A stretch of 64,000 nt of DNA, taken from contig NZ_CP073581.1 of NCBI RefSeq assembly GCF_018200035.1, positions 60,001 through 124,000 on the forward strand, written 5' to 3'. Below are positions 1-64,000 of this stretch, piece after piece. The position numbers were made by a program, and so were the translations under genes. Position 1 is the stretch's first letter, and each line of letters begins with the position of its first letter. The notes under the pieces are model-generated. The model searched no databases, was not told the DNA's origin, and saw nothing but the letters and a program-made list of their open reading frames with translations. This stretch comes from Sulfitobacter albidus. GTDB taxonomy: Bacteria; Pseudomonadota; Alphaproteobacteria; Rhodobacterales; Rhodobacteraceae.

Positions 1-1288
<1,288 letters not shown>

Positions 1289-1294
1289 CCAGTA

Positions 1295-1406
1295 ACAGAG
1301 AGACTTGTCTCCCTGTCACGCATCAAAAGCATACACACACAATTAGCCGTACTCGGCTTGGACAACACACGCTGTTTGAAACCCCAAAACAGGGACCTCA
1401 AACAGC
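1295..1406 (+). other. 23S-5S internal transcribed spacer with processing stems
   Basis: The spacer between 23S and 5S holds two clear inverted repeats. One is a short hairpin at 1295-1316 (ACAG and GAGAC arms pairing with GTCTC and CTGT). The other is a 9-bp stem, GCTGTTTGA at 1371-1379 with TCAAACAGC at 1398-1406. Such stems are typical of rRNA precursor processing sites; the specific nuclease is inferred, not shown. No tRNA gene lies in this spacer. Confidence 0.5.
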
Positions 1407-1425
1407 ACATGGGGGATTTTATTTG

Positions 1426-1542
<117 letters not shown>

Positions 1543-1748
1543 TAATAAGATCCCACAGTATCTCTCTATACGATAACATCAGCTCAAACACTGAAGCCCA
1601 ACGGGCTGTGATTGGGACGGTTCTTCGGGCCGTCGAAAGCCGGAAGGTTTCGCATTCGCCTGACTCTGAGTTGGACCTGAAGCGTTCTGCCCGACATACT
1701 TGCGCAACGTGAACCGCATCAGGAAACAGCCACTTGCAAAAACCCGCA

Positions 1749-2492
1749 ATGGTCGCCTCGACCCCGTCCCATGACTCCCAAGTGTCGCAATTCCAGGTGT
1801 TCGGAGAGCGGCGTTCGGGGACGAATTTCACCCGCCTTCTGATCGAGCGAAACTTTGCGCTTGAGCCTGTCTTCCACTACGGGTGGAAGCACGGCTTTCT
1901 GTCGGTCCCGGCGGTGGGATCTCACGTGCTCTTGGTTGGGGTCGCTCGCAATCCGATTGACTGGCTCATCAGCATGCACGCGACCCCCTTTGCGGTTGTG
2001 CCTCGGCTGAAAGACCTGAGCTTTTCCGACTTTATCCGTGCGGAATGGGACAGTATTGCGCGCCCCGGCGGACAGGGATGGCGGGCGGCCGGCTTTCGCC
2101 AGGACATGAAGCTGCGCAATGAGGTTCTGCAGTTCGACCGCCACCCGATCGAGGGACGGGCGTTTCGGAATATTTTGGAACTGCGCCAGGTGAAACTCCG
2201 CGCGCTTTTGGGGCTGACGCGGCGGGTCAGCCATGCGGCGGTGGTGCGACACGAGGATTTGCGCGACCAGCCCGATGAGATGCTGCCGCTGTTGCGGGAT
2301 CATTTTGCACTACCGGCCGTGCTGACGTGGCACAGGATTGACGACTATGTCGGCAACAAGAGCAATCCGAAGACGCTGACGGCTGCCGATATCTCGCCGG
2401 AGGACCGCACATTTATCCTCGACGGGCTTGATCTCGATCTGGAGGCGCAGTTTGGCTACGGCCTCAATTTTGATGTGAGCCCGCGCGCATGA
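1749..2492 (+). CDS. sulfotransferase-fold (P-loop) protein
   Basis: 247 aa with the ATG at 1749; an in-frame TTG at 1734 is possible but less likely. The N-terminal motif FGERRSGTNFTRLL (about residues 17-30) matches the nucleotide-binding loop of PAPS-dependent sulfotransferase-like proteins. VARNPIDWLISMH further on resembles the family's 3'-phosphate-binding region, and VVRHEDLRDQPDEM resembles its later conserved segment. By family, such proteins sulfate sugars or other acceptors; the acceptor here is unknown. It lies between the rRNA operon and a glycosyltransferase 61 bp downstream on the same strand, so a joint role in decorating a surface glycan is plausible but inferred. No signal peptide is visible. 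Confidence 0.65.
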   Translation: MVASTPSHDSQVSQFQVFGERRSGTNFTRLLIERNFALEPVFHYGWKHGFLSVPAVGSHVLLVGVARNPIDWLISMHATPFAVVPRLKDLSFSDFIRAEWDSIARPGGQGWRAAGFRQDMKLRNEVLQFDRHPIEGRAFRNILELRQVKLRALLGLTRRVSHAAVVRHEDLRDQPDEMLPLLRDHFALPAVLTWHRIDDYVGNKSNPKTLTAADISPEDRTFILDGLDLDLEAQFGYGLNFDVSPRA

Positions 2493-2553
2493 ATCCCAGA
2501 GTTTCCTTAAATGTGCCAGAGTCTTCCTGTAGCGCAGGGACAAAGGAGCGCCC

Positions 2554-3420
2554 ATGAAGATCTGTGCAATGACGATGGTCTACCGGGACTACTGGGCACT
2601 GGCGCAGTGGTACCGGCATTACGGCGGCCACCTTGGGCCGCGCAACCTTTATGTCATTGCCCACGGCCACGACCCGAGAATTGCCGAGATCTGCCCTGAG
2701 GCCAGTATCATCACCATCCCCCGCGATGAGTTGAAACACTTTGATCGTGTGCGCTTGCGGTTGATGAACGATATCCAATCGGGCCTTGGCAACGTGTATG
2801 ACTGGGTGATCCAGACGGACACGGACGAGTTGGTGTGTCTCAACCCGGACCAGCACGCCTCATTCGCGGATCTTTTTGCAACGGCTGAGGCGCCGGTGCT
2901 GTTCGGTCTTGGCCTGAACCTGGCGGAGGCAAAGGACGATCCGGAGATGCCGGAGGGGGCGAATGTTTTTTCATACCGGAAAACGGCGTGTGTGACGGGC
3001 AATTACTCCAAGGCGTGGGCGGTATCAAACGGGATGGCGCTGCGCTGGCACGGCGTCTTTTGCGGTTATAAACGGGCGCATAAGTTTCCGTTCGTGATGC
3101 CGGACGGTGTCTTTTTCGTGCATCTCAAGCATGCCCATCGCGGTGCGCTGGAAGATGCCAATGAGGTGCGCCAATCCGTGGCCGAAACGGTTGGTGAGGA
3201 ATGGAATGTGACGGGATGGGCCAAGGCGGATTTCAGGGCCAAGCGGTTCTTTCGCAAGCTCGCAAAGGCGGAGTATCTGGAATGGGATGCGGCCATCGCG
3301 CGTGGCTACGAGCAGATCCGCGGAAATCCCGTGCGTGATTCAGAGCGCGGCATCGTGAAGCCGCCGTTCATCAACTACGTCTGCCGCACGGATCTGCCTG
3401 AATGGTTCAGCCGCGCGTAG
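2554..3420 (+). CDS. glycosyltransferase family 2-like protein
   Basis: 288 aa. A strong AAGGAG ribosome site precedes the ATG. The protein opens with MKICAMTMVYRDYWALAQWY and has a DTDE metal-binding motif in WVIQTDTDELVCLNP at about residue 90, the pattern of the Glyco_tranf_2_4-type proteins often found in marine alphaproteobacterial surface-glycan loci. It has no transmembrane segment and is expected to be cytosolic. Donor and acceptor cannot be told from sequence. It follows the sulfotransferase-like gene on the same strand and precedes tRNA-Arg, forming a two-gene islet between rrn and the tRNA. Confidence 0.75.
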   Translation: MKICAMTMVYRDYWALAQWYRHYGGHLGPRNLYVIAHGHDPRIAEICPEASIITIPRDELKHFDRVRLRLMNDIQSGLGNVYDWVIQTDTDELVCLNPDQHASFADLFATAEAPVLFGLGLNLAEAKDDPEMPEGANVFSYRKTACVTGNYSKAWAVSNGMALRWHGVFCGYKRAHKFPFVMPDGVFFVHLKHAHRGALEDANEVRQSVAETVGEEWNVTGWAKADFRAKRFFRKLAKAEYLEWDAAIARGYEQIRGNPVRDSERGIVKPPFINYVCRTDLPEWFSRA

Positions 3421-3475
3421 GCTCGCTGCTGCAATGGCTTGAGAAGGGCCGGACGAGGCGCTATCACCGGTTTGT

Positions 3476-3552
3476 GGTCCCGTAGCTCAACCGGATAGAG
3501 CACCTGACTTCTAATCAGGGGGTTGAGGGTTCGAGTCCTTCCGGGATCGCCA
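3476..3552 (+). tRNA. tRNA-Arg (anticodon TCT)
   Basis: 77 nt including an encoded CCA. The acceptor arms GGTCCCG and CGGGATC pair with one G-U, and the T-arm GGTTCGAGTCC is present. The anticodon stem CCTGA/TCAGG encloses the loop CTTCTAA, giving anticodon TCT, which reads AGA. It stands alone, 4 bp from the stop codon of the converging udgX gene. Confidence 0.95.
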
Positions 3553-3556
3553 CTGT

Positions 3557-4986
3557 CTATTGAATTGCCGATGTCCTAGCCTCCAGTGCGGCGATCTGGT
3601 CGCGCATGGTGACAGCGCGCGCGAGGTCTTTGGCAAACAGATCGCGCAAACTGGCGTCGTCCGGTGCGCGCAGTACGGCAGATGGGTGCAGAGTGATGAG
3701 CACGGGCACGCCGTCTGGGCTCTGTTCGACCGTGCCGCGCCGTTGCATGAGCCGCATGCCATCGCCCGTGAGGCTATGTACAGCCGTGGCGCCCATGGCG
3801 ATGATCAGCGCGGGGGAAACCTGCGCGATTTCCTGCATCAACCACGGACGGCAGGACGCGATTTCGCCCTTGTTGGGCGATTGGTGGATGCGGCGTTTGC
3901 CGCGCGGGGTGAATTTGAAGTGCTTGACCGCATTGGTGATGAAGACCGCGCGCCGGTCGAGCCCAACCTCGACCGCGACACTGTCAAAGAGCTGACCGGC
4001 AGGGCCGACAAACGGGCGCCCGGCGAGGTCTTCGCGGTCGCCGGGTTGCTCGCCCACGATCATCAGGGGCGCGTCGATTGGCCCTTCACCCGCCACGGCC
4101 TGTGTCGCCGCGCGACCCAGCGGGCAGCGGGTGCAGGCGTTCAGTGCGTCTTGCGGCCCGCGTTCGGGGAGGGTGTCGAGGATACGTTCCGCGCGCAGGG
4201 GGGCAGGCTGGGCGCTTCGGCGCGCATCTGCGCCACGCGGGCCTCGGCACCGGCGATCAGATCGGGGATCAGGGCCGCTTCGGGAAGGTTCTTCCAGTAT
4301 TTCTTGGGCATCTCCGATTGCATGGCTTTGATCTTCAGCCGGGCAGGATTGAAGATGTTGGCGTAGTACGTTTTCCACAGTTCTTCGGTCTCGTCGCTGA
4401 GGTCGAGCCGCTCGCTGGCGATGGCCTCGAACGACATCCGCTCCCCTTCGAAACGCATTGTGACCTCGGGGGTGACGATGACCCAGTCCATGTCGCCGAA
4501 ACGACGCTGGAAAAATCCCGCGATCAATTCTTCGATGCGGTGATCCGGCTCGAACCAGCTGAGAAACTGGCGGCGGTTGGCGCCCTGCGGGGTGACCTCG
4601 CGAAAGCGCACGAATGCTTTCATCTTGTGCATGTCGCGGCGGATATTCTTGGCCAGCTCTTCGGCGCGCTGCACATCCGGGTCGGCGCGATTGCCGAGCA
4701 GGCCGCGGGTCTGGGTGCAGCGGAGCAGCAGCCGGTAGGCGAGCGCATGGGCGCCGGGTGCGCGGCTGGCGCAAAGGAGTTTGGCAAGTGGGATGATGGA
4801 TTTTGGCACGCTGATCTCTTGCGGCGCGGGCAAGGGCGCGCCTTGGGCGGCGAAGAGCCCCTCATCCTCGCCCTCCATCGCCCAAGTGACACTGTCGTCC
4901 GGCACGCCATTGCTGGCCAGCGCGCGCGCCGCTTCACGCCAGGCGTCGAACGTGCCAAGCCGGGGCAGGCGGGGCGCGTAGATCAC
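3557..4986 (-). pseudogene. udgX: two-domain uracil-DNA glycosylase UdgX (DUF4130 + UDG), apparently frameshifted
   Basis: The two halves of one protein lie in different frames. The N-terminal DUF4130 domain (SAM-protein-linked, about 240 aa) starts at a GTG at 4986, which overlaps the radical-SAM stop codon as GTGA. It runs to a run of six C (minus strand; 4198-4203), after which homology continues in another frame from RAERILDTLPERGP. Adding one C restores a ~475-aa fusion. The C-terminal half has the UDG motif GEQPGDREDLAG and the KRRIHQSP loop that defines UdgX, whose His is known to bond covalently to uracil-DNA. The 3' end lies 4 bp from tRNA-Arg. Because other genes here have the same type of one-base homopolymer loss, a sequencing error is more likely than true gene death. 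Confidence 0.85.
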
Positions 4987-6218
4987 AGGAGGCTCAGCTG
5001 TTCGGGGGGCGGGGCGAAACGCGCGCGCAGATTGGCGGCATCGGTCAGCCCACCGGGCGACCAGTCGCGGGTGACGATGAAGGGCTTGGCCTTGTTCACC
5101 AGCGCGCCGATGCGTTTGAGATCACCAAACCCCAGCGCGCCGGACCGCCGCGCGGACAGGATACGACCCACCGATTTGGTGCCAAAGCCCGGCACCCGCA
5201 GCAGCATGTCACGCCCGGCGCGGTTCACATCCACCGGAAAAGCCTGACGATTGGCCAAGGCCCAGCTGAGTTTCGGATCGATATCCAGATCCAGCATTCC
5301 GCCCGACGCGGCGCCCGCGATCTCATCCGCCTGATAGCCGTAGAACCGCAAGAGCCAATCGGCCTGATAAAGCCGGTGTTCACGTTGCAGCGGTGGTTTG
5401 ATCAGCGGCAGCGCGGCGGTGCTGTCGGGGATCGGCGAAAACGCCGAATAATAGACCCGCTTGAGCTTGTAAGAGCTGTAGAGCCGCGTCGAGCTTTGCA
5501 GGATTGTGGCGTCATCGGCCCCGTCGGCGCCGACGATCAGCTGGGTGGATTGGCCTGCGGGCGCGAATTTGGCCGCGCGCCGCCCGGTATGTGTGCGTTC
5601 CCGCGCGGCCTGTTTGCGCAGCTCGACCTTGCCCATGGCGCGGCGAATCTCATTGGCGTTCTTTTCGGGCGCGTACGTCTCAATCCCGCGATCGGTGGGG
5701 AGTTCGATGTTCATCGACAGACGATCGGCGAGCAGCCCAGCCTCCTCGATCAGCTCGGGCGACGCGTCGGGAATCGTCTTGAGGTGGATGTAGCCGCGGA
5801 AGTTGTGGGTCTGGCGCAGCTCGCGGGCGATGCGCACCATGTCGGCCATGGTGTCATCGGGGCTCTTGATGATGCCGGAGGATAAAAACAGCCCCTCGAT
5901 ATAGTTGCGGCGATAGAATTCGGTCGTCAGATGCACGACTTCTTCGACGGAAAAGCGCGCGCGTTCGACGTTGGAGGAGACGCGGTTGATGCAATAGGCG
6001 CAATCGTAGATGCAGAAATTCGTCATCAGGATCTTGAGCAGCGAGATACAGCGCCCGTCGGGTGCGTAGGCGTGGCAGATGCCCGACCCTTCGGTACTGC
6101 CCAGCCCCTTCCCATCGGCAGAGCTGCGCCGCGTGGTGCCCGACGACGCGCAGGAGGCGTCGTATTTTGCTGCATCGCTCAGAAGCGCCAGCTTTTCCTG
6201 AAGAGTCAATTTTGCCAT
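4983..6218 (-). CDS. putative DNA modification/repair radical SAM protein (UdgX partner)
   Basis: 411 aa starting at MAKLTLQEKL. The longer upstream reading frame is not used because it runs into the divergent promoter region. A radical-SAM cluster motif CxxxCxxC is seen as CIYDCAYC at residues 69-76. The C-terminal part has a helix-hairpin-helix-like segment (LLRVPGFGTKSVGRILSARR), a DNA-binding feature. The family is known as a putative DNA modification/repair radical SAM protein that almost always neighbours the DUF4130-UdgX gene, as here with a 4-bp GTGA overlap implying coupled translation. Its reaction is not established. The product is expected to be cytosolic with a [4Fe-4S] cluster. 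Confidence 0.85.
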   Translation of the reverse strand: MAKLTLQEKLALLSDAAKYDASCASSGTTRRSSADGKGLGSTEGSGICHAYAPDGRCISLLKILMTNFCIYDCAYCINRVSSNVERARFSVEEVVHLTTEFYRRNYIEGLFLSSGIIKSPDDTMADMVRIARELRQTHNFRGYIHLKTIPDASPELIEEAGLLADRLSMNIELPTDRGIETYAPEKNANEIRRAMGKVELRKQAARERTHTGRRAAKFAPAGQSTQLIVGADGADDATILQSSTRLYSSYKLKRVYYSAFSPIPDSTAALPLIKPPLQREHRLYQADWLLRFYGYQADEIAGAASGGMLDLDIDPKLSWALANRQAFPVDVNRAGRDMLLRVPGFGTKSVGRILSARRSGALGFGDLKRIGALVNKAKPFIVTRDWSPGGLTDAANLRARFAPPPEQLSLL

Positions 6219-6321
6219 GGTGTTCTTATAATGTTCCACAGCGCACCCGGCAAGTGCGCAAAAGCTGCGACATTTTTTCCGGTGCGGGGGGAACGTCCAT
6301 GTCTGCAGCGTGTTTGCGTGT

Positions 6322-6789
6322 ATGATCCAGAAAATTCTTTTTCCGCTCGCCCTGCTTGTGCCTCTGGCCGCCAACGCTGAAACGGTGGGGGAAATCGATG
6401 TGGATTGGTTGGGCAATGATCTGATCGTCGAAGCGTTGGCAGACCCGGATGTGGAGGGGGTGACCTGCCACATCACTTACTTTGAGCGGGGCATCATTGA
6501 CCGGCTGCAAAAGGGCAATTGGTTCGAGGACCCGTCGAATTCATCAATCTCCTGCCGCCAAACCGGCCCGATCAGGATTGGCGATATCAACCGCAGCAAG
6601 GGCGGCGAGGATGTCTTTCGCGAGCGTCGCTCGATCATTTTCAAATCATTGAGGGTCAAGCGTATTTTCGACGAGGAACGCCAGACGCTGATCTACATCA
6701 GTCACGCGCGCGACGTGCAGAACGGGTCGGCCAAGATGTCGATGTCCACCGTGCCGCTTTACGTGCCAACCGCTAGTGCAAATGACTGA
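6322..6789 (+). CDS. creA: CreA family periplasmic protein
   Basis: 155 aa from the ATG at 6322; a GTG at 6310 would add four residues before the signal peptide. The first ~19 residues (MIQKILFPLALLVPLAANA) form a Sec signal peptide with an ANA cleavage site. The mature part carries the CreA features: VGEIDVDWLGNDLIVEALADP, a Cys pair (GVTCHITYF and SISCRQTG) that could form a disulfide, and DVFRERRSIIFKSLRVKRIFD. The family is conserved in proteobacteria without a firmly known function. It is divergent from the radical-SAM gene with about 100 bp between starts. Confidence 0.85.
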   Translation: MIQKILFPLALLVPLAANAETVGEIDVDWLGNDLIVEALADPDVEGVTCHITYFERGIIDRLQKGNWFEDPSNSSISCRQTGPIRIGDINRSKGGEDVFRERRSIIFKSLRVKRIFDEERQTLIYISHARDVQNGSAKMSMSTVPLYVPTASAND

Positions 6790-6864
6790 TCGTCAAGGCC
6801 TCGCCGACGGTGATTTATGCATTATATTGCCTGTTTCGTTCTTCTCGATCAAAGGAAAATTCCA

Positions 6865-7509
6865 ATGAAAGCAATCCTTTTTGGTTCCCTGAGTGTGCTT
6901 GTCGATACGTCTGAACTGCAGCGCACCGCCTTTAATACCGCGTTCCGCGAAGCCGGGCTCGATTGGGATTGGACGCCGGATTTGTATCGTGATCTGCTCA
7001 CAGCTTCCGGGGGCCGTGACCGGATTGCCGATTACGCCGAGGGCCGGGGCGATACTGTGGATGTCGCCGCGCTGCACGCCCGCAAATCGGAGATTTTTCA
7101 GGACGCTCTGCGCAGCAGTGACATCGGGTTGCGCCCCGTGACACTCGAAATGATGGATTTCGCCGATGAGACCGGGATCAAGACGGCGTTTGTCTCGACC
7201 ACATCGCGCGAGAACCTTGATGCGGTGATGCAGGGCTTTGGGGGGCAGGACGCGCTGAAGCTCGCGCTGGTCACGGACGCGGATACCGTGTCTGCAGGCA
7301 AACCCGATCCGGCAATCTATCTGCACGCGCTCGACGCGCTGGGGCTTGAGGCCGCCGATGTCATCGCGGTCGAGGACAACGTACCGGGCATGCAGGCGGC
7401 CCAGGCCGCTGGCATCACCTGCGTGGTCTACCCAAATCAGAACACCGTCGGGCATGATTTCGGCGGTGCGCCACGGGCGGAGGATTGGCAAGCGGTCTCT
7501 GCGGCCTGA
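6865..7509 (+). CDS. HAD-superfamily (CbbY-like) protein lacking the catalytic nucleophile
   Basis: 214 aa; AAAGGA precedes the ATG at 6865. The overall pattern is that of CbbY-like HAD hydrolases: a cap rich in helices, motif II Ser/Thr in TAFVSTTSREN, motif III Lys in SAGKPDPAIYLHALDALG, and motif IV acids in VIAVEDNVPGMQAAQAAG. However, motif I, normally FDxDGT, reads FGSLSV at residues 6-11. The nucleophilic Asp is Gly7 and the general-acid Asp is Leu9, so phosphatase or phosphomutase chemistry through an aspartyl-phosphate should be impossible. The rest of the frame is clean, which argues for a conserved pseudoenzyme rather than decay. Confidence 0.75.
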   Translation: MKAILFGSLSVLVDTSELQRTAFNTAFREAGLDWDWTPDLYRDLLTASGGRDRIADYAEGRGDTVDVAALHARKSEIFQDALRSSDIGLRPVTLEMMDFADETGIKTAFVSTTSRENLDAVMQGFGGQDALKLALVTDADTVSAGKPDPAIYLHALDALGLEAADVIAVEDNVPGMQAAQAAGITCVVYPNQNTVGHDFGGAPRAEDWQAVSAA

Positions 7510-7601
7510 CCGGTCGGCAACAGCCCGCCCATGGGCTGTTGCCACATCCGCATTTTCGCGTAGCATACCGTGAAAATCCGGCAAAACGGGCGCGCAGCAG
7601 T

Positions 7602-8732
7602 ATGCATATCTCACGACGATTCTTTGGTTTGGGCCTTGGCGCCCTGTCGCTCACCGCATGCGGCGGCGGCCTTACGTCCGGTCCGTCCGCGACCACCTCC
7701 GGCGGGCTTCCCGCTGACCTGCGTCCGGTCCCGAATGCGGGCTATGACACTTGGGTCGCGAGCTTTCGCACGCGTGCAGCTGGGCAGGGGATCAGCCAGG
7801 CCACATTGGATGCGGCCTTTCGTGGAACGGGCTACCTGCCCGGCTGTATCAAGCGGGACCGCAACCAGACAGAATTCAAACGCAGTCTTGAGGATTATCT
7901 GGCCATCGCCGCCTCGGACGAACGTGTGGCCAAGGGGCGCGCGGCGTTCGCGCGCCACAGTGGCACGTTGCAAACGCTCGAAGGGCGCTACGGCGTTGAT
8001 GCAGAAATCATCTGTGCGATCTGGGGGCTTGAATCCCAGTTCGGGGAGCGCAAAGGCGACGTACCGGTCATCTCGGCCACATCGACGCTGGCCTACGACG
8101 GGCGGCGCGGGGCCTTCTTTGAGAAACAGCTCGTCGCGGCCCTGAAGATCCTGCAAAACGGCGACATCACGCCCGCGCGCATGACCGGCAGCTGGGCCGG
8201 GGCGATGGGGCACACCCAATTCATCCCGACGTCCTATCAGGCATTTGCTGTCGATTTCACCGGGGACGGCCGACGCGACATCTGGTCAGCGGACCCAACG
8301 GACGCGCTGGCCTCGACGGCGGCCTATCTTCAACGCAACGGCTGGCAGCGCGGCGTTTCATGGGGCCGGGAGTCGACGTCTGGCGGTTTGCAGCCGCAGC
8401 CCGGTGGACCGCGATTTGCCACGACGGGCAATTTCCGTGTCATCAAGCGTTACAATAACTCCGACGCCTATGCGATCGGGGTGGGGCATCTGGCCGACCG
8501 GATCGGTGGGGCGGGCCCCCTGCGTGCGTCTTTCCCGCCGGATGCCAACGGCCTGACCAAGGATGACCGCGTGGCGCTGCAACAGCGACTTACGCGCGCA
8601 GGGTTCGATACAGGTGGCGCTGACGGCGTGCTGGGCCCCAAAAGCGAAGCCGCGATCCGCGCCTATCAAGCGAGCCGTGGTTTGCCTGCGACGGGCACGC
8701 CTTCGCAGGAATTGTTGCGGTCACTGGGATAA
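7602..8732 (+). CDS. lytic murein transglycosylase, MltB type, lipoprotein with peptidoglycan-binding domain
   Basis: 376 aa from MHISRRFFGLG at 7602. The leader ends in a lipobox LTAC (Cys20), and SRRFFGLG resembles a twin-arginine signal, so export could be by Tat. The body is the MltB/SLT_2 domain: FKRSLEDYLAIAASDERV, the catalytic Glu in CAIWGLESQFG (Glu144), and MGHTQFIPTSYQAFAVDFTGDG. The last ~60 residues form a PG_binding_1 domain (LQQRLTRAGFDTGGADGVLG to IRAYQASRGLPATG). The enzyme cleaves peptidoglycan glycan strands in the periplasm. A clear terminator follows about 90 bp downstream. Confidence 0.9.
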   Translation: MHISRRFFGLGLGALSLTACGGGLTSGPSATTSGGLPADLRPVPNAGYDTWVASFRTRAAGQGISQATLDAAFRGTGYLPGCIKRDRNQTEFKRSLEDYLAIAASDERVAKGRAAFARHSGTLQTLEGRYGVDAEIICAIWGLESQFGERKGDVPVISATSTLAYDGRRGAFFEKQLVAALKILQNGDITPARMTGSWAGAMGHTQFIPTSYQAFAVDFTGDGRRDIWSADPTDALASTAAYLQRNGWQRGVSWGRESTSGGLQPQPGGPRFATTGNFRVIKRYNNSDAYAIGVGHLADRIGGAGPLRASFPPDANGLTKDDRVALQQRLTRAGFDTGGADGVLGPKSEAAIRAYQASRGLPATGTPSQELLRSLG

Positions 8733-8820
8733 GGCGAAAATCACGTTTTGCCCCGGACGGCGCGGAGCCTCTTCGTCCGCCCGACGACGACAAAAGCGGA
8801 TCAAGTTAGATGAAATGAAC

Positions 8821-8856
8821 AACGCCCCGCGGATGTTGCTGCGGGGCGTTTGTTTT
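8821..8856 (+). terminator. rho-independent terminator after the lytic transglycosylase
   Basis: Perfect 10-bp stem AACGCCCCGC / GCGGGGCGTT around a 10-nt loop, followed by TGTTTT. It lies 88 bp after the stop codon of the MltB-type gene. Confidence 0.85.
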
Positions 8857-9258
8857 CCTGGTTGCGGGAGGGCGCAATCGTCGTAGCCTACCACTGCGTC
8901 GATCCAGGGTACGGGTTAATCCAGCGAATTGCACGAAATGTGGCCGTACGCTGCGGCTGCGCCAAAGTCTGCAACCGTTGCATTACGGATTCCCTGTAGG
9001 GCAGTTGCAAAGTGGACGTCTGGAAATCCCTGCTGTTTGCTCAGCCGTTAGACTTAAGATTGTCCCCACAGTTCCTTCGCCCCCAGCCCGGCTTGATACT
9101 CCTTCAGAATGCCCCTCTCGGGACATTGCTGCGCAATACCCTGCCGGGCAATGAAGGATCTGTTCTCCGCTGAAACGGCTTCTCTTCATCGTCTGTCTCC
9201 CCAGTTGGAGAACAGGCTTACCAAAATTCGAGGGCTTTTCAGGGGAGCAGGACAGTAT
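8857..9258. other. non-coding stretch at the left edge of the EPS locus
   Basis: Between the terminator at 8821-8856 and the EPS gene ending at 9259 there is no credible intact gene. The only recognisable content is a short minus-strand transposase fragment (9063-9189). The rest, including 8881-9062 and 9190-9258, shows no RNA gene, repeat or promoter that I can support. Confidence 0.6.
9063..9189 (-). mobile_element. remnant of an IS3-family transposase orfA 5' end
   Basis: On the minus strand an ATG at 9189 starts MKRSRFSGEQI, the typical N-terminus of IS3-family (IS407/IS51-like) OrfA proteins, preceded by the usual GGGGAGACAGACG leader. After an extra ~40 bp that breaks the frame, the next conserved block, GILKEYQAGLGAKEL, resumes in another frame and then stops matching near 9063. 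No orfB or terminal inverted repeat is left. This is a dead fragment marking past IS activity at the edge of the EPS locus. Confidence 0.75.
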
Positions 9259-10518
9259 TCATGCAGGTTGCGCCAACTCGCGGGCGTGAATGCCCAAGAC
9301 GATCAGTGCAGGCCACAGCAGGTAGGCTTCAATTTCGATGTTCTCTCCAAAGGACAAAAGCATAAGGGTCATCATGATCCCCAAGGGCAAACGCCCGCGT
9401 GGTCCCATTGCCGCATCCTTTAGGGCCAGCGCCATCTGCCACGCAAAGGGAACAAGAAAGGCCAGAAACCCGACAAGGCCTTTTACAAACAACAACCCGT
9501 ACCACGTATGATGACTGCCGATCGGCATGTATTCCACCGCATGGCTGCCCGGTTGCACGGTAGCATGTCCGAACCAATATCCGTCTGTCTGCCAGCGCTC
9601 CGTTGCGATCCGCTGAAGGGTCTCGCGCACCCGCGTACTGTCTGCCCGCGCGCCTTTGAACGCTGCTACGGCGTCTGCTGCCGCCGTGGCCAGTGTCGTG
9701 CCCAATACTGCCATGGAAGCGGTAAAGGCCGCCAACACCTGCCAAGCCCAGCCACGCAGGATCAGCGGCAACAGGCGCGGCCCGATCGTACAAGCCACCA
9801 GCCCGACCAACCCCATGCGGGATTTGGAGGCAAAGATCATGACGGCGCCCGCCGCGATCCCGATACTGCGCCATTTGATGTCTTTTTCTTCCAGCGCAAA
9901 CAGCACCATCACCGTCCCCAAAAGTGCGGCAAAAGGCGACCAAGGTGCGTAAAACTGCCAGCGGGGCGTCCAGCTTGCGGGATCCCACGTGTAGAAATAG
10001 ACCGAGAAATATTCAGGTCCGGGACCGCCGACAGCCTTGAAGGGGGAAGTAAAAATCTTCTCTGGCAGGCCGATGTAGGGTGCGGCCAGCAGGACAGGCG
10101 CGAGGATCAATGTCCATAAACCCACCACACATTGCGCCCGTACCAGTACCTCACGGCGAATGGGCAGCACGGCGCCTGCCAGCGGGAAAAGGGCCAGGAG
10201 CGCCCAGCCTTTTGCCCAGCCTATTGAGGATTTGATTGTCTTTACCGTGCCAAGGCCCCAATCCAGATGCCCGATCCAAAGTGCAACCAGCATCACGAAC
10301 ATCCCCGCAATCCAGCCCCAGATCACTGGTGGAATGCTTCCCGTTGCGCGCATGTCCTCGCGCACTGCCGGACCGAGATAGAGCACCAGAACAGCCAACC
10401 CGCCCAGCACCCACGCCAGCACGGGCCCCACGATGTAGAGTGCGCCCACCGCATAAAATGGCCATGTCCAGACAAGCGCACGGTAGACCATCCGCTCAAT
10501 CGGGTTTTGGGGGGTCAC
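9259..10518 (-). CDS. O-antigen ligase/polymerase-like membrane protein (Wzy/WaaL type)
   Basis: 419 aa integral membrane protein with about ten hydrophobic segments spread over its length. The periplasmic-loop signature ending in IGSHHTWYGLLFVKGLVGF near residue 345 matches O-antigen ligase/polymerase proteins (PF04932). The preceding soluble stretch (about residues 275-335, RADSTRVRETLQRIATERW) fits their large periplasmic loop. It should polymerise or transfer lipid-linked repeat units at the periplasmic face of the inner membrane. The GTG start overlaps the Wzz-like stop codon (GTGA), so it is translated as the second gene of a wzz-wzy operon. Confidence 0.8.
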   Translation of the reverse strand: MTPQNPIERMVYRALVWTWPFYAVGALYIVGPVLAWVLGGLAVLVLYLGPAVREDMRATGSIPPVIWGWIAGMFVMLVALWIGHLDWGLGTVKTIKSSIGWAKGWALLALFPLAGAVLPIRREVLVRAQCVVGLWTLILAPVLLAAPYIGLPEKIFTSPFKAVGGPGPEYFSVYFYTWDPASWTPRWQFYAPWSPFAALLGTVMVLFALEEKDIKWRSIGIAAGAVMIFASKSRMGLVGLVACTIGPRLLPLILRGWAWQVLAAFTASMAVLGTTLATAAADAVAAFKGARADSTRVRETLQRIATERWQTDGYWFGHATVQPGSHAVEYMPIGSHHTWYGLLFVKGLVGFLAFLVPFAWQMALALKDAAMGPRGRLPLGIMMTLMLLSFGENIEIEAYLLWPALIVLGIHARELAQPA

Positions 10519-11954
10519 GGCTTCACCTCGGGTTTGGTCAACAGACGCGAGATCAGCGCGATCCTGATCCAGCCCATCGCAAGGCTGATCAACAGCATCA
10601 GCGTCGCAGCGATCCCCGCCATCACGGCCAGCTTGCGGTTGGGGGAAGAGGGCTTTTCGGGCAGGGACGGGTTCTCAAGCACTTGCACCAGAGGGTAGGA
10701 GGCATACACGTCCGATTTGCTTGATTGGGTCCGTGCGATGGCTGAGGCAAACACGGCCTCGGCCACCGAGAAATCACGCTCGAGGTCTTTCATCTTGGCG
10801 GCTGCCGGCGCGAAGCTGTCCAGCATGGTTTGCCCCTCGGCTTTCTGCCGCTCAAGGGTCGCCAACTGCTGCCGCGCACCGGAGACATCCACGTGCATGC
10901 GCACCAGCTCGGCCAATAGCTCTGCCCGCGCACCGTCGGGGGCGAGATCAAATGCACTCAACGCCTGCGCGTCCAGACCCGTAATGGATTGTGCCATGGA
11001 CAAGGCCATCGAGGCCGCGCGGTCCCGTGCCGCCTGGGCGGCCTGCACACGCGGGTGACGCGCACCATAGCGCGCACTGGCCTCGGTATAGGCCACTTCG
11101 GTCCGGGCAACTTCGTCCAGCAGGGCAATATAAGCGCCATCGGCAAAGAGCTTGAGCGTCGCTGCTGCGACAGAAGCATCCAGACCCAATTGCGCCTCCA
11201 ATGCCTCTGTGGCTGCCGCGCGATCGCTCAGGGCTGCGCGCTGGGTCTGGATTTGGTCATCCAGCGCCAGATGTCGTTCTAGCAGAACATCATATTGATC
11301 CACCGAAAGCAGGCCGGTCGCCGTTTGCAACGCCTCGATCTGGCGGCGCGTATCGGCCACTGAGGCGCGATAATCCGAAATCGCTTGCAGGCCGCTATCC
11401 TGACGGGTGTCGACCTCATCCGTGCGCAGCGCGTCCAGCTCTGCAAAGAATGCCGCCAGAATGGCATCGCCGCGTGCTTGGGCATCCTCGGGCGTGCGCC
11501 CTGTCGTCTCGAAGTGGATCAGGCTGGTCTGGTCCACCAGTCGCACGCGCGGTTGGCCCAATTCACTGCGGCGGATATTCAGCGAGGCCGCCGCCGCATC
11601 CACGATCCGGTCGGCACCGAGCAGCCGCTTGTAGGTCTCGGTCGGGCTGACGGCATTGCTGGCAAAGGCTGAGTTGGCATAGGAGCTCGCTTGCCCGATG
11701 CCGTTCAGATTCATCGACGCAGAGGCACCAGAGCCGGGCATGATAAGCGAGGTCGTCGAGCGATAGCTGAGCGGAGCGGTCTTGAGATATCCCAGCAACG
11801 GCGCCCAAATCAGGGTCATCCCCAGAATGCCTGTGGCCACATAGCGCGGCAGTCGCTTTAGATCACCCAGCTTGCCGCCCATGACGACACGCTTGACGAC
11901 CCCTCCCGCAGGGGGGCGGTGCGGGGCAGTGAATGGAAATGTGAATGTGATCAT
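10515..11954 (-). CDS. Wzz/GumC-like polysaccharide chain-length/export protein
   Basis: 479 aa from the ATG at 11954, which has AAGGAGC 5 nt upstream; the in-frame GTG at 11969 has no such site. One transmembrane segment lies near residues 45-65 (YVATGILGMTLIWAPLLGYL) and another near 445-465. Between them is a large periplasmic part with Wzz-like N-terminal features (YRSTTSLIMPGS, TETYKRLLGADRIVDAAA) and long Ala/Gln/Glu-rich coiled coils (SARYGARHPRVQAAQAARDRA). There is no kinase domain. The end includes LPEKPSSPNRK, the Pro-rich motif before the last membrane segment. It probably sets EPS chain length with the Wzy-like protein. Its start codon sits inside a strong mRNA hairpin. Confidence 0.82.
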   Translation of the reverse strand: MITFTFPFTAPHRPPAGGVVKRVVMGGKLGDLKRLPRYVATGILGMTLIWAPLLGYLKTAPLSYRSTTSLIMPGSGASASMNLNGIGQASSYANSAFASNAVSPTETYKRLLGADRIVDAAAASLNIRRSELGQPRVRLVDQTSLIHFETTGRTPEDAQARGDAILAAFFAELDALRTDEVDTRQDSGLQAISDYRASVADTRRQIEALQTATGLLSVDQYDVLLERHLALDDQIQTQRAALSDRAAATEALEAQLGLDASVAAATLKLFADGAYIALLDEVARTEVAYTEASARYGARHPRVQAAQAARDRAASMALSMAQSITGLDAQALSAFDLAPDGARAELLAELVRMHVDVSGARQQLATLERQKAEGQTMLDSFAPAAAKMKDLERDFSVAEAVFASAIARTQSSKSDVYASYPLVQVLENPSLPEKPSSPNRKLAVMAGIAATLMLLISLAMGWIRIALISRLLTKPEVKP

Positions 11955-11977
11955 CGGTGGCTCCTTCACCGATGATC
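11949..11977 (-). promoter_or_regulatory. start-codon hairpin in the wzz-like mRNA leader
   Basis: In the minus-strand transcript the arm GATCATCGGTG and the arm CACCGATGATC form a perfect 11-bp stem around the 7-nt loop AAGGAGC. The loop is the Shine-Dalgarno sequence, and the ATG start codon (11954-11952) is in the 3' arm. Folded, the start codon would be masked while the ribosome site stays in the loop. Translational control is inferred from this geometry. Confidence 0.7.
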
Positions 11978-12040
11978 TATCTGGGTGCGCCGGATTTATC
12001 TTGTGGGCGAAGGGGCAGAGGTCGAGGGCATTTGGCCCGC

Positions 12041-12060
12041 CACCTATCCCTTTGGATAGA
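12041..12060. promoter_or_regulatory. candidate EPS operator, copy 1 (CTATCC-CTTT-GGATAG)
   Basis: Perfect 6-4-6 palindrome (12044-12059) in the short gap between the response-regulator stop and the wzz-like start, 90 bp upstream of that start. It matches the palindromes at 14371-14394 and 18747-18770 in arm sequence and spacer length. Confidence 0.6.
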
Positions 12061-12675
12061 TCAGAACAGGCCCGCTTCGCGTGCGATCAATGCGGCTTGG
12101 GTGCGGTTGGCAGCCCCCACTTTGCGGTAAAGGGTTTTGACATGCAGCTTGATCGTCGGTTCGGTGATGTCCAGATCACGCGCGATCTCTTTGTTGGCCT
12201 TGCCTTCCGTCAGCCCCTTTAGAACCTGCAACTCGCGTGGTGTCAGTTTCTCGGCCAGCGCATTTGTCGGAACTTCTTCAATCGCGGTCATGAAATCAAT
12301 GGGCGCATATTGCTCGCCCATGGCCATGAATTTGACCGCATTCACCAGGGATTTGGCGGGCAGTGATTTGGGCACGAATCCCGCGGCCCCGGCTTCCAGC
12401 GCGGCTTCGGCAATCTGGCGCGTTGCCTCCCCCGAGATCAGCGCAACCCGCTGCCCGTTCTTGAGGGCAATCGCACGGCGCAGCCCTTCCAGCCCGTTCA
12501 TCCCCGGCATGTTATAATCAAGCAGGATCAGATCAAACGGCGTATCACTCTCGATGCGCGCACAAGCTTCTGCAAATGTGCCCGCGCTCGCGGTCTCCAT
12601 CTGCCCCTCTCCTTCGAGAAACATCACGAGCGTGTCGCGCAGCAGATCGTGGTCGTCGGCAACCAGTACTCTCAT
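12061..12675 (-). CDS. LuxR/NarL-family response regulator
   Basis: 204 aa. The receiver domain (1-120) has acidic residues in VADDHD, phosphoacceptor Asp53 in LILLDYNMPG, and the conserved Lys in GFVPKSLPAKS. The C-terminal LuxR-type helix-turn-helix (about 140-200) reads LTPRELQVLKGLTEGKANKE and TEPTIKLHVKTLYRKV. It is a DNA-binding regulator activated by phosphorylation. There is no adjacent cognate kinase in an operon, but a hybrid kinase ending in an HPt domain lies 2.3 kb away in the same locus, an obvious phosphodonor. Candidate binding sites (CTATCC-N4-GGATAG) flank the gene and recur through the locus; this link is inferred. Confidence 0.9.
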   Translation of the reverse strand: MRVLVADDHDLLRDTLVMFLEGEGQMETASAGTFAEACARIESDTPFDLILLDYNMPGMNGLEGLRRAIALKNGQRVALISGEATRQIAEAALEAGAAGFVPKSLPAKSLVNAVKFMAMGEQYAPIDFMTAIEEVPTNALAEKLTPRELQVLKGLTEGKANKEIARDLDITEPTIKLHVKTLYRKVGAANRTQAALIAREAGLF

Positions 12676-12762
12676 GTCGTGTCCTTTGAGCGTTAAGGCA
12701 TGATAACCTCTGATTGAGGTGCTTCAAAGGCGCAATCGCGGGGAAATAGGGCTAACGCTGCT

Positions 12763-12777
12763 CCCAAAAGGATAGGG
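12763..12777. promoter_or_regulatory. degenerate EPS operator-like site (one intact half GGATAGGG)
   Basis: The segment CTCCC-AAAA-GGATAGGG keeps one intact arm of the repeated palindrome and only part of the other. It lies in the 249-bp divergent gap between the response regulator (starting at 12675, minus) and the glycosyltransferase fusion (12925, plus). It is the weakest of the four copies. Confidence 0.35.
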
Positions 12778-12880
12778 TCGCCACCAGCCTGTGCCCGTTG
12801 CGCACCCAAACGGGGAGAGCCATCAACCAAAAGCTCCCCGTACCTGTCCGCCCGCTCAGTTGCGCCAAGCACATGTTTTC

Positions 12881-12911
12881 GTTGATCACTTTGCCAATGC
12901 TTTTGATCAAC
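12881..12911 (+). promoter_or_regulatory. inverted repeat directly upstream of the wecG-like start
   Basis: GTTGATCA (12881-12888) and TGATCAAC (12904-12911) form an 8-bp stem with a 15-nt loop, ending at the AAGGAC ribosome site of the gene starting at 12925. It could be an operator or an mRNA leader hairpin; the sequence does not decide which. Confidence 0.35.
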
Positions 12912-12924
12912 AAGGACTGCCACC

Positions 12925-14304
12925 ATGACATATCTCCCCACGTTCGACGGCCCACTTACACCTGCCACCGCCCTGCGCGAAACCTATCTGCCCAGCCTGC
13001 GCGCGACACTGGTCGATGCCACCACGCCCCAAACGATTGCAGCACTTTTGGCGCCTGGCACGCGGCGTGTGAACTTTATGAATGCCCATTGCTTCAACGT
13101 AATGGCCCGCGACAGACACTATGCAGCAGCAGTGAACAGCGCCGACTATCTGCTGCCAGACGGCATCGGTGTCGCCCTTGCAGCCAAAATGACAGGCCAA
13201 GCGCTTGCTGAAAACCTGAACGGGACCGACTTCATTCCTGCATTGCTGCGCGAGGCCGCACAGCGCGGGAAATCCGTCTATCTATTCGGCGGCACCGCTG
13301 GAACCGCAGAAAAGGCGGCGCATCATCTGATCCTCAAAATCCCCGCCTTGCGGATCGCCGGTGTGCGCGATGGGTATGCCCAGGCCGGAAACGACGCCGA
13401 GATCATCGCAGACATCAATGCCAGCGGTGCCGATATCGTTCTGGTCGCACTTGGTGTTCCGATGCAAGAACTCTGGCTGCACCGAAATGCACCCTACATC
13501 AATGCGGACCTGACTATGGGCGTTGGGGCGGCACTGGATTTCTTTGCCGGCAATGTGGTGCGAGCCCCTCTTTGGGTGCGCAAGGCAAAATGCGAATGGG
13601 TCTGGCGGCTGGCGATGGAGCCGCGCCGGTTGGCAAAGCGCTATCTTGCGGGCAACCCCAGCTTTCTGGCCCGCGCGGCAAAGCAGGCGGCAGGAACGCT
13701 CACCCCTGCCGCTATCGTGCGCCGCGCGCTCGATATCACACTATCGCTGACAGCGCTGGTGCTGCTCTCGCCGCTGCTCGCCATGACCGCCCTCGCCGTG
13801 AAGGCCGAAAGCAAGGGCCCTGCCTTGTTCACCCAAACCCGCATCGGTCAGAACGGTCGCCCCTTTACCATCCTCAAATTCCGCTCAATGGTCTGGGAAG
13901 CCGAAGCGTTGCGCGCAGACGTTCTGGCACGCTCGGACCGCGAAGGCATCTGCTTCAAGTCGAAATCGGATCCCCGCATCACGGGCGTGGGCCGCTTCAT
14001 CCGCCGCACGTCGATCGACGAATTGCCGCAACTCGTTAATGTTCTGCTGGGGCAGATGTCGATTGTCGGGCCCCGCCCGGCCTTGCCCTGCGAAGTTGAC
14101 GCCTATCCCGAACGCGCCTTTGGCCGCCTTGCGGTCAAACCGGGCATCACGGGCGTCTGGCAGGTGTCGGGCCGTGCTGAGGTGGGTTTTGACCAGATGG
14201 TCGAAATGGACCTCGCCTATGCGAGCAAGCGCAATATCGCCCTCGACCTCATCCTCATCGCCCTCACATTCCGCGTGGTCCTGACAGGCCGCGGCGCACA
14301 TTAA
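12925..14304 (+). CDS. WecG/TagA/CpsF glycosyltransferase fused to polyprenyl-phosphate sugar-1-phosphate transferase
   Basis: 459 aa with two enzymes in one chain. Residues ~30-230 are a WecG/TagA/CpsF (GT26) domain: RRVNFMNAHCFNVMARD, YLLPDGIGVALAAK, LNGTDFIPALL, GVPMQELWLHRN, MGVGAALDFFAGNVVRAP. From ~265 there is a membrane segment (LDITLSLTALVLLSPLLAM) and the catalytic domain of a bacterial sugar transferase (PF02397): KFRSMVWEAEALR, DPRITGVGRFIRRTSIDELP, GPRPALPCEVDAY, KPGITGVWQVSGRAEVGFD. The second domain primes repeat-unit synthesis by loading a sugar-phosphate onto undecaprenyl phosphate; the first typically adds the next sugar. Fusing steps one and two is unusual. It is probably the initiating enzyme of this EPS locus. 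Confidence 0.88.
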   Translation: MTYLPTFDGPLTPATALRETYLPSLRATLVDATTPQTIAALLAPGTRRVNFMNAHCFNVMARDRHYAAAVNSADYLLPDGIGVALAAKMTGQALAENLNGTDFIPALLREAAQRGKSVYLFGGTAGTAEKAAHHLILKIPALRIAGVRDGYAQAGNDAEIIADINASGADIVLVALGVPMQELWLHRNAPYINADLTMGVGAALDFFAGNVVRAPLWVRKAKCEWVWRLAMEPRRLAKRYLAGNPSFLARAAKQAAGTLTPAAIVRRALDITLSLTALVLLSPLLAMTALAVKAESKGPALFTQTRIGQNGRPFTILKFRSMVWEAEALRADVLARSDREGICFKSKSDPRITGVGRFIRRTSIDELPQLVNVLLGQMSIVGPRPALPCEVDAYPERAFGRLAVKPGITGVWQVSGRAEVGFDQMVEMDLAYASKRNIALDLILIALTFRVVLTGRGAH

Positions 14305-14370
14305 GCCGCACATCAGGAAATAGATCAGGACACAGCTTCGCACCGCCGCGTTCGCACCGGCCCAAGAGCA

Positions 14371-14394
14371 CCCCCTATCCGAAAGGATAGGGGG
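14371..14394. promoter_or_regulatory. candidate EPS operator, copy 3 (perfect 10-4-10 palindrome)
   Basis: Arms CCCCCTATCC and GGATAGGGGG flank a GAAA spacer, a perfect palindrome whose core is CTATCC-N4-GGATAG. An extra CTATCC follows at once (14395-14400). It lies 66 bp past the WecG-fusion stop and about 75 bp before the start at 14470. It lacks a T-tract, so operator is preferred over terminator, though a hairpin in the RNA is possible. Confidence 0.6.
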
Positions 14395-14469
14395 CTATCC
14401 CGATGCCCAGATGCGGCCACCTCGCTGCTGTGACATCAAGCAGGCAACAACAGTATTCAGGAGTTATCC

Positions 14470-14946
14470 ATGCTACACCGCATTTCCGCCTGTCTGGTCG
14501 CAATGGCATTGGTCATCGGCCTTGGCACATCGGCCAAAGCCGAAAACACCCTTTTGACGGTCACGTTTGATGGGAAAACCCATAGCTTCGACGCCGCTGC
14601 ACTTGAAAAGCTCGGCCTTGAGGTTGTCGAGACATCCACGATCTGGACCGAAGGGGTGCAGCGTTTCGAGGGTGTGTCGCTGGCCGTACTCGCCGCTGAG
14701 ATCGGGGCGACAGAAGGCAAGTTTCTTGCGACGGCGATCAATGACTATACCATTGAAATCCCGCTGTCCGATGCGACTGAAAACGGGCCTGTCATCGCCA
14801 TGCGCGTGAACGGCGAGGAAATGTCGGTCCGTGACAAGGGGCCGCTCTGGATCATCTATCCCTATGACGCAAACGCCGATTACCGTACCGAAGTCATCTA
14901 CTCGCGGAGCATCTGGCAACTCGACAGGATTGAAGTGGTCCAGTAA
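14470..14946 (+). CDS. secreted molybdopterin-binding-fold protein (likely sensor accessory)
   Basis: 158 aa preceded by CAGGAG. Residues 1-24 are a Sec signal peptide (cleavage after TSAKA). The mature ~134 residues resemble the small version of the oxidoreductase molybdopterin-binding fold: FEGVSLAVLAAEIGA, AINDYTIEIPLSDATENGPVIAMRVNGEEMS, GPLWIIYPYD. It has no Cys that could ligate molybdenum, so it is unlikely to be a working oxidoreductase. The gene sits 12 bp before a membrane hybrid histidine kinase and is surely co-transcribed with it. A periplasmic ligand-sensing partner for that kinase is my inference; the family has no established function known to me. Confidence 0.7.
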   Translation: MLHRISACLVAMALVIGLGTSAKAENTLLTVTFDGKTHSFDAAALEKLGLEVVETSTIWTEGVQRFEGVSLAVLAAEIGATEGKFLATAINDYTIEIPLSDATENGPVIAMRVNGEEMSVRDKGPLWIIYPYDANADYRTEVIYSRSIWQLDRIEVVQ

Positions 14947-14958
14947 CTCCCTGGAGGC

Positions 14959-17484
14959 ATGATCCACAAAGCAGGTACACTTGTGGCGAACCCAACCAAG
15001 ACCCGCATCAAACCCGGCCAGGCGTTTATCGCCGTGGCCGGACTTGTCGTTGTGCTCGCCATTGCCTTCCTGGCATGGAGCGTGCGCAGCGAGATCGAGG
15101 AGCTCAGCTCGGCCAGTTCGGACAACGTGCAATGGTCACTTTCGCAATCCGAAGTCGAATTTCAGGAATTCTCAAGCCGTATACGGGTTGGCGCGGACCT
15201 TGCCGGGGTGCGCAGGCGGTTCGATATTTTCTACAGCAGGATCGGTACCGTATCTACGGCGCAGGTTTTCGAGGAATTGCGCGAGGATCCGGAGTTCAGT
15301 GCCACCTTGAATAAAATTCAAACCTGGCTCGACACGACAGTCCCCTACATCGATGCGAGTGATGTCGAGCTGACGGGCAACATGCCAAGGCTGGCGGGGC
15401 TGGTACAGGACATCAGGCCCGAAGTCCGCAAGCTGTCCAACTCTGGCCTCGGTATCTTTGCCCGCAATGCGGACAGGCAGCGCTCGGATGTCGCGCGCAC
15501 CCTGACCGAACTCGCACTGGCATTGGCCGCCTTGATCGCAGCGCTTGGCCTATCGGTGTTGCATCTTGTCCGTCTCAACAAAAGACTGTTGCGCAAGGAA
15601 AGCGAGCAGCGTCAGACGGCCACGCGCATGAACACGGTGCTCAATACATCGCTCGACGGTGTGATCGTGAGTGATGATGCAGGCCAAATACTCGAATTCA
15701 GCCCCGCCGCCGAAGAGATCTTCGGCTATCGTGCGCAGGATGTGATCGGCCATGAACTTGGTGCGATCATTGTGCCCGACCACATGCGCGCAGGCCATGA
15801 TGCGGGTATGGAGCGGATGCGCAAGGGCGGCGAAAAACGGGTGGTGGGCAAGGGCCGCGTCCAGCTTGAGGCAAAGCGCGCAGACGGATCGATTTTTCCC
15901 GTGGAGTTGGCGATCCAGTCTGCCGTCACGCCGCAGGGCGATATCTTCATCGCGTTTCTGCGCGACATCACCCAGCAAAAGGCGGATGAGGCCGAACTGG
16001 TAGATGCCCGCGACAAAGCCATCGCAGGAGAGAAAAGCCGCTCGGAGTTTCTGGCCACCATGAGCCATGAGATCCGCACGCCGCTCAACGGTCTGTTGGG
16101 CAATCTCAGCCTCCTTCGCGATACGCCCGTGAGTACCAAACAAGACACCTATATGCGGAATATGGAGACGTCGGGCCGCCTGCTGCTCAGCCATGTTTCG
16201 GACGTACTCGACATCACCCGATACGATTCCGGTAAAGTCAGCGCAAAACTTGAGCCAGTGAATATCTCGGACCTGCTGCAGGATATCATCGACAGCCAGA
16301 GCGGCATGGCATCAACCCAGGAAACCACATTGGATTGGGGGTGGAATGGCCCCGCACAGCATTGGATTACCTCCGACAGCGACCGCCTCCAGCACGTGTT
16401 GATGAACCTCGTCGGCAATGCGGTCAAATTCACCAAGCGCGGGCGTGTTTCCGTCACCGTAGGGTGGGAAAATGACCAGATCACCTTCGAAATCGAGGAC
16501 ACGGGCGCAGGTATTCCCGAAGATCTGCAGGACCGCATCTTCGATGATTTTGTCACGGGCAACGCCGCCTATGACCGCGAAGTGGGCGGCTCCGGCCTTG
16601 GCCTCAGCATCGCGAAACGCTTTGTCCATGTCCTGGGCGGTGAAATCGACGTCGCCAGTGTGATGGGAGAGGGGAGCACCTTCCGCGTGACCCTGCCCGC
16701 GACCAAAGCGCAAGCCACGCCTCAAAATGATCGCGACAATAACAGCAATGTCGCGACAGCACCGCAACGTGTGCTGATCGTAGAGGACAACGAGATCAAC
16801 CGCTTTGTCGTGCGCGAGATGCTGCAGGCCGATGGTCACCACGTGTCAGAGGCCCACGACGGCCAACAGGGCGTCGATATGGCCGCCGCCGAGAAATTCG
16901 ATCTTATCCTCATGGATATCAGCATGCCTGTGCTTGACGGACGCAGTGCCACGCGTCGCATCAGAGAAAGCAATGGGGCATCGGCCCATGCCCGCATCAT
17001 CGCCCTGACTGCGAATGCGATGGCCGCGGAGCGGGAGGACTTTCTGGCGCACGGTATGAACGACGTCCTCACCAAGCCACTGAGAAAATCGGATCTCCGC
17101 ATGGCGATGGGGGAGGAATCCCAGCCTGCTCCGAAAGACTTTTCGGACCTCGTTGACCACGCGCATATGAGGGAAACCCTTGAGGTCGTCGGTCCCGAGA
17201 AATTTCACAAATTGCTTGCCCGCTACGGCGGTGAAGTGGAGCAAATGATCGCATGGCTGCACAGCGATGCACGTCTTGACCGTGTCGAGATTGCGCAGCA
17301 GGCCCATAAGATTGCAGGCAGCGCCGCCATGTTCGGTGCTACGTCCTTCCGCGCTAAACTGCTTTCTCTCGAAGAGGCAGCAAAGGCGGGCGAGGATGCA
17401 CAGGTCAGGGCCGCCATTGCCACGCTCCCCGATCTGTGGAAGCGCAGCAAAAAGGCATTGTCCGAGATCGCGCTCACGGAATAA
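14959..17484 (+). CDS. hybrid sensor histidine kinase with PAS, receiver and HPt domains
   Basis: 841 aa. A membrane segment near 23-43, a periplasmic sensor of ~135 aa (45-180), and a second membrane segment (~181-205) come first. Then follow a PAS domain (~222-340), a HisKA domain with His370 in MSHEIRTPLNG, HATPase_c (NLVGNAVKFTKRG, IEDTGAGIP, GGSGLGLSIAKRF), a receiver domain with Asp653 in LILMDISMP, and a C-terminal HPt with His783 in QQAHKIAGSAAMFG. The His-Asp-His chain lets it feed a separate response regulator, most simply the LuxR-type regulator in this locus. It is 12 bp downstream of the secreted molybdopterin-fold gene. Its 3' end overlaps the convergent wza-like gene by 11 bp. 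Confidence 0.92.
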   Translation: MIHKAGTLVANPTKTRIKPGQAFIAVAGLVVVLAIAFLAWSVRSEIEELSSASSDNVQWSLSQSEVEFQEFSSRIRVGADLAGVRRRFDIFYSRIGTVSTAQVFEELREDPEFSATLNKIQTWLDTTVPYIDASDVELTGNMPRLAGLVQDIRPEVRKLSNSGLGIFARNADRQRSDVARTLTELALALAALIAALGLSVLHLVRLNKRLLRKESEQRQTATRMNTVLNTSLDGVIVSDDAGQILEFSPAAEEIFGYRAQDVIGHELGAIIVPDHMRAGHDAGMERMRKGGEKRVVGKGRVQLEAKRADGSIFPVELAIQSAVTPQGDIFIAFLRDITQQKADEAELVDARDKAIAGEKSRSEFLATMSHEIRTPLNGLLGNLSLLRDTPVSTKQDTYMRNMETSGRLLLSHVSDVLDITRYDSGKVSAKLEPVNISDLLQDIIDSQSGMASTQETTLDWGWNGPAQHWITSDSDRLQHVLMNLVGNAVKFTKRGRVSVTVGWENDQITFEIEDTGAGIPEDLQDRIFDDFVTGNAAYDREVGGSGLGLSIAKRFVHVLGGEIDVASVMGEGSTFRVTLPATKAQATPQNDRDNNSNVATAPQRVLIVEDNEINRFVVREMLQADGHHVSEAHDGQQGVDMAAAEKFDLILMDISMPVLDGRSATRRIRESNGASAHARIIALTANAMAAEREDFLAHGMNDVLTKPLRKSDLRMAMGEESQPAPKDFSDLVDHAHMRETLEVVGPEKFHKLLARYGGEVEQMIAWLHSDARLDRVEIAQQAHKIAGSAAMFGATSFRAKLLSLEEAAKAGEDAQVRAAIATLPDLWKRSKKALSEIALTE

Positions 17485-18673
17485 GGGTCATCATGCCGAC
17501 GACGCGACCGATCTCGGCCAGATTGGTCACGGTGCTGTCATAACAGGCCATCGCATCACCGGGCAGCAGATAGGGGTCATAGTCATCCCGGTCTGCACGG
17601 CGCAGCAGGTTCTCGATGTTGCGCTCGATCACCACAGAAACGCCCGTCACAGGATTGCGCGAGAAGAGCACAGCAGAGCGGTTCGCGCTGGTGGTCCGTG
17701 CGCCACCGACACAGTTGGCATCAATCACCGCCTGCATATACCGCGATCCATACGGCACCTGACGCACCGTTTGCCCCACAGCCGAGGCCGCATTGTTCTG
17801 GGCAGGCTGGGTCAGGTTGGAGAGAAACAGGCTCACCCCCGGAGGGCTGATCGGGCTGGGGCGCATCAAATCATCCTGAAAACACTGGCGGCTTGGCACG
17901 CGCACTTCGTCGCCTGTCAACAGCATGATGTCGACACCGTTGCTGCCCTCGAACACGCCGCGCATGTCGAGGCGGTAGACCTGACTGCCCCGCCGCACTT
18001 CCACTGCCGAGATATCCGCATCGGGCCGTACGCCACCTGCGGCGCGCAAGGCTGCGGAGAGGTTGCGCGCTTCGGTCGAGGCGCCCGAGGCGCCCTGTCG
18101 CTGGCTGTCTACGGTGTCACCGCGCACGCCGCCGATCTCGACCACATGCGGCTCGAATACAGCGCCAGATACGCCCACGGAGACGGAGGCGAAATCGGTC
18201 GCGCGCACTGATATTCTGGGGCGGGTCTGATAGAACTGATCGGCAACCAATGCTGCTGCAATATCTGCCTCGACCTCTGCGGTGCTGCGCCCCTGGGCAC
18301 GGATGGGCGGCAGGAACGGCAGCTTGAGCATCCCGTCGCGCGAGACGACATAGCTGCCGTTGAAGGTATCATCCTCGGCCACCCGCACATCCAGCAGATC
18401 GTTGCGCGACAAACGCTCACCTTTCAGCGCGCTCGCCGCGATGCTGGAGCCTTTGCCGGCACTCCCGCCAAGGGGCAGACATTTCTGCACGTTGATCTCT
18501 TCGGAGCGTAGCAATTCCGCCTGTCTGCGCGTGACATCGGGCTGGCGGTATTGAGCCTGATAGCCGTCTCCCTGCGCCACAGGCTCAAGGTTGTCTGGTT
18601 GATCGAAACCGGCACATGCACTGGTCATGAGCAATGCGCTGATCGCGCCGGACAGAGTGGATCGTTTTGCCAT
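17474..18673 (-). CDS. Wza-like polysaccharide export lipoprotein
   Basis: 399 aa with AGGAGG upstream of the ATG at 18673. A lipoprotein signal ends in TSAC (Cys20). The Poly_export domain follows (about 90-165: RLSRNDLLDVRVAEDDTF, YVVSRDGMLKLPFLPPIRAQ, ADQFYQTRPRISVRATD), then SLBB-like segments (VGVSGAVFEPHVVEIGG, ALRAAGGVRPDADISAVEV, DIMLLTGDEVRVPS). The length fits outer-membrane polysaccharide exporters. It should form the exit channel for the EPS made by this locus. It is transcribed away from the flippase gene from a shared 191-bp intergenic region with a candidate operator. Confidence 0.85.
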   Translation of the reverse strand: MAKRSTLSGAISALLMTSACAGFDQPDNLEPVAQGDGYQAQYRQPDVTRRQAELLRSEEINVQKCLPLGGSAGKGSSIAASALKGERLSRNDLLDVRVAEDDTFNGSYVVSRDGMLKLPFLPPIRAQGRSTAEVEADIAAALVADQFYQTRPRISVRATDFASVSVGVSGAVFEPHVVEIGGVRGDTVDSQRQGASGASTEARNLSAALRAAGGVRPDADISAVEVRRGSQVYRLDMRGVFEGSNGVDIMLLTGDEVRVPSRQCFQDDLMRPSPISPPGVSLFLSNLTQPAQNNAASAVGQTVRQVPYGSRYMQAVIDANCVGGARTTSANRSAVLFSRNPVTGVSVVIERNIENLLRRADRDDYDPYLLPGDAMACYDSTVTNLAEIGRVVGMMTLIP

Positions 18674-18746
18674 GATGGCCTCCTGAAATTGGTTGAGGGC
18701 ACCATAATTTCAACAGGTTACGTACGCGAGGAGGCATCAGGTTAAT

Positions 18747-18770
18747 CCCCCTATCCTGACGGGTAGGGTC
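18747..18770. promoter_or_regulatory. candidate EPS operator, copy 4 (CTATCC-TGAC-GGGTAG)
   Basis: Near-perfect copy of the palindrome (one mismatch in the second arm; core 18751-18766) in the divergent gap between the wza-like (start 18673) and wzx-like (start 18865) genes, about 78 and 99 bp from the two starts, so it could serve both. Confidence 0.55.
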
Positions 18771-18864
18771 CGCTCCTTTTGCCCCCGAGGCCTGTCCTGC
18801 GGGGGCCGGGACAGCTGGCATTGCCCCGCGCTAGGCTCAGCCCATCCAAACGAAAGCCCACGCA

Positions 18865-20106
18865 ATGCCTCTAGCCAAGACGACAAAATCATTCGCCACC
18901 AACCTGATCGCCTACGGCGCATCGGAAGTGGCTGCCAAAGCCTCGCGGCTCCTTGTTGTGGTGGCCGTGGCCCGCACGTTGGACCTCACACAGATTGGTA
19001 TCGCCGCATCGGCAATGGCGGCAGGTGATCTGCTCAAGGCCCTCACCGAGAACGGTGTGGGCCAACGGATCATAGCCGCCGGCGACGCGACGCTTGAGGC
19101 GACTTGCACTGCCGCCCGGCGCATCTTCTGGCTTTGGTGTATCGGTCTTTTTGCCGTGCAAGCCCTTATCGCGAGCGCACTCTACCTGTCGGGGGGCAGC
19201 ACAGTGCTCGCGGGGCTGATCCTGCTCATGGGGCTTGAGTATCTCTTCATGCCCGCAGGTCTGGTTCAGGTGGCGCTGGCCATGCGCGCAGGCAAGCTGC
19301 GCCAGACGGCAGCCATCGGCGGCGCGCAGGTGGTGGGCGCAAACCTGCTCTCGGTCCTGTTTGTGCTGATCTTTCCCTCCGCTCTCGCGCTTATTCTACC
19401 ACGCGTGCTGTCCGCGCCGATCTGGCTGTGCGCTGTCCGCGCGCTGCATCCCTGGGCGCCAGAGGCAGGCACAAAACCCGCGCCGCTGGGCCCTTTCATC
19501 GCCTATGGCTGGGCAGTCCTCGGTGTTGAAATCGTCAAAGTGCTCCGCTTGCAAGGCGACAAGATCGTGGTCGGTCTTACCCTCGGCCCCCAAGCGCTTG
19601 GCCTCTACTTCATGGCCTTCAACGCGGGGCTCAGCCTTTCCAACGCCTTCGCAACGGCTTTCTCAACGGTTGTCTTTCCCCATCTGAGCCAATCCAATGA
19701 TCCCGTCGCTGCCATGCGACAGAGCATTGTCGTGGGCCTCTGCCTCATTGCGCCAATCGTTATGGTGCAATCCGCACTCGCCTCCTTGTACGTTCCTGCG
19801 CTGCTGGGTCAGGGGTGGGAGGACGTTGCCCCACTGGTCTCGATCCTTTGCCTTGTGGCGATCCCCACCACGCTTTGGGCCACGGCCGCCGGCTGGCTGC
19901 GTGTGCAGGGCAAACCGCAGGTCGAGCTGTGGATGACGGCTGTTCTTGCCCTCGCTGTGCTGGCCAGCACGCTGCTCCTTGCCCCCTTCGGTCTGAATGC
20001 AATGGCGGTCGGATATCTCGCTGTAGCGGGGGGGCTCATGCTCCTCGGCGCTCTTTGCACACTTCAAGGCGATCTTGTCCCTTCCTCCCCTGAGGTCCAA
20101 CCATGA
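18865..20106 (+). CDS. oligosaccharide flippase family protein (Wzx-like)
   Basis: 413 aa, 12 or so hydrophobic segments across the whole length (for example TVLAGLILLMGLEYLFMP, ANLLSVLFVLIFPSALALIL and VGLCLIAPIVMVQSALASLY). The MOP-family pattern of lipopolysaccharide/EPS flippases is seen in the N-terminal NLIAYGASEVAAKASRLLVVVAVARTL and in KIVVGLTLGPQALGLYFMAFNAG. It should move undecaprenyl-linked repeat units across the inner membrane. The stop codon overlaps the next glycosyltransferase start (ATGA), starting a four-gene operon wzx-GT2-GT2-GT4. Confidence 0.85.
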   Translation: MPLAKTTKSFATNLIAYGASEVAAKASRLLVVVAVARTLDLTQIGIAASAMAAGDLLKALTENGVGQRIIAAGDATLEATCTAARRIFWLWCIGLFAVQALIASALYLSGGSTVLAGLILLMGLEYLFMPAGLVQVALAMRAGKLRQTAAIGGAQVVGANLLSVLFVLIFPSALALILPRVLSAPIWLCAVRALHPWAPEAGTKPAPLGPFIAYGWAVLGVEIVKVLRLQGDKIVVGLTLGPQALGLYFMAFNAGLSLSNAFATAFSTVVFPHLSQSNDPVAAMRQSIVVGLCLIAPIVMVQSALASLYVPALLGQGWEDVAPLVSILCLVAIPTTLWATAAGWLRVQGKPQVELWMTAVLALAVLASTLLLAPFGLNAMAVGYLAVAGGLMLLGALCTLQGDLVPSSPEVQP

Positions 20107-21026
20107 CAAATTTCTCAATCATCATTCCGTGCTTCAATGCCGCTGCCACCCTCCGGGCGACATTGGACAGCATTGAGGCCCAGACCTGTGGCGACTGGGA
20201 AGTCATTTGCGTGGATGACGGCTCAACGGATGCAACACTGGAGGTGCTGCACAAAGCGCGCGACACCGATCCGCGTATCCGCGTCATCCACAACGAGGGC
20301 AAAGGCCCAAGCCGCGCCCGCAACCTCGGTGCGCTCTCCTTTGCAAAGGGTGACGTGATCGCCTTTTGCGATGCGGATGACATCTGGGGGCCGGAAAAAC
20401 TCGGCCAGCTAAGCGCCTGTTTTGCCGACCCTGACATCGACGCAGCCTTTGGCCAGATCGCCTTTTTCCAAGATGATCCGTCGCAGGTTTCGGCACTGTC
20501 TACGGTGCCCGACACGCCTGTGAGCATTCCCATGCTGCTTGGTGAAAACCCCGTTTGCACCATGTCAAACCTTGCTGTCCGCCGCGAAGCCTTCTTGCGC
20601 ACGGGCGGCTTTGACGAGGAATTGGTACATAACGAAGACCTCGAATGGTTGATCCGTCTTGTCGGCAGCGGCGCCCGTGTTCAGGGCATTGATGCGCTGC
20701 AAACATGGTATCGCAGCAGTCCCTACGGCCTGTCCGCCAATCTACGCGCCATGCAACAGGGCCGCGAAGAGGCGATCTGGACTGCCGCCCGCTTTGGCCA
20801 CATGCCGACACGACGTTCGGACGCAATCTTTCTGCGGTACTTGTCCCGCCGTGCGTTGCGCTTGGGGCAGGGGCGTCTTCTGCCGGCTCGCTTTGCCCTT
20901 CAAGGCGTCCTGCGAAGCCCCTGCGGGTTCTTCGGCCCCCCGCGACGCGGCCTTGCCACGCTGGCGGGGGCTCTTCTCGTCCCCGTTCTTCCCTCCCGGC
21001 TCTCTCAAGCCCTCTTTTCCCGTTAA
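20103..21026 (+). CDS. family 2 glycosyltransferase
   Basis: 307 aa GT-A fold enzyme. The opening FSIIIPCFNAAATLRATLDS, the nucleotide-sugar motif VDDGSTDATLEVL, and the metal motif in AFCDADDIWGPEKL are standard GT2. The last ~75 residues are basic and partly hydrophobic (GPPRRGLATLAGALLVPVLP), suggesting membrane association. Start overlaps the flippase stop as ATGA. It adds one sugar of the repeat unit; which one is unknown. Confidence 0.88.
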   Translation: MTNFSIIIPCFNAAATLRATLDSIEAQTCGDWEVICVDDGSTDATLEVLHKARDTDPRIRVIHNEGKGPSRARNLGALSFAKGDVIAFCDADDIWGPEKLGQLSACFADPDIDAAFGQIAFFQDDPSQVSALSTVPDTPVSIPMLLGENPVCTMSNLAVRREAFLRTGGFDEELVHNEDLEWLIRLVGSGARVQGIDALQTWYRSSPYGLSANLRAMQQGREEAIWTAARFGHMPTRRSDAIFLRYLSRRALRLGQGRLLPARFALQGVLRSPCGFFGPPRRGLATLAGALLVPVLPSRLSQALFSR

Positions 21027-21048
21027 ACCCACCTCACAGGAGCATCCC

Positions 21049-22029
21049 ATGCCCATCGCCTCAATCATCGTGCCTGCGTTCAACGTGGAAGACACCCTGC
21101 CTGCCACGCTGGATGCGCTTTGCGCCCAGACATTTCGTGACGTCGAGATCATCGTGGTCAATGACGGCTCGACCGATAGAACCGCCGCCGTGCTGCAAGA
21201 CTATGCCGACCGCCCGCAGATCAAGGTCATCACCCAGCGCAACCGTGGTCTCGCGGGCGCGCGCAACTCTGGCATTGCGGCCGCGCGTGGCGCATTCATC
21301 GGCTTTTGTGATGCCGATGATCTGTGGCTGCCGGAAAAGCTGGCAGCGCATGTGGCACATCTGGACTCTGCACCGCACATCGGTGTCAGCTATTCCGGCT
21401 CGTCCCTGATCGACGACGACGGCGCATCGCTTGGCATCGCGCAAAGCCCGCGCCTGAAAAACCTGACCGCCGCCCATATTTTCAAGCGCAATCCTATCGG
21501 GAACGGATCGGCCCCCGTAATCCGCCGCGCCGTGTTTGACGCCATCGCCCATCGCCCCGCATCAGAGAAATGCCGCGATTGGTACTTCGACGAGACATTC
21601 CGCCAGTCAGAGGACATCGAATGCTGGCTCCGCATCGCCCTTACGACGGGCTGGCAGTTCGAAGGCATCGACGGGCATCTGACCCAATACCGGATAAGCG
21701 CGGGTGCCTTGTCCTCTGCCACCGATCTGCAACTTGCCGCTTGGGAGCGTATGGTGGCCAAGTTGACGCGCATCGCCCCTGCCTTTTTTGCCAAGAATAC
21801 CAAAGCCGCACGCGCCTATCAGCTCCGCTATCTCGCCCGCCGTGCAATCAGCGACAAAGACACAGACCGCGCTTCTGATCTGATTGCCCAGTCCGTTGGT
21901 GCGTCATGGGTGCCCTTCTGGGAAGAGCCGCGCAAATCGCTCTCTACGATCGCGGCGGCACTTGTCTTGCGGATCGCCGGCCCGTTGGCCGTTGATGTAC
22001 TGATGGCCCAGCGGGGGGGCAAAGCATGA
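21049..22029 (+). CDS. family 2 glycosyltransferase
   Basis: 326 aa from the ATG at 21049, preceded by CAGGAG; a longer upstream frame overlaps the previous gene and is rejected. It has the GT2 signature IASIIVPAFNVEDTLPATLDA, VVNDGSTDRTAAVLQDYA and FCDADDLWLPEKLAAHV. It is clearly a paralogue of the preceding gene (same order of motifs and a similar C-terminal tail), perhaps from tandem duplication. It lies 22 bp after that gene and its stop overlaps the next start (ATGA). Confidence 0.88.
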   Translation: MPIASIIVPAFNVEDTLPATLDALCAQTFRDVEIIVVNDGSTDRTAAVLQDYADRPQIKVITQRNRGLAGARNSGIAAARGAFIGFCDADDLWLPEKLAAHVAHLDSAPHIGVSYSGSSLIDDDGASLGIAQSPRLKNLTAAHIFKRNPIGNGSAPVIRRAVFDAIAHRPASEKCRDWYFDETFRQSEDIECWLRIALTTGWQFEGIDGHLTQYRISAGALSSATDLQLAAWERMVAKLTRIAPAFFAKNTKAARAYQLRYLARRAISDKDTDRASDLIAQSVGASWVPFWEEPRKSLSTIAAALVLRIAGPLAVDVLMAQRGGKA

Positions 22030-23045
22030 AGTCCCTTCCCGTCGTGTTGCACCTCATTGATGACACCACTGCGGGTGGTGTGATGCAGGTGCTGGATTTC
22101 CTGCGTTCCGATCCGGAAATGGCACGAACAGCAACGCACAAAGTGGAAAAGGTCAAACGGGGCGCAATCCTTTCCCGCCTTGCGTATGCCGATGTGGTTG
22201 TCTCCCACCAAACGGTCTCTTGGTCGTTGTTGCCTGCGTTGCTGGCCCTTCGCACGCGCTTTGCCCGCACACCTTTGATCCACGTAGAGCATAGCTATAC
22301 CGATGGCTTCGTCGCCCATAATGTCCTCCGGAAACGCCGCTTCCTCCTTCTGCTCGAACTGGCCTATGGGCTTTTCGACCGGGTGGTCGCCGTCAGCAAC
22401 GGGCAGGCCGACTGGATGGTAGCTAACCGTCTTTTGCGCGGTGAAAAACTATCGACAATCCAGTCTTGTGTTGCCTTGGACAGCTTTCGGTCTTTGCCGG
22501 TCCCTCAAAACCCGTCGCGTGTTTTTGCGGCAATCGGGCGTCTGGATAGGCAGAAGGGATTTGATACCCTGATCGCGGCATTCCGCGCCTGCAGTGATCC
22601 AGACATTGCGTTGCATATTATCGGCGAGGGGGCGGAGGAGACTACCCTGAAACAACTCGCCGGTGACGATACACGCATCGTATTCAAGGGCTTTCAGGAA
22701 AACACCGCCACCGCTTTGGCACCTGTTGACGTGGTGATCATGCCGTCACGCTGGGAAGCATACGGTTTGGTGGCCATCGAGACGCTGGCAGCGGGGCGAA
22801 AACTGTTGTGCAGCAATATCGACGGGCTGTGCGATCACGCGCAGCTCGGAGCGGTCCTGTTTGACGCCAAAAATACTCTGGCATTGAAAGAGCTGATTTC
22901 ACAGGAAGCCCGATCTGGTAGCGCAGGCAGGCATGGCGTGAGCAGACAGATGACCCTCGGGTTGGAAGACCGATTTCGGGAATGCTGGAGCTATTTGTTG
23001 TTTGAAGTCGAGGCGCGCTCCCCTGGCGAGATCGCAATAGTGTAA
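22026..23045 (+). CDS. family 4 (group 1) glycosyltransferase
   Basis: 339 aa GT-B enzyme. The C-terminal donor domain is clear: AAIGRLDRQKGFDTLIAAF, LHIIGEGAEETTLKQLAG, VFKGFQENTATALAPVDVV and the E-x7-E motif in MPSRWEAYGLVAIETLAAG. The N-terminal half (VLHLIDDTTAGGVMQVLDF) is the acceptor domain. It is the last gene of the wzx-GT2-GT2-GT4 operon (ATGA overlap) and the last intact gene of the EPS locus. Only a recombinase fragment and tRNA-fMet follow. Confidence 0.88.
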   Translation: MKSLPVVLHLIDDTTAGGVMQVLDFLRSDPEMARTATHKVEKVKRGAILSRLAYADVVVSHQTVSWSLLPALLALRTRFARTPLIHVEHSYTDGFVAHNVLRKRRFLLLLELAYGLFDRVVAVSNGQADWMVANRLLRGEKLSTIQSCVALDSFRSLPVPQNPSRVFAAIGRLDRQKGFDTLIAAFRACSDPDIALHIIGEGAEETTLKQLAGDDTRIVFKGFQENTATALAPVDVVIMPSRWEAYGLVAIETLAAGRKLLCSNIDGLCDHAQLGAVLFDAKNTLALKELISQEARSGSAGRHGVSRQMTLGLEDRFRECWSYLLFEVEARSPGEIAIV

Positions 23046-23211
23046 CTGGACGTGTGGGCCCTGGACACGTTGACTGTGCATGGTGCGTCGTCTGAACGGG
23101 GGGCTGTTGAGCGGTATTGTGACCCGTTCGCCGTCAGGTTTTTTGGCACCAAGTGCGGCTGAAAACGAAAAGAGATTTTGGCTCATCCAGTTGGTTTGAA
23201 CATCCGGCCCA

Positions 23212-23622
<411 letters not shown>

Positions 23623-23710
23623 CCAAGTTCGGTTGAATTAGGATAGCTGCCGGGGGAGTTCAAGCGAAATGCGCGCATACGGCAATAAATTTTGCCGTTG
23701 GGGTTTCGGT

Positions 23711-24874
23711 TCAGGTATTCCAGACGACCGGAACGCTCAGCGGGCCGCGAAAAGCCCAGCCGCCAAAGCGCGCCGCGCCCGCGAGGCGCAGGTTGGGAAG
23801 TGTCGCAAAAAGCGTCGGCATCACGACCTCGCCGATCAGGCAGCGCGCGGCCCAGGCCCCGGCACAGAAGTGCGGCCCCGCGCCAAAGGCAATCGAGGCA
23901 GAGCCATCCTGCGTGATGTCAAAAACATCCGGTCGGGCAAAGACCGTTTCGTCCCGGTTGCCGGCACCGAACATCAGGAATACCCGCGCGCCTGCTTCCA
24001 GCGTGATCCCATGCAGCGTGTAGGGTTGTGCCATCTCGCGCGGGCTCATCCCGATAGGCGACATCCAGCGGGTATATTCCTCGAATGCCTGCATCCAGCT
24101 GGCGTGCCCCGATTGTACCAGTGCGTATTGGTCGGGGTGGGTCAGCAGCGCCCAGACAAGGCCCGCGATCACATCGCGCGGTTCATTCTGGCCGCCGGAG
24201 ATGGCGAGTTTCACGTTTGCGCGGATCTGATCCATCGGCAGTCCGGCCGCAAGCTGCACCGACAGAAGCGACGCGTCGGGATCAGCACGCAGCACTGGCA
24301 GCATCACGTCGATGTGCCGGTCGATCGAGGCGGTGCAATCGTGGCAGCGCGCTTCGATCTCCGCGTCGCCCGCGTAGTTGGCGCAGCCATCGATCATGCC
24401 TTGGCTCACGCGATCCATTTCTTGCCACGTCATGTCGCGCAGGCCGGTCATCGCCACAAGTGCCTCGCCCGAGAGACGTTTGGCGATGTCTTGCGCCATA
24501 TCGGCGTGGCCACGCGGTTTGATCTCGGCAAGGGCGCGGTCGGTGATCGTCTGGAATTGGGCCCGCCAGGTATCCCTGACCGTGCGTGGCGACACGGTGG
24601 GAAAGATCGCGCGCCGTTCGGCCAGATGCGCGGCCCCGTCCTTGCGCATCATGTTCTGCCCCATCAGCCGCGTCATCAGCCCGTCGGGTTGTTCGGAGGA
24701 GAAGTAGGCGATCTTTTTCTCGACCTCGAAGATGTCAGTGCGCCGGGTGATGAGCGTCGCCCCCAGCTGCGGCACGTAGGCAACCGGCGCGTCCCGGCGC
24801 AGGACGGCCAGATCGGGGTAGGGATCGTGCCAGAAGGCCTGCGGGTCGATGGTGTAGACGGGCGCGTGGGTCAT
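23711..24874 (-). CDS. cytochrome P450
   Basis: 387 aa from MTHAPVYTIDPQ at 24874; the frame is open further upstream but that extension is not P450-like. P450 landmarks: the I-helix segment AISGGQNEPRDVIAGLVW, the ExxR motif in FEEYTRWMSPIG, and the heme loop FGAGPHFCAGAWAAR with the axial Cys. The length and lack of a membrane anchor fit the soluble bacterial class that needs ferredoxin partners, none of which is nearby. The substrate is unknown. Confidence 0.9.
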   Translation of the reverse strand: MTHAPVYTIDPQAFWHDPYPDLAVLRRDAPVAYVPQLGATLITRRTDIFEVEKKIAYFSSEQPDGLMTRLMGQNMMRKDGAAHLAERRAIFPTVSPRTVRDTWRAQFQTITDRALAEIKPRGHADMAQDIAKRLSGEALVAMTGLRDMTWQEMDRVSQGMIDGCANYAGDAEIEARCHDCTASIDRHIDVMLPVLRADPDASLLSVQLAAGLPMDQIRANVKLAISGGQNEPRDVIAGLVWALLTHPDQYALVQSGHASWMQAFEEYTRWMSPIGMSPREMAQPYTLHGITLEAGARVFLMFGAGNRDETVFARPDVFDITQDGSASIAFGAGPHFCAGAWAARCLIGEVVMPTLFATLPNLRLAGAARFGGWAFRGPLSVPVVWNT

Positions 24875-25014
24875 TGGCGGCTCCTTGGGGTGGGATGCTG
24901 TCAGGTCACCACGGGCCGGGGGCTGCGTCAAACGGGAAGGCTGCACTCTTGGGTTGCGATGTTAGCGCAAACAATCTAGTTTGCCGCCAAATATCCTGAA
25001 CCCCGGAGGCTTTC

Positions 25015-26016
25015 ATGACCCTCAACGTCGCCATCAACGGCTTTGGCCGCATCGGCCGCAACGTCCTGCGCGCCATCATCGAGGCAGAGCGCACGGATAT
25101 CCGCGTCGTTGCGATCAACGATCTTGCGCCGATCAAGACCAACGCGCATTTGCTGAAATACGATAGCGTGCACGGGCGCTTCCCCGGCAAGATTTCCGTG
25201 ACCGAGGATACCATCGATGCAGGGCAAGGCCCGATTCGGGTGACAAGCCTGCGCAATCCCGCCGATTTGCCGTGGAGCGATGTGGATATCGTGATGGAAT
25301 GCACGGGCGTTTTCCGCTCGAAAGACGATTGCAAGGCGCACCTTGAGAACGGCAGCAGCCGTGTGCTTATTTCCGCGCCGGGCAAGGACGTGGACAAGAC
25401 CATCGTTTACGGGGTGAACCACGACAGCCTGACGGCGGACGATCTGGTTGTTTCGAACGCATCGTGCACGACGAACTGCCTGGCCCCCGTGGCGCAGGTT
25501 CTGGATGATGCCGTGGGCATTGTGAAAGGTCTGATGACAACCGTGCACAGCTATACAGGCGACCAGCCGGTGCTGGATACGATGCACAGCGATCTCTACC
25601 GCGCACGTGCCGCAGCGCTGTCGATGATCCCGACGTCAACGGGCGCCGCCGCGGCCGTCGGTCTGGTGCTGCCAGAGTTGAACGGCAAGCTTGACGGCAC
25701 AGCGATCCGCGTGCCCACGCCCAATGTCTCGGTCGTGGATCTGACGTTTGAGGCGTCGCGTGCGACCTCGGTGGATGAAGTCAACGCGGCGATCATCGCC
25801 GCCGCCGACGGGCGCCTCGCGGGTATTCTGGGCTATACCGATGAGCCATTGGTGAGCGTGGATTTCAACCACGATCCCCATTCGTCGGTGTTCCATCTCG
25901 ATCAGACGCGGGTTCTCGACGGGAACATGGTGCGCGTGCTTAGCTGGTATGACAATGAGTGGGGGTTCTCGAACCGCATGCTCGATACGGCGGTTGCCAT
26001 GGGTAAGCTGATCTAA
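25015..26016 (+). CDS. gap: type I glyceraldehyde-3-phosphate dehydrogenase
   Basis: 333 aa, full length for GAPDH. The Rossmann start is [16 protein letters not shown]; catalytic Cys151 is in [13 protein letters not shown]; the phosphate-site and substrate loops [15 protein letters not shown] and [21 protein letters not shown] are intact; and the C-terminal [15 protein letters not shown] is canonical. It oxidises glyceraldehyde 3-phosphate in glycolysis or runs the reverse reaction in gluconeogenesis. Rhodobacterales often carry more than one gap gene, so this may be one paralogue. Confidence 0.95.
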
Positions 26017-26118
26017 ACTGCCCTGCCGGCCTTGACTTCACCGCGCCCGCGCGGTGTAGCTGCGCGCAGTTTCAGCGCGCCGATGGGGGCGCGCGTCAGC
26101 GCGACGAAAGGGACCGCC

Positions 26119-27900
26119 ATGCACGCTTACAGAACCCACTCCTGCGCCTCGCTCACTGCCGCGAATGTGGGCGATACCGTCCGTCTTTCGGGATGGGTGC
26201 ACCGGGTGCGCGATCACGGCGGCGTTCTGTTTATCGACTTGCGCGATGCCTACGGCATGACGCAGGTGCTGTGCGATCCCGACAGCCCGGTGTTTGCCGA
26301 GGTCGAAAAGGTCCGTTCTGAATGGTGTATCCGCATCGACGGCACCGTGAAGGCCCGCGATGAGGCGTTGGTGAACCCCAAGCTGCCCACCGGCGAGATC
26401 GAGGTTTACGCCCGCGATATCGAAGTGCTAGGCCGGGTGAACGGCGATCTGCCGTTGCAGGTGTTCGGCGATCAGGAATACCCAGAGGAAACGCGCCTGC
26501 GCTACCGCTACCTTGATCTGCGCCGCGAGCGGATGCAGCGCAACATGGCGCTGCGCTCGGACGTTGTGGCCTCATTGCGCAAACGCATGTGGGATCAGGA
26601 CTTCCGCGAATATCAGACACCGATCATCACCGCCTCCAGCCCCGAAGGGGCGCGCGATTTTCTGGTGCCCTCGCGTCTGCATCCGGGCAAGTTCTACGCC
26701 CTGCCGCAGGCGCCGCAGCAGTTCAAGCAGTTGCTGATGGTGTCGGGTTTCGACAAATACTTTCAGATCGCGCCCTGTTTCCGCGACGAAGACCCGCGCG
26801 CCGACCGCTCGCCCACCGATTTCTACCAGCTCGACCTCGAGATGTCGTTTGTCGAGCAGCAGGACGTTTTCGACACGATTCAGCCCGTGCTGACCGGCGT
26901 GTTCGAGGAATTCGGCGGGGGCCGGAAGGTCGATCAGGACTGGCCGCAGATCTCCTACAAGGACGCGGCGCTGTGGTACGGCTCTGACAAGCCCGACCTG
27001 CGCAACCCGATCAAGATGCAGGTCGTGTCCGAGCATTTTGCGGGCTCCGGTTTTGCCATCTTTGCCAAGCTGCTGGAGCAGGAAGGCACCGAGATCCGCG
27101 CGATCCCCGCGCCCACCGGCGGCAGCCGCAAGTTCTGCGACCGCATGAATGCCTTTGCCCAGAAGGAAGGTCTGCCCGGCATGGGCTATATCTTCTGGCG
27201 CGATCAGGGTGAGGGGCGCGAGGCCGCTGGCCCGCTGGCCAAGAACATCGGCCCCGAGCGCACGGAGGCGATCCGCCAGCAACTCGGCCTCGATACCGGC
27301 GACGCGGCGTTCTTCCTTGGCGGCAAGCCCAAGACGTTCGAGGCCGTCGCAGGCCGCGCGCGCAATGTCATCGGCGAAGAGCTGGGGCTGACGGACACCG
27401 ACCGTTTTGCCTTTGCCTGGATCGTGGATTTCCCGATCTACGAAAAGGACGCCGAAACCGGCAAGATCGATTTCGAGCATAACCCCTTCTCCATGCCGCA
27501 GGGCGGGATGGAAGCGCTGGAGGGCGATCCGCTGGAGGTGCTGGGATATCAGTACGATCTGGCGTGCAACGGCTACGAACTGGTGTCCGGCGCGATCCGG
27601 AACCACCGCCCCGAGATCATGTTCAAAGCTTTTGAGATCGCGGGCTACGGCGAGGAAGAGGTGCGCAAGCGCTTCGGCGGTATGGTCAACGCCTTCCAAT
27701 ACGGCGCCCCGCCCCACGGAGGCTGCGCCGCGGGCATCGACCGGATCGTGATGCTCCTGGCCGATGAAAGCAACATCCGTGAGGTCATCCTGTTCCCGAT
27801 GAACCAGCGCGCCGAGGATCTGATGATGAACGCGCCCTCGGATCCGACCAGCGATCAGCTGATGGAGCTGGGGCTGCGCGTGATCCCGCAGGACCAATAA
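26119..27900 (+). CDS. aspS: aspartyl-tRNA synthetase
   Basis: 593 aa from [12 protein letters not shown] at 26119, after AAAGGGA; the longer frame upstream is not conserved-looking. An N-terminal OB-fold anticodon domain ([18 protein letters not shown]) is followed by class II motif 2 in [20 protein letters not shown], a GAD insertion domain (~280-420), and motif 3 in [13 protein letters not shown]. This is the bacterial-type enzyme. It charges tRNA-Asp; whether it also charges tRNA-Asn was not judged. A strong terminator follows immediately. Confidence 0.96.
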
Positions 27901-27904
27901 ACAC

Positions 27905-27933
27905 AAGCGCCGCAGGATCCTGCGGCGCTTTTT
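27905..27933. terminator. bidirectional terminator between aspS and the hemerythrin gene
   Basis: A perfect palindrome, arms AAGCGCCGCAGGA and TCCTGCGGCGCTT, runs into a short T tract. It lies 5 bp after the aspS stop and 10 bp from the stop of the converging gene, so it can serve both. Confidence 0.85.
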
Positions 27934-27942
27934 CGTTTCGGG

Positions 27943-28419
27943 TCAGTCTTCCAGACTGTCGGCGCGCTTTTCTTCGATCAGGCCCATCTCCTCGCGTTTG
28001 CGTTCTTCAAAGCGGGCGCCGAAGGCGTCGTTATGCTCGGCCCCGATGGTTTCGCGCGCGCGGGTGAATACCTCGTCCTCTTCCTCCTCGATGTGATGCT
28101 CATAATCATGCTTGAGCGTCTTGAACTTGGTCAGCCAGGCGGGGCTGCTCATGTCCATGGTGTTGAGCTCTTCCATCAGGTCGTCGAGCTGCTGGTGCTC
28201 GTGTACCGAATGGCGCGCGGCGTCCTGGCCCCAGGTCTCCGAGATCAGCTTGGAATAAAACGTCTCTTCCTCGGCTGCGGCGTGGGATTTCACATCGCGG
28301 TAGAATTCCTTCCACTTCGCGCGGCGCTCTGCGCTGTCGCCCTGGGTTTCGGCAATCGCATCCAGAAGGGTGCGGTGGGCGTCGTGATCGTCCTTGATGG
28401 CGTCGTAGATGGAAGGCAT
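27943..28419 (-). CDS. hemerythrin HHE-domain protein
   Basis: 158 aa; GGAGA precedes the ATG. His and acidic residues at the spacings of the hemerythrin four-helix bundle are visible: IKDDHDAHRTLLDAI, SHAAAEEETFYSKL, VHEHQQLDDLMEEL, KHDYEHHIEEEEDEVF. Such proteins bind a di-iron centre and have been linked to oxygen, nitric oxide or stress sensing. The C-terminal ~35 residues are very charged. It is converging with aspS and divergent from the acetyltransferase gene. Confidence 0.85.
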   Translation of the reverse strand: MPSIYDAIKDDHDAHRTLLDAIAETQGDSAERRAKWKEFYRDVKSHAAAEEETFYSKLISETWGQDAARHSVHEHQQLDDLMEELNTMDMSSPAWLTKFKTLKHDYEHHIEEEEDEVFTRARETIGAEHNDAFGARFEERKREEMGLIEEKRADSLED

Positions 28420-28526
28420 TGCAGGTCTCCTGATCGGTGCAGATGAAGGGGAACGCTACAGCATCGCGCAGGGTTCCCGCGCGTTTGGGTCTTGTCAGGG
28501 CAGGGAGGCTGCGTATCACTGTCGCC

Positions 28527-29255
28527 ATGACCGATCGCCTTCCCTCCGGCGCGCCCATCGGCGCCCCTGTTCCAGACTGGACACCGCCCCCGCTGCCCGG
28601 CGTGGCCCCCCTGCAGGGCCGTTTTGCGCGGCTTGAGCGGTTGGACGCGCAGGCCCACGCAGCGCTGCTGTATCGCGCGTTTGCCGAGCAGGACGCGCTG
28701 TGGGATTACATGCCGTCGGGGCCATTTTCGTCGTCTGCGCAGTTTCACCGCTGGGTGCGCGACATCGCCGCTGGGAACGACCCTGCGTTCTACGCGATCA
28801 AGAATCTGCAAAGCGACGCTTTCGAGGGTATGGCGAGTTTTCTGCGCATCACGCCTGAAGCGGGAAGCATCGAGGTGGGTCACATCTGCTTTGGCGGCGC
28901 CCTGCAACGCACGCCCGCCGCGACAGAGGCGATGTATCTGATGATGGGCTGGGCGTTCGAGACGGGCTATCGCCGGTTCGAATGGAAGTGCAACGCGCTC
29001 AATCTGCCGTCCCGCCGCGCGGCGCAGCGGCTCGGCCTCAGCTTTGAGGGGGTGTTCCGGCAGGCGACCGTGGTCAAGGGGCGCAACCGCGATACTGCGT
29101 GGTTCGCCGCGATCGACAGCGAATGGCCCGCGCTGAAAGAGGCATTCGGCACATGGCTCGCACCCGCGAATTTTGACGATGACGGCGCGCAGCGTGAGCG
29201 GTTGGGCGACATGACCCGCCTTGTGCGCGCGGGATCCGATCCGGCGCTGCGCTAG
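28527..29255 (+). CDS. GNAT-family (RimJ/RimL-type) N-acetyltransferase
   Basis: 242 aa from MTDRLPSGAPIG at 28527. The RimJ/RimL pattern is clear: GRFARLERLDAQAHAALLY, DALWDYMPSGPFSS, MASFLRITPEAGSIEVGHICFG, TEAMYLMMGWAFETGYRRFEWKCN and LPSRRAAQRLGLSFEGVFRQ. It transfers an acetyl group from acetyl-CoA, in this subfamily often to protein N-termini or small molecules; the acceptor is unknown. It is a stand-alone gene, divergent from the hemerythrin gene. Confidence 0.88.
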   Translation: MTDRLPSGAPIGAPVPDWTPPPLPGVAPLQGRFARLERLDAQAHAALLYRAFAEQDALWDYMPSGPFSSSAQFHRWVRDIAAGNDPAFYAIKNLQSDAFEGMASFLRITPEAGSIEVGHICFGGALQRTPAATEAMYLMMGWAFETGYRRFEWKCNALNLPSRRAAQRLGLSFEGVFRQATVVKGRNRDTAWFAAIDSEWPALKEAFGTWLAPANFDDDGAQRERLGDMTRLVRAGSDPALR

Positions 29256-29259
29256 GGCG

Positions 29260-30033
29260 TCAGATCGCGACCTTCCCGGCCAGTCGCTGCTGGATCAGCC
29301 CGGCGATGCGCGCGGTTTCGGACCCAGCGGCCCCACCGTCGGCACGGCGCGCGGCGAGTGCGTGGGCGGCTTGCACCATCGGATCATCGTCGGCAGAGCG
29401 GGCAACACCCCGAAGAAACTGGGCGAGATAGTCCAGCGCGTGTTCATTGGGGAGGTTTTCCAGAATATCCGCCGCATGGCTGATGTCGTCGTGATAGGCC
29501 ATCTCGTCCGGCGTGATCGTTTCGTTTTCAATCACGCGCAGGCCCGACGGGCGGCGGTCGGCGGGCAACTGTGACAGGACCGCTTGCTGGAATGCCGCGA
29601 GCGAGGTGATGGGTTTGCCCAGAAAGCCCTGCGCCCCGGCGGCGAGGGCTTCGCCCTCGCGCTCGGTGTCGCCCGAGATTGCCAGAACGATGGATTGGGT
29701 CGTCTCAGCTTCCACAAGTTCGGCGATGAATTGCGTGCCGCAACCGTCGGGCAGGCCCAGGTCGACGATCACCACCGTGGGGCGGTAGACCTGCAAATGC
29801 CGCCTGGCGGAGCGGATGCAATCGGCCCGCCGGATGCGCGCGCCGGAACGCAGGCACAACAGACGCATCGCCTCGCAGGCAAAGCGGCTGTCTTCGACGA
29901 CCAGCACGGTCAGGCCCAAAAGCGGACGCGCCGCGGTGGGGGCGGGGAAGGTCGGTGCAAAGGGATCAAGGGGGCCATGGGCGTCTCCGATTCTGGGGTT
30001 CCCCTTAATGGTTAAGGCCGCATCGCTAATCAC
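29260..30033 (-). CDS. single-receiver-domain protein with unrecognised C-terminus
   Basis: 257 aa read from a GTG at 30033, with no convincing ribosome site, so the start is uncertain. After ~40 Pro/Ala-rich residues comes a CheY-like receiver (about 42-155): VLVVEDSRFACEAMRLL, the phosphoacceptor Asp in VVIVDLGLPDG, and the conserved Lys in GFLGKPITS. The remaining ~95 residues (YHDDISHAADILENLPNEHA to IAGLIQQRLAGKVAI) are mostly helical and match no output domain I know. It could act through protein contacts or as a phosphate sink. There is no kinase gene nearby. Confidence 0.8.
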   Translation of the reverse strand: MISDAALTIKGNPRIGDAHGPLDPFAPTFPAPTAARPLLGLTVLVVEDSRFACEAMRLLCLRSGARIRRADCIRSARRHLQVYRPTVVIVDLGLPDGCGTQFIAELVEAETTQSIVLAISGDTEREGEALAAGAQGFLGKPITSLAAFQQAVLSQLPADRRPSGLRVIENETITPDEMAYHDDISHAADILENLPNEHALDYLAQFLRGVARSADDDPMVQAAHALAARRADGGAAGSETARIAGLIQQRLAGKVAI

Positions 30034-30109
30034 AGGTTAACGCGTCGCATTGCGCTTTTGCCCGGCGCGCCGCATAACGTGGCGCAACTGCAAAACGAGG
30101 AGCCCCGCC

Positions 30110-30514
<405 letters not shown>

Positions 30515-30518
30515 GCGC

Positions 30519-30815
30519 ATGGGTGTCACCTCGGCCCTCGTGCTCTACGCCGTTTGCTGGTTCATGACATTCCTCGTGATCCTACCGATCCGCGTCAAAA
30601 CCCAGGGCGATCTGAATGACATCGTGCCGGGCACCCACGCCGGCGCGCCCGAGCATCATCATCTGGGCAAGAAAGCGATCTGGACGACCGTGATCGCCTT
30701 CCTGTTCTGGGCGATCTTCGTGGCGATCATCCTGTCGGAGATCATCAGCGTGGACGATCTGGAAAACTGGGTGGGCCGCGGCGTTCCGTCGTCACGAACT
30801 GGTACAGGTGAGTAA
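30519..30815 (+). CDS. DUF1467 family membrane protein
   Basis: 98 aa with two membrane segments (SALVLYAVCWFMTFLVILP at ~4-22 and TTVIAFLFWAIFVAIILSE at ~56-75) and the conserved linker RVKTQGDLNDIVPGTHAGAP. This is the DUF1467 family of alphaproteobacteria, function unknown. It is probably co-transcribed with mce. Its last 71 bp overlap the 3' end of the converging EI24-domain gene. Confidence 0.85.
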   Translation: MGVTSALVLYAVCWFMTFLVILPIRVKTQGDLNDIVPGTHAGAPEHHHLGKKAIWTTVIAFLFWAIFVAIILSEIISVDDLENWVGRGVPSSRTGTGE

Positions 30816-31482
30816 ACGTCGCGGCCCCAAGAATGGGGATCACGAGGTTTAGCAGCGGCACCGTCAGCGGCATCGCCATCAGCGTGCCCGCCGCCCAGAC
30901 GGTGAAAAAGTGTTTGCGCCGCAACTGTTTGGCCTTCACCCGGCCAATACGGCGCATGGCGACCAGCATGAAATATTCACGCCCCAGCAAAAACCCGTTC
31001 ACCGCCCAGAAGATAAAGATCGCGACGGGCGCAAAGGCCACGTAGAGGATCAGCGCCAGCACGTTCACCCCGACGATCACGCCAAGGAAATTCACGGTAT
31101 CGCGCAGCGCTTCCCAGAACGGTGTGCGGGGTTTCTGGGCCAGATGGGGGTAATGCTCCGCCTCGACCGCGTCGGCCACATCGTCGAGAAACATCGAGGT
31201 GATCGCCGAGGCGACAGGGATCATCAGGAATACCGACAGCAGGAGCATCAATGCCAGCGCGCCCCAGCTGAGCAGGTCATCAATCCACTGCACTTCGCCC
31301 AGCATTGGAATCCACACCTCGTCGCCGGCGATCCAGCCGATCAGGCTGGCAAATCCTGCAGCGGCAGCGATCATCAGCGCGACCGTCAGCGCGATCCCGA
31401 TGCCCAGCACACGGGCAAAGCGCGGATCGCCGATCTGGCCAAGGGTCAGGCCAAACGCCCGGAAAATCGCGCCTATAGCCAT
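30745..31482 (-). CDS. EI24-domain (CysZ-like) membrane protein
   Basis: 245 aa with about five hydrophobic segments. The EI24/CysZ pattern is seen in TSMFLDDVADAVEAEHYPHL, FWEALRDTVNFLGVIVGVN, FWAVNGFLLGREYFMLVAMRR and a final hydrophobic LTVPLLNLVIPILGAATFTHLYQ. CysZ proteins take up sulfate, but most alphaproteobacterial EI24 proteins are uncharacterised, so transport of sulfate is only a possibility. The start overlaps the upstream nitroreductase by 10 bp; the 3' end overlaps the converging DUF1467 gene by 71 bp. Confidence 0.8.
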   Translation of the reverse strand: MAIGAIFRAFGLTLGQIGDPRFARVLGIGIALTVALMIAAAAGFASLIGWIAGDEVWIPMLGEVQWIDDLLSWGALALMLLLSVFLMIPVASAITSMFLDDVADAVEAEHYPHLAQKPRTPFWEALRDTVNFLGVIVGVNVLALILYVAFAPVAIFIFWAVNGFLLGREYFMLVAMRRIGRVKAKQLRRKHFFTVWAAGTLMAMPLTVPLLNLVIPILGAATFTHLYQFVTTERRGPPSFPDRPR

Positions 31483-32045
31483 GTCGTGATGCTTTCGAGG
31501 TCCGGGCGCGGACGCTCGGGCGGGGCGGCGCGCGCGGTGCCGATGTGAACGATGCCCGCGATGCGCTCGTGTTCCTCAAGGCCAAACCCCGCGCGCATGA
31601 ATTCGCGGTCGTGGCTGGCCCAACCGCTGAGCCAGTTCGCCCCCCAGCCCGCCGCAAGCGCGGCATTCACCAGCCCCAGGCAGACACAGCCGGCGGAATA
31701 GGTCTGCTCCAGCGCGGGGATCTTTTCGGAGGGTTTGTGCACCTCGATCACGGCCACGGCGAGGGTGCCCTGATCGAATTGCGCGCGTCCCTTGACGATC
31801 TGTTCGGCCTCCAGCCCCAGCGCCTCTCCGCGCGCCTGCGCAAGCGCGGCCAGCGGGGCCATGGCGTCGCGTTCGATCACGATGAAACGCCATGGCTCAA
31901 GCTTGCCGTGATCCGGCACACGGGCGGCGGCGGTGAGCAGGGGCATCAGCAGATCACGGTCGGGCACCGGGGCGGTCAGCGTCTTGGCCGGGCGCGAGCG
32001 GCGGGTTTGCAGGAATTCCAGCGCGTCGGGGTTTGGGGTCGGCAT
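31473..32045 (-). CDS. nitroreductase family protein
   Basis: 190 aa flavoprotein of the nitroreductase family, resembling the YdjA subgroup: LEFLQTRRSRPAKTL at the FMN-binding start, AARVPDHGKLEPWRFIVIE, and AALAAGWGANWLSGWASHD. It likely reduces nitro or other electron-poor compounds with NAD(P)H. It sits in a minus-strand run deacetylase - nitroreductase - EI24, with a 4-bp gap to the first and a 10-bp overlap with the last, suggesting an operon. Confidence 0.88.
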   Translation of the reverse strand: MPTPNPDALEFLQTRRSRPAKTLTAPVPDRDLLMPLLTAAARVPDHGKLEPWRFIVIERDAMAPLAALAQARGEALGLEAEQIVKGRAQFDQGTLAVAVIEVHKPSEKIPALEQTYSAGCVCLGLVNAALAAGWGANWLSGWASHDREFMRAGFGLEEHERIAGIVHIGTARAAPPERPRPDLESITTWL

Positions 32046-32049
32046 CAGC

Positions 32050-33156
32050 TCAGCTCTCCAGCTTTTCGGCCATCTCGTCGATGAGCGTGCGGGTCAGGGC
32101 GGCGGTGCGGGCGTTGGGCTGGCGCCCGTCGAAAGCGGCGCCAAGCGGATCGGGGGCGGTGTGGCGGCTTTCCGACAGCGCCTCCAGCACGGCGTGGCCA
32201 CAAAACGGCACATAGACCTCGGAATAGCCGCCCTCATGCGCCAGCATCAACTTGCCGCCGCAGATCTCGCGGGCCAACGCCTTGATCCGGCGGGTCATTT
32301 CGCCAAAGGCGCCGGCGGTCAGCTGCATCGAGGCGAGCGGGTCGGGGCAGGCGGCATCGAACCCGCAGGCCACCGCGATGAGATCGGGTTTGAACGCGCG
32401 GATCTGCGGGATGACGATCCGCTCAAGCGCGTGCAGGTAGCCGTCCGCGCCCGTGCCGGCGGGAAGGGGCAGGTTGATGTTGTATCCCGCACCGGCGCCT
32501 GCACCGCGATCGGCAAAGGCGCCCTTGGGGTGCGGATAGTTGCCTTCCTGGTGCAGCGAGATCGTCAGCGTATCGGCGCGGTCATAGTAGATCTTTTCGG
32601 TGCCGTTGCCGTGGTGCACATCCCAATCGAGCACGACGGCGCGGGTGATGTGCCCCTCGGCGCGCGCGGTTTCCAGCGCGATGGCAAGGTTGGCCATCAG
32701 GCAAAACCCCATCGGCGCGTCGGGTTCGCAGTGGTGCCCCGGCGGGCGGCTGAGGGCATAGGCGTTCTCGACCTCGCCGGTCGCCACGGCGCGCATCGCA
32801 GCGGTGGCCAACCCCGCCGAGAGCGCCGCGACCTCAAAGCCGCCCTGCGCGAAGGGCGCGTGATACCCCAACTCGCCACCGCCCGCGTCCGAGACTTCCT
32901 TGAACCGGTCGAGATAGCTGGCGGGATGCACCCGCTCTAGGGCTGCGCGGTCGGCGGGATCGGCGCCCTGCATCGACAGATCGGCGGTGATGCCGGTCAC
33001 TTCCATCAGATTGCGAAAGCGCCGCTTTGTCTCGGGGCTTTCGGGCAGGCCGCCGGCGGCCATGGGTTGCACCAGCCCGCCCAGCGGCAGCGTAAAGGCA
33101 TAGTCACCGCCCGCGTGCCAGAATGTCCGTTCGTCCCAGAAAAATCCCGTGCTCAT
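32050..33156 (-). CDS. histone deacetylase-superfamily (acetylpolyamine/acetoin-type) hydrolase
   Basis: 368 aa, full length. Zinc and charge-relay residues of the class II-like bacterial deacetylases are present: SRPPGHHCEPDAPMGFCLMAN (tandem His), VLDWDVHHGNGTEKIYYDR (Asp/His zinc ligands) and AVACGFDAACPDPLASMQL (Asp zinc ligand). HEGGYSEVYVPFCGHAVLEAL is the C-terminal Gly-rich loop. Substrates in bacteria include acetylpolyamines; none can be assigned here. It is divergent from the toxin-like gene across a 243-bp gap with tandem repeats. Confidence 0.9.
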   Translation of the reverse strand: MSTGFFWDERTFWHAGGDYAFTLPLGGLVQPMAAGGLPESPETKRRFRNLMEVTGITADLSMQGADPADRAALERVHPASYLDRFKEVSDAGGGELGYHAPFAQGGFEVAALSAGLATAAMRAVATGEVENAYALSRPPGHHCEPDAPMGFCLMANLAIALETARAEGHITRAVVLDWDVHHGNGTEKIYYDRADTLTISLHQEGNYPHPKGAFADRGAGAGAGYNINLPLPAGTGADGYLHALERIVIPQIRAFKPDLIAVACGFDAACPDPLASMQLTAGAFGEMTRRIKALAREICGGKLMLAHEGGYSEVYVPFCGHAVLEALSESRHTAPDPLGAAFDGRQPNARTAALTRTLIDEMAEKLES

Positions 33157-33238
33157 CGCCCCGCCTTTCGATCCGCGCCGTCGTTCGGGGATAGAGATAG
33201 GCGTTCCGGGAGGGCATCACAAACGGGATTTCGCGGTG

Positions 33239-33282
33239 TGCACCGGGTATGCACCGTGTGTACACCGCACGTGCACACACGG
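33239..33282. repeat. four tandem 11-bp repeats (consensus near TGCACCGNGTG)
   Basis: Units: TGCACCGGGTA, TGCACCGTGTG, TACACCGCACG, TGCACACACGG, back to back with no spacer. The period is close to one DNA helical turn, so a protein reading each unit would sit on one face. They lie in the divergent region between the deacetylase (minus, start 33156) and the toxin-like gene (plus, start 33400), an expected place for a regulator to bind. Confidence 0.55.
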
Positions 33283-33399
33283 AATGGCGAAATGCATTCC
33301 AGTGCAGATTGGTATGCGCTAGGCTACGCGTCATGAGATTCCCTGTTCCCTCTTGCCGTCGGCGGCCAGCGGCCCGCGATCCTTTGCGGAGGGCCGCGC

Positions 33400-34392
33400 G
33401 TGGCTGACGGCGGGTATGATGCGGCACAGGCGGCGGCTGCCTCGCAAAGCGGCGATGCCGTGGGCGGCGGATGTGCGGGTTGCCACACGGGCAACTGGAT
33501 CCACGTTCGCTATGAATATACCGAAGGCGATCCGGTCACCGACGCGGTTTATGTGGTTCAGACCCCCAACGGCGGAGAGCCGGGCGGCGATGTCATCACC
33601 GAAGGCGTGATCTCGATCGGGCCGGATGCGCCGCATCAGTATGTGCATGTGGATCTGGGCGATCACGCTGGTCCGGTCGAGGTCTTCGTCTTTGACGATC
33701 CGACGGAGCCTGTTCCCTACACTGAGCCCGCCCCCGTCGAGGATGAGCGCGGCTGGTTTGCCCGCGCGGCCGATGCAGTCATGAGCGGCGCCGATTGGGC
33801 GTGGGACGTGGTTCAGGGCGATTTCAACGAGGATATGACGACCGGGCAGATCATTACGAATGCCATCGTCACGGCCGTCCCCGGCATCGATCAGGTCGCC
33901 GATCTGCGGGATCTGGTGGCCAATGGCAAGGCGTTGATCTGGGACAAGCGCTACACCGAGATCGGCGTGTGGGTCGGCGTCTTTGCCTGCCTGATCGGCC
34001 TGATCCCAAGTCTCGGCTCGCTGGCGAAGGGCGTCATCAAGCTGGTCTGGCGGCAGGCCGGTGAGGTTGGCAAGATCCTCATCTACATCAACAAGGCGCT
34101 GCACAGGCGGATGCCGCAGGTGAATGGCTACCGTTTCCTGAAAAAGCTTGCCGATGAGCTGCCGGGGCACGTTGCGTTCGTGACGCAGAAATTCAACGAA
34201 TTTCTGGATATGTGCACTGACCGCATCCCCTTCTTTGGCGGGGGCGAGTTGCGCGAGACGATCGAGACCGTGCGCGCGATGGCCAACGAGATGTTCCCCG
34301 CGTGGCGCGCGAAATTCAGGAAAAACTGCTGCGGGGCCTGGCCGATTTCGCGTCGCGCGCGTGGATGGTCATGCCCGGCCAGGGTATCGTGA
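33400..34392 (+). CDS. candidate polymorphic toxin/effector, N-terminal part
   Basis: 330 aa as read, from a GTG with GGAGGG 6 nt upstream. Residues ~38-105 (WIHVRYEYTEGDPVTDAVYV, then PGGDVITEGVISIGPDAP and VHVDLGDHAGPVEVFVFDD) look like the beta-rich N-terminal trafficking domains of secreted effectors. Residues ~145-215 (TTGQIITNAIVTAVPGIDQV, DLRDLVANGKALIW) resemble pre-toxin regions. No signal peptide is seen. The last ~26 residues after AWRA (rich in Arg, Cys, Trp) look out of frame; homologous-looking sequence continues in the next frame. Losing one CG from the CGCGCG run at 34304-34311 would explain the split. Identification as a toxin rests on layout and style, not on a recognised catalytic domain. 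Confidence 0.5.
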   Translation: MADGGYDAAQAAAASQSGDAVGGGCAGCHTGNWIHVRYEYTEGDPVTDAVYVVQTPNGGEPGGDVITEGVISIGPDAPHQYVHVDLGDHAGPVEVFVFDDPTEPVPYTEPAPVEDERGWFARAADAVMSGADWAWDVVQGDFNEDMTTGQIITNAIVTAVPGIDQVADLRDLVANGKALIWDKRYTEIGVWVGVFACLIGLIPSLGSLAKGVIKLVWRQAGEVGKILIYINKALHRRMPQVNGYRFLKKLADELPGHVAFVTQKFNEFLDMCTDRIPFFGGGELRETIETVRAMANEMFPAWRAKFRKNCCGAWPISRRARGWSCPARVS

Positions 34393-35069
34393 TCCGCCGT
34401 ACGATGCAGGCCACGCGCCGCGCCTACGACAGCTGGCAGGACACAATGCGGCGGGTCGGGTTCGACAAGACGGCACTGGAGGCCGGCGCCGAACCGATTG
34501 ATGACGCTGCCAGGGCGCTTGCGCGGCGCACGCCCGAGCTGTTCAAGGAGTGGTACGACGATATTCTGCGCCAGTTACCTGAAGAGTCCGCCCGGCATAT
34601 GCGCGCAAGCGAGGGCTACTACCTCAACAATGTTCTGCCGTCGTTTTCGAGCAAACCCGAGGTAATTCCGCTGACCGGCGATGGCGCGCTGTTTCGGGTG
34701 ATCGACAAGCCGGACGGGCACACCGGCGGGTTCTGGAGCCGCAACATTCCCGACGATGACGAAGCGGTCTGGCGCTCAAGGAATGCAGTGCTGCAAGGTT
34801 GGAACGAAGGCGGTGCCTTTATCAAGGCGACGGTCCCACCGCCGCCGGCGGCACTGCGCGGACCCATCGCGCCACAGATTTCCGAAGCGGACCCGAACAT
34901 GATGCTGCGGGGCGGGGACGAGCAGATCTTCCTCCCCGGTCCGCGTGAGGGTGCGATCGGGGAGGATCAGGTGACGGACTACTGGCATACCGGATGGAAT
35001 GACAGGGCGCCGACCAGCCCCTCACGTGCGTCGATGCGTGCGGGCAACCCGAACGAGTGTGACAAATGA
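34302..35069 (+). CDS. candidate polymorphic toxin/effector, C-terminal part
   Basis: 255 aa in a frame that overlaps the previous gene by 91 bp; it can start at a GTG at 34302 but more likely is the C-terminal half of the same protein. After a helical start (REIQEKLLRGLADFASRAW), the putative toxin region holds LTGDGALFRVIDKPDGHTGG, FWSRNIPDDDEAVWRSRNAV, LQGWNEGGAFIKATVPPPP and GPIAPQISEADPN with RGGDEQIFLPGP. The regular Gly/Trp/Pro blocks suggest a folded enzyme domain, but I do not recognise the family. The stop overlaps the next start as ATGA, as expected for a toxin-immunity pair. Confidence 0.5.
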   Translation: MAREIQEKLLRGLADFASRAWMVMPGQGIVIRRTMQATRRAYDSWQDTMRRVGFDKTALEAGAEPIDDAARALARRTPELFKEWYDDILRQLPEESARHMRASEGYYLNNVLPSFSSKPEVIPLTGDGALFRVIDKPDGHTGGFWSRNIPDDDEAVWRSRNAVLQGWNEGGAFIKATVPPPPAALRGPIAPQISEADPNMMLRGGDEQIFLPGPREGAIGEDQVTDYWHTGWNDRAPTSPSRASMRAGNPNECDK

Positions 35070-35515
35070 CGCCAAAACCCGCCTTTGAAAACGCGATCCG
35101 CGCGTTCGACGCCTATGCGGTCGGGCTGGAGCGGCTGGCCGCGGGGATGCAATCGGGTGCGATCCCCGCGACGCGGATGGCCGCCTGTCTGGCGCGCCCT
35201 TCTGTGACAGCGGCGGACGTGCAGGACCTTGCCGGGAAGGTGGCGCGGATCGCGCGGCAGATCGAGGCACAGCTAGGCAAACCGGATGTGGATATCGCCG
35301 TGATCGCAACCATAAGCGGCGTTCGGTCGATGGTCGGGTTGGCCTACGACGTGCTGACCGACGATTGCCCGCAGGTTCCACCGGCGCATGAAGCATTGGA
35401 GCCTGCGATGGCGGCGATGGACGCGGCCTTTCCGCGTTCGCCGCAGGGGGAATATACCTCGTCGGCGGTTGCGGATTACCAGACCGCGTTGGAGCGCAGC
35501 AATCCGTGGCGCTGA
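35066..35515 (+). CDS. small protein, candidate immunity protein to the upstream toxin
   Basis: 149 aa, start overlapping the upstream stop (ATGA), so translation is coupled. It is mostly helical by composition (FENAIRAFDAYAVGLERLAA, LAGKVARIARQIEAQLGKP, AVADYQTALERSNPWR) with no membrane segment or signal peptide, hence cytosolic. I recognise no family. The position directly after a putative toxin domain, the small size and the coupling are what one expects of an immunity protein; this is inference only. Its 3' end faces trpS across 7 bp. Confidence 0.5.
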   Translation: MTPKPAFENAIRAFDAYAVGLERLAAGMQSGAIPATRMAACLARPSVTAADVQDLAGKVARIARQIEAQLGKPDVDIAVIATISGVRSMVGLAYDVLTDDCPQVPPAHEALEPAMAAMDAAFPRSPQGEYTSSAVADYQTALERSNPWR

Positions 35516-35522
35516 CGCCCGG

Positions 35523-36541
35523 TTATCCGACCATGCCGACGATTTCGTAGGTCTTTTTCAGAATCGGCGCGGTGATCTCGCGGGCTTGCTCTGCGCCTTT
35601 GGCCAGCAGCTTGTCGATCTCGCCCACGTCATCCATCAGCCGCGCCATCTCGGTCGAGATGGGGGCGAGTTTGGCCACCGCCAGTTCGGCCAGCGCGGGT
35701 TTGAACGTGCCGAATTGCTGCCCGCCTACGTCCGCCAGCACCTGATCCACGGTCTGTTCGTTCAGCGCGGCGTAGATGTTCACCAGATTGCGCGCCTCGG
35801 GGCGGTCCTTGAGGCCCGCAGCCTCGGAGGGGAGCGCGTCCGGGTCCGTCTTGGCCTTGCGGATCTTCTTGGCGATGGTGTCGGCGTCGTCGGTCATGTT
35901 GATGCGGCTGGCATCCGACGGATCTGATTTGCTCATCTTCTTGGAGCCGTCGCGCAGGGACATCACGCGGGTCGCGGCCCCTTCGATCACCGGCTCCGTC
36001 AGCGGGAAGAAATCAACGCCGTAGTCGTGGTTGAACTTGGCCGCGATGTCGCGGGTCAGCTCGAGGTGCTGTTTCTGATCCTCGCCCACGGGGACGTGGG
36101 TGGCGTGATAGACCAGAATGTCGGCGGCCATCAGCGCCGGGTAGCCGAAAAGGCCCAGTGAGGCGGCCTCGGCGTTCTTGCCTGCTTTGTCCTTCCACTG
36201 GGTCATGCGGCCCATCCAGCCCATGCGCGCCACGCAGTTGAAGATCCAGCCCAGCTGCGCGTGCTCGGGCACTTGTGATTGGTTGATGAGGATGCTCTTT
36301 TCCGGCGAAATGCCCGACGCGATAAAGCCCGCCGCAAGCTCGCGCGTGTTGCGTTTGAGATCCGCAGGATCCTGCCAGACGGTGATCGCGTGCAGATCGA
36401 CCATGCAGTAGACGGTTTCAAAATCGCCCTGGTTCTGCATGTCGACAAAGCGTTTGATCGCGCCCAGATAGTTGCCAAGGGTCAGCCCGCCCGACGGCTG
36501 GATGCCGGAAAAGACGCGGGGGTGAAGGTGGTCTCGCTCAT
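35523..36541 (-). CDS. trpS: tryptophanyl-tRNA synthetase (apparent one-base deletion near the start)
   Basis: About 340 aa. Class I signatures are intact: the HIGH-equivalent region [13 protein letters not shown] and KMSKS in [16 protein letters not shown], plus [17 protein letters not shown]. The best start is the ATG at 36541, with GGAG 6 nt upstream, giving MSETTFTP, but homology ([11 protein letters not shown]) continues one frame over. Adding one C to the five-C run at 36518-36522 gives [15 protein letters not shown]. As written, only a GTG at 36548 that overlaps the ribosome site would open the frame. The enzyme charges tRNA-Trp and is essential, so a sequence error is the simplest reading. 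Confidence 0.9.
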
Positions 36542-36620
36542 GGCGCACTCCGAAGGGGCTGGAATATGGGTCGCGATGGGCTTACCCATGCCGCAACTCC
36601 CCGTCAACGTGAGAGATCCC

Positions 36621-37313
36621 ATGGCACATGATGAGCCTCCGTTCGAGCCTCCGGTCAACCCGCTGCCGCCGGTCGTGGTGGTGCTGTTCCTGATCATCGC
36701 GGGCGTCGAGGCGGCGCTGACGCTGGGCGAGGCGGGGCTGATCGGCGGGCCGCAGGCCGTGGGCTGGCGGCTGGGGTTGGTGCGCGACTGGGGCTTTTCG
36801 GGCGATATCTTTGACGCGATGGTGTCGCAGGGGCGCTGGCCGCTGGAGCATCTCGCACGGTTGCTGACCTATCCGTTCATTCACCTGACATTCACCCACG
36901 CGCTCATCGCCATCGTGCTGATGCTGGCGCTGGGCAAGATGTGCGCCGAGGTGATGGGGCAATTCGCCATGCTGGCGCTGTTCGTGCTGTCGGGCATCGG
37001 CGGCGCGTTGGCCTATGCGCTGCTGCTGGACGATCCGGTCTGGCTGGTGGGCGCCTACCCGGCGGTCTACGGGCTGATCGGCGGATACAGCTTCCTGCTG
37101 TGGCGCCGGTTGGCGGGCACCGGGTCGCAGCAGTTTCGTGCGTTCTCGCTCATCGGGGTGCTGATGGGCCTGCAACTGGTGTGGAGCCTTTTTGCCGATG
37201 TGGGCAATGGATGGGTGGCCGAGCTGGCCGGGTTCGTCACCGGATTTGCGCTGTGTTTCATTGCAGCGCCCGGCGAATGGGCCAAGATCCTGACGCGGTT
37301 GCGTCAGCGTTAG
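36621..37313 (+). CDS. rhomboid-family membrane protein without catalytic residues
   Basis: 230 aa from MAHDEPPFEPP at 36621, with six or so membrane segments. The rhomboid layout is visible: an N-terminal FIHLTFTHALIAIVLMLALG (the family's His/Asn-rich TM2), then the Ser-bearing TM4, then TM6. But the TM4 motif, normally GASGAIFGLLG, reads GAYPAVYGLIG, so the nucleophilic Ser is absent. The TM6 His in HxxG is a Glu (WVAELAGFVTGFA). It is therefore predicted to be a proteolytically dead rhomboid, possibly binding membrane clients. It diverges from trpS with 79 bp between starts. Confidence 0.8.
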   Translation: MAHDEPPFEPPVNPLPPVVVVLFLIIAGVEAALTLGEAGLIGGPQAVGWRLGLVRDWGFSGDIFDAMVSQGRWPLEHLARLLTYPFIHLTFTHALIAIVLMLALGKMCAEVMGQFAMLALFVLSGIGGALAYALLLDDPVWLVGAYPAVYGLIGGYSFLLWRRLAGTGSQQFRAFSLIGVLMGLQLVWSLFADVGNGWVAELAGFVTGFALCFIAAPGEWAKILTRLRQR

Positions 37314-38853
37314 CCCTTGCGCCGGACGGCCTGTTTGAATTCCTGCAAGCGGAAGGCGCCGATCAGCTGGCCCGATCCGAAATAGCTGACGGCGGCGATG
37401 ACGATCAGCAGTAGCAGTCCCAGCCCGCTCCACCCCGGCATGGCGAGCAGGGTCGTCAGCTGCACATTGGCAAACCAGACGACCGCGCCCATGATGACGG
37501 CGGCGACGAGGATGCGCCAGATGCGGCGGCGAAAGCGGTCGTCCATGCGCACCGTCTCCCCCCAGCGGCGCGCGCCGATGGCGAGGGCCGCGTACATCGC
37601 CCAGCCCGCCACCGTGGCGGCGACGGCGGGGGCGAGCCAGCCCACGACCGGCGCAAGGCCCACCGCAAGGCCCGCGTTGATAACCATGGCGAGGATCGCA
37701 AAATAGAACGGGCGTTTGGTGTCGGCGCGGGCGAAATAGATCGGTTGCACGATCTTTTGCAGCACAAAGGCCGGCAGGCCCAAGCCGTAGATCATCACCG
37801 CCGTGGCAATCGCCGCGCTGTCGTCGGGGCCGGAGGCGCCCCGCTCAAACAGGACCGACACCAGCGTGAGCGGCACCACCATCAGCGCGATGGCCGAGGG
37901 GATCGTCAGCGCCAGCGAGACCTCCGCCGCGCGGGACAACGCGTGGCGCGCGCCGGTGTCGTCCCCGCGGACAGGCGCCGGGACAGATCGGGCAGCAGCA
38001 CAATGCCCACCGCGATACCGACAACGCCGAGGGGCAGTTGATAAAGCCGGTCGGCGGCAAACAGCCAGCTGACCGCGTTTTCGTATTGCGAGGCGACAAG
38101 CTGTCCCACGACAAGGTTGATCTGCATCACGCCCGACGCAAGGGCGGCGGGCAGGGCGATTATGACGAGATCGCGCATCTGCGGGCTCCACCTTGGGCGG
38201 CGGGGGCGGATGGCGAAACCGGCGCCCGCCGCCGCGCGCCACGTCAACGCCAGCTGCGCGATGCCCGCCAGCGGGATTGACCAGACGAGCCAGGTGATTG
38301 CCGGGCTTTGCGTTAGATGGGCAAGCGTGAGCGCGGTGATGACAAAGATATTGAGCAGCACGGGCGCCGCAGCGGCCACGGCAAAGCGCCCGGTCGCGTT
38401 GAGGATGCCGGAAAACAGCGCCGAGAGGGACATGAAAAGGATGTAGGGAAAGACGATGCGCCCGTAATCCACGGTCATGTCGAACCGCGCGTCGCCGGTG
38501 AACCCTTCGGCCGTCAGCCAGACGAGACCCGGCATGAAAACCATGCCGAGCCCGGTGAGGATCAGCGTCACGAACGCCAGCCCGCTGAGGGCCTGCACGG
38601 CAAAGCCCTGTGGATCTTCCCCCGCCTCCAGCCGTTTGGAGAACATCGGCACGAAGGCCGCGTTGAATGCCCCTTCGGCAAAGAACCGGCGGAACATGTT
38701 GGGCAGGCGGAAGGCGGCAACAAAAGCGTCCATCACCGGGCCGGGGCCGATCAGCGACAGGATCAGCACCTCGCGCACGAACCCCAGAACGCGGCTGAGC
38801 AGCGTCCAGACACCGACGGTGAAAAAGCCCGTGAGCAGGCGGATGGGTTTCAT
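37310..38853 (-). pseudogene. murJ: lipid II flippase MurJ, apparently frameshifted
   Basis: From the ATG at 38853 (MKPIRLLTGFFTVGVWTLLS) the MurJ N-terminal part, including FRLPNMFRRFFAEGAFNAAF, is intact through LLPDLSRRLSAG. The frame then breaks at a four-base C run on the plus strand (37963-37966; GGGG in the gene). The rest (ALSRAAEVSLALTIPSAIAL onward to the C-terminus) continues in another frame. One added G gives LSAGDDTGARHALSRAAEV, and a ~514-aa, 14-helix protein of normal size. MurJ moves lipid II across the inner membrane and is essential, so true inactivation is unlikely. The 3' end overlaps the rhomboid gene by 4 bp. Confidence 0.88.
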
Positions 38854-38955
38854 GGGGCCTCGTGCGCTACGCTTGGGAGTGGGGGTAGCCCTGTGCGCGG
38901 GCGGGCGCAATGGTTTCGCTTGTGCGCGCGCGTGATTGCGGGAAGGATCGCGGCG

Positions 38956-39897
38956 ATGACGAAACACCGGATCATGTTGTTTGGCGCCACCGGCACGGCG
39001 GGTGCGGGGGCGCTGGTGGGCCTGCGCGACGCGGGGCACGAGGTCGTGTGCTTTGGCCGCAGCGCGCCGGAGGGCGGCGCGGAATTTGTGCGCGGGGATG
39101 TGACGGATCCGCGCCAGCTGCGCGCGGCGTTTGCGGGGCGCGGGATCACGGCGGTGGTGAGCTGTCTTGCCTCGCGCAGCGGTGCGCCGCGCGATGCCTG
39201 GGCGGTGGATCACGGCGCGCAGCTGGCCGTGCTGGCGGCGGGGCAGGCGGCGGGGGTCGGGCATCTCGTGCTGCTCTCGGCGATCTGCGTGCAGCGGCCA
39301 AAGCTGGCGTTTCAGCAGGCCAAGCTGGCGTTCGAGGCGGCGCTGATCGCGTCGGGGCTGCGCTATTCCATCGTGCGGCCCACGGCGTTTTTCAAATCCC
39401 TCTCGGGGCAGGTGGCGCGGGTGCGGGCGGGGCGGCCTTTCATGGTGTTCGGTGACGGTCGGTTGACCGCGTGCAAGCCGATCAGCGACCGCGATCTGGG
39501 GCGCTATATCGCTGGCTGTCTGGACGATCCGGCGCGGTGGGACGCGGTTTTGCCGATTGGCGGGCCGGGGCCTGCGATCACGCCGCTGGACCAGGTGGCA
39601 ATGCTGTCGGATTTGCTGGGGCGTGCGGTGCCGGTGCGTCGGGTGCCGGTGGCCTTGCTCGATACGATTGCGGGGGGATTGGGCGCGCTGGGCAAGCTAT
39701 ATGCACCCGCCGCCGAAAAGGCGCAGTTGGCGCGCATCGGGCGCTATTACGCGACTGAATCGATGCTGGTGTGGGATGGTGCGCGCTATGACGCGCAGGC
39801 GACGCCCACGTTTGGCAGCGATACGTTGCGGAACCATTATGCGGCGCTTCTGGCGGGGCAGGCGACGGTGGATCTGGGCGCGCACGGGGTTTTCTGA
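38956..39897 (+). CDS. bciA: divinyl chlorophyllide 8-vinyl-reductase, BciA type
   Basis: 313 aa from MTKHRIMLFGATGTAGAGAL at 38956, an atypical short-chain reductase with NAD(P)-binding GATGTAGAG. BciA-type features: VSCLASRSGAPRDAWAVDH, SIVRPTAFFKSLSGQVARV, MVFGDGRLTACKPISDRDLG, LPIGGPGPAITPLDQ, ARIGRYYATESMLVWDG, and a C-terminus ending DLGAHGVF. The enzyme reduces the C8-vinyl group of divinyl (proto)chlorophyllide in bacteriochlorophyll synthesis. No other photosynthesis gene is in the window; in Rhodobacterales this gene is often away from the main cluster, and it may also remain after loss of phototrophy. It diverges from murJ. Confidence 0.8.
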   Translation: MTKHRIMLFGATGTAGAGALVGLRDAGHEVVCFGRSAPEGGAEFVRGDVTDPRQLRAAFAGRGITAVVSCLASRSGAPRDAWAVDHGAQLAVLAAGQAAGVGHLVLLSAICVQRPKLAFQQAKLAFEAALIASGLRYSIVRPTAFFKSLSGQVARVRAGRPFMVFGDGRLTACKPISDRDLGRYIAGCLDDPARWDAVLPIGGPGPAITPLDQVAMLSDLLGRAVPVRRVPVALLDTIAGGLGALGKLYAPAAEKAQLARIGRYYATESMLVWDGARYDAQATPTFGSDTLRNHYAALLAGQATVDLGAHGVF

Positions 39898-39905
39898 GGG
39901 GGCGG

Positions 39906-41123
39906 CTACTGCTCGGGTGCTTCAGGCCCGCGCTCCAACGGAAGGGGGCGCGCCAGGATCGCGAGCGTTGCGAGGCAGGCAATGCCCGCCAGCGTGTACC
40001 ATCCAAGGATGCGTTGCAGATCTGCGGTGGGCAGCAGCCCCGTGCTTTCTGCGGTGGTGGAGGCGGCCATGAGGGTCGCGGCGAACACCAGCTTTCCCGC
40101 GAGGCTTTTGAGCGAGAGATAGGTGGCGCGGGTTTGTGCGGGCAGAAGCGGCTGGATACGCGCGAGGATGAACGGATTGGCCAGCGCATCCGGCACCATG
40201 CGCAGCGCAAGCACGGCGATGGCGAGCGTCGCGGTCGTCAGCGACAGCGTGGCGTTCAGGGCGAGTTGCAACGCAAAGGCCGCAAGCAGCGTGAGCGGCA
40301 GGCCGAGGCGGATGCGCAGTGGCAGCGCCACGAAGGACACCGCGACCGAGATCGCCATCATGACCGCCGTGATCGCACCGCTGACCAGCGGCGCCTCACC
40401 CGCAAGGCCGATGGTGTCGAGCGTTTCGCGAATGAACGGTTGGCCAAAGACAAAGGGCAAATGGCTGAAGCCGTACATCAGCACGCCAAGCGCAAAGAGC
40501 CAGGCGAGCACGGGATGGGTGAGCGCGCCGGTCAGCGCGCGCAGATCGGCGCGGGCGGTGGTGGTACGGCTGCGCGGCGGCTCTGACAGGCGCAGGGTGA
40601 GTGCCAAGGCCGCGAGAAAGGCAAGCGCGGTGGCGTAGAACGGCAGCGTGGGTGCGATCTGTGCGAGGGCCCCGCCGATGACGGCGGAGAGCGCAAAGCC
40701 GGTGAAGGAAAACCGCTGCACCCGGATTTCCTGCGCCTCGACCTCCTGCGTGCGGCCCGCCGCGTCGAGGGATTCGTACAACAGCGATGTATCGGTGCCC
40801 GAACGAAAGGCCGTGGAGGCGCCGATCAGCGCCTGACCTAGCGCAAACACGGCAAAGCTGTCGCCGGTCGCGAGCGCAAGGCACCCGAGTGCCCCGCAGA
40901 GCGCCGAGAGCGCGAGGGTAAAGCGGCGGCCGATGCGGTCGGAGAAAACGCCGGAGGGTACTTCGATCAGGGTCGTGGCAATGTCGTAGACGGCGTACAG
41001 CGCAATAGCCTCGGCGCCCGAAAGTGTGCCCTGGAAATACAGGAACCACGTCGCCTGCCAGAACAGCATGCCGTTGAGAAAGTAGAACCACGGCAGGGCG
41101 GCGATGGTGCGGTTTGGATCCAT
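39906..41123 (-). CDS. MFS transporter
   Basis: 405 aa from MDPNRTIAALPWFYFLNGML at 41123; the open frame extends upstream without membrane character. Twelve hydrophobic helices; the MFS loop 2-3 motif reads PSGVFSDRIGRRFTLAL, and RSGTDTSLLYESLDAAGR resembles a group of small alphaproteobacterial carriers of unknown substrate. It lies between bciA and glnD. No regulator or enzyme adjoins it to suggest what it moves. Confidence 0.85.
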   Translation of the reverse strand: MDPNRTIAALPWFYFLNGMLFWQATWFLYFQGTLSGAEAIALYAVYDIATTLIEVPSGVFSDRIGRRFTLALSALCGALGCLALATGDSFAVFALGQALIGASTAFRSGTDTSLLYESLDAAGRTQEVEAQEIRVQRFSFTGFALSAVIGGALAQIAPTLPFYATALAFLAALALTLRLSEPPRSRTTTARADLRALTGALTHPVLAWLFALGVLMYGFSHLPFVFGQPFIRETLDTIGLAGEAPLVSGAITAVMMAISVAVSFVALPLRIRLGLPLTLLAAFALQLALNATLSLTTATLAIAVLALRMVPDALANPFILARIQPLLPAQTRATYLSLKSLAGKLVFAATLMAASTTAESTGLLPTADLQRILGWYTLAGIACLATLAILARPLPLERGPEAPEQ

Positions 41124-41268
41124 CGCGTGAGGGTAGGGCGCGATGCGGCATTGGGAAAGGGCCGTTGGCGGCGGTTTGACGCAAACGAGGGGCTGGGGCA
41201 CGAATGATTGGGGGAGGAAAAGGGCCGACGGCTTGGCGCGCGCAGGGTGATGGGGGCCTTGTCGACGC

Positions 41269-44013
41269 TTAGTCCTCCGCGCGCTCGACCCCCTGGGCAA
41301 TCGCGGCGCGCAGGCGCTTTTCCAGCGTGCGCTGTTTGCTTTCGGAGTGGTATTTCAGCCCGAACATATCCTTGACGTAGAAGGTATCGACCACCTGCTC
41401 CCCGTAGGTCGCGATCACCGCGTTGGCGATGTAGACGTTCGAATCCGCCAGCGCGCGCGCCAGATCATAGAGCAGGCCGGGGCGGTCGCGGGTGTCGACC
41501 TCGATGATGGTATAGATCTCGGAGCCGTCGTTGTCGAAGCTGATGGAGGTCGGCACGCGGAAGGCTTTTTCGCGTTTCTTGACCTTGTCGCGGGATTTCA
41601 GCGCGTCGCGCGCGATGACTTCACCGCGCAGGGTTCGTTCGATCATCTGGCGCAGGCGGGGCAGTTTGGAAGCCTCGTAGGCGTTGTCCTCGGCGTCCTG
41701 GATCCAGAAAGCATCGGTGACATAGCCGTCTTTGGTTGTGTAGCTGCGCGCGTCGACCACATTGGCCCCCACCAGCGCCAAGGCCCCCGCGAGCCGGGCA
41801 AAGATGCCGGGATGATCGGGCATGACGAAACACGCGCGCGTGGCGTCGCGGTCTTCGTCGGGGAAGAGGTCGATCACGATCTCATCCTTGTTCTGATCGC
41901 GCAGCATCTTGGCAAAGGCCACATGGGCCGTGACGTGCAGCCCCTGCCAATAGGGATCGTAGTGCCGCGCGGTTTCGGCACGCAGCGCCTTTTTCGGCCA
42001 ATCGGGCAGCGCCGCACGCAGGGCCTGTTTGGCCTCCGCGCCGCGGTTCGAGCGGTTGAGCGCCTCCATCCCTTCCTCAAGCGCGCGGTCTGTCTGGCGG
42101 TAAAGCGCGCGGATCAGCACGGCTTTCCAGTTGTTCCAGGTATCGGGCCCCACGCCACGGATGTCGCAGACCGTCAGCACGCACAAAAGATCGAGGCGTT
42201 TGACCTCGCGCACGGCCTTGGCGAAATCGCGCACGGTGCGCGGATCGGCGATGTCGCGTTTCTGGGCCATGTCCGACATCAGAAGGTGGTAGCGCACGAG
42301 CCATTCGACCGTGTCGACCTCGTCTTGCCGCAGGCCCAGACGTGGGGCCACCTTGCGCGCGATCTGGGCGCCGAGGATCGAATGATCCTCCTCGCGGCCC
42401 TTGCCGATGTCGTGCAGCAGAAGCGCCACGTACAGCACGCGGCGGTTCACCCCGCGCGCGAGGATTGAGGAGGCGACGGGCAGCTCTTCTTCCAGCTCGC
42501 CCTTTTCGATGCGCGCAAGGTTGGCGATGGTCTGGATGGTATGCTCGTCCACGGTATAGCTGTGGTACATGTTGAACTGCATCATCGCGACGATGGGCTC
42601 AAACTCGGGGATGAAGGCGGCAAGCACGCCCAATTCGTTCATCCGCCGCAGGGCGCGTTCGGGATTGCCGTGCTTGAGCAGCAGATCCAGGAAGATGCGC
42701 TGCGCCTCGGGGGCGGTGCGGAATTGGTCGTCGATCAGGTGCAGGTTTGCCTTGATCGTGCGCATGGCATCGGGATGGATCAGCATGCCGGTGCGCAGCG
42801 CTTCCTCGAACAGGCGCAGCAGGTTCATCGGATCGGCGAGAAAGTCGGCGTCATCCTCGATCGCAATGCGGTTGTGCACGACCAGATAGCCGGGTTTGAT
42901 CCGGGGCTTGCGGCGAAAGATCCGCTCCAGCAGGGGCTCTGATTTGACGTGCATGTCTTCGAGCTTGGTCAGGAAGATGCGGGTCAGATCGCCCACGGCG
43001 GTGGCGTGACGGAAATAGGCCTGCATGAACACTTCGACCGCGCGGCGACCGCCCCGATCCTGGTATCCCATGGCCTCGGCCACCTGCACCTGCATGTCGA
43101 AGGTCAATTGCTCGGTCGCGCGGCCGGTCAGCAGATGCAGATGGCCGCGCGTGGCCCAGAGAAAGTTTTCGGCGGCGGTGAAGGTCTCGTATTCTTCGGG
43201 TCGAAAGACGCCTTCGGTCACCAGTTCAACCGTGTGGTGCACCTTGTGGATATGTTTGGCGATCCAGAAGAGCGATTGCAGATCGCGCAGCCCACCCTTG
43301 CCTTCTTTGACGTTGGGTTCAACGACATAGCGCTGGCCCTGCCGCAGGTGACGGTTGTCGCGCTCTGCCAATTTGGCCTCGATGAAATCACGGCCCGTGC
43401 CGGAAAAGAGATCCGCGCGCAGGGCCGTTCCCAGATCCTGCGCAAGTGCTGCATCCCCGCAGATAAAGCGGTATTCGAGCAGGGAGGTCTGGATGGTGAA
43501 ATCCTCTGCCCCAAGCTTTACGCAATCGCGGATCGTGCGGCTGGAATGGCCAACCTTGAGCTTGAGATCCCAAAGCATATACAGCATCGCCTCGATCAGC
43601 GTCTCGGCTTCGGGCGTGATGCGGCTGGGCGTCAGGAACAGCAGATCCACATCCGAAAAGGGCGCCATTTCTCCGCGCCCGTAGCCGCCCACGGCGATCA
43701 CGCTGAAGGGGGATTCGGGCGGTGCCTTCACCAGCCTGTCGCGGGCGGTTTCCAGCACGGTCTGCACCAGACAATCGGTCAGGTAGCTGTAGGCGCCGGT
43801 CATGGCGCGGGCGTCGAACGGGCTTTGTGCAAAGCGTTCCGCGATCAGGGCGCGGGCGTCGCGTTGCGCGTGACGCAGGATGTCGAGGATGGCCGCGCGC
43901 GCATCCTTGCCTGTGACGGCGGCGATGCGGGCGGCGATGCCGACGCTGTCGAATATCTCCTCCGGCGCCGCGAGAAGGGCGGGCGCCGAAGGGGGAAGGG
44001 CGGTTTGGGTCAC
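41269..44013 (-). CDS. glnD: bifunctional [protein-PII] uridylyltransferase/uridylyl-removing enzyme GlnD
   Basis: 914 aa from a GTG at 44013 (VTQTALPPSAPALL); an ATG 93 bp upstream gives an unlikely extension. Domains in order: nucleotidyltransferase (~95-260, VGGYGRGEMAPFSDVDLLF), the GlnD-specific middle, an HD domain (LLHDIGKGREEDHSILGAQI) for uridylyl removal, and two C-terminal ACT domains (HPGIFARLAGALALVGANVV; RPGLLYDLARALADSNVYI) that sense glutamine. It controls PII protein modification and so nitrogen assimilation. It is followed after a gap by the MFS gene and preceded, 7 bp away, by the LpoA-like gene. Confidence 0.95.
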   Translation of the reverse strand: MTQTALPPSAPALLAAPEEIFDSVGIAARIAAVTGKDARAAILDILRHAQRDARALIAERFAQSPFDARAMTGAYSYLTDCLVQTVLETARDRLVKAPPESPFSVIAVGGYGRGEMAPFSDVDLLFLTPSRITPEAETLIEAMLYMLWDLKLKVGHSSRTIRDCVKLGAEDFTIQTSLLEYRFICGDAALAQDLGTALRADLFSGTGRDFIEAKLAERDNRHLRQGQRYVVEPNVKEGKGGLRDLQSLFWIAKHIHKVHHTVELVTEGVFRPEEYETFTAAENFLWATRGHLHLLTGRATEQLTFDMQVQVAEAMGYQDRGGRRAVEVFMQAYFRHATAVGDLTRIFLTKLEDMHVKSEPLLERIFRRKPRIKPGYLVVHNRIAIEDDADFLADPMNLLRLFEEALRTGMLIHPDAMRTIKANLHLIDDQFRTAPEAQRIFLDLLLKHGNPERALRRMNELGVLAAFIPEFEPIVAMMQFNMYHSYTVDEHTIQTIANLARIEKGELEEELPVASSILARGVNRRVLYVALLLHDIGKGREEDHSILGAQIARKVAPRLGLRQDEVDTVEWLVRYHLLMSDMAQKRDIADPRTVRDFAKAVREVKRLDLLCVLTVCDIRGVGPDTWNNWKAVLIRALYRQTDRALEEGMEALNRSNRGAEAKQALRAALPDWPKKALRAETARHYDPYWQGLHVTAHVAFAKMLRDQNKDEIVIDLFPDEDRDATRACFVMPDHPGIFARLAGALALVGANVVDARSYTTKDGYVTDAFWIQDAEDNAYEASKLPRLRQMIERTLRGEVIARDALKSRDKVKKREKAFRVPTSISFDNDGSEIYTIIEVDTRDRPGLLYDLARALADSNVYIANAVIATYGEQVVDTFYVKDMFGLKYHSESKQRTLEKRLRAAIAQGVERAED

Positions 44014-44020
44014 AAAGGGC

Positions 44021-45205
44021 TCAGAACCCGGCGCCGCCGAAGGCCTGCGGCGCGCCTTCAAGCACGACGACCGCGTTGTTGCGCACGGTCGCCACGGCAA
44101 GGCCACGATCGTTGGTGCCGTCCGCGCGCAGACGGAAGATCCCGCTCGCGCCCTTGAAGCCCGCGCCCTGCGTCAGGGCGGCGCCGGACAGCGCGTTGGA
44201 TTTGCCTGCCTTCACAAGCGACCCGACGGCGGCGATCCCGTCAAAGGCAAGCCCGGCGATGTCCAGCGGACGCTCCCCGTAGGCCTGAGCGTAGCGGGCC
44301 GAGAAGGCGGCGGAGGCACCGGGATCGGGCAAGGCGAACCATCCCTCCTGGATGCCGCGCAGCGACAGGGTTTGCGACGGGATGTCCCAGCGGCTCAGCC
44401 CGATGTATTTGGTCGTGTCGGGGGACACGCCGGCGCCGGGCAGTTGATCAGCAAAGAGCGGCAGGGCGGTGGCGGAATTGGCTGTCAGGAACAGCGCATT
44501 GGCGTTGCCATTGTCGACGGCGGCCTTGACCCGGGGGATTGCCGCGCGCACGGATTCCTGGCTCAGCGCATAGTCGACCGTGCCCGCGAGGGTGGCACCA
44601 TTCGCGTTGATCGCTTTCTGGATCGCGTTGCGGCCCAGCTGCCCCCCGATGTCATTGGCGTGCAGCACGACGATCCGGTCGCGGTTCTGACGCTTGGCAT
44701 AGCCGACCAGACGGCGCGCGGTATTGTCAAAGGTGGGCCCGAGCACAAAGACGTTGCCGCCGGCGATTGTCGTGTTGTTGGAGAACGACAGCACGTTCAC
44801 CCCGGCGGGTGCTGCGGCGACACCGGCGGCATTGGCCGCCTCGCCATAGACTGGCCCGAGGATCAGCTTGGCCCCGTCCGCAATGGCCTGCGCGGCGGCC
44901 GTGCCTGCGGTGCCGGCCTGCCCTGCGGTGCCATAGACGCGCAGATCGATCTGCACCCCGTCCAGATCGCGGATCGCCATGCGCGCCGCGTTCTCGAGGT
45001 TCTTGGCCAGCAGGTTGTCCGCCGCAGAACCGCCGCGCGGCACCAGAAGGGCGATCGGCACGGGGGCGGATGTATCGATGCGCGGGCCCGAGGATCCGCC
45101 AAGACCGCCCAGTGCTGCGGGATCACAGGCCGCCAGCGCCAGCAGCGCCGCGGGCAGAGTAAACAGCCGCGTGAATTTTTGCGTGATGCGACGGATGGCA
45201 AACAT
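44021..45205 (-). CDS. penicillin-binding protein activator, LpoA-like lipoprotein
   Basis: 394 aa from MFAIRRITQKFTRLF at 45205. A lipoprotein signal ends in ALAAC (Cys27). The rest is a periplasmic-binding-protein fold: PVPIALLVPRGGSAADN, AAQAIADGAKLILGPVYGE, VNVLSFSNNTTIAGGNVF, and GLAFDGIAAVGSLVKAG. This is the LpoA-like (former YraM) family found in the conserved neighbourhood yraM-rsmI-yraN, exactly as here, where rsmI diverges and yraN follows. In enterobacteria LpoA stimulates PBP1a; in alphaproteobacteria this is inferred. Confidence 0.85.
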   Translation of the reverse strand: MFAIRRITQKFTRLFTLPAALLALAACDPAALGGLGGSSGPRIDTSAPVPIALLVPRGGSAADNLLAKNLENAARMAIRDLDGVQIDLRVYGTAGQAGTAGTAAAQAIADGAKLILGPVYGEAANAAGVAAAPAGVNVLSFSNNTTIAGGNVFVLGPTFDNTARRLVGYAKRQNRDRIVVLHANDIGGQLGRNAIQKAINANGATLAGTVDYALSQESVRAAIPRVKAAVDNGNANALFLTANSATALPLFADQLPGAGVSPDTTKYIGLSRWDIPSQTLSLRGIQEGWFALPDPGASAAFSARYAQAYGERPLDIAGLAFDGIAAVGSLVKAGKSNALSGAALTQGAGFKGASGIFRLRADGTNDRGLAVATVRNNAVVVLEGAPQAFGGAGF

Positions 45206-45294
45206 GGATACGGTACTCCCCAGACAAGGCGCGATAGGCGTTGAACCCGCGCGAATTGCGGGCATCATAGAGTGTGCACGGAGAGGGTCCAGCG

Positions 45295-46167
45295 TTGAAT
45301 ATCCATAGGCAGAAACTGGCGGCCGGGATCATTTTTGTCGGGGTGCCCATCGGTACGGCGCGCGACATCACCCTGCGGGCCCTCGACACGTTGGCGAGCG
45401 CCGATGTCCTGGCGGCCGAAGACACCCGCAGCCTGCGCAAGTTGATGGATATCCACGGGGTCGCGCTCGACGGGCGCCGGATCGTGGCGCTGCACGATCA
45501 CAGTGGCGACGGCGTGGTCGAGCGGCTGGTCGACGCGGCGCGCGAGGGCCAATCGGTGGCCTATGCCTCCGAGGCAGGCATGCCCCTGATCGCGGACCCG
45601 GGGTTCGAGCTGGGCCGCGCGGCGCGCGCGGCGGGTGTGCCGGTGACCTGCGCGCCGGGCGCGTCGGCGGTACTGACGGCGCTGGCCATCGCCGGTTTGC
45701 CGACGGATGCCTTTCACTTTGCCGGATTTCTGCCCAACGCGAAGGCCGCCCGGCTGACGGCACTGAGTGCGCTGGCGGGGTGCCAGGCAACGCTGGTCTT
45801 CTACGAATCGCCCAAGCGGTTGGGCGCAATGCTGCGCGACGCGGCGCAGGCGCTCGGGGTGCAGAGGCAGGCGGTGGTCTGCCGGGAATTGACCAAGAAA
45901 TTCGAGGAAACACGCGCGGGCACCCTCGCCGAACTGGCCGAAACATACGCGACCGAAAAGCCCAAGGGCGAGATCGTGGTTCTGGTGGACCGGGGGCGTT
46001 CAGAGTCTGTTAACTTTGATGATTTAGAGATGATGCTGGAACATGCGCTTGAAGGGCAGTCGATGCGCGACGCCGTCGATGCGGTGGCCACGGCGCAGGG
46101 ACTACCGCGTCGATTGGTCTATCAAAAAGCACTTGCGCTGCGGCAGTCCGGGGATGCGGAGGAATGA
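45295..46167 (+). CDS. rsmI: 16S rRNA 2'-O-ribose C1402 methyltransferase RsmI
   Basis: 290 aa from a TTG at 45295 with GGAGAGG 8 nt upstream; a GTG at 45274 is the alternative. It has the tetrapyrrole-methylase fold: IIFVGVPIGTARDITLRALD, AAEDTRSLRKLMDIHGV, YASEAGMPLIADPG, CAPGASAVLTALAIAGLP and FYESPKRLGAML, ending in VVCRELTKKFEETRAGTL and an HTH-like tail. It methylates C1402 of 16S rRNA using SAM. It is followed by yraN 4 bp later. Confidence 0.93.
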   Translation: MNIHRQKLAAGIIFVGVPIGTARDITLRALDTLASADVLAAEDTRSLRKLMDIHGVALDGRRIVALHDHSGDGVVERLVDAAREGQSVAYASEAGMPLIADPGFELGRAARAAGVPVTCAPGASAVLTALAIAGLPTDAFHFAGFLPNAKAARLTALSALAGCQATLVFYESPKRLGAMLRDAAQALGVQRQAVVCRELTKKFEETRAGTLAELAETYATEKPKGEIVVLVDRGRSESVNFDDLEMMLEHALEGQSMRDAVDAVATAQGLPRRLVYQKALALRQSGDAEE

Positions 46168-46171
46168 CAGG

Positions 46172-46549
46172 ATGACAAAGGCAAATGCGGTACATCGCGG
46201 GGCGATGGCCCATCACGCAGGGGCTGCGGCAGAGCACCGGATCGCGCAGGATTACGAGCGGCGCGGCTTTTCACTGGCGCGGCGGCGCTGGCGCGGGCGT
46301 GCGGGGGAGATCGATCTGATCCTGCGCGACGGGGATGGGCTGATTTTTGTGGAAGTGAAGCAAAGTGGCAGCTTTGCACGCGCGGCACAGCGGATCACGC
46401 AACGTCAGATGCACCGCATATACGCCAGCGCCGAAGAGTTTCTGGGAGGAGAGCCACGCGGCGCGCTTACGGATGTCCGCTTTGATGTCGCACTTGTGAA
46501 TGATTACGGCGAGACGCAGATCATCGAAAACGCTTTCGGCCACAGCTGA
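46172..46549 (+). CDS. yraN: YraN family (UPF0102) protein
   Basis: 125 aa from MTKANAVHRGAMAHHAGAAA. It has the nuclease-like fold typical of YraN: AAAEHRIAQDYERRGFSLAR, RGRAGEIDLILRDGDGLIFV and EVKQ, keeping the Asp and the E-x-K restriction-endonuclease-like active-site pattern, then QRITQRQMHRIYASAEEFL. The function is not firmly known. It sits in the standard yraM-rsmI-yraN-gshB order of alphaproteobacteria. Confidence 0.9.
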   Translation: MTKANAVHRGAMAHHAGAAAEHRIAQDYERRGFSLARRRWRGRAGEIDLILRDGDGLIFVEVKQSGSFARAAQRITQRQMHRIYASAEEFLGGEPRGALTDVRFDVALVNDYGETQIIENAFGHS

Positions 46550-46606
46550 GGCATTGCACAGGGCGGTCCGCTTTGCCATCTAGATGGCAGCAGCAAGGAT
46601 AAGCCC

Positions 46607-47542
46607 ATGAAAATTGCCTTCCAGATGGACCCCATCGGCGACGTCGATATCAACGCAGACAGCAGCTTCCGCCTGGCCGAGGAAGCGCAGGCGCGCGGTC
46701 ATAGTCTGTTTTTCTACACGCCAGACCATCTTGCCTATCAGGAGGGGCGGATCACGGCGCGCGGTCAGGACATGACTGTGCAGCGCGTGGCAGGCGATCC
46801 GGCGGTGCTGGGCGAGATGCGCGAAGTGGATCTGAGCGATTTTGATGTCGTATGGCTGCGGCAGGATCCGCCGTTCGACATGCATTACATCACGTCGACC
46901 CATCTTCTGGACCGTCTCAAGCAGACGACACTGGTCGTCAACGATCCATTTTGGGTCCGAAACTTTCCCGAAAAGCTGCTGGTGCTGGATTTCCCTGACT
47001 TGACCCCCCCCACCGCCATCGCCCGTGACATCGCCACGCTGCGCGCCTTTCGGGAGCGGCACGGGGATGTCATCCTCAAGCCGCTCTACGGAAATGGGGG
47101 AGCGGGCGTGTTCAAGCTGACCAAGGATGACAGCAACCTCAGCTCACTGCATGAGCTGTTTACCGGGTTCAGCCGGGAGCCATTGATCGTTCAGAAATTC
47201 CTGCCGGATGTGTCCAAGGGCGACAAGCGCGTGATCCTCGTCGACGGGGAAGCCGTCGGTGCGATCAACCGTGTGCCCGCCGCCGGGGAGACGCGGTCGA
47301 ACATGCACGTCGGCGGGCGGCCGGAGAAGGTCGGTCTGACCGCGCGCGATCGCGAGATCTGTGACCGGATTGGCCCGCTTTTGAAAGAGCGTGGGCAAGT
47401 GTTTGTCGGGATCGACGTGATCGGTGATTATCTGACTGAGATCAACGTGACCTCCCCCACCGGTATTCAGGAGCTTGAGCGGTTCGATGGCGTGAACATC
47501 GCGGCCAAGGTGTGGGACGCGATCGAGGCACGGCGCGGATGA
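46607..47542 (+). CDS. gshB: glutathione synthetase
   Basis: 311 aa. The N-terminal [20 protein letters not shown] and the ATP-grasp domain ([68 protein letters not shown]) are those of the proteobacterial enzyme, which joins gamma-glutamylcysteine and glycine. The stop overlaps the next start (ATGA). Confidence 0.96.
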
Positions 47543-48450
47543 GCCGTCGGCGCGGTCTGCTGAATGGCTGGCTGCGCCGGGTGGAAAAACGGCGTCTGCG
47601 GCGGGGGACTCCGGATCAGCTGCGCCGCGCGCTCGAGGTGGAGGCGCGGGTGTTCTTCTTTGCGCCGCGCGGCACGGTACGGCGCCGCATCTCTTTGAGG
47701 TCTGTGCCCGCGCTGGTGCTTGAGCCCCGTGGGGCGCGCGCGGAGCGGGTATTGTTCTACATTCACGGGGGCGGCTTTGTGTTTGGCAGCCCCGAGACCC
47801 ATCACGCCATGGCCGCCACGCTGGCAGGCATGATTGGCGCGCGGGCTGTTCTGCCGCGCTACCGCCGCGCGCCTGAGCATCCGTACCCCGCCGCCCCGGA
47901 CGACGTGCGTGCGGCCTGGGATGCGCTGATCGCCAGCGGTGTGGACCCCGCGCAGGTCGTGCTGGGCGGGGATAGCGCGGGGGGTGCGCTGGCGTTTGGC
48001 CTTCTGGCTGCGCTGAGCGTCGAGGGGATGGCGTTGCCCGGTGCGGCGTTCGGATTCTCTCCGCTGACCGATCTGACCTACGGCGCAGAGAGTTTGCAGC
48101 GCAACGCGGCGGCGGATGTGTTGCTGCCCGCGGAACGCGTGGATGAATTGGCGCAGACGTTCCTGTGTGGAGCTGATCCGCGCGATCCACGCGTCAGCCC
48201 GATCTTTGGCGCGTTCGGCCCCGAATGCCCCGCTTGGATCACGGTGGGAGATACGGAGATTCTGCAGGACGATGCCCGTGGCCTCGCGGCTGCCCTGCGC
48301 CGGGATGGTGCCGACGTGACGCTGATCGAGGCGCGTGATTGCCCGCATGTCTGGCCGATCTTTCACAATATCCTGCCGGAAGCGCGGGAGACGCTATCGG
48401 CCCTCGCCGCGTGGATCAGGACGCGTCAGGGTTGGGCAGACGAAAGCTGA
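47539..48450 (+). CDS. alpha/beta hydrolase, hormone-sensitive-lipase (esterase) family
   Basis: 303 aa. HSL-family marks: the oxyanion motif HGGGF in [34 protein letters not shown], the nucleophile in [17 protein letters not shown], the acid in [14 protein letters not shown], and a His in DCPHVWPIF. It hydrolyses carboxylic esters; the natural substrate is unknown. Translationally coupled to gshB. The last 35 bp overlap the 3' end of the converging comM gene. Confidence 0.9.
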
Positions 48451-49930
48451 GCGCTTCGGCGATATGCGGTTTGGCCACTGTGCCCGACCCGTCGAGATCG
48501 GCGATGGTGCGCGCAACCCGCAGCACCCGGTGGTAGCCGCGCGCGGAGAGGCCAAACCGCTCGGCCGCGCGGCTGAGCAGATCGCGCCCGTCCGCGTCGG
48601 GGTTGGCCATGCGTTCGAGCGTGTCGCCCTCGGCGTCCGCATTGCAGGTCACACCGTCCATCCCGGCAAAGCGCGCGGCTTGAAGCGCGCGGGCCGTGGC
48701 GACGCGTGCGGCCACGTCCGCCGACCCCTCCCCCGCGGCCGGTAAATCGAGATCGGCGTAGCTGACCGGCGGTATGTCCACGCGCAGGTCGAACCGATCC
48801 ATCAGGGGGCCGGAGATCCGGCCAAGGTAGTCCTCGCCGCAGTGCGGCACGCGGGCGCAGGCGCGGGCCGGGTCGGGAAGATAGCCGCATTTGCAGGGGT
48901 TTGCCGCCGCGATCAGCATGAATTTGCACGGGTATTTTACGTGTGCGTTGGCGCGGGCGACCATGACTTCGCCCGTCTCGATGGGTTGGCGCAGGGTTTC
49001 GAGCACGGTGCGCGGAAACTCGGGGAACTCGTCCATGAAGAGCACGCCGTTGTGGGCCAGCGATGCTTCGCCCGGCTTTGCCTGCCGCCCGCCGCCGATG
49101 ATCGCGGCCATGGATGCCGTGTGGTGCGGCTCGCGAAAGGGGCGCGCGCGGGAGATGCCGCCCGCGTCCAGCAGCCCGGCGATGGAGTGGATCATCGACG
49201 TCTCCAGCGCCTCGACCGCCGTGAGCGGTGGCAGGATCGACGGCAAACGCGCGGCGAGCATGGATTTGCCGGAGCCCGGTGTGCCGATCATCATCAGGTG
49301 GTGTCGCCCGGCGGCGGCGATTTCCAGCGCGCGCTTGCCGCGTTCCTGGCCCTTGACGTCGCGCAGATCGCGTGCGGTGGGCAGGGCTGCAACCTCGCCC
49401 GGTTCCGCCGGTGCCAGTGGCACCTGACCGGTAAAGTGCCGCACCACATCGCCCAGCGTTTGCGCCGCGATGACCTGACAGGCATTGACCCACGCCGCCT
49501 CCGCCCCCGAGCCGAAGGGGCACAGCAGGCTGCGATCCTCGCTTGCGGCGGTCATGGCGGCGGGCAGGGCGCCGGTGACGGGCACAAGCGCCCCGTCGAG
49601 TGACAGCTCACCGAGCGAGACGACCGTTTCCATCACGTCGGCGGGCAGGATTTCGAGGGCGCACAGCAGCGACAGCGCGATGGGCAGATCGAAATGACTG
49701 CCTTCCTTGGGCAGGTCGGCGGGGCTGAGATTGATGGTGATGCGTTTGCTTGGCAGGGCGATGGCAAGCGAGGACAGCGCGGTGCGCACCCGGTCGCGTG
49801 CCTCTGACACGGCCTTGTCCGGCAGGCCCACGATGGAGAACGCGGGCAAGCCGGGGGTGACAGCGCATTGCACTTCGACCGGGCGCGCGTCGACGCCCTG
49901 AAACGCGACGCTGTGCGCGCGTGCGACCAT
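48416..49930 (-). CDS. comM: YifB/ComM family Mg-chelatase-like AAA ATPase
   Basis: 504 aa, full length. A Lon-like N-terminal domain (VARAHSVAFQGVDARPVEV, GLPAFSIVGLPDKAVSEARD) is followed by the AAA domain with Walker A GTPGSGKSMLAARLP, LFMDEFPEFPR (Walker B region) and NPCKCGYL, and a C-terminal lid (GYHRVLRVARTIADLDGS). In naturally competent bacteria ComM is a hexameric helicase aiding branch migration during transformation. Its presence in a non-competent strain is common, so competence should not be assumed. Confidence 0.93.
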   Translation of the reverse strand: MVARAHSVAFQGVDARPVEVQCAVTPGLPAFSIVGLPDKAVSEARDRVRTALSSLAIALPSKRITINLSPADLPKEGSHFDLPIALSLLCALEILPADVMETVVSLGELSLDGALVPVTGALPAAMTAASEDRSLLCPFGSGAEAAWVNACQVIAAQTLGDVVRHFTGQVPLAPAEPGEVAALPTARDLRDVKGQERGKRALEIAAAGRHHLMMIGTPGSGKSMLAARLPSILPPLTAVEALETSMIHSIAGLLDAGGISRARPFREPHHTASMAAIIGGGRQAKPGEASLAHNGVLFMDEFPEFPRTVLETLRQPIETGEVMVARANAHVKYPCKFMLIAAANPCKCGYLPDPARACARVPHCGEDYLGRISGPLMDRFDLRVDIPPVSYADLDLPAAGEGSADVAARVATARALQAARFAGMDGVTCNADAEGDTLERMANPDADGRDLLSRAAERFGLSARGYHRVLRVARTIADLDGSGTVAKPHIAEALSFRLPNPDAS

Positions 49931-49998
49931 GTGAGAGCCTCCCTGATCCGGCGGCGTTAACCATGGCGCAGGGAATCTTTAAGAAAGGTTAACGGACG

Positions 49999-50676
49999 TC
50001 AGGCAGGCCAGGGATCGGCGGCGCCGGCGGGTGGATAGGGGAAGGGATCGTAGGTTTGCGTCAACCCGTCGGCCCGCCACGCGACAAAGGCGGGATCGGT
50101 GATGGTTGTCTCGCAATACCGGCGCGCGGCGTCCGAGATGGGCAGGTTGTATCCGATCATCCGGGCGCAAACCGGCGCGTAGAACGCATCGGCCAGCGTA
50201 TACTCGCCAAAGAGCCACGGACCGGATCCGGCCATTTTCCGCGCGCTGGCCCAAAGGGTTTCAATCCGCGCAAGATCCGCCCACACAGCGTCCGAGGGCG
50301 CAAAATCACGATCGACATGGGCCAGTTGCATCGGGCAGGCGCCCCGCAGCGCGGTGAACCCCGCGGCCATTTCCGCGCAGAGCCAGCGGGCATGGGCGCG
50401 CCGGGCGGGATCCGTGGGCCACAGGCCCGCGTCGGGGTGACGCTCTGCCAGGGTTTCGGCCATGGCCATGGTTTCCGCCACGACGATCCCGTCGGGGGTG
50501 CGCAGCGTCGGGACCGTGCGCGCAGGCGCCAGATGCGCCAGATCGGCGGCTGTCGTCCCGGCGTAAAGGCCGACGAGGTGTTCGTTGAAGGGCAGGCCGA
50601 ATTTTTCCAGCATCAGCCACCCGCGCAAGGACCAGCTGGAGAAGAGCCGGTCACCGATATAAAGATCATAGGTCAT
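49999..50676 (-). CDS. glutathione S-transferase family protein
   Basis: 225 aa. Thioredoxin-like N-terminal domain (YDLYIGDRLFSSWSLRGWLM, with Ser in place of Cys/Tyr at the active site) and ARTVPTLRTPDGIVVAETMA as the glutathione-binding loop, then an all-helical C-terminal domain (FGEYTLADAFYAPVCARM). It is a stand-alone gene. Substrate unknown. Confidence 0.88.
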   Translation of the reverse strand: MTYDLYIGDRLFSSWSLRGWLMLEKFGLPFNEHLVGLYAGTTAADLAHLAPARTVPTLRTPDGIVVAETMAMAETLAERHPDAGLWPTDPARRAHARWLCAEMAAGFTALRGACPMQLAHVDRDFAPSDAVWADLARIETLWASARKMAGSGPWLFGEYTLADAFYAPVCARMIGYNLPISDAARRYCETTITDPAFVAWRADGLTQTYDPFPYPPAGAADPWPA

Positions 50677-50734
50677 GGCGTGACCCTACGCAGAGGCCGG
50701 ACGCGCGACAAATTCAATTTTGCGCCGGGTGGGA

Positions 50735-51316
50735 TCACGCGACGTGATTGATCCGCTCGACGCGCCAGTCCCCCGCGTCATGCGCGACCGTCGTGATCGA
50801 GATATTGTCGATCTTGTGCGCCATCGCTTCATAGGCGGTCACACCGAGGGCGCGTTGCACCTGCGTCAGCACGACGCCGAAATGCGCGACGGCGATGATA
50901 TGGCTATCGGGATGCGCAGCGTTGAGCCGGTCGACGACCGCATCGACACGGGCGCGCGTCTGGTTCCACGATTCCCCCTCGGGCGCCTGAACATCGCCCG
51001 GCTTTTCCCAGAAATCGCGGCTGAGCCGGGGATCACGGGCGGCGACGGCATCAAAGCGCATGCCGTCCCACACGCCAAAGTCGATTTCGCGCAGATCCGC
51101 CGTGTCGGGCAGGCGGGTGTGCGAGGGGCCGGCCAGCGCATCCGCCGTGTCGCGTGCGCGGATCAGATCCGAAGAGATCAGCAGCGCACGGCCGGGCAGC
51201 GCGGCGCGCACCCGCGCGAGGAAGGCAGTATCGCTGAGATCTGCGGGCACATCGCGCCAGCCGACAAAGGTTTTTTCGTGGGTCGGGCCGTGACGCACCC
51301 AGTGCCAGACGGTCAT
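50735..51316 (-). CDS. histidine phosphatase family protein, possibly alpha-ribazole phosphatase
   Basis: 193 aa. The phosphoglycerate-mutase-like active site is intact: the RHG motif in HWVRHGPTHEKTFVGW, SSDLIRARDTADAL, LREIDFGVWDGM, and HFGVVLTQVQRA. The start overlaps the cobU stop (ATGA), so the two are translated together. That context favours a CobC-like role, removing phosphate from alpha-ribazole 5'-phosphate in cobalamin assembly, but the sequence alone fits other phosphatases. Confidence 0.8.
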   Translation of the reverse strand: MTVWHWVRHGPTHEKTFVGWRDVPADLSDTAFLARVRAALPGRALLISSDLIRARDTADALAGPSHTRLPDTADLREIDFGVWDGMRFDAVAARDPRLSRDFWEKPGDVQAPEGESWNQTRARVDAVVDRLNAAHPDSHIIAVAHFGVVLTQVQRALGVTAYEAMAHKIDNISITTVAHDAGDWRVERINHVA

Positions 51317-51833
51317 GGCAGGTCTCCTTTCAGGACGACGGGCAATCCCGCGACGATCATCACCGCCAGATCGGCTTCGGCGGCGAGCGCGATGTTGAGC
51401 CGGCCCTGCGCCTCGCGGAACTGCCGGGCAAGGCGATTGTCCGGCACGATGCCGTGGCCAACCTCGTTAGAGACGACGACCCAGGGCGCGGGGCAGGCCC
51501 GCAGCGCGTCGATCAGCGTGTCTTGCGCCGCCGCCAGATCGTTTTCAGCCAGCAGATGATTGGTCAGCCACATGGTCGCGCAATCAACCAGAACGGGCGA
51601 CTCGGGGGGATATTTTCAAGAATTGGCGCGAGGTCAAACGCCGCTTCATGGGTGGTCCAGCGGGCGTCGCGGCGGTCTTTATGCACTTTAACCCGAAAAA
51701 AAGTCTCGTCGTCCTGAATGGTGCTCGTCGCGACGTAATTTGCCGTTATGCTATTGTTAAGAATTACGTTTTCCGCCCATACCGATTTGCCCGAGGCGGC
51801 GCCCCCTAACACGAAAGTTCCTTTCGACAACAT
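51313..51833 (-). pseudogene. cobU: adenosylcobinamide kinase/guanylyltransferase CobU, apparently frameshifted
   Basis: From MLSKGTFVLGG at 51833 the P-loop GGAASGKSVWAE, YVATSTIQDDETFFRVKVHK and WTTHEAAFDLAPILENIPP are in one frame. The rest, from MWLTNHLLAENDLAAAQDT through VVVSNEVGHGIVPDNRLARQ and ADLAVMIVAGLPVVLKG, is in another. The break is at a run of six C in the gene (51604-51609). One added C gives NIPPESPVLVDCATMWLTNH, the usual CobU sequence. The enzyme phosphorylates and then activates adenosylcobinamide with GTP in the cobalamin pathway. An identical type of defect in other genes points to sequence error. Confidence 0.87.
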
Positions 51834-51843
51834 TTCTCGTAAC

Positions 51844-51879
51844 CTTTCGTGAACCTTTGTGCATTTTCGTGCGTATACT
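51844..51879 (+). promoter_or_regulatory. possible rpoH-type promoter with inverted repeat
   Basis: TGAACC (51850-51855) and TATACT (51874-51879) are 18 bp apart in the 93-bp gap between the divergent cobU and sigma-factor starts. CTTTCGTG at 51844-51851 is the inverse of CACGAAAG at 51810-51817, a possible operator overlapping the upstream element. Weak evidence. Confidence 0.3.
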
Positions 51880-51926
51880 CCGTAATTGATCACCATAAGG
51901 TGGCACTCAACCTCAGGGGAAGCGAC

Positions 51927-52805
51927 ATGGCGATAGGAACGGCGCAAGATTTTTCGCTGACACGGACAGCGATGAAGGCGGAACTACTGGATGCGGAGAC
52001 GGAGCTCAAGCTTGCCTACGCCTGGCGGGATGAGCGATGCGAGCAGAGCCTGCATCGTTTGATCACCGCCTACATGCGGTTGGCAATCTCCATGGCTTCG
52101 AAATTCAAACGCTACGGCGCCCCGATGAACGATCTGATCCAGGAGGCCGGGCTGGGCCTGATGAAAGCCGCCGATAAATTCGACCCCGATCGCGGCGTTC
52201 GGTTTTCGACCTATGCAGTGTGGTGGATCAAGGCATCGATCCAGGATCACGTGATGCGCAATTGGTCGATGGTGCGCACCGGCTCGACATCGTCGCAGAA
52301 ATCCCTGTTTTTCAACATGCGCCGGGTTCAGGCGCGGCTGGAGCGGGAAGCCGCCGCGGTAGGTGAGACCCTCGACAAGCACCAGCTGCGGCAGATGATC
52401 TCGACAGAGATCGGCGTACCGCTGCACGATGTCGAGATGATGGAAGGGCGCCTTTCTGGGTCCGACTATTCGCTGAACGCGACCCAGTCGACAGAGGACG
52501 AGGGCCGCGAGTGGATCGACGCGCTGGAAGACGACAGTGCGCAGGCCGCCGAGCGCGTCGAGGACAGCCACGATACGGAAAAGCTGCGTGGCTGGCTGGT
52601 GGCGGCGCTGTCCGATCTGAACGATCGCGAGCAGTTCATCGTCCGCGAACGCAAGCTGCGCGATCAGCCCCGCACGCTTGAAAGCCTCGGGCAGGAGTTG
52701 AGCCTGAGCAAGGAGCGGGTGCGCCAGTTGGAAGCGGCGGCGTTCGGCAAGATGCGCAAATCGCTTGAGATGCAGTCGCAAGAGGTGTTCCATTTCCTCG
52801 GATGA
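51927..52805 (+). CDS. rpoH: RNA polymerase sigma factor, RpoH (sigma-32) family
   Basis: 292 aa from MAIGTAQDFSLTRTAM at 51927, preceded by AGGGGAAG. Sigma-70 region 2 is clear (YGAPMNDLIQEAGLGLMKAA, RFSTYAVWWIKASIQDHVMR), and the RpoH box appears as QKSLFFNMRRVQARL. Region 4 is ALSDLNDREQFIVRERKLRD with ESLGQELSLSKERVRQLE. Rhodobacterales commonly have two RpoH paralogues, one heat-shock and one tied to singlet-oxygen response; which this is cannot be fixed from sequence alone, though the QKSLFFNMRR box form reminds me of the second type. The stop overlaps the chaN-like start (ATGA). Confidence 0.88.
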   Translation: MAIGTAQDFSLTRTAMKAELLDAETELKLAYAWRDERCEQSLHRLITAYMRLAISMASKFKRYGAPMNDLIQEAGLGLMKAADKFDPDRGVRFSTYAVWWIKASIQDHVMRNWSMVRTGSTSSQKSLFFNMRRVQARLEREAAAVGETLDKHQLRQMISTEIGVPLHDVEMMEGRLSGSDYSLNATQSTEDEGREWIDALEDDSAQAAERVEDSHDTEKLRGWLVAALSDLNDREQFIVRERKLRDQPRTLESLGQELSLSKERVRQLEAAAFGKMRKSLEMQSQEVFHFLG

Positions 52806-53611
52806 AGACGGGTAGCGGTTTTTTGAGATTTGGCGCGGTCCTTGGGGCCGCGCTTTTCTTTGCGCAGACGCTGTTGGCCGAGGTGCCGGCGACCGCGCGC
52901 GCGGCTGATATCGTTTTCCTGGGCGAACAGCACGACAATCCCGACCACCATGCGCGGCAGGCTGAATGGGTGGCGGCCCTTGCGCCGCGCGCGCTGGTGT
53001 TTGAAATGCTCACGCCCCGGCAGGCGCAGCGCGGCGCCCGCGAGGACCGTGCGGATGCGCGCGCACTGGAGGGCGCATTGGAGTGGGAATCGTCGGGCTG
53101 GCCCGATTTTGCGATGTATCATCCGATATTCCGCGCCGCGCCGGATGCCGCGCTCTACGGGGCGGGTGTGCCGCGTGCGCAGGTGCGACGCGCGCTGGAA
53201 CGGCCTCTCGCCGAAAACCCGCTATCGGCGCGCTATGGGCTGGATCGCCCGGCCCCGCAGGCCGAGCAGGCGCAGCGCGAGGCCGGGCAGGACGCGGCGC
53301 ATTGCGGGATGCTTCCGGCAGAAATGCTGCCCGTGATGGTGGACGCGCAACGTCTGCGTGACATGACGCTTGCCGATGCCGCGCTGCGCGCGCTCGATGA
53401 GACGGGCGGTCCGGTGGTGGTGATTACGGGCAACGGTCACGCCCGGCTTGATTGGGGCGCGCCTGCGCTGGTGGTCCGTGCGGCGCCCGAAGTGTCGGTA
53501 TTCTCGCTCTTGCAGGGGGAGGCTGGCGGCACGCCGCCGGGGGGCGGATCGCTGACGTTGGATGCGCCCGCGCCCGCCAGCGGCGATCCCTGCGCGGCCT
53601 TTCGCGACTGA
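52802..53611 (+). CDS. ChaN family (heme-binding, TIKI-superfamily) protein
   Basis: 269 aa with a signal peptide (RFGAVLGAALFFAQTLLAE, ~residues 9-27). The ChaN domain follows: ADIVFLGEQHDNPDHHARQA, ALVFEMLTPRQAQRG, WPDFAMYHPIFRAAPDAALY, and a C-terminal VVVITGNGHARLDWGAP. The family includes heme-binding lipoproteins linked to iron uptake, but lacks a lipobox here. Its translational coupling to a stress-type sigma factor is noteworthy. The last ~60 residues are Gly/Pro/Ala-rich. Confidence 0.82.
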   Translation: MKTGSGFLRFGAVLGAALFFAQTLLAEVPATARAADIVFLGEQHDNPDHHARQAEWVAALAPRALVFEMLTPRQAQRGAREDRADARALEGALEWESSGWPDFAMYHPIFRAAPDAALYGAGVPRAQVRRALERPLAENPLSARYGLDRPAPQAEQAQREAGQDAAHCGMLPAEMLPVMVDAQRLRDMTLADAALRALDETGGPVVVITGNGHARLDWGAPALVVRAAPEVSVFSLLQGEAGGTPPGGGSLTLDAPAPASGDPCAAFRD

Positions 53612-53674
53612 CAGCACTGGCGCGCCTTGCACGCTCTGCCTATGCTGCGCGCAAATTGGGCGAAGGGGCACGAT

Positions 53675-54871
53675 ATGCTGGCTGGCAAACATGTTCTGCT
53701 GATTATCGGCGGCGGGATCGCGGCGTTCAAATCGCTGGATCTGATCCGGCGTCTGCGCGAACGCGGCGCCACGGTAACGCCGGTGCTGACGCGCGCGGGC
53801 GAGGAGTTCGTCACGCCCCTATCCGTCTCTGCTCTGGCCGGGACGAAGGTGTTTCGCGATCTCTTTGATCTGGGTGATGAGGCGGAGATGGGCCATATCC
53901 AGCTGAGCCGCGTGGCCGATCTGGTCGTCGTGGCCCCGGCGACCGCCGATCTGATGGCCAAGATGGCGCAGGGGCACGCGAATGATCTGGCCTCTACCCT
54001 GTTGCTGGCGACGGACACGCCCGTGCTGATCGCCCCGGCGATGAACGTGCGGATGTGGGAGCACGCGGCCACCCAGCGCAACCTTGCGACGCTGCAGGGG
54101 GACGGCATCGCCGTGGTGGGGCCCAATGAGGGCGATATGGCCTGCGGGGAATACGGCCCCGGACGGATGGCGGAACCGCTGGAGATCGTGGCGGCGATCG
54201 AGGCGCGGCTGGCCGATGGGCCGCTGAAGGGCAAGCGGGTGCTTGTCACCTCGGGCCCCACGCATGAGCCGATTGATCCCGTGCGCTATATCGCCAATCG
54301 GTCGTCCGGCGCGCAGGGGACGGCGGTGGCGCGGGCGTTGGCGGCGCTGGGCGCGCGGGTGGTGTTCATCACCGGCCCGGCGGATGTGCCTCCGCCCGAA
54401 GGGGTTGAGGTGGTGCGCGTGCAGACTGCCCGCGAGATGCAGGCGGCGGTCGCGGCCGCGTTGCCCGTGGATGCCGGTGTCTTTGCCGCCGCCGTGGCCG
54501 ATTGGCACGTGGCCACCGCCACGGACCGCAAGCTGAAAAAATCAAAGGACGGTTTGCCGACGCTCGCGTTTGCGGAGAACCCGGATATCCTGCGCGAGGT
54601 CAGCCAGCGCGCGGAGGGCCGACCCGCTCTGGTTGTAGGTTTTGCCGCCGAGACCGATGACGTGATCGAAAACGCCACCGCCAAGCGGCTGCGCAAGGGG
54701 TGTGACTGGATCGTGGCAAATGATGTCTCTCCCGCGACGGGGATCATGGGCGGGGCGGAGAATGCCGTGACGCTGATCACCGACGCCGGGGCGGAGACGT
54801 GGCCGCGCATGGCCAAGGACGCCGTCGCGCGCAAGCTGGCCGAGCGGATCGCGCAGGCGCTGGTCGGGTGA
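53675..54871 (+). CDS. coaBC: bifunctional phosphopantothenoylcysteine decarboxylase/synthase
   Basis: 398 aa from [20 protein letters not shown]. The CoaC flavoprotein half (1-~180) has [16 protein letters not shown] and the catalytic Cys region in [16 protein letters not shown]. The CoaB half (from ~185) has [35 protein letters not shown], and the Lys-rich loop [13 protein letters not shown]. Together they make 4'-phosphopantetheine for coenzyme A. The stop overlaps the dut start (GTGA). Confidence 0.94.
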
Positions 54872-55329
54872 GCGGCCCCGTGGTGCGGCTGATGTGGGAG
54901 GAGGGGGCCGACCGGTCGCTGGAGCTTCCCGCCTATGCAACGTCCCAGGCGGCGGGTGCGGATCTGCGCGCCAACCTGCCTGACAGGACGGCGATCACGC
55001 TGGCACCGGGGCAACGCGCGCTGGTGCCCACCGGTCTGCGGATCGCGCTGCCCGAGGGGTGGGAGGCGCAGATCCGGCCCCGCTCGGGCCTTGCGCTGCA
55101 ACACGGGATCACACTGCCCAACAGCCCCGGCACCATCGACGCCGATTACCGTGGACCGCTGGGGGTGATCGTGATGAACGCGGGCGATGCGACGTTTCGC
55201 ATCACCCACGGCATGCGCATCGCGCAGATGGTGGTCGCGCCGGCGCCGCAGGCTAGCTTTGCCCTTGTGGAGGCGCTGGATGAGACGGCGCGGGGCGCGG
55301 GCGGCTTTGGCTCGACCGGAACGGAGTAG
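54868..55329 (+). CDS. dut: dUTP diphosphatase
   Basis: 153 aa from a GTG coupled to coaBC. All five dUTPase motifs are visible: [51 protein letters not shown] and GAGGFGSTG. It splits dUTP to dUMP, keeping uracil out of DNA. coaBC-dut-moeB-like is a recurring Rhodobacterales order. Confidence 0.95.
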
Positions 55330-55331
55330 CG

Positions 55332-56393
55332 ATGCTGGTATTGATCTTGGCCGGGGTGATCTGGGGCCTTGGCGTGGCGATGGGCACGCCAAGGCCTGCG
55401 CGGTGGACGATGATCGGTCTGTTGCTGGTGGCCGTGATCGCCCTGAACCTCGTACTGCCGGAGGGCAACCCGCTGCGCGCGGCGACCGGTGGGTCGGCGG
55501 CGCCGTGGTTGATCCTTGCGGGGCTGGGTGGTGCCGTCTGGGGGTATTCGCGCGTGATCCGTGGGGTCAGGGAGCGCACCGGCGTCGATGTGCGCGCGCC
55601 TGTCCTGCCGGCCGGGCAGCCCGACCGTTTTTCCGATGTCGAGCTGAACCGTTACGCGCGGCACATCGCGCTGCGCGAGGTGGGCGGCGCGGGTCAAAAG
55701 GCGCTCAAGGATGCGTCCGTGCTGGTGATCGGGGCCGGGGGCCTTGGCGCGCCGGTGCTGCAATACCTCGCGGCGGCGGGGGTGGGCACGATTGGCGTGA
55801 TCGATGCGGATACGGTGGAGAATACGAACCTGCACCGGCAGGTGATCCACCGCGACGATGCCATCGGAATGCCCAAGGTGTTCTCGGCGCAGCGCGAGAT
55901 GGAGGCGCAAAACCCCTTTGTCATGGTGCGCCCCTATAATCGCAGGTTCGACGACAGCATCGCGCCTGAGTTGGTGGCGGAATACGATCTGGTGCTCGAC
56001 GGGACGGATAATTTTGACACGCGCTATCTGGTCAATGCGACCTGCGTCGCGGCGCGCGTGCCGCTGATATCCGGCGCGCTGACCCAGTGGGAGGGGCAGC
56101 TGAGCGTGTTCGATCCTGCGGGCGATGCGCCCTGCTATTCTTGTGTCTTTCCGCAAGCGCCCGAACCGGGTCTGGTGCCCTCCTGCGCGGAGGCGGGGGT
56201 GATCGGGCCCTTGCCCGGTATCGTTGGATCCATGATGGCGCTGGAGGCGATCAAGGTGCTGACGGGCGCTGGCACGCCGCTACGCGGTCAGATGCTGATC
56301 GTTGATGCGCTCCACGGCGAGAACCGCACGATCGGCATTACCCGGCGGCCCGATTGCACGACCTGCGGCACCCCCGTTGCGCAGGGCGCCTGA
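55332..56393 (+). CDS. moeB: HesA/MoeB/ThiF family adenylyltransferase with N-terminal membrane segments
   Basis: 353 aa. Two or three hydrophobic stretches come first (MLVLILAGVIWGLGVAMGTP, WTMIGLLLVAVIALNLVLP, WLILAGLGGAVWGYSRV). Then comes the E1-like domain: RYARHIALREVGGAGQKALK, ATP-binding VIGAGGLGAPVLQYLAAAGV, NTNLHRQVIHRDDA, and LVLDGTDNFDTRYLVN. Zinc-binding Cys pairs are CYSC and CTTC near the end. MoeB activates the MoaD C-terminus in molybdopterin synthesis; without moaD/moaE nearby a ThiF-like role remains possible. The membrane-anchored start is unlike E. coli MoeB. Confidence 0.85.
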   Translation: MLVLILAGVIWGLGVAMGTPRPARWTMIGLLLVAVIALNLVLPEGNPLRAATGGSAAPWLILAGLGGAVWGYSRVIRGVRERTGVDVRAPVLPAGQPDRFSDVELNRYARHIALREVGGAGQKALKDASVLVIGAGGLGAPVLQYLAAAGVGTIGVIDADTVENTNLHRQVIHRDDAIGMPKVFSAQREMEAQNPFVMVRPYNRRFDDSIAPELVAEYDLVLDGTDNFDTRYLVNATCVAARVPLISGALTQWEGQLSVFDPAGDAPCYSCVFPQAPEPGLVPSCAEAGVIGPLPGIVGSMMALEAIKVLTGAGTPLRGQMLIVDALHGENRTIGITRRPDCTTCGTPVAQGA

Positions 56394-56425
56394 CGGCTTA
56401 GGTTGAGGGCAAAGGAGATCTGCCC

Positions 56426-58444
56426 ATGACATCGCCCAACCCGCTGCTTGAGACCTGGAACACGTCCTTTGGCCTGGCGCCGTTCGACCGGATCAGCGAC
56501 GACGATTTTGCCCCCGCGCTTGATACCGCGCTGGCCGCCCACGCAGCCGAGATCGCGGCGATCGCCCAGAACCCCGAAACGCCCGACTTCGCCAATACCA
56601 TCGAGGCGCTTGAGGCCGCAGGCCGACAGCTGGACCAGGTGCTGGGCGTGTTCTTTACCGTGGCGGGGGCCGACAGCAATCCCGCGCGCGAGGCGATGCA
56701 GCGGGATTTCTCGCCCAAACTCTCGGCCCATTCGTCGGCGATTGCGTCGAACAAGGCGCTGTTTGCGCGCATCGACGCGGTCTGGAATAGCCGCGACTCC
56801 CTCGACCTTACGGATGAACAGGCGCGGGTGCTGATGCTGACCCACCGTGGTTTTGTCCGCTCGGGTGCCGCGCTGGAAGGCGCCGAGGACACCCGCCTGC
56901 AAGAGATCAAGGCGCGGCTGGCGCTGCTGGGCACTCAGTTCACGCAGAACCTTCTGGCGGATGAGCGGTCGTGGTTCATGGAGTTGACCGAAGCGGATCT
57001 GGAAGGGCTGCCGGATTTTGTCGTCGATGCCGCCCGTGCCGCCGGGGCTGAAAAAGGGGTGGATGGCCCCGTTGTGACGTTGTCGCGCTCGCTCATCACG
57101 CCATTCCTGCAATCCTCCCCGCGCCGTGATCTGCGCGAACGCGCGCATCGCGCATGGGTTTCGCGCGGGGCGAACGGCGGCGAGACGGACAACCGCGACA
57201 TCGCCGCCGAAATCCTCAAGCTGCGGCAGGAGCGTGCCACCCTGCTGGGCTACGCCAATTTTGCCGAATACAAGCTTGAAACAGAGATGGCCAAGACACC
57301 GCAGGCGGTGCGCGATCTGCTGATGTCGGTCTGGGCGCCCGCCAAAGCGCAGGCGGAGGCCGACAGCGCCATTTTGCAGGACATGATGCGCGCGGATGGG
57401 ATCAACGATGATCTGGCGCCGTGGGACTGGCATTACTATTCGGCCAAGCGGCGCGCGGCGGAGCATGATCTGGATGAGGCCGCGCTGAAGCCCTATTTCC
57501 AGCTGGATCGCATGATCGAAGCGTCGTTCGCCTGTGCGCACCGGCTCTTCGGGTTGGAGTTCAAACCGCTCGACGTGCCGCTTTATCACCCCGATTGCCG
57601 GGCGTGGGAGGTGACGCGGAACGGGGCGCATGTGGCGGTGTTCATCGGCGACTATTTCGCGCGCGGCTCCAAACGCTCGGGCGCGTGGTGCTCGGCCATG
57701 CGCAGCCAGGCGAAATTCCCGCAAGCGCAGGCGCCGGTGGTCATCAACGTGTGCAATTTTGCCAAATCGGATCCCGCGCTGCTGAGCTATGACGACGCGC
57801 GCACGTTGTTTCATGAGTTCGGCCACGCGCTGCACCAGATGTTGTCGGATGTGACTTATGAAAGCGTCAGCGGCACGTCGGTCGCGCGCGATTTTGTGGA
57901 ATTGCCCAGCCAGCTCTACGAGCATTGGCTGGAGGTGCCCGAAGTGCTGGGCGAATACGCGACCCACGCGCGCACGGGCGAGGCGATGCCGAAGGAGCTG
58001 CTCGACAAGGTGTTGGGGGCGGCGACCTACGACATGGGGTTCCAGACGGTGGAATACGTGGCCTCGGCGCTGGTGGATCTGGCGTTTCACGACGAGGGCG
58101 TGCCGGAGGATCCGATGGCGAAACAGGCGGAGGTTCTGGCGCGGATCGGGATGCCCGAGGCCATCGTGATGCGCCATGCCACGCCACATTTTGCGCATGT
58201 CTTCGCGGGCGACGGCTATTCCAGCGGGTATTACAGCTACATGTGGTCGGAGGTGATGGATGCCGACGCGTTCGAGGCATTCGAGGACGCGGGCGGCCCG
58301 TTCGACCCCGAACGTGCGGCGGCGCTGGAGGAGCATATCCTGTCGACCGGCGGCAGCGCCGATGCGGCAGAGCTCTATGTCGCGTTCCGGGGCCGTCTGC
58401 CGGGGGTCGAGGCGTTGCTGAAGGGGCGCGGGCTGGCCGCCTAG
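56426..58444 (+). CDS. M3 family oligopeptidase (oligopeptidase A / dipeptidyl carboxypeptidase type)
   Basis: 672 aa. The zinc motif HEFGHALHQMLSD is followed by the M3 conserved GTSVARDFVELPSQLYEHW; the third ligand Glu is in that second segment. The C-terminal FAGDGYSSGYYSYMWSEVMD is the substrate loop with Gly/Tyr residues of this family. No signal peptide is present, so cytosolic degradation of short peptides is expected. The oligopeptidase A versus Dcp choice is not resolved from sequence. Confidence 0.9.
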   Translation: MTSPNPLLETWNTSFGLAPFDRISDDDFAPALDTALAAHAAEIAAIAQNPETPDFANTIEALEAAGRQLDQVLGVFFTVAGADSNPAREAMQRDFSPKLSAHSSAIASNKALFARIDAVWNSRDSLDLTDEQARVLMLTHRGFVRSGAALEGAEDTRLQEIKARLALLGTQFTQNLLADERSWFMELTEADLEGLPDFVVDAARAAGAEKGVDGPVVTLSRSLITPFLQSSPRRDLRERAHRAWVSRGANGGETDNRDIAAEILKLRQERATLLGYANFAEYKLETEMAKTPQAVRDLLMSVWAPAKAQAEADSAILQDMMRADGINDDLAPWDWHYYSAKRRAAEHDLDEAALKPYFQLDRMIEASFACAHRLFGLEFKPLDVPLYHPDCRAWEVTRNGAHVAVFIGDYFARGSKRSGAWCSAMRSQAKFPQAQAPVVINVCNFAKSDPALLSYDDARTLFHEFGHALHQMLSDVTYESVSGTSVARDFVELPSQLYEHWLEVPEVLGEYATHARTGEAMPKELLDKVLGAATYDMGFQTVEYVASALVDLAFHDEGVPEDPMAKQAEVLARIGMPEAIVMRHATPHFAHVFAGDGYSSGYYSYMWSEVMDADAFEAFEDAGGPFDPERAAALEEHILSTGGSADAAELYVAFRGRLPGVEALLKGRGLAA

Positions 58445-58489
58445 CCGAATTTTTTGAAAAATTCGGTCCGGAATTTTGCAAAATTCCGG
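58445..58489. terminator. pair of adjacent palindromes between converging genes
   Basis: First palindrome: CCGAATTTTT and AAAAATTCGG (58445-58454 / 58457-58466) with a 2-nt centre. Second: a perfect 22-bp palindrome with arms CCGGAATTTTG and CAAAATTCCGG (58468-58489). The A/T-rich inner parts supply T runs on both strands. They lie directly after the oligopeptidase stop and 15 bp from the stop of the converging reductase, so a bidirectional terminator is likely; they may also be a dispersed repeat. Confidence 0.6.
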
Positions 58490-58504
58490 TCAGCGGTGCG
58501 GGCG

Positions 58505-59434
58505 TCAGTAGCCCAGATCACGGTCCACAAGGTTGATGAAAGGCGCGCCCGCCTCGCCGCGCCGGATGTTCTCCACGATCACGCGCGCGGCGGTGCTTGC
58601 GCGGGTGTCGGCGGCGATGTGGGGCGTGATCGTCACCCGCTGATGTGCCCAGAACGGATGGTCCCGGGGCAGTGGTTCTACGCGAAAGACGTCCAGCGTG
58701 GCGTGGGCGATTTGCCCGCTGTCCAGCGCTGCAATCAGGGCATCATCGTCGATAAGTGGCCCGCGTCCGGGGTTGATGAGAAACGCACCGCGCGGCATCT
58801 GCGCGAAGGCGCCCGCGTCAAAGGTGTTTTCGGTGGCGGGGGTGTCGGGCAGTAGCGCAATGGCAATTTCGGCGCGGGCAAGCGCATCGCGCAGTCCCGC
58901 GTCGCCGTGCAGGCAATCGACGCCCTCAAGCGTCTTGGCGCTGCGCGACCAGCCGGACACGCGGAAACCCAGCCCGACCAGCGCCCGCGCACAGGCTTGC
59001 CCCAACGCGCCCAGCCCGAAGATCACGACCGAGCGTTCGGACGCCAGCGGCGGCGCCTTGGGCGTCCATTGGTGGCCCGGATTGACGACATGGCTGTCCA
59101 TGCCAAGGTGATGGCGCAGCGTGTGGCCCGTCACCCATTCGACCATGCCTTGCGTCAGACCGGGATCGACCATTCGGGCGAGCGGGATCTGCAACGTCTT
59201 GTTGCCCACGATCTTTTCCACCCCGGCCCAGAGGTTCAGCACCGCTTTGGCGCGCGTGTAGGGCGTGAAATCCTGTAGCGGGCTGTTGGGCGCATAGACG
59301 ATGTAATCGACATCCGCGGGCGGGATGTCCTGCGCCAGATGCGCGTCTATCCCTGCGTCGTTCAGGGCCGCGCGCAGGGGCGCTTCGTAGCTGTCCCAGC
59401 GCGCGGGTGTCGCTGCGAATAGCACGTTGATCAT
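58505..59434 (-). CDS. ghrA: glyoxylate/hydroxypyruvate reductase A (D-2-hydroxyacid dehydrogenase)
   Basis: 309 aa. NAD(P)-binding VIFGLGALGQACARALVGLG with FRVSGWSRSAKTLEG, the conserved INPGRGPLIDDDALIAAL, and catalytic His in VTITPHIAADTRAST. The short N-terminal region (MINVLFAATPARWDSYEAPL, YAPNSPLQDFTPYTRAKAVL) fits GhrA. It reduces glyoxylate or hydroxypyruvate. Overlaps the preceding VOC gene by 4 bp (ATGA). Confidence 0.88.
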   Translation of the reverse strand: MINVLFAATPARWDSYEAPLRAALNDAGIDAHLAQDIPPADVDYIVYAPNSPLQDFTPYTRAKAVLNLWAGVEKIVGNKTLQIPLARMVDPGLTQGMVEWVTGHTLRHHLGMDSHVVNPGHQWTPKAPPLASERSVVIFGLGALGQACARALVGLGFRVSGWSRSAKTLEGVDCLHGDAGLRDALARAEIAIALLPDTPATENTFDAGAFAQMPRGAFLINPGRGPLIDDDALIAALDSGQIAHATLDVFRVEPLPRDHPFWAHQRVTITPHIAADTRASTAARVIVENIRRGEAGAPFINLVDRDLGY

Positions 59435-59841
59435 CGCGCGAATGCCCGGTCCATGGAGGCGAGGCCCTTCACCTCGATCGGGTTGCCGGAGGGGTCGCGG
59501 AAGAACATTGTCGATTGCTCGCCGGACTCTCCGGGAAAGCGTGTCTGCGGTTCAAGCTCGAATGCGACGCCTTCGGCGCTCAGCCGGTCTGCGAGCGCGC
59601 GCCAATCGTCGTATTCCAGCACCACGCCGAAATGCGGCATCGGGACCATGTGATCGCCCACGCGCCCGGTGTTTTCGACGGCCATCAGGGGGCCCAAGTG
59701 ACACGAAAGCTGATGACCGAAGAAATCGAAATCGACCCAGGTGTCGGTGCTGCGCCCCTCCGTGCAGCCCAGAAGCCCGCCGTAGAAGGCGCGCGTGGCG
59801 TCAAGGTCGCTGACGTTGAAGGCGAAGTGAAAGATCGACAT
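59431..59841 (-). CDS. VOC family protein (glyoxalase/bleomycin-resistance-like)
   Basis: 136 aa from MSIFHFAFNVSDLDATRAFY at 59841. Metal-ligand positions typical of VOC proteins appear: FHFAFNVSDL, GHQLSCHLGP, MPHFGVVLEYDDW and STMFFRDPSGNPIEVKG. It is expected to be a small metal-dependent enzyme of unknown reaction, co-translated with the hydroxyacid reductase. A longer upstream frame overlapping rodA is not credible. Confidence 0.85.
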   Translation of the reverse strand: MSIFHFAFNVSDLDATRAFYGGLLGCTEGRSTDTWVDFDFFGHQLSCHLGPLMAVENTGRVGDHMVPMPHFGVVLEYDDWRALADRLSAEGVAFELEPQTRFPGESGEQSTMFFRDPSGNPIEVKGLASMDRAFAR

Positions 59842-59845
59842 GGGG

Positions 59846-60985
59846 CTACCTCGGACGGTGGACATGGGCGGATTGCACGAGGCCGAAGGCCAACAGCAGA
59901 ACCAGCATCGCCGATCCCCCATAGCTGACCAGCGGCAGCGGCACGCCGACGACGGGCGCGAGGCCCATGACCATCGACATGTTCACCGCAAAGAACAGGA
60001 AGAAGTTGAGCGCGATCCCCAGCGTCAGCAGCGATGAGAAGCGGTCACGGTTCATCACCGCAGAGACCACGCAGAACACGATCACCAGCGCGTAGAGCGT
60101 CAGCAGGGAGATCCCACCGATAAAGCCGAACTCTTCGGCCAGCGTGGTAAAGATGAAGTCGGTGTGTTTTTCCGGCAGGAAGTTCAGTCGCGACTGGGTG
60201 CCCTGCATGAAACCGCGGCCCGTCCAGCCACCCGAGCCAAGCGCGATCTTGGACTGGGTGATATGATAGCCCGCGCCAAGCGGATCGGAACTTGGATCAA
60301 GGAAAGTGTCGATGCGGCGGAACTGGTAATCCTTGAGCAGTTGCCATTCAGTGCCGCGCGACTGGAACACCGCCGCGATGAGCCCGGCCCCCGCCGCGAT
60401 GACGGAGGCGAAATAGGCCCAATGCACACCCGCCAGAAACATCAGCCCGCCCCCCGCCGCCAGCAGCAGGATCGCGGTGCCCAGATCGGGCTGGCGCAGG
60501 ACCAGCAGCGTCGGCAGCACGATGATCAGGATCGGCAGAAGCACCCACAGCGGACGCGAGGTCTTTTTCGCGGGAAGCCAGTCGTAGTAGGCGGCAAGAA
60601 ACATCACCAGCGTGATCTTGGTCAGCTCGGATGGTTGCAGGCGGAAGAAGCCCAGATCGATCCAGCGCTGCGCGCCCATGCCGGTGGCGCCGAAGAATTC
60701 GACGGCGATCAGCAGCATGATCGATACGCCATAGGCCACACCGGCCAGATTGCGCCACATCCAGATCGGCACGAGGCCCACGGCGATCATCAACGCCAGC
60801 CCCACGCCAAAGCGTTTCATCTGCGGCTCTGCCCATGTCGACAGGTTTCCGCCGGCCACGGAATAAAGCATCAGGAAACCGGTGCCCGACACCGCCGCCA
60901 GCAACAGGATCAACGGCCAGTTGAGGTAGAGGATCTTGCGAAATCCGGAGGGGACGTGTTTGACCGTGGATTCAAGATAGCTCAT
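59846..60985 (-). CDS. rodA: rod-shape peptidoglycan glycosyltransferase RodA
   Basis: 379 aa SEDS protein, about ten membrane helices. Typical segments are MGAQRWIDLGFFRLQPSELT, YQFRRIDTFLDPSSDPLGAG with YHITQSKIALGSGG, FIFTTLAEEFGFIGGISLL, and GVPLPLVSYGGSAML. It polymerises lipid II in the elongation machinery together with PBP2, whose stop codon overlaps its start (ATGA at 60982-60985). Confidence 0.95.
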   Translation of the reverse strand: MSYLESTVKHVPSGFRKILYLNWPLILLLAAVSGTGFLMLYSVAGGNLSTWAEPQMKRFGVGLALMIAVGLVPIWMWRNLAGVAYGVSIMLLIAVEFFGATGMGAQRWIDLGFFRLQPSELTKITLVMFLAAYYDWLPAKKTSRPLWVLLPILIIVLPTLLVLRQPDLGTAILLLAAGGGLMFLAGVHWAYFASVIAAGAGLIAAVFQSRGTEWQLLKDYQFRRIDTFLDPSSDPLGAGYHITQSKIALGSGGWTGRGFMQGTQSRLNFLPEKHTDFIFTTLAEEFGFIGGISLLTLYALVIVFCVVSAVMNRDRFSSLLTLGIALNFFLFFAVNMSMVMGLAPVVGVPLPLVSYGGSAMLVLLLAFGLVQSAHVHRPR

Positions 60986-62904
60986 GCCTGATCCTTGCCC
61001 TTGGCAATGCGCGCCTGTGGTTTGACGTCGCGCAGGCGGCTTTGCTGTATCTTGATCCGGGCGCGGTCGGCGGTTGGATAGGCCTCAAGCGGGGGTTCCC
61101 CGTCGTAGAGCGCCTGCAACATCACGTCGCGCGCGATGGGGGCCGCCGCGGTGGAGCCGCCGCCGCCATGCTCGACCAGCACGGCGCAGGCGTAGCGTGG
61201 ATTGTCATAGGGGGCAAAGCTGACGAAAAGCGCGTGGTCGCGCTGCTCCCACGGCACCTCATTGTTGTTGACCACCGCCGAGCGCACCTGACTTGTGCCC
61301 GTCTTGCCCGCCATGCGCAGCCCGTCGGCGATGATGCGGCTGCGGTAGGCGGTGCCGCGCCGGTCGTTGACGACGGCGTACATGGATTTGCGCATCTTTC
61401 GCAGGTTGTTTTCGTTCATGCCCAGGGGGCCACCGCCAAGGATCGGTTGTTCCACCCCGTTGACCGATTTCACCAGCCGCGGCGCAATTGCGCGCCCGGT
61501 GGCAAGCCGCGCGGTCATCACGGCCAGCTGCATGGGGGAGGCCAGCATGAAACCCTGCCCGATGGAGGCGTTGACGGTATCGCCGATCACCCAGCTTTCG
61601 CCGCGGTTCTGAAGCTTCCAATCCTTGGTGGGGGTCAGCCCGGAATTGACCGAGCTGAGCGCAAGATCATGCCGTTCGCCCAACCCGAAGCGCCGGGCCA
61701 TGGCCGAGATCTTCTCGATCCCGACCTTGAGGGCGAGATCGTAGTAATAGACGTCGCAGGAGCGTTTCAGCGAGGTTTCCAGATCGACCCAGCCGTGGCC
61801 CGCGCGTTTCCAGCAGTGGAAGCGGCGACCGCCGATTTCCAGATGGCCGGGGCAATAGACGGTCTCATCGGGGCCGACGATACCTTCCTCGATCGCGGCC
61901 ATGGCGGTCATCATCTTGAAGGTCGATCCGGGCGGGTAGGCGCCTTGCACGGTCTTGTTGACCAGGGGTCGGTATTTCGATTGCAGCAGCGGGTCGTAAT
62001 CCTTTGAACTGATCCCGCCGATAAACAGGTTCGGATCGTAGGAGGGGGCGGAGCAATTGGCGACAACGTCACCGTTTTCGCAATCAAGGATAACGACGGC
62101 GGCGCTTTCGCCTTCGAGCCGGGCCTGCACGTAGTTTTGCAGCTTGGCGCTGACGGTCAGTTGCAGATCGGCGCCCGATTGCCCCTCGCGGCGCGACAGC
62201 TCGCGCATGACGCGACCCGTTGCGTTGACCTCGACCTGTTTGGTGCCGGCCGCGCCGCGCAAAAGATCTTCCTCGCGGGCTTCGACGTTGATCTTGCCGA
62301 TGTTGAAGCGGGGGATGCGCAGCACCGCGTCGGGGTCTTCCAACGCGTCGAGGTCTTTCTGGCTGACGCGCCCGACGCGGCCCACCACATGGGCAAAATC
62401 CGATCCGCGCGGGTAGACGCGGGTCGAGCCCACCTCGGGCGAGACACCGGGCAGGGCGGGGGCGTTGACCGACACCGCGCTGACCGCGTCCCAGCTGACG
62501 TCCTCGGCGATCGTGACGGGCAGAAACGGGGCGGAGCGTTTGATTTCGGCCAGCGCATCGGCGCGCTCTTCCGGGGTGAGGTCGATCAGCGTGGCCAGGC
62601 GGTCGAGCACGTCCTCGACGTCGCCTGCGTCCTCGCGCACCATCACGATGCGGTAGCTGGGCACGTTTTGCGCCAGCTGCACGCCGTTACGGTCAAAAAT
62701 CTCGCCGCGTTTTGGCGGGATCAGGCGGATGTTGATGCGGTTTTCCTCGGCCAGCAGACGGAATTGATCGGCCTGATCGACCTGAAGATACCGCATCCGC
62801 GCGGCCAGCCCGCCCATGAACAACAGCTGCGCACCGCCCAGCAGGATGGCGCGGCGGCTCAGCTTGCCGTGAATAGCCTCTTTTTCGGCTCTGCTGCGTC
62901 TCAT
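60982..62904 (-). CDS. mrdA: penicillin-binding protein 2
   Basis: 640 aa. A single N-terminal membrane segment (RAILLGGAQLLFMGGLA) is followed by the pedestal (FDRNGVQLAQNVPSYRIVMV) and the transpeptidase domain with SxxK in YPPGSTFKMMTAMAA, SxN-like SCDVYYYDLAL, and the KTG motif in RMAGKTGTSQVRSA. It cross-links side-wall peptidoglycan with RodA/MreC. It is in the order mreC-mreD-mrdA-rodA (transcribed right to left). Confidence 0.95.
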   Translation of the reverse strand: MRRSRAEKEAIHGKLSRRAILLGGAQLLFMGGLAARMRYLQVDQADQFRLLAEENRINIRLIPPKRGEIFDRNGVQLAQNVPSYRIVMVREDAGDVEDVLDRLATLIDLTPEERADALAEIKRSAPFLPVTIAEDVSWDAVSAVSVNAPALPGVSPEVGSTRVYPRGSDFAHVVGRVGRVSQKDLDALEDPDAVLRIPRFNIGKINVEAREEDLLRGAAGTKQVEVNATGRVMRELSRREGQSGADLQLTVSAKLQNYVQARLEGESAAVVILDCENGDVVANCSAPSYDPNLFIGGISSKDYDPLLQSKYRPLVNKTVQGAYPPGSTFKMMTAMAAIEEGIVGPDETVYCPGHLEIGGRRFHCWKRAGHGWVDLETSLKRSCDVYYYDLALKVGIEKISAMARRFGLGERHDLALSSVNSGLTPTKDWKLQNRGESWVIGDTVNASIGQGFMLASPMQLAVMTARLATGRAIAPRLVKSVNGVEQPILGGGPLGMNENNLRKMRKSMYAVVNDRRGTAYRSRIIADGLRMAGKTGTSQVRSAVVNNNEVPWEQRDHALFVSFAPYDNPRYACAVLVEHGGGGSTAAAPIARDVMLQALYDGEPPLEAYPTADRARIKIQQSRLRDVKPQARIAKGKDQA

Positions 62905-62916
62905 CCTGTCTCCGTC

Positions 62917-63549
62917 CTACGCGCGTTGTCCAAGGGCATCCAGTTCACCGGGGGCGGATTTGCGCACACCCATGACCGTGTGGGTGATGGCAACCACGCC
63001 CGGGTAGATCACAATCGTCGCCGCAAGTTCCAGAAGGCTCAGCCCCAGTTGCGGCGGCGGGATAAGCAGGACTGATAGCACGATCCGGTTGAGGAGCAAA
63101 ATCCCCACCAGCAGCATCGTGACTGCGACCCATTCGCCGCCAAAGGTGCCGTCGCGCAGGGTCCGGCCGCGCATCTTGAGGTTTTCGCAAGCCAAGAGCG
63201 CCAGCAGCGCCCACAGGCCGGGCGGGCGTTGCAGCAACAGATCGGCGGTCAGAAACACCAGCGCCAGAGACAGCGCGGGCACGTACTCGGGACGGCGCAG
63301 CGACCAGGCAAAGGCAAAGCAGATCAGCAGATCGGGGGCGACCCAGAAACGCGGCGCGCCCTGATCCAGCAGCGCCCGCAGGCGCGCTTCCGCCGGGTCG
63401 ATCTCGGCCAGCGGAGGCGAGAGTTCGGGCGCAAAAAGGCCGATGGGCTGCGTGTCGATGGGCAGCAGGTAGAAAAACAGGATCAGCAGGGCGAGCACGA
63501 CAAAGCCCGCGCGCATCAGCCACAGCCGAATGGGGGAGAGTTCATCCAT
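62917..63549 (-). CDS. mreD: rod shape-determining protein MreD
   Basis: 210 aa with five to six hydrophobic segments (GFVVLALLILFFYLLPI, VPALSLALVFLTADLLLQRP, WVAVTMLLVGILLLNRIVL). Contains the family-like RPPGLWALLALLACENLKMR. The position between mreC and mrdA supports the name. Part of the elongasome in the inner membrane. Confidence 0.88.
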   Translation of the reverse strand: MDELSPIRLWLMRAGFVVLALLILFFYLLPIDTQPIGLFAPELSPPLAEIDPAEARLRALLDQGAPRFWVAPDLLICFAFAWSLRRPEYVPALSLALVFLTADLLLQRPPGLWALLALLACENLKMRGRTLRDGTFGGEWVAVTMLLVGILLLNRIVLSVLLIPPPQLGLSLLELAATIVIYPGVVAITHTVMGVRKSAPGELDALGQRA

Positions 63550-63555
63550 CGCCGC

Positions 63556-64000
63556 TCACTCCACCGGGGCAACCAGCGCGTCCTGCGCGGTATTCTCGGA
63601 CGTGTCGAGGCCGTCACTGATGACCGAGGGGGTGTCGCGCACCGGGGCGGTGCCGTGATGGCGCAGCACCTTGAGGAATTCGAGACGTTCGAAATCGGCG
63701 GCCAGCCTGACCCGCAGGCGCCCGCCCGGATCGGCGGCGATCTGGCCGATCAGCAGCCCTGCGGGAAACACGCCCCCGTCGCCTGAGCTGATGACGCGGT
63801 CACCCGGGCGCACCTGATCGGGGTTTTCCAGAAAATCGATCGGCGGCGCGCCGGTGTTGTCACCGGCCACAATCGCGCGCTGGCCCGAGGGCTGGATCAC
63901 CGCCGGGATGCGGCTGGAGGCATCGGTGAGCAGGATCACCCGCGCGGTATTTTCGCCCACGCCAGAGATGCGCCCGACCAGCCCGATCCCGTCCATCGTG
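63556..64000 (-). CDS. mreC: rod shape-determining protein MreC, C-terminal part (gene continues beyond window)
   Basis: About 148 aa are visible, ending at 63556. The MreC C-terminal domain is clear: GLVGRISGVGENTARVILLT, DASSRIPAVIQPSGQRAIVA, FLENPDQVRPGDRVISSGDGG and FPAGLLIGQIAADPG. The start and the membrane anchor lie past position 64000. MreC is the periplasmic scaffold of the elongation complex. Seven bp separate it from mreD. Confidence 0.92.
   Translation of the reverse strand, partial: TMDGIGLVGRISGVGENTARVILLTDASSRIPAVIQPSGQRAIVAGDNTGAPPIDFLENPDQVRPGDRVISSGDGGVFPAGLLIGQIAADPGGRLRVRLAADFERLEFLKVLRHHGTAPVRDTPSVISDGLDTSENTAQDALVAPVE

Follow-up and report, generated by a model that had tools for sequence, protein, structure and literature searches.

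A conserved palindrome as the most likely operator of a NarL-type regulator encoded beside a PruR-type protein and a hybrid kinase in Rhodobacteraceae

We propose, with good confidence, that the palindrome CTATCC-N4-GGATAG is the operator of the NarL-type response regulator encoded next to it, and that a pterin-linked phosphorelay controls exopolysaccharide (EPS) through this operator. Judged from sequence comparison, this mirror-image element is where the neighbouring switch protein most likely docks in many related marine bacteria, and the switch probably responds to pterins. The first-pass annotation of the 64,000-nucleotide stretch of Sulfitobacter albidus DNA analysed here (the window) had suggested that the regulator acts through the palindromes on both the EPS genes and its own signalling genes. 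Our results support that reading. We predict sequence-specific binding of the regulator to the inverted repeat from their co-occurrence.

Near-perfect copies of the palindrome precede EPS and signalling genes

The window contains three copies, none assigned to a strand. The first (12044–12059) is exact and begins shortly after the regulator gene stops, 74 bp upstream of a Wzz/chain-length-determinant-like gene (10515–11969, minus strand), for which the name wzz is tentative because its GNVR domain match is weak and below cut-off. The second (14371–14400), 79 bp upstream of pruR, has an exact core at 14375–14390, perfect 10-bp arms across 14371–14394 and a third half-site, CTATCC, at 14395–14400, giving three half-sites at a 10-bp pitch. 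The third (18751–18766) has one mismatch and lies in the gap between two divergent genes, 77 bp from the start of wza, for a Wza-type polysaccharide export protein (17474–18673, minus strand; Pfam Poly_export and SLBB_2), and 98 bp from that of wzx, for a Wzx-type flippase (18865–20106, plus strand; Pfam Polysacc_synt_3) whose gene heads a run of glycosyltransferase genes. The three near-perfect copies of the first-pass annotation are thus two exact ones (12044 and 14375) and one with a single mismatch (18751), and the distances to gene starts that it gave agree with ours. The fuller form of the operator is CCTATCC-N4-GGATAGG.

With at most one mismatch, the 3 matches in the window compare with a shuffle mean of 0.03, and none of 100 shuffles reached 3. 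With three mismatches allowed, 15 matches were found against 13.6 expected, which is the chance level, so only near-perfect copies are informative and at most one mismatch was taken as the working threshold.

The signalling genes resemble a PruR–DTB system

The regulator gene (12061–12675, minus strand) encodes a receiver domain and a C-terminal GerE/LuxR helix-turn-helix (HTH) domain (PF00072 and PF00196), the arrangement of the NarL/FixJ family, and the closest solved relative of its product in the PDB is NarL; this protein is the presumed operator binder. The gene at 14470–14946 (plus strand) encodes a protein with the SUOX fold, labelled 'molybdopterin-fold' earlier, and its identity is now that of a PruR-type pterin-binding protein: it matches the PDB entries 7RKB (1.1e-29) and 7KOS (2.9e-29), both named 'Pterin Binding Protein', and it has Trp in place of the Mo-ligand Cys. 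This residue, W59 (protein P0003), aligns with the PruR Trp; the sole Cys is residue 8, and the N-terminus, as read from the sequence, is hydrophobic. Among 100 homologs W59 is kept in 98%, the Trp, Asn and Tyr named by a review of these systems are conserved in 98–99%, and NDY is conserved as well.

Directly downstream on the same strand (pruR ends at 14946) lies the gene for a DTB-type hybrid histidine kinase (14959–17484), and the layout predicts an operon. Pfam places PAS, HisKA, HATPase_c, Response_reg and Hpt domains in the kinase. The N-terminal region, predicted to be periplasmic, contains WX7E in the form WSLSQSEVE, starting at residue 59. Across 98 homologs the W is kept in 100% and the E in 94%; the phospho-sites H370, D653 and H783 are 97–100% conserved. 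Kinases covering <60% and PruR proteins covering <50% of the query, or those containing a stop, were excluded from the homolog alignment. Three features are shared with PruR–DcpA of Agrobacterium tumefaciens and with PruR–DTB systems (Greenwich et al. 2024, cited through the review PMC13259868): a PruR in which Trp stands where the Mo-ligand Cys would be, a partner gene directly downstream, and WX7E in the partner's N-terminal region. The kinase-type partner is like the Ruegeria pomeroyi example of that review; the HPt domain is an extra feature of this kinase. A TIGR02685 search of the genome for a PruA-type enzyme identified no dedicated pteridine reductase: none of its 38 matches reached the cut-off, the pattern expected of generic short-chain dehydrogenases.

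The palindrome is conserved before orthologous targets

Conservation was assessed in 89 non-redundant regulator loci (1.76 Mb). Dropped were tblastn hits with <35% query coverage, loci whose regulator segment duplicated that of another (110 kept), genes whose hit started past residue 25 (PruR excepted) and genes with <300 bp upstream in the stretch. When all 4096 palindromes of the form X-N4-rc(X) were ranked across the 89 loci, CTATCC came first, with 100 copies in 63 loci against a mean of 0.21 per palindrome, and CTATCC arms at spacings of 0–3 and 5–10 gave 0 copies. A motif-free count returned CTATCC as the commonest exact palindrome upstream of pruR (53/85), wzz (20/47), wza (14/51) and the regulator gene (12/88), while before four inner-operon genes no palindrome rose above 2 copies. 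At the working threshold, a site precedes pruR in 73/85 cases, wza in 44/51, wzx in 45/53 (the last two mostly one shared site scored for both genes), wzz in 36/47 and the regulator gene in 26/88; inner operon genes have nearly none (0/57, 0/57, 0/17, 1/54 and 1/67). The third half-site, again with at most one mismatch, is found in 51 of the 73 pruR upstream regions that have the site.

Seventy-nine of the 89 loci carry a site; the other 10 have none with at most one mismatch, which counts against the operator reading. Three of these ten (L121, L145 and L148) keep the syntenic EPS genes with degraded versions only, at the expected places, and in two (L063 and L177) no convincing site was found. 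Both pruR and the kinase gene lie beside the regulator gene in 83 of 89 loci, and the site persists at pruR in 23 of the 31 loci whose stretch has pruR but lacks wzz, wza and wzx. Masking of open reading frames was uninformative about intergenic position, since the longest-ORF mask covered 89% of these GC-rich loci and placed 22 of 100 exact sites 'inside'; site positions were therefore assigned from homology-defined genes.

The regulator gene has a half-site at its own promoter

The half-copy GGATAG reported earlier exists (12769–12774), but its owner is the promoter of the regulator gene and not the gene at 12925–14304 (plus strand) for a WecG/TagA-type glycosyltransferase fused to a bacterial sugar transferase (Pfam). 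This assignment follows from its conservation at the regulator promoter and from the wecG-like orthologs, of which 7/47 have a full site upstream. The half-copy belongs to the asymmetric half-operator CCTATCC-TTTT-GGGAGCA (12759–12776, minus strand), which ends 83 bp before the regulator ATG and, with a matrix score of −0.1, is not a full site. In the 88 regulator promoter regions CCTATCC is the commonest heptamer, exact in 37 and with at most one mismatch in 62. A control of 300 heptamer permutations had a mean of 0.69, but its highest value, 37, matches the real count; we take this, unchecked, to be a permutation restoring the heptamer itself. A full site at the regulator promoter is present in just 26 of 88 cases, which counts against the operator reading.

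Distribution of the palindrome in genome, genus and family

The whole genome (3.86 Mb) has two exact and two one-mismatch places, three of them in the EPS locus and the fourth, at C1:298986, inside an open coding frame as judged by eye. The sites are thus concentrated at the locus, rare elsewhere and conserved before orthologous targets, as in a dedicated regulon; the first-pass annotation had named frequent occurrence in the genome and lack of conservation in orthologous loci as grounds for rejecting its proposal, and both checks came out in its favour. In 62 genomes of the genus, 34 of the 44 exact places fall within stretches around the ortholog of the adjacent regulator. The remaining 10 lie outside (neighbours judged by eye) and count against the operator reading. 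Two of the ten, on one contig, follow rml-like sugar genes, beyond their 3' end. The 25 same-genus genomes with a best regulator match weaker than 1e-60 have one exact site among them all.

Of 296 genomes of the family, 149 have a regulator homolog, and 72 of these contain an exact site, as against 7 of the 147 that lack the homolog (Fisher p = 7e-19). The 77 of 149 regulator-bearing genomes that lack an exact site weigh against the operator reading; part of the shortfall may arise because many have only lower-identity regulators, whose half-site drifts to CTATAC. In a lower-identity regulator group (47–59%), this site or one almost identical to it is found both at the group's own pruR and in front of alginate-like genes. 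A search of 289 genomes of the class beyond the family gave a regulator homolog (E up to 1e-40) in 9, and the site is mostly absent from these loci (about 3.6 kb each), L212 having a one-mismatch and L208 a two-mismatch version. The reversed palindrome served as control in the genome searches. Its counts may be a little too high, since GATAGG-N4-CCTATC is itself a recurrent element, present in 5 of the 21 loci of lower identity.

Proposed pathway and alternative explanations

In the pathway that we infer, the PruR-type protein would bind a pterin in the periplasm and act on the periplasmic part of the kinase, and phosphate would pass from the kinase histidine to the receiver, the HPt domain and the regulator. 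The phosphorylated regulator would bind, as a dimer, the palindromes and the three-half-site array at the sensor operon, and so switch the EPS operons (wzz, wza, wzx and the genes that follow them) and the pruR–kinase operon; the asymmetric site at the regulator's own promoter would be a weaker one. The broader proposal, on which we are evenly divided, is that PruR–DTB signalling here finds its missing output arm: a Rhodobacteraceae-wide pterin-sensing phosphorelay controlling EPS through a NarL-type regulator and CCTATCC-N4-GGATAGG, with one regulator class in Wzx-type loci and an older grade in alginate-like loci.

The palindrome might instead belong to a different, distantly encoded factor, the adjacent regulator acting elsewhere, and L063 fits this with a regulator 70% identical yet no good site nearby; its PruR match is just 29% identical. 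We judge this improbable, given the strong co-occurrence of site and regulator over 295 genera, the persistence of the site with the regulator–pruR–kinase trio where EPS genes differ (23/31), the conserved half-site at the regulator's own promoter and the near absence of exact sites from the 25 same-genus genomes with weak regulator matches. Still less credible is a role as terminator or attenuator hairpins, in RNA or DNA, in place of protein sites, despite the perfect 10-bp arms of the second copy and a 10-bp-armed copy on a G046 contig that lies, terminator-like, between two convergent genes. Many arm sequences would make a hairpin, yet hardly any palindrome except CTATCC-N4 recurs at these promoters, and at a single spacing only; one site serves both directions in the divergent wza/wzx gap, and the asymmetric site of the regulator gene pairs poorly. 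The near-invariant site matrix is no argument here, because the sites were chosen by at most one mismatch.

An appreciable though minor chance is left for a correct operator and regulator with an input other than a pterin, either through another PruR ligand or through another kinase driving the regulator. Pterin binding is described for the Agrobacterium and Vibrio PruR proteins (PMC13259868), not for this one, and the sub-threshold TIGR02685 matches allow no pteridine reductase to be named in the genome. Against this stand the near-invariant Trp, Asn and Tyr of the PruR homologs, the WX7E kept by the kinases, and the presence of both genes beside the regulator in 83 of the 89 loci. That the palindrome recurs by chance in GC-rich DNA, with which the three-mismatch window count would agree, is refuted by the 3 matches seen against 0.03 expected at up to one mismatch, by conservation before orthologous targets and by the family co-occurrence.

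Relation to known systems

Operators of the NarL/FixJ family are typically inverted repeats of roughly 16 bp, and that of NarL consists of TACYNMT heptamers in a 7-2-7 arrangement. The half-site (C)CTATCC is unlike this heptamer, its TA step being one base off when compared by eye with the familiar consensus, so neither half-site nor register is the same; moreover, NarL targets nitrate genes, whereas the regulator here is placed with EPS genes. In enterics, the RcsCDB phosphorelay with RcsB controls capsule. It likewise joins a hybrid kinase, an HPt domain and a NarL-type regulator governing polysaccharide, and differs in sensor input, in operator and in having no PruR, while the HPt domain is fused to the kinase here. 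FlcA of Azospirillum is also of the NarL type. This alphaproteobacterial response regulator controls flocculation, and the accessible text of PMC4264754 notes no operator or PruR link for it.

DcpA acts via c-di-GMP, whereas the output proposed here consists of a regulator with its operator and targets. The terms 'response regulator' and 'target gene' are absent from the accessible text of PMC13259868, so no output of a DTB kinase is named there, and the earlier statement that the operator had no known description agrees with open-access literature listings, which are not proof. PruR–DTB pairs are broadly represented in Proteobacteria (PMC13259868), and our analysis offers them a concrete output, with a regulator type, a precisely defined operator and a small set of targets, that is testable in marine bacteria culturable in the laboratory. 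The motif also lets EPS operons of the family be matched to a regulator by sequence alone. If the proposal is true, extracellular pterins, perhaps algal or from neighbours, would set the slime of marine roseobacters directly by transcription, without c-di-GMP.

Direction of control and sequences flanking the site

Activation appears rather more probable than repression, because a promoter would fit in the 79–106 bp that separate the end of the median site from the start codon. Flank profiles, built for the regulator gene from 25 of its 26 sites, revealed no sigma-70-like −35/−10 peaks near the site, with one exception at wzx, where 30 of 45 flanks have TTG 12 bp past the site. Folding of the RNA between site and wzx into a hairpin was unsupported (z = +1.08).

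Distribution of the operator in the window and the S. albidus genome

The first-pass annotation reported three near-perfect copies of the palindrome CTATCC-N4-GGATAG in intergenic gaps of the EPS locus, and all three were recovered where it had placed them (12044–12059, 14371–14394 with its core at 14375–14390, and 18751–18766), against 0.03 expected from shuffling of the window. A scan of the S. albidus genome (3.86 Mb) revealed two exact and two one-mismatch places, three of which lie in the EPS locus, confirming the proposed concentration there, and the fourth, judged by eye, inside an open coding frame. A position matrix built from 172 sites of loci with regulator identity of 68–87% also ranked the three copies highest in the window (29.4, 24.0 and 23.1; next score 9.7). 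Two near-identical two-mismatch relatives, CGATCC-N4-GGGTAG, occur 477 bp apart at 61924 and 62401 and are perhaps a local repeat.

Conservation of the operator across regulator-bearing loci

Orthologs of the presumed operator-binding response regulator (12061..12675, minus strand) were sought in 62 same-genus genomes and in a named-genome collection, from which we retained the best 80 of at least 455 confirmed candidates; most of the named records belong to Rhodobacteraceae (e.g. Sulfitobacter, Loktanella, Yoonia, Octadecabacter, Leisingera and Salipiger), together with uncultured and two oddly labelled records. We also included 56 further stretches from other genomes and S. albidus, three of them from S. 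albidus itself. Removal of loci with identical regulator segments left 110, namely 89 first-class loci (regulator identity of at least 68%) and 21 lower-identity loci (47–59%).

When all X-N4-rc(X) palindromes were counted across the first-class loci, CTATCC was the most frequent, occurring 100 times in 63 loci whereas the average palindrome occurred 0.21 times, and its arms gave no copies at spacings of 0–3 and 5–10. The runner-up, GGATAG-N4-CTATCC (28 copies), represents a third half-site at pruR. At least one site with up to one mismatch was present in 79 of the 89 loci. Among the ten others, three of which are shorter than 12 kb, L121, L136, L148, L156 and L173 carry degraded copies at the expected positions and L145 weak copies only, and no convincing site was found in the locus stretches of L063, L163, L164 and L177.

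Genes were delimited by tblastn with the window proteins, and 300 bp upstream were scanned with up to one mismatch allowed. As proposed, the palindrome proved conserved before pruR (14470..14946, plus strand; 73/85), wza (17474..18673, minus; 44/51), wzx (18865..20106, plus; 45/53) and the wzz-like gene (10515..11969, minus; 36/47), wza and wzx sharing a divergent gap. The median site-to-start distance was 79 bp for wzz (75–138), 82 for wza (69–129), 100 for wzx (92–132) and 106 for pruR (69–150). Upstream sites were found for 26 of 88 regulators and 7 of 47 wecG-like genes (12925..14304, plus). For inner-operon genes, whose upstream sequence is mostly coding, the scan found no site before the first glycosyltransferase (0/57), the gene after wzz (0/57) and the third glycosyltransferase (0/17), and one each for the second glycosyltransferase (1/54) and the kinase (1/67). 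In a separate count of all exact palindromes at the same promoters, with no motif preselected, CTATCC was the commonest at pruR (53/85, followed by GGATAG with 28 and CTACCC with 4), wzz (20/47, next 7), wza (14/51, next 1) and the regulator (12/88, next 5), and no palindrome exceeded two before four inner-operon genes. In alignments centred on the site, where the core is conserved because sites were chosen for it and the flanks alone are informative, most flanking positions held little information.

Half-sites at the regulator and pruR promoters

The half-copy GGATAG (12769–12774), which the first-pass annotation had grouped with the EPS sites, scores just -0.1 against the matrix; in the orientation facing the regulator, it reads CCTATCC and then a poorly matching second half. 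This distal heptamer recurs in the same region of the regulator promoters (exact in 37/88, within one mismatch in 62/88) and no other heptamer is as frequent in that region; permuted versions of the heptamer (n = 300) average 0.69. Because CCTATCC is conserved and the facing GGATAGG is exact in only 5 loci, the regulator promoter retains an asymmetric site that is presumably weaker. The half-copy stands as a conserved half-site, reassigned to the regulator promoter.

At pruR, another CTATCC lies exactly 10 bp past the palindrome; with one mismatch allowed it is present in 51 of the 73 flanks that have a site, 29 of them exact matches. It is exact in the window too (14395–14400), and is nearly absent at wzz (1/36), wza (1/44) and wzx (2/45). 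Half-sites at a 10-bp pitch share one helix face, suggesting cooperative loading at the sensor operon.

Another conserved stretch occupies 18767–18815, on the wzx side of the operator: 30 of 45 wzx flanks carry TTG 12 bp beyond the site, then CCTGTCC-like and GGCG...GAC blocks. A hairpin test did not support a stable RNA hairpin here, and by eye the stretch does not resemble a sigma-70 promoter.

A PruR–DTB-type pair adjoins the regulator

The regulator combines a receiver and a GerE helix-turn-helix domain, with NarL as its nearest solved structure. The protein previously described only as molybdopterin-fold matches the solved 'Pterin Binding Protein' entries 7RKB, 7KOS and 7KP2, which refines its identity to a PruR-type pterin-binding protein. 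The review PMC13259868 names this protein PruR, reports a tryptophan in place of the molybdenum-ligand cysteine, and lists as its partners DcpA, which acts through c-di-GMP, or DTB kinases bearing a periplasmic WX7E motif. Of 100 homologs, 98% keep the tryptophan and 96–99% the residues of the NDY motif; in 98 homologs of the window's hybrid kinase with HPt (14959..17484, plus), the two WX7E residues are conserved in 100% and 94% and all three phospho-sites in 97–100%. Given this conservation and the structural matches, the window holds a PruR–DTB-type pair adjoining a NarL-type regulator, with the operator in front of the pair. Both genes of the pair are present in 83 of 89 first-class loci. 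Family membership makes a pterin input a good inference.

Among the open-access matches listed on the operator, Rhodobacterales EPS regulation and PruR, the text available contained no description of the operator, in line with the earlier statement that none was known, and no response regulator for a DTB kinase. A hybrid kinase and NarL-type regulator acting on a polysaccharide target is a system of known kind; the operator and its link to PruR–DTB appear new.

Lower-identity regulators and variant loci

A site with up to one mismatch occurs in 16 of the 21 lower-identity loci, PruR and a hybrid kinase standing alongside in most loci seen. The half-site is often CTATAC (six exact palindromes in six loci vs four CTATCC in three), and at the pruR promoters half-sites of either form, CTATCC or CTATAC, keep the same spacing. 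In a midpoint-rooted phylogeny of 123 regulators, first-class sequences form one group (support 0.86) nested within a lower-identity grade, the joint group having a support of only 0.33. In L067, L068, L070 and L072, which are without the window's EPS set near the lower-identity regulator, a protein 84–85% identical to the product of window 26032–27900 is encoded about 4–6 kb from it.

In L075, L082 and L083, chosen by regulator alone, sites with up to one mismatch precede at least one of the mannose-1-phosphate guanylyltransferase, GDP-mannose-type dehydrogenase and HlyD-type genes, as they do in L194, L195, L196 and L199, chosen for an exact site; no site stands before the guanylyltransferase gene of L066 and L197. 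From these seven loci, the operator accompanies polysaccharide loci of two kinds, the label 'alginate-like' being assigned here from Pfam matches.

In 31 of 89 first-class loci pruR is present and wzz, wza and wzx are absent from the stretch; 23 of these keep the pruR site, and some loci of this composition retain a site just past the regulator. The gene identities given for these loci come from seven tested proteins. In L058 (10067–11449) and L117 (10618–12178), where no wzz adjoins the regulator, a gene for a receiver-SpoIIE (PP2C-type) phosphatase lies behind the site past the regulator stop, suggesting that this regulator has an additional output. An amidase-like gene follows this site in L054; a second site and then glycosyltransferases are found in L054, L132 and L140, and L058 has a sugar nucleotidyltransferase between regulator and pruR.

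The operator co-occurs with the regulator across genomes

The 62 same-genus genomes contain 44 exact places, of which 34 fall within the stretches taken around regulator orthologs and 10 outside them; the reversed-palindrome control gives 11 places in total. One of the exact places falls in the 25 genomes lacking a regulator match of 1e-60 or better. In 296 family genomes (295 genera) there are 116 exact places (control total 8), and among genomes with a regulator homolog (E ≤1e-50) 72 of 149 carry the site, vs 7 of 147 among the rest (Fisher p about 7e-19, counting genomes as independent and ignoring relatedness). With homologs cut by E-value, 35 of 52 genomes below 1e-77 carry the site vs 37 of 97 others. 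On comparative evidence, the operator, regulator and targets constitute a well-supported regulon.

The genes next to the ten outlying genus sites were judged by eye; two of these sites share a contig, where they follow the 3' ends of rml-like sugar genes. In G046, two identical 10-bp-armed copies of GGCTCTATCC-N4-GGATAGAGCC lie between convergent genes on one 68-kb contig (L182:7381 and L183:10063); they are apparently part of a duplication or assembly repeat, and one adjoining gene is rmlA-like by eye.
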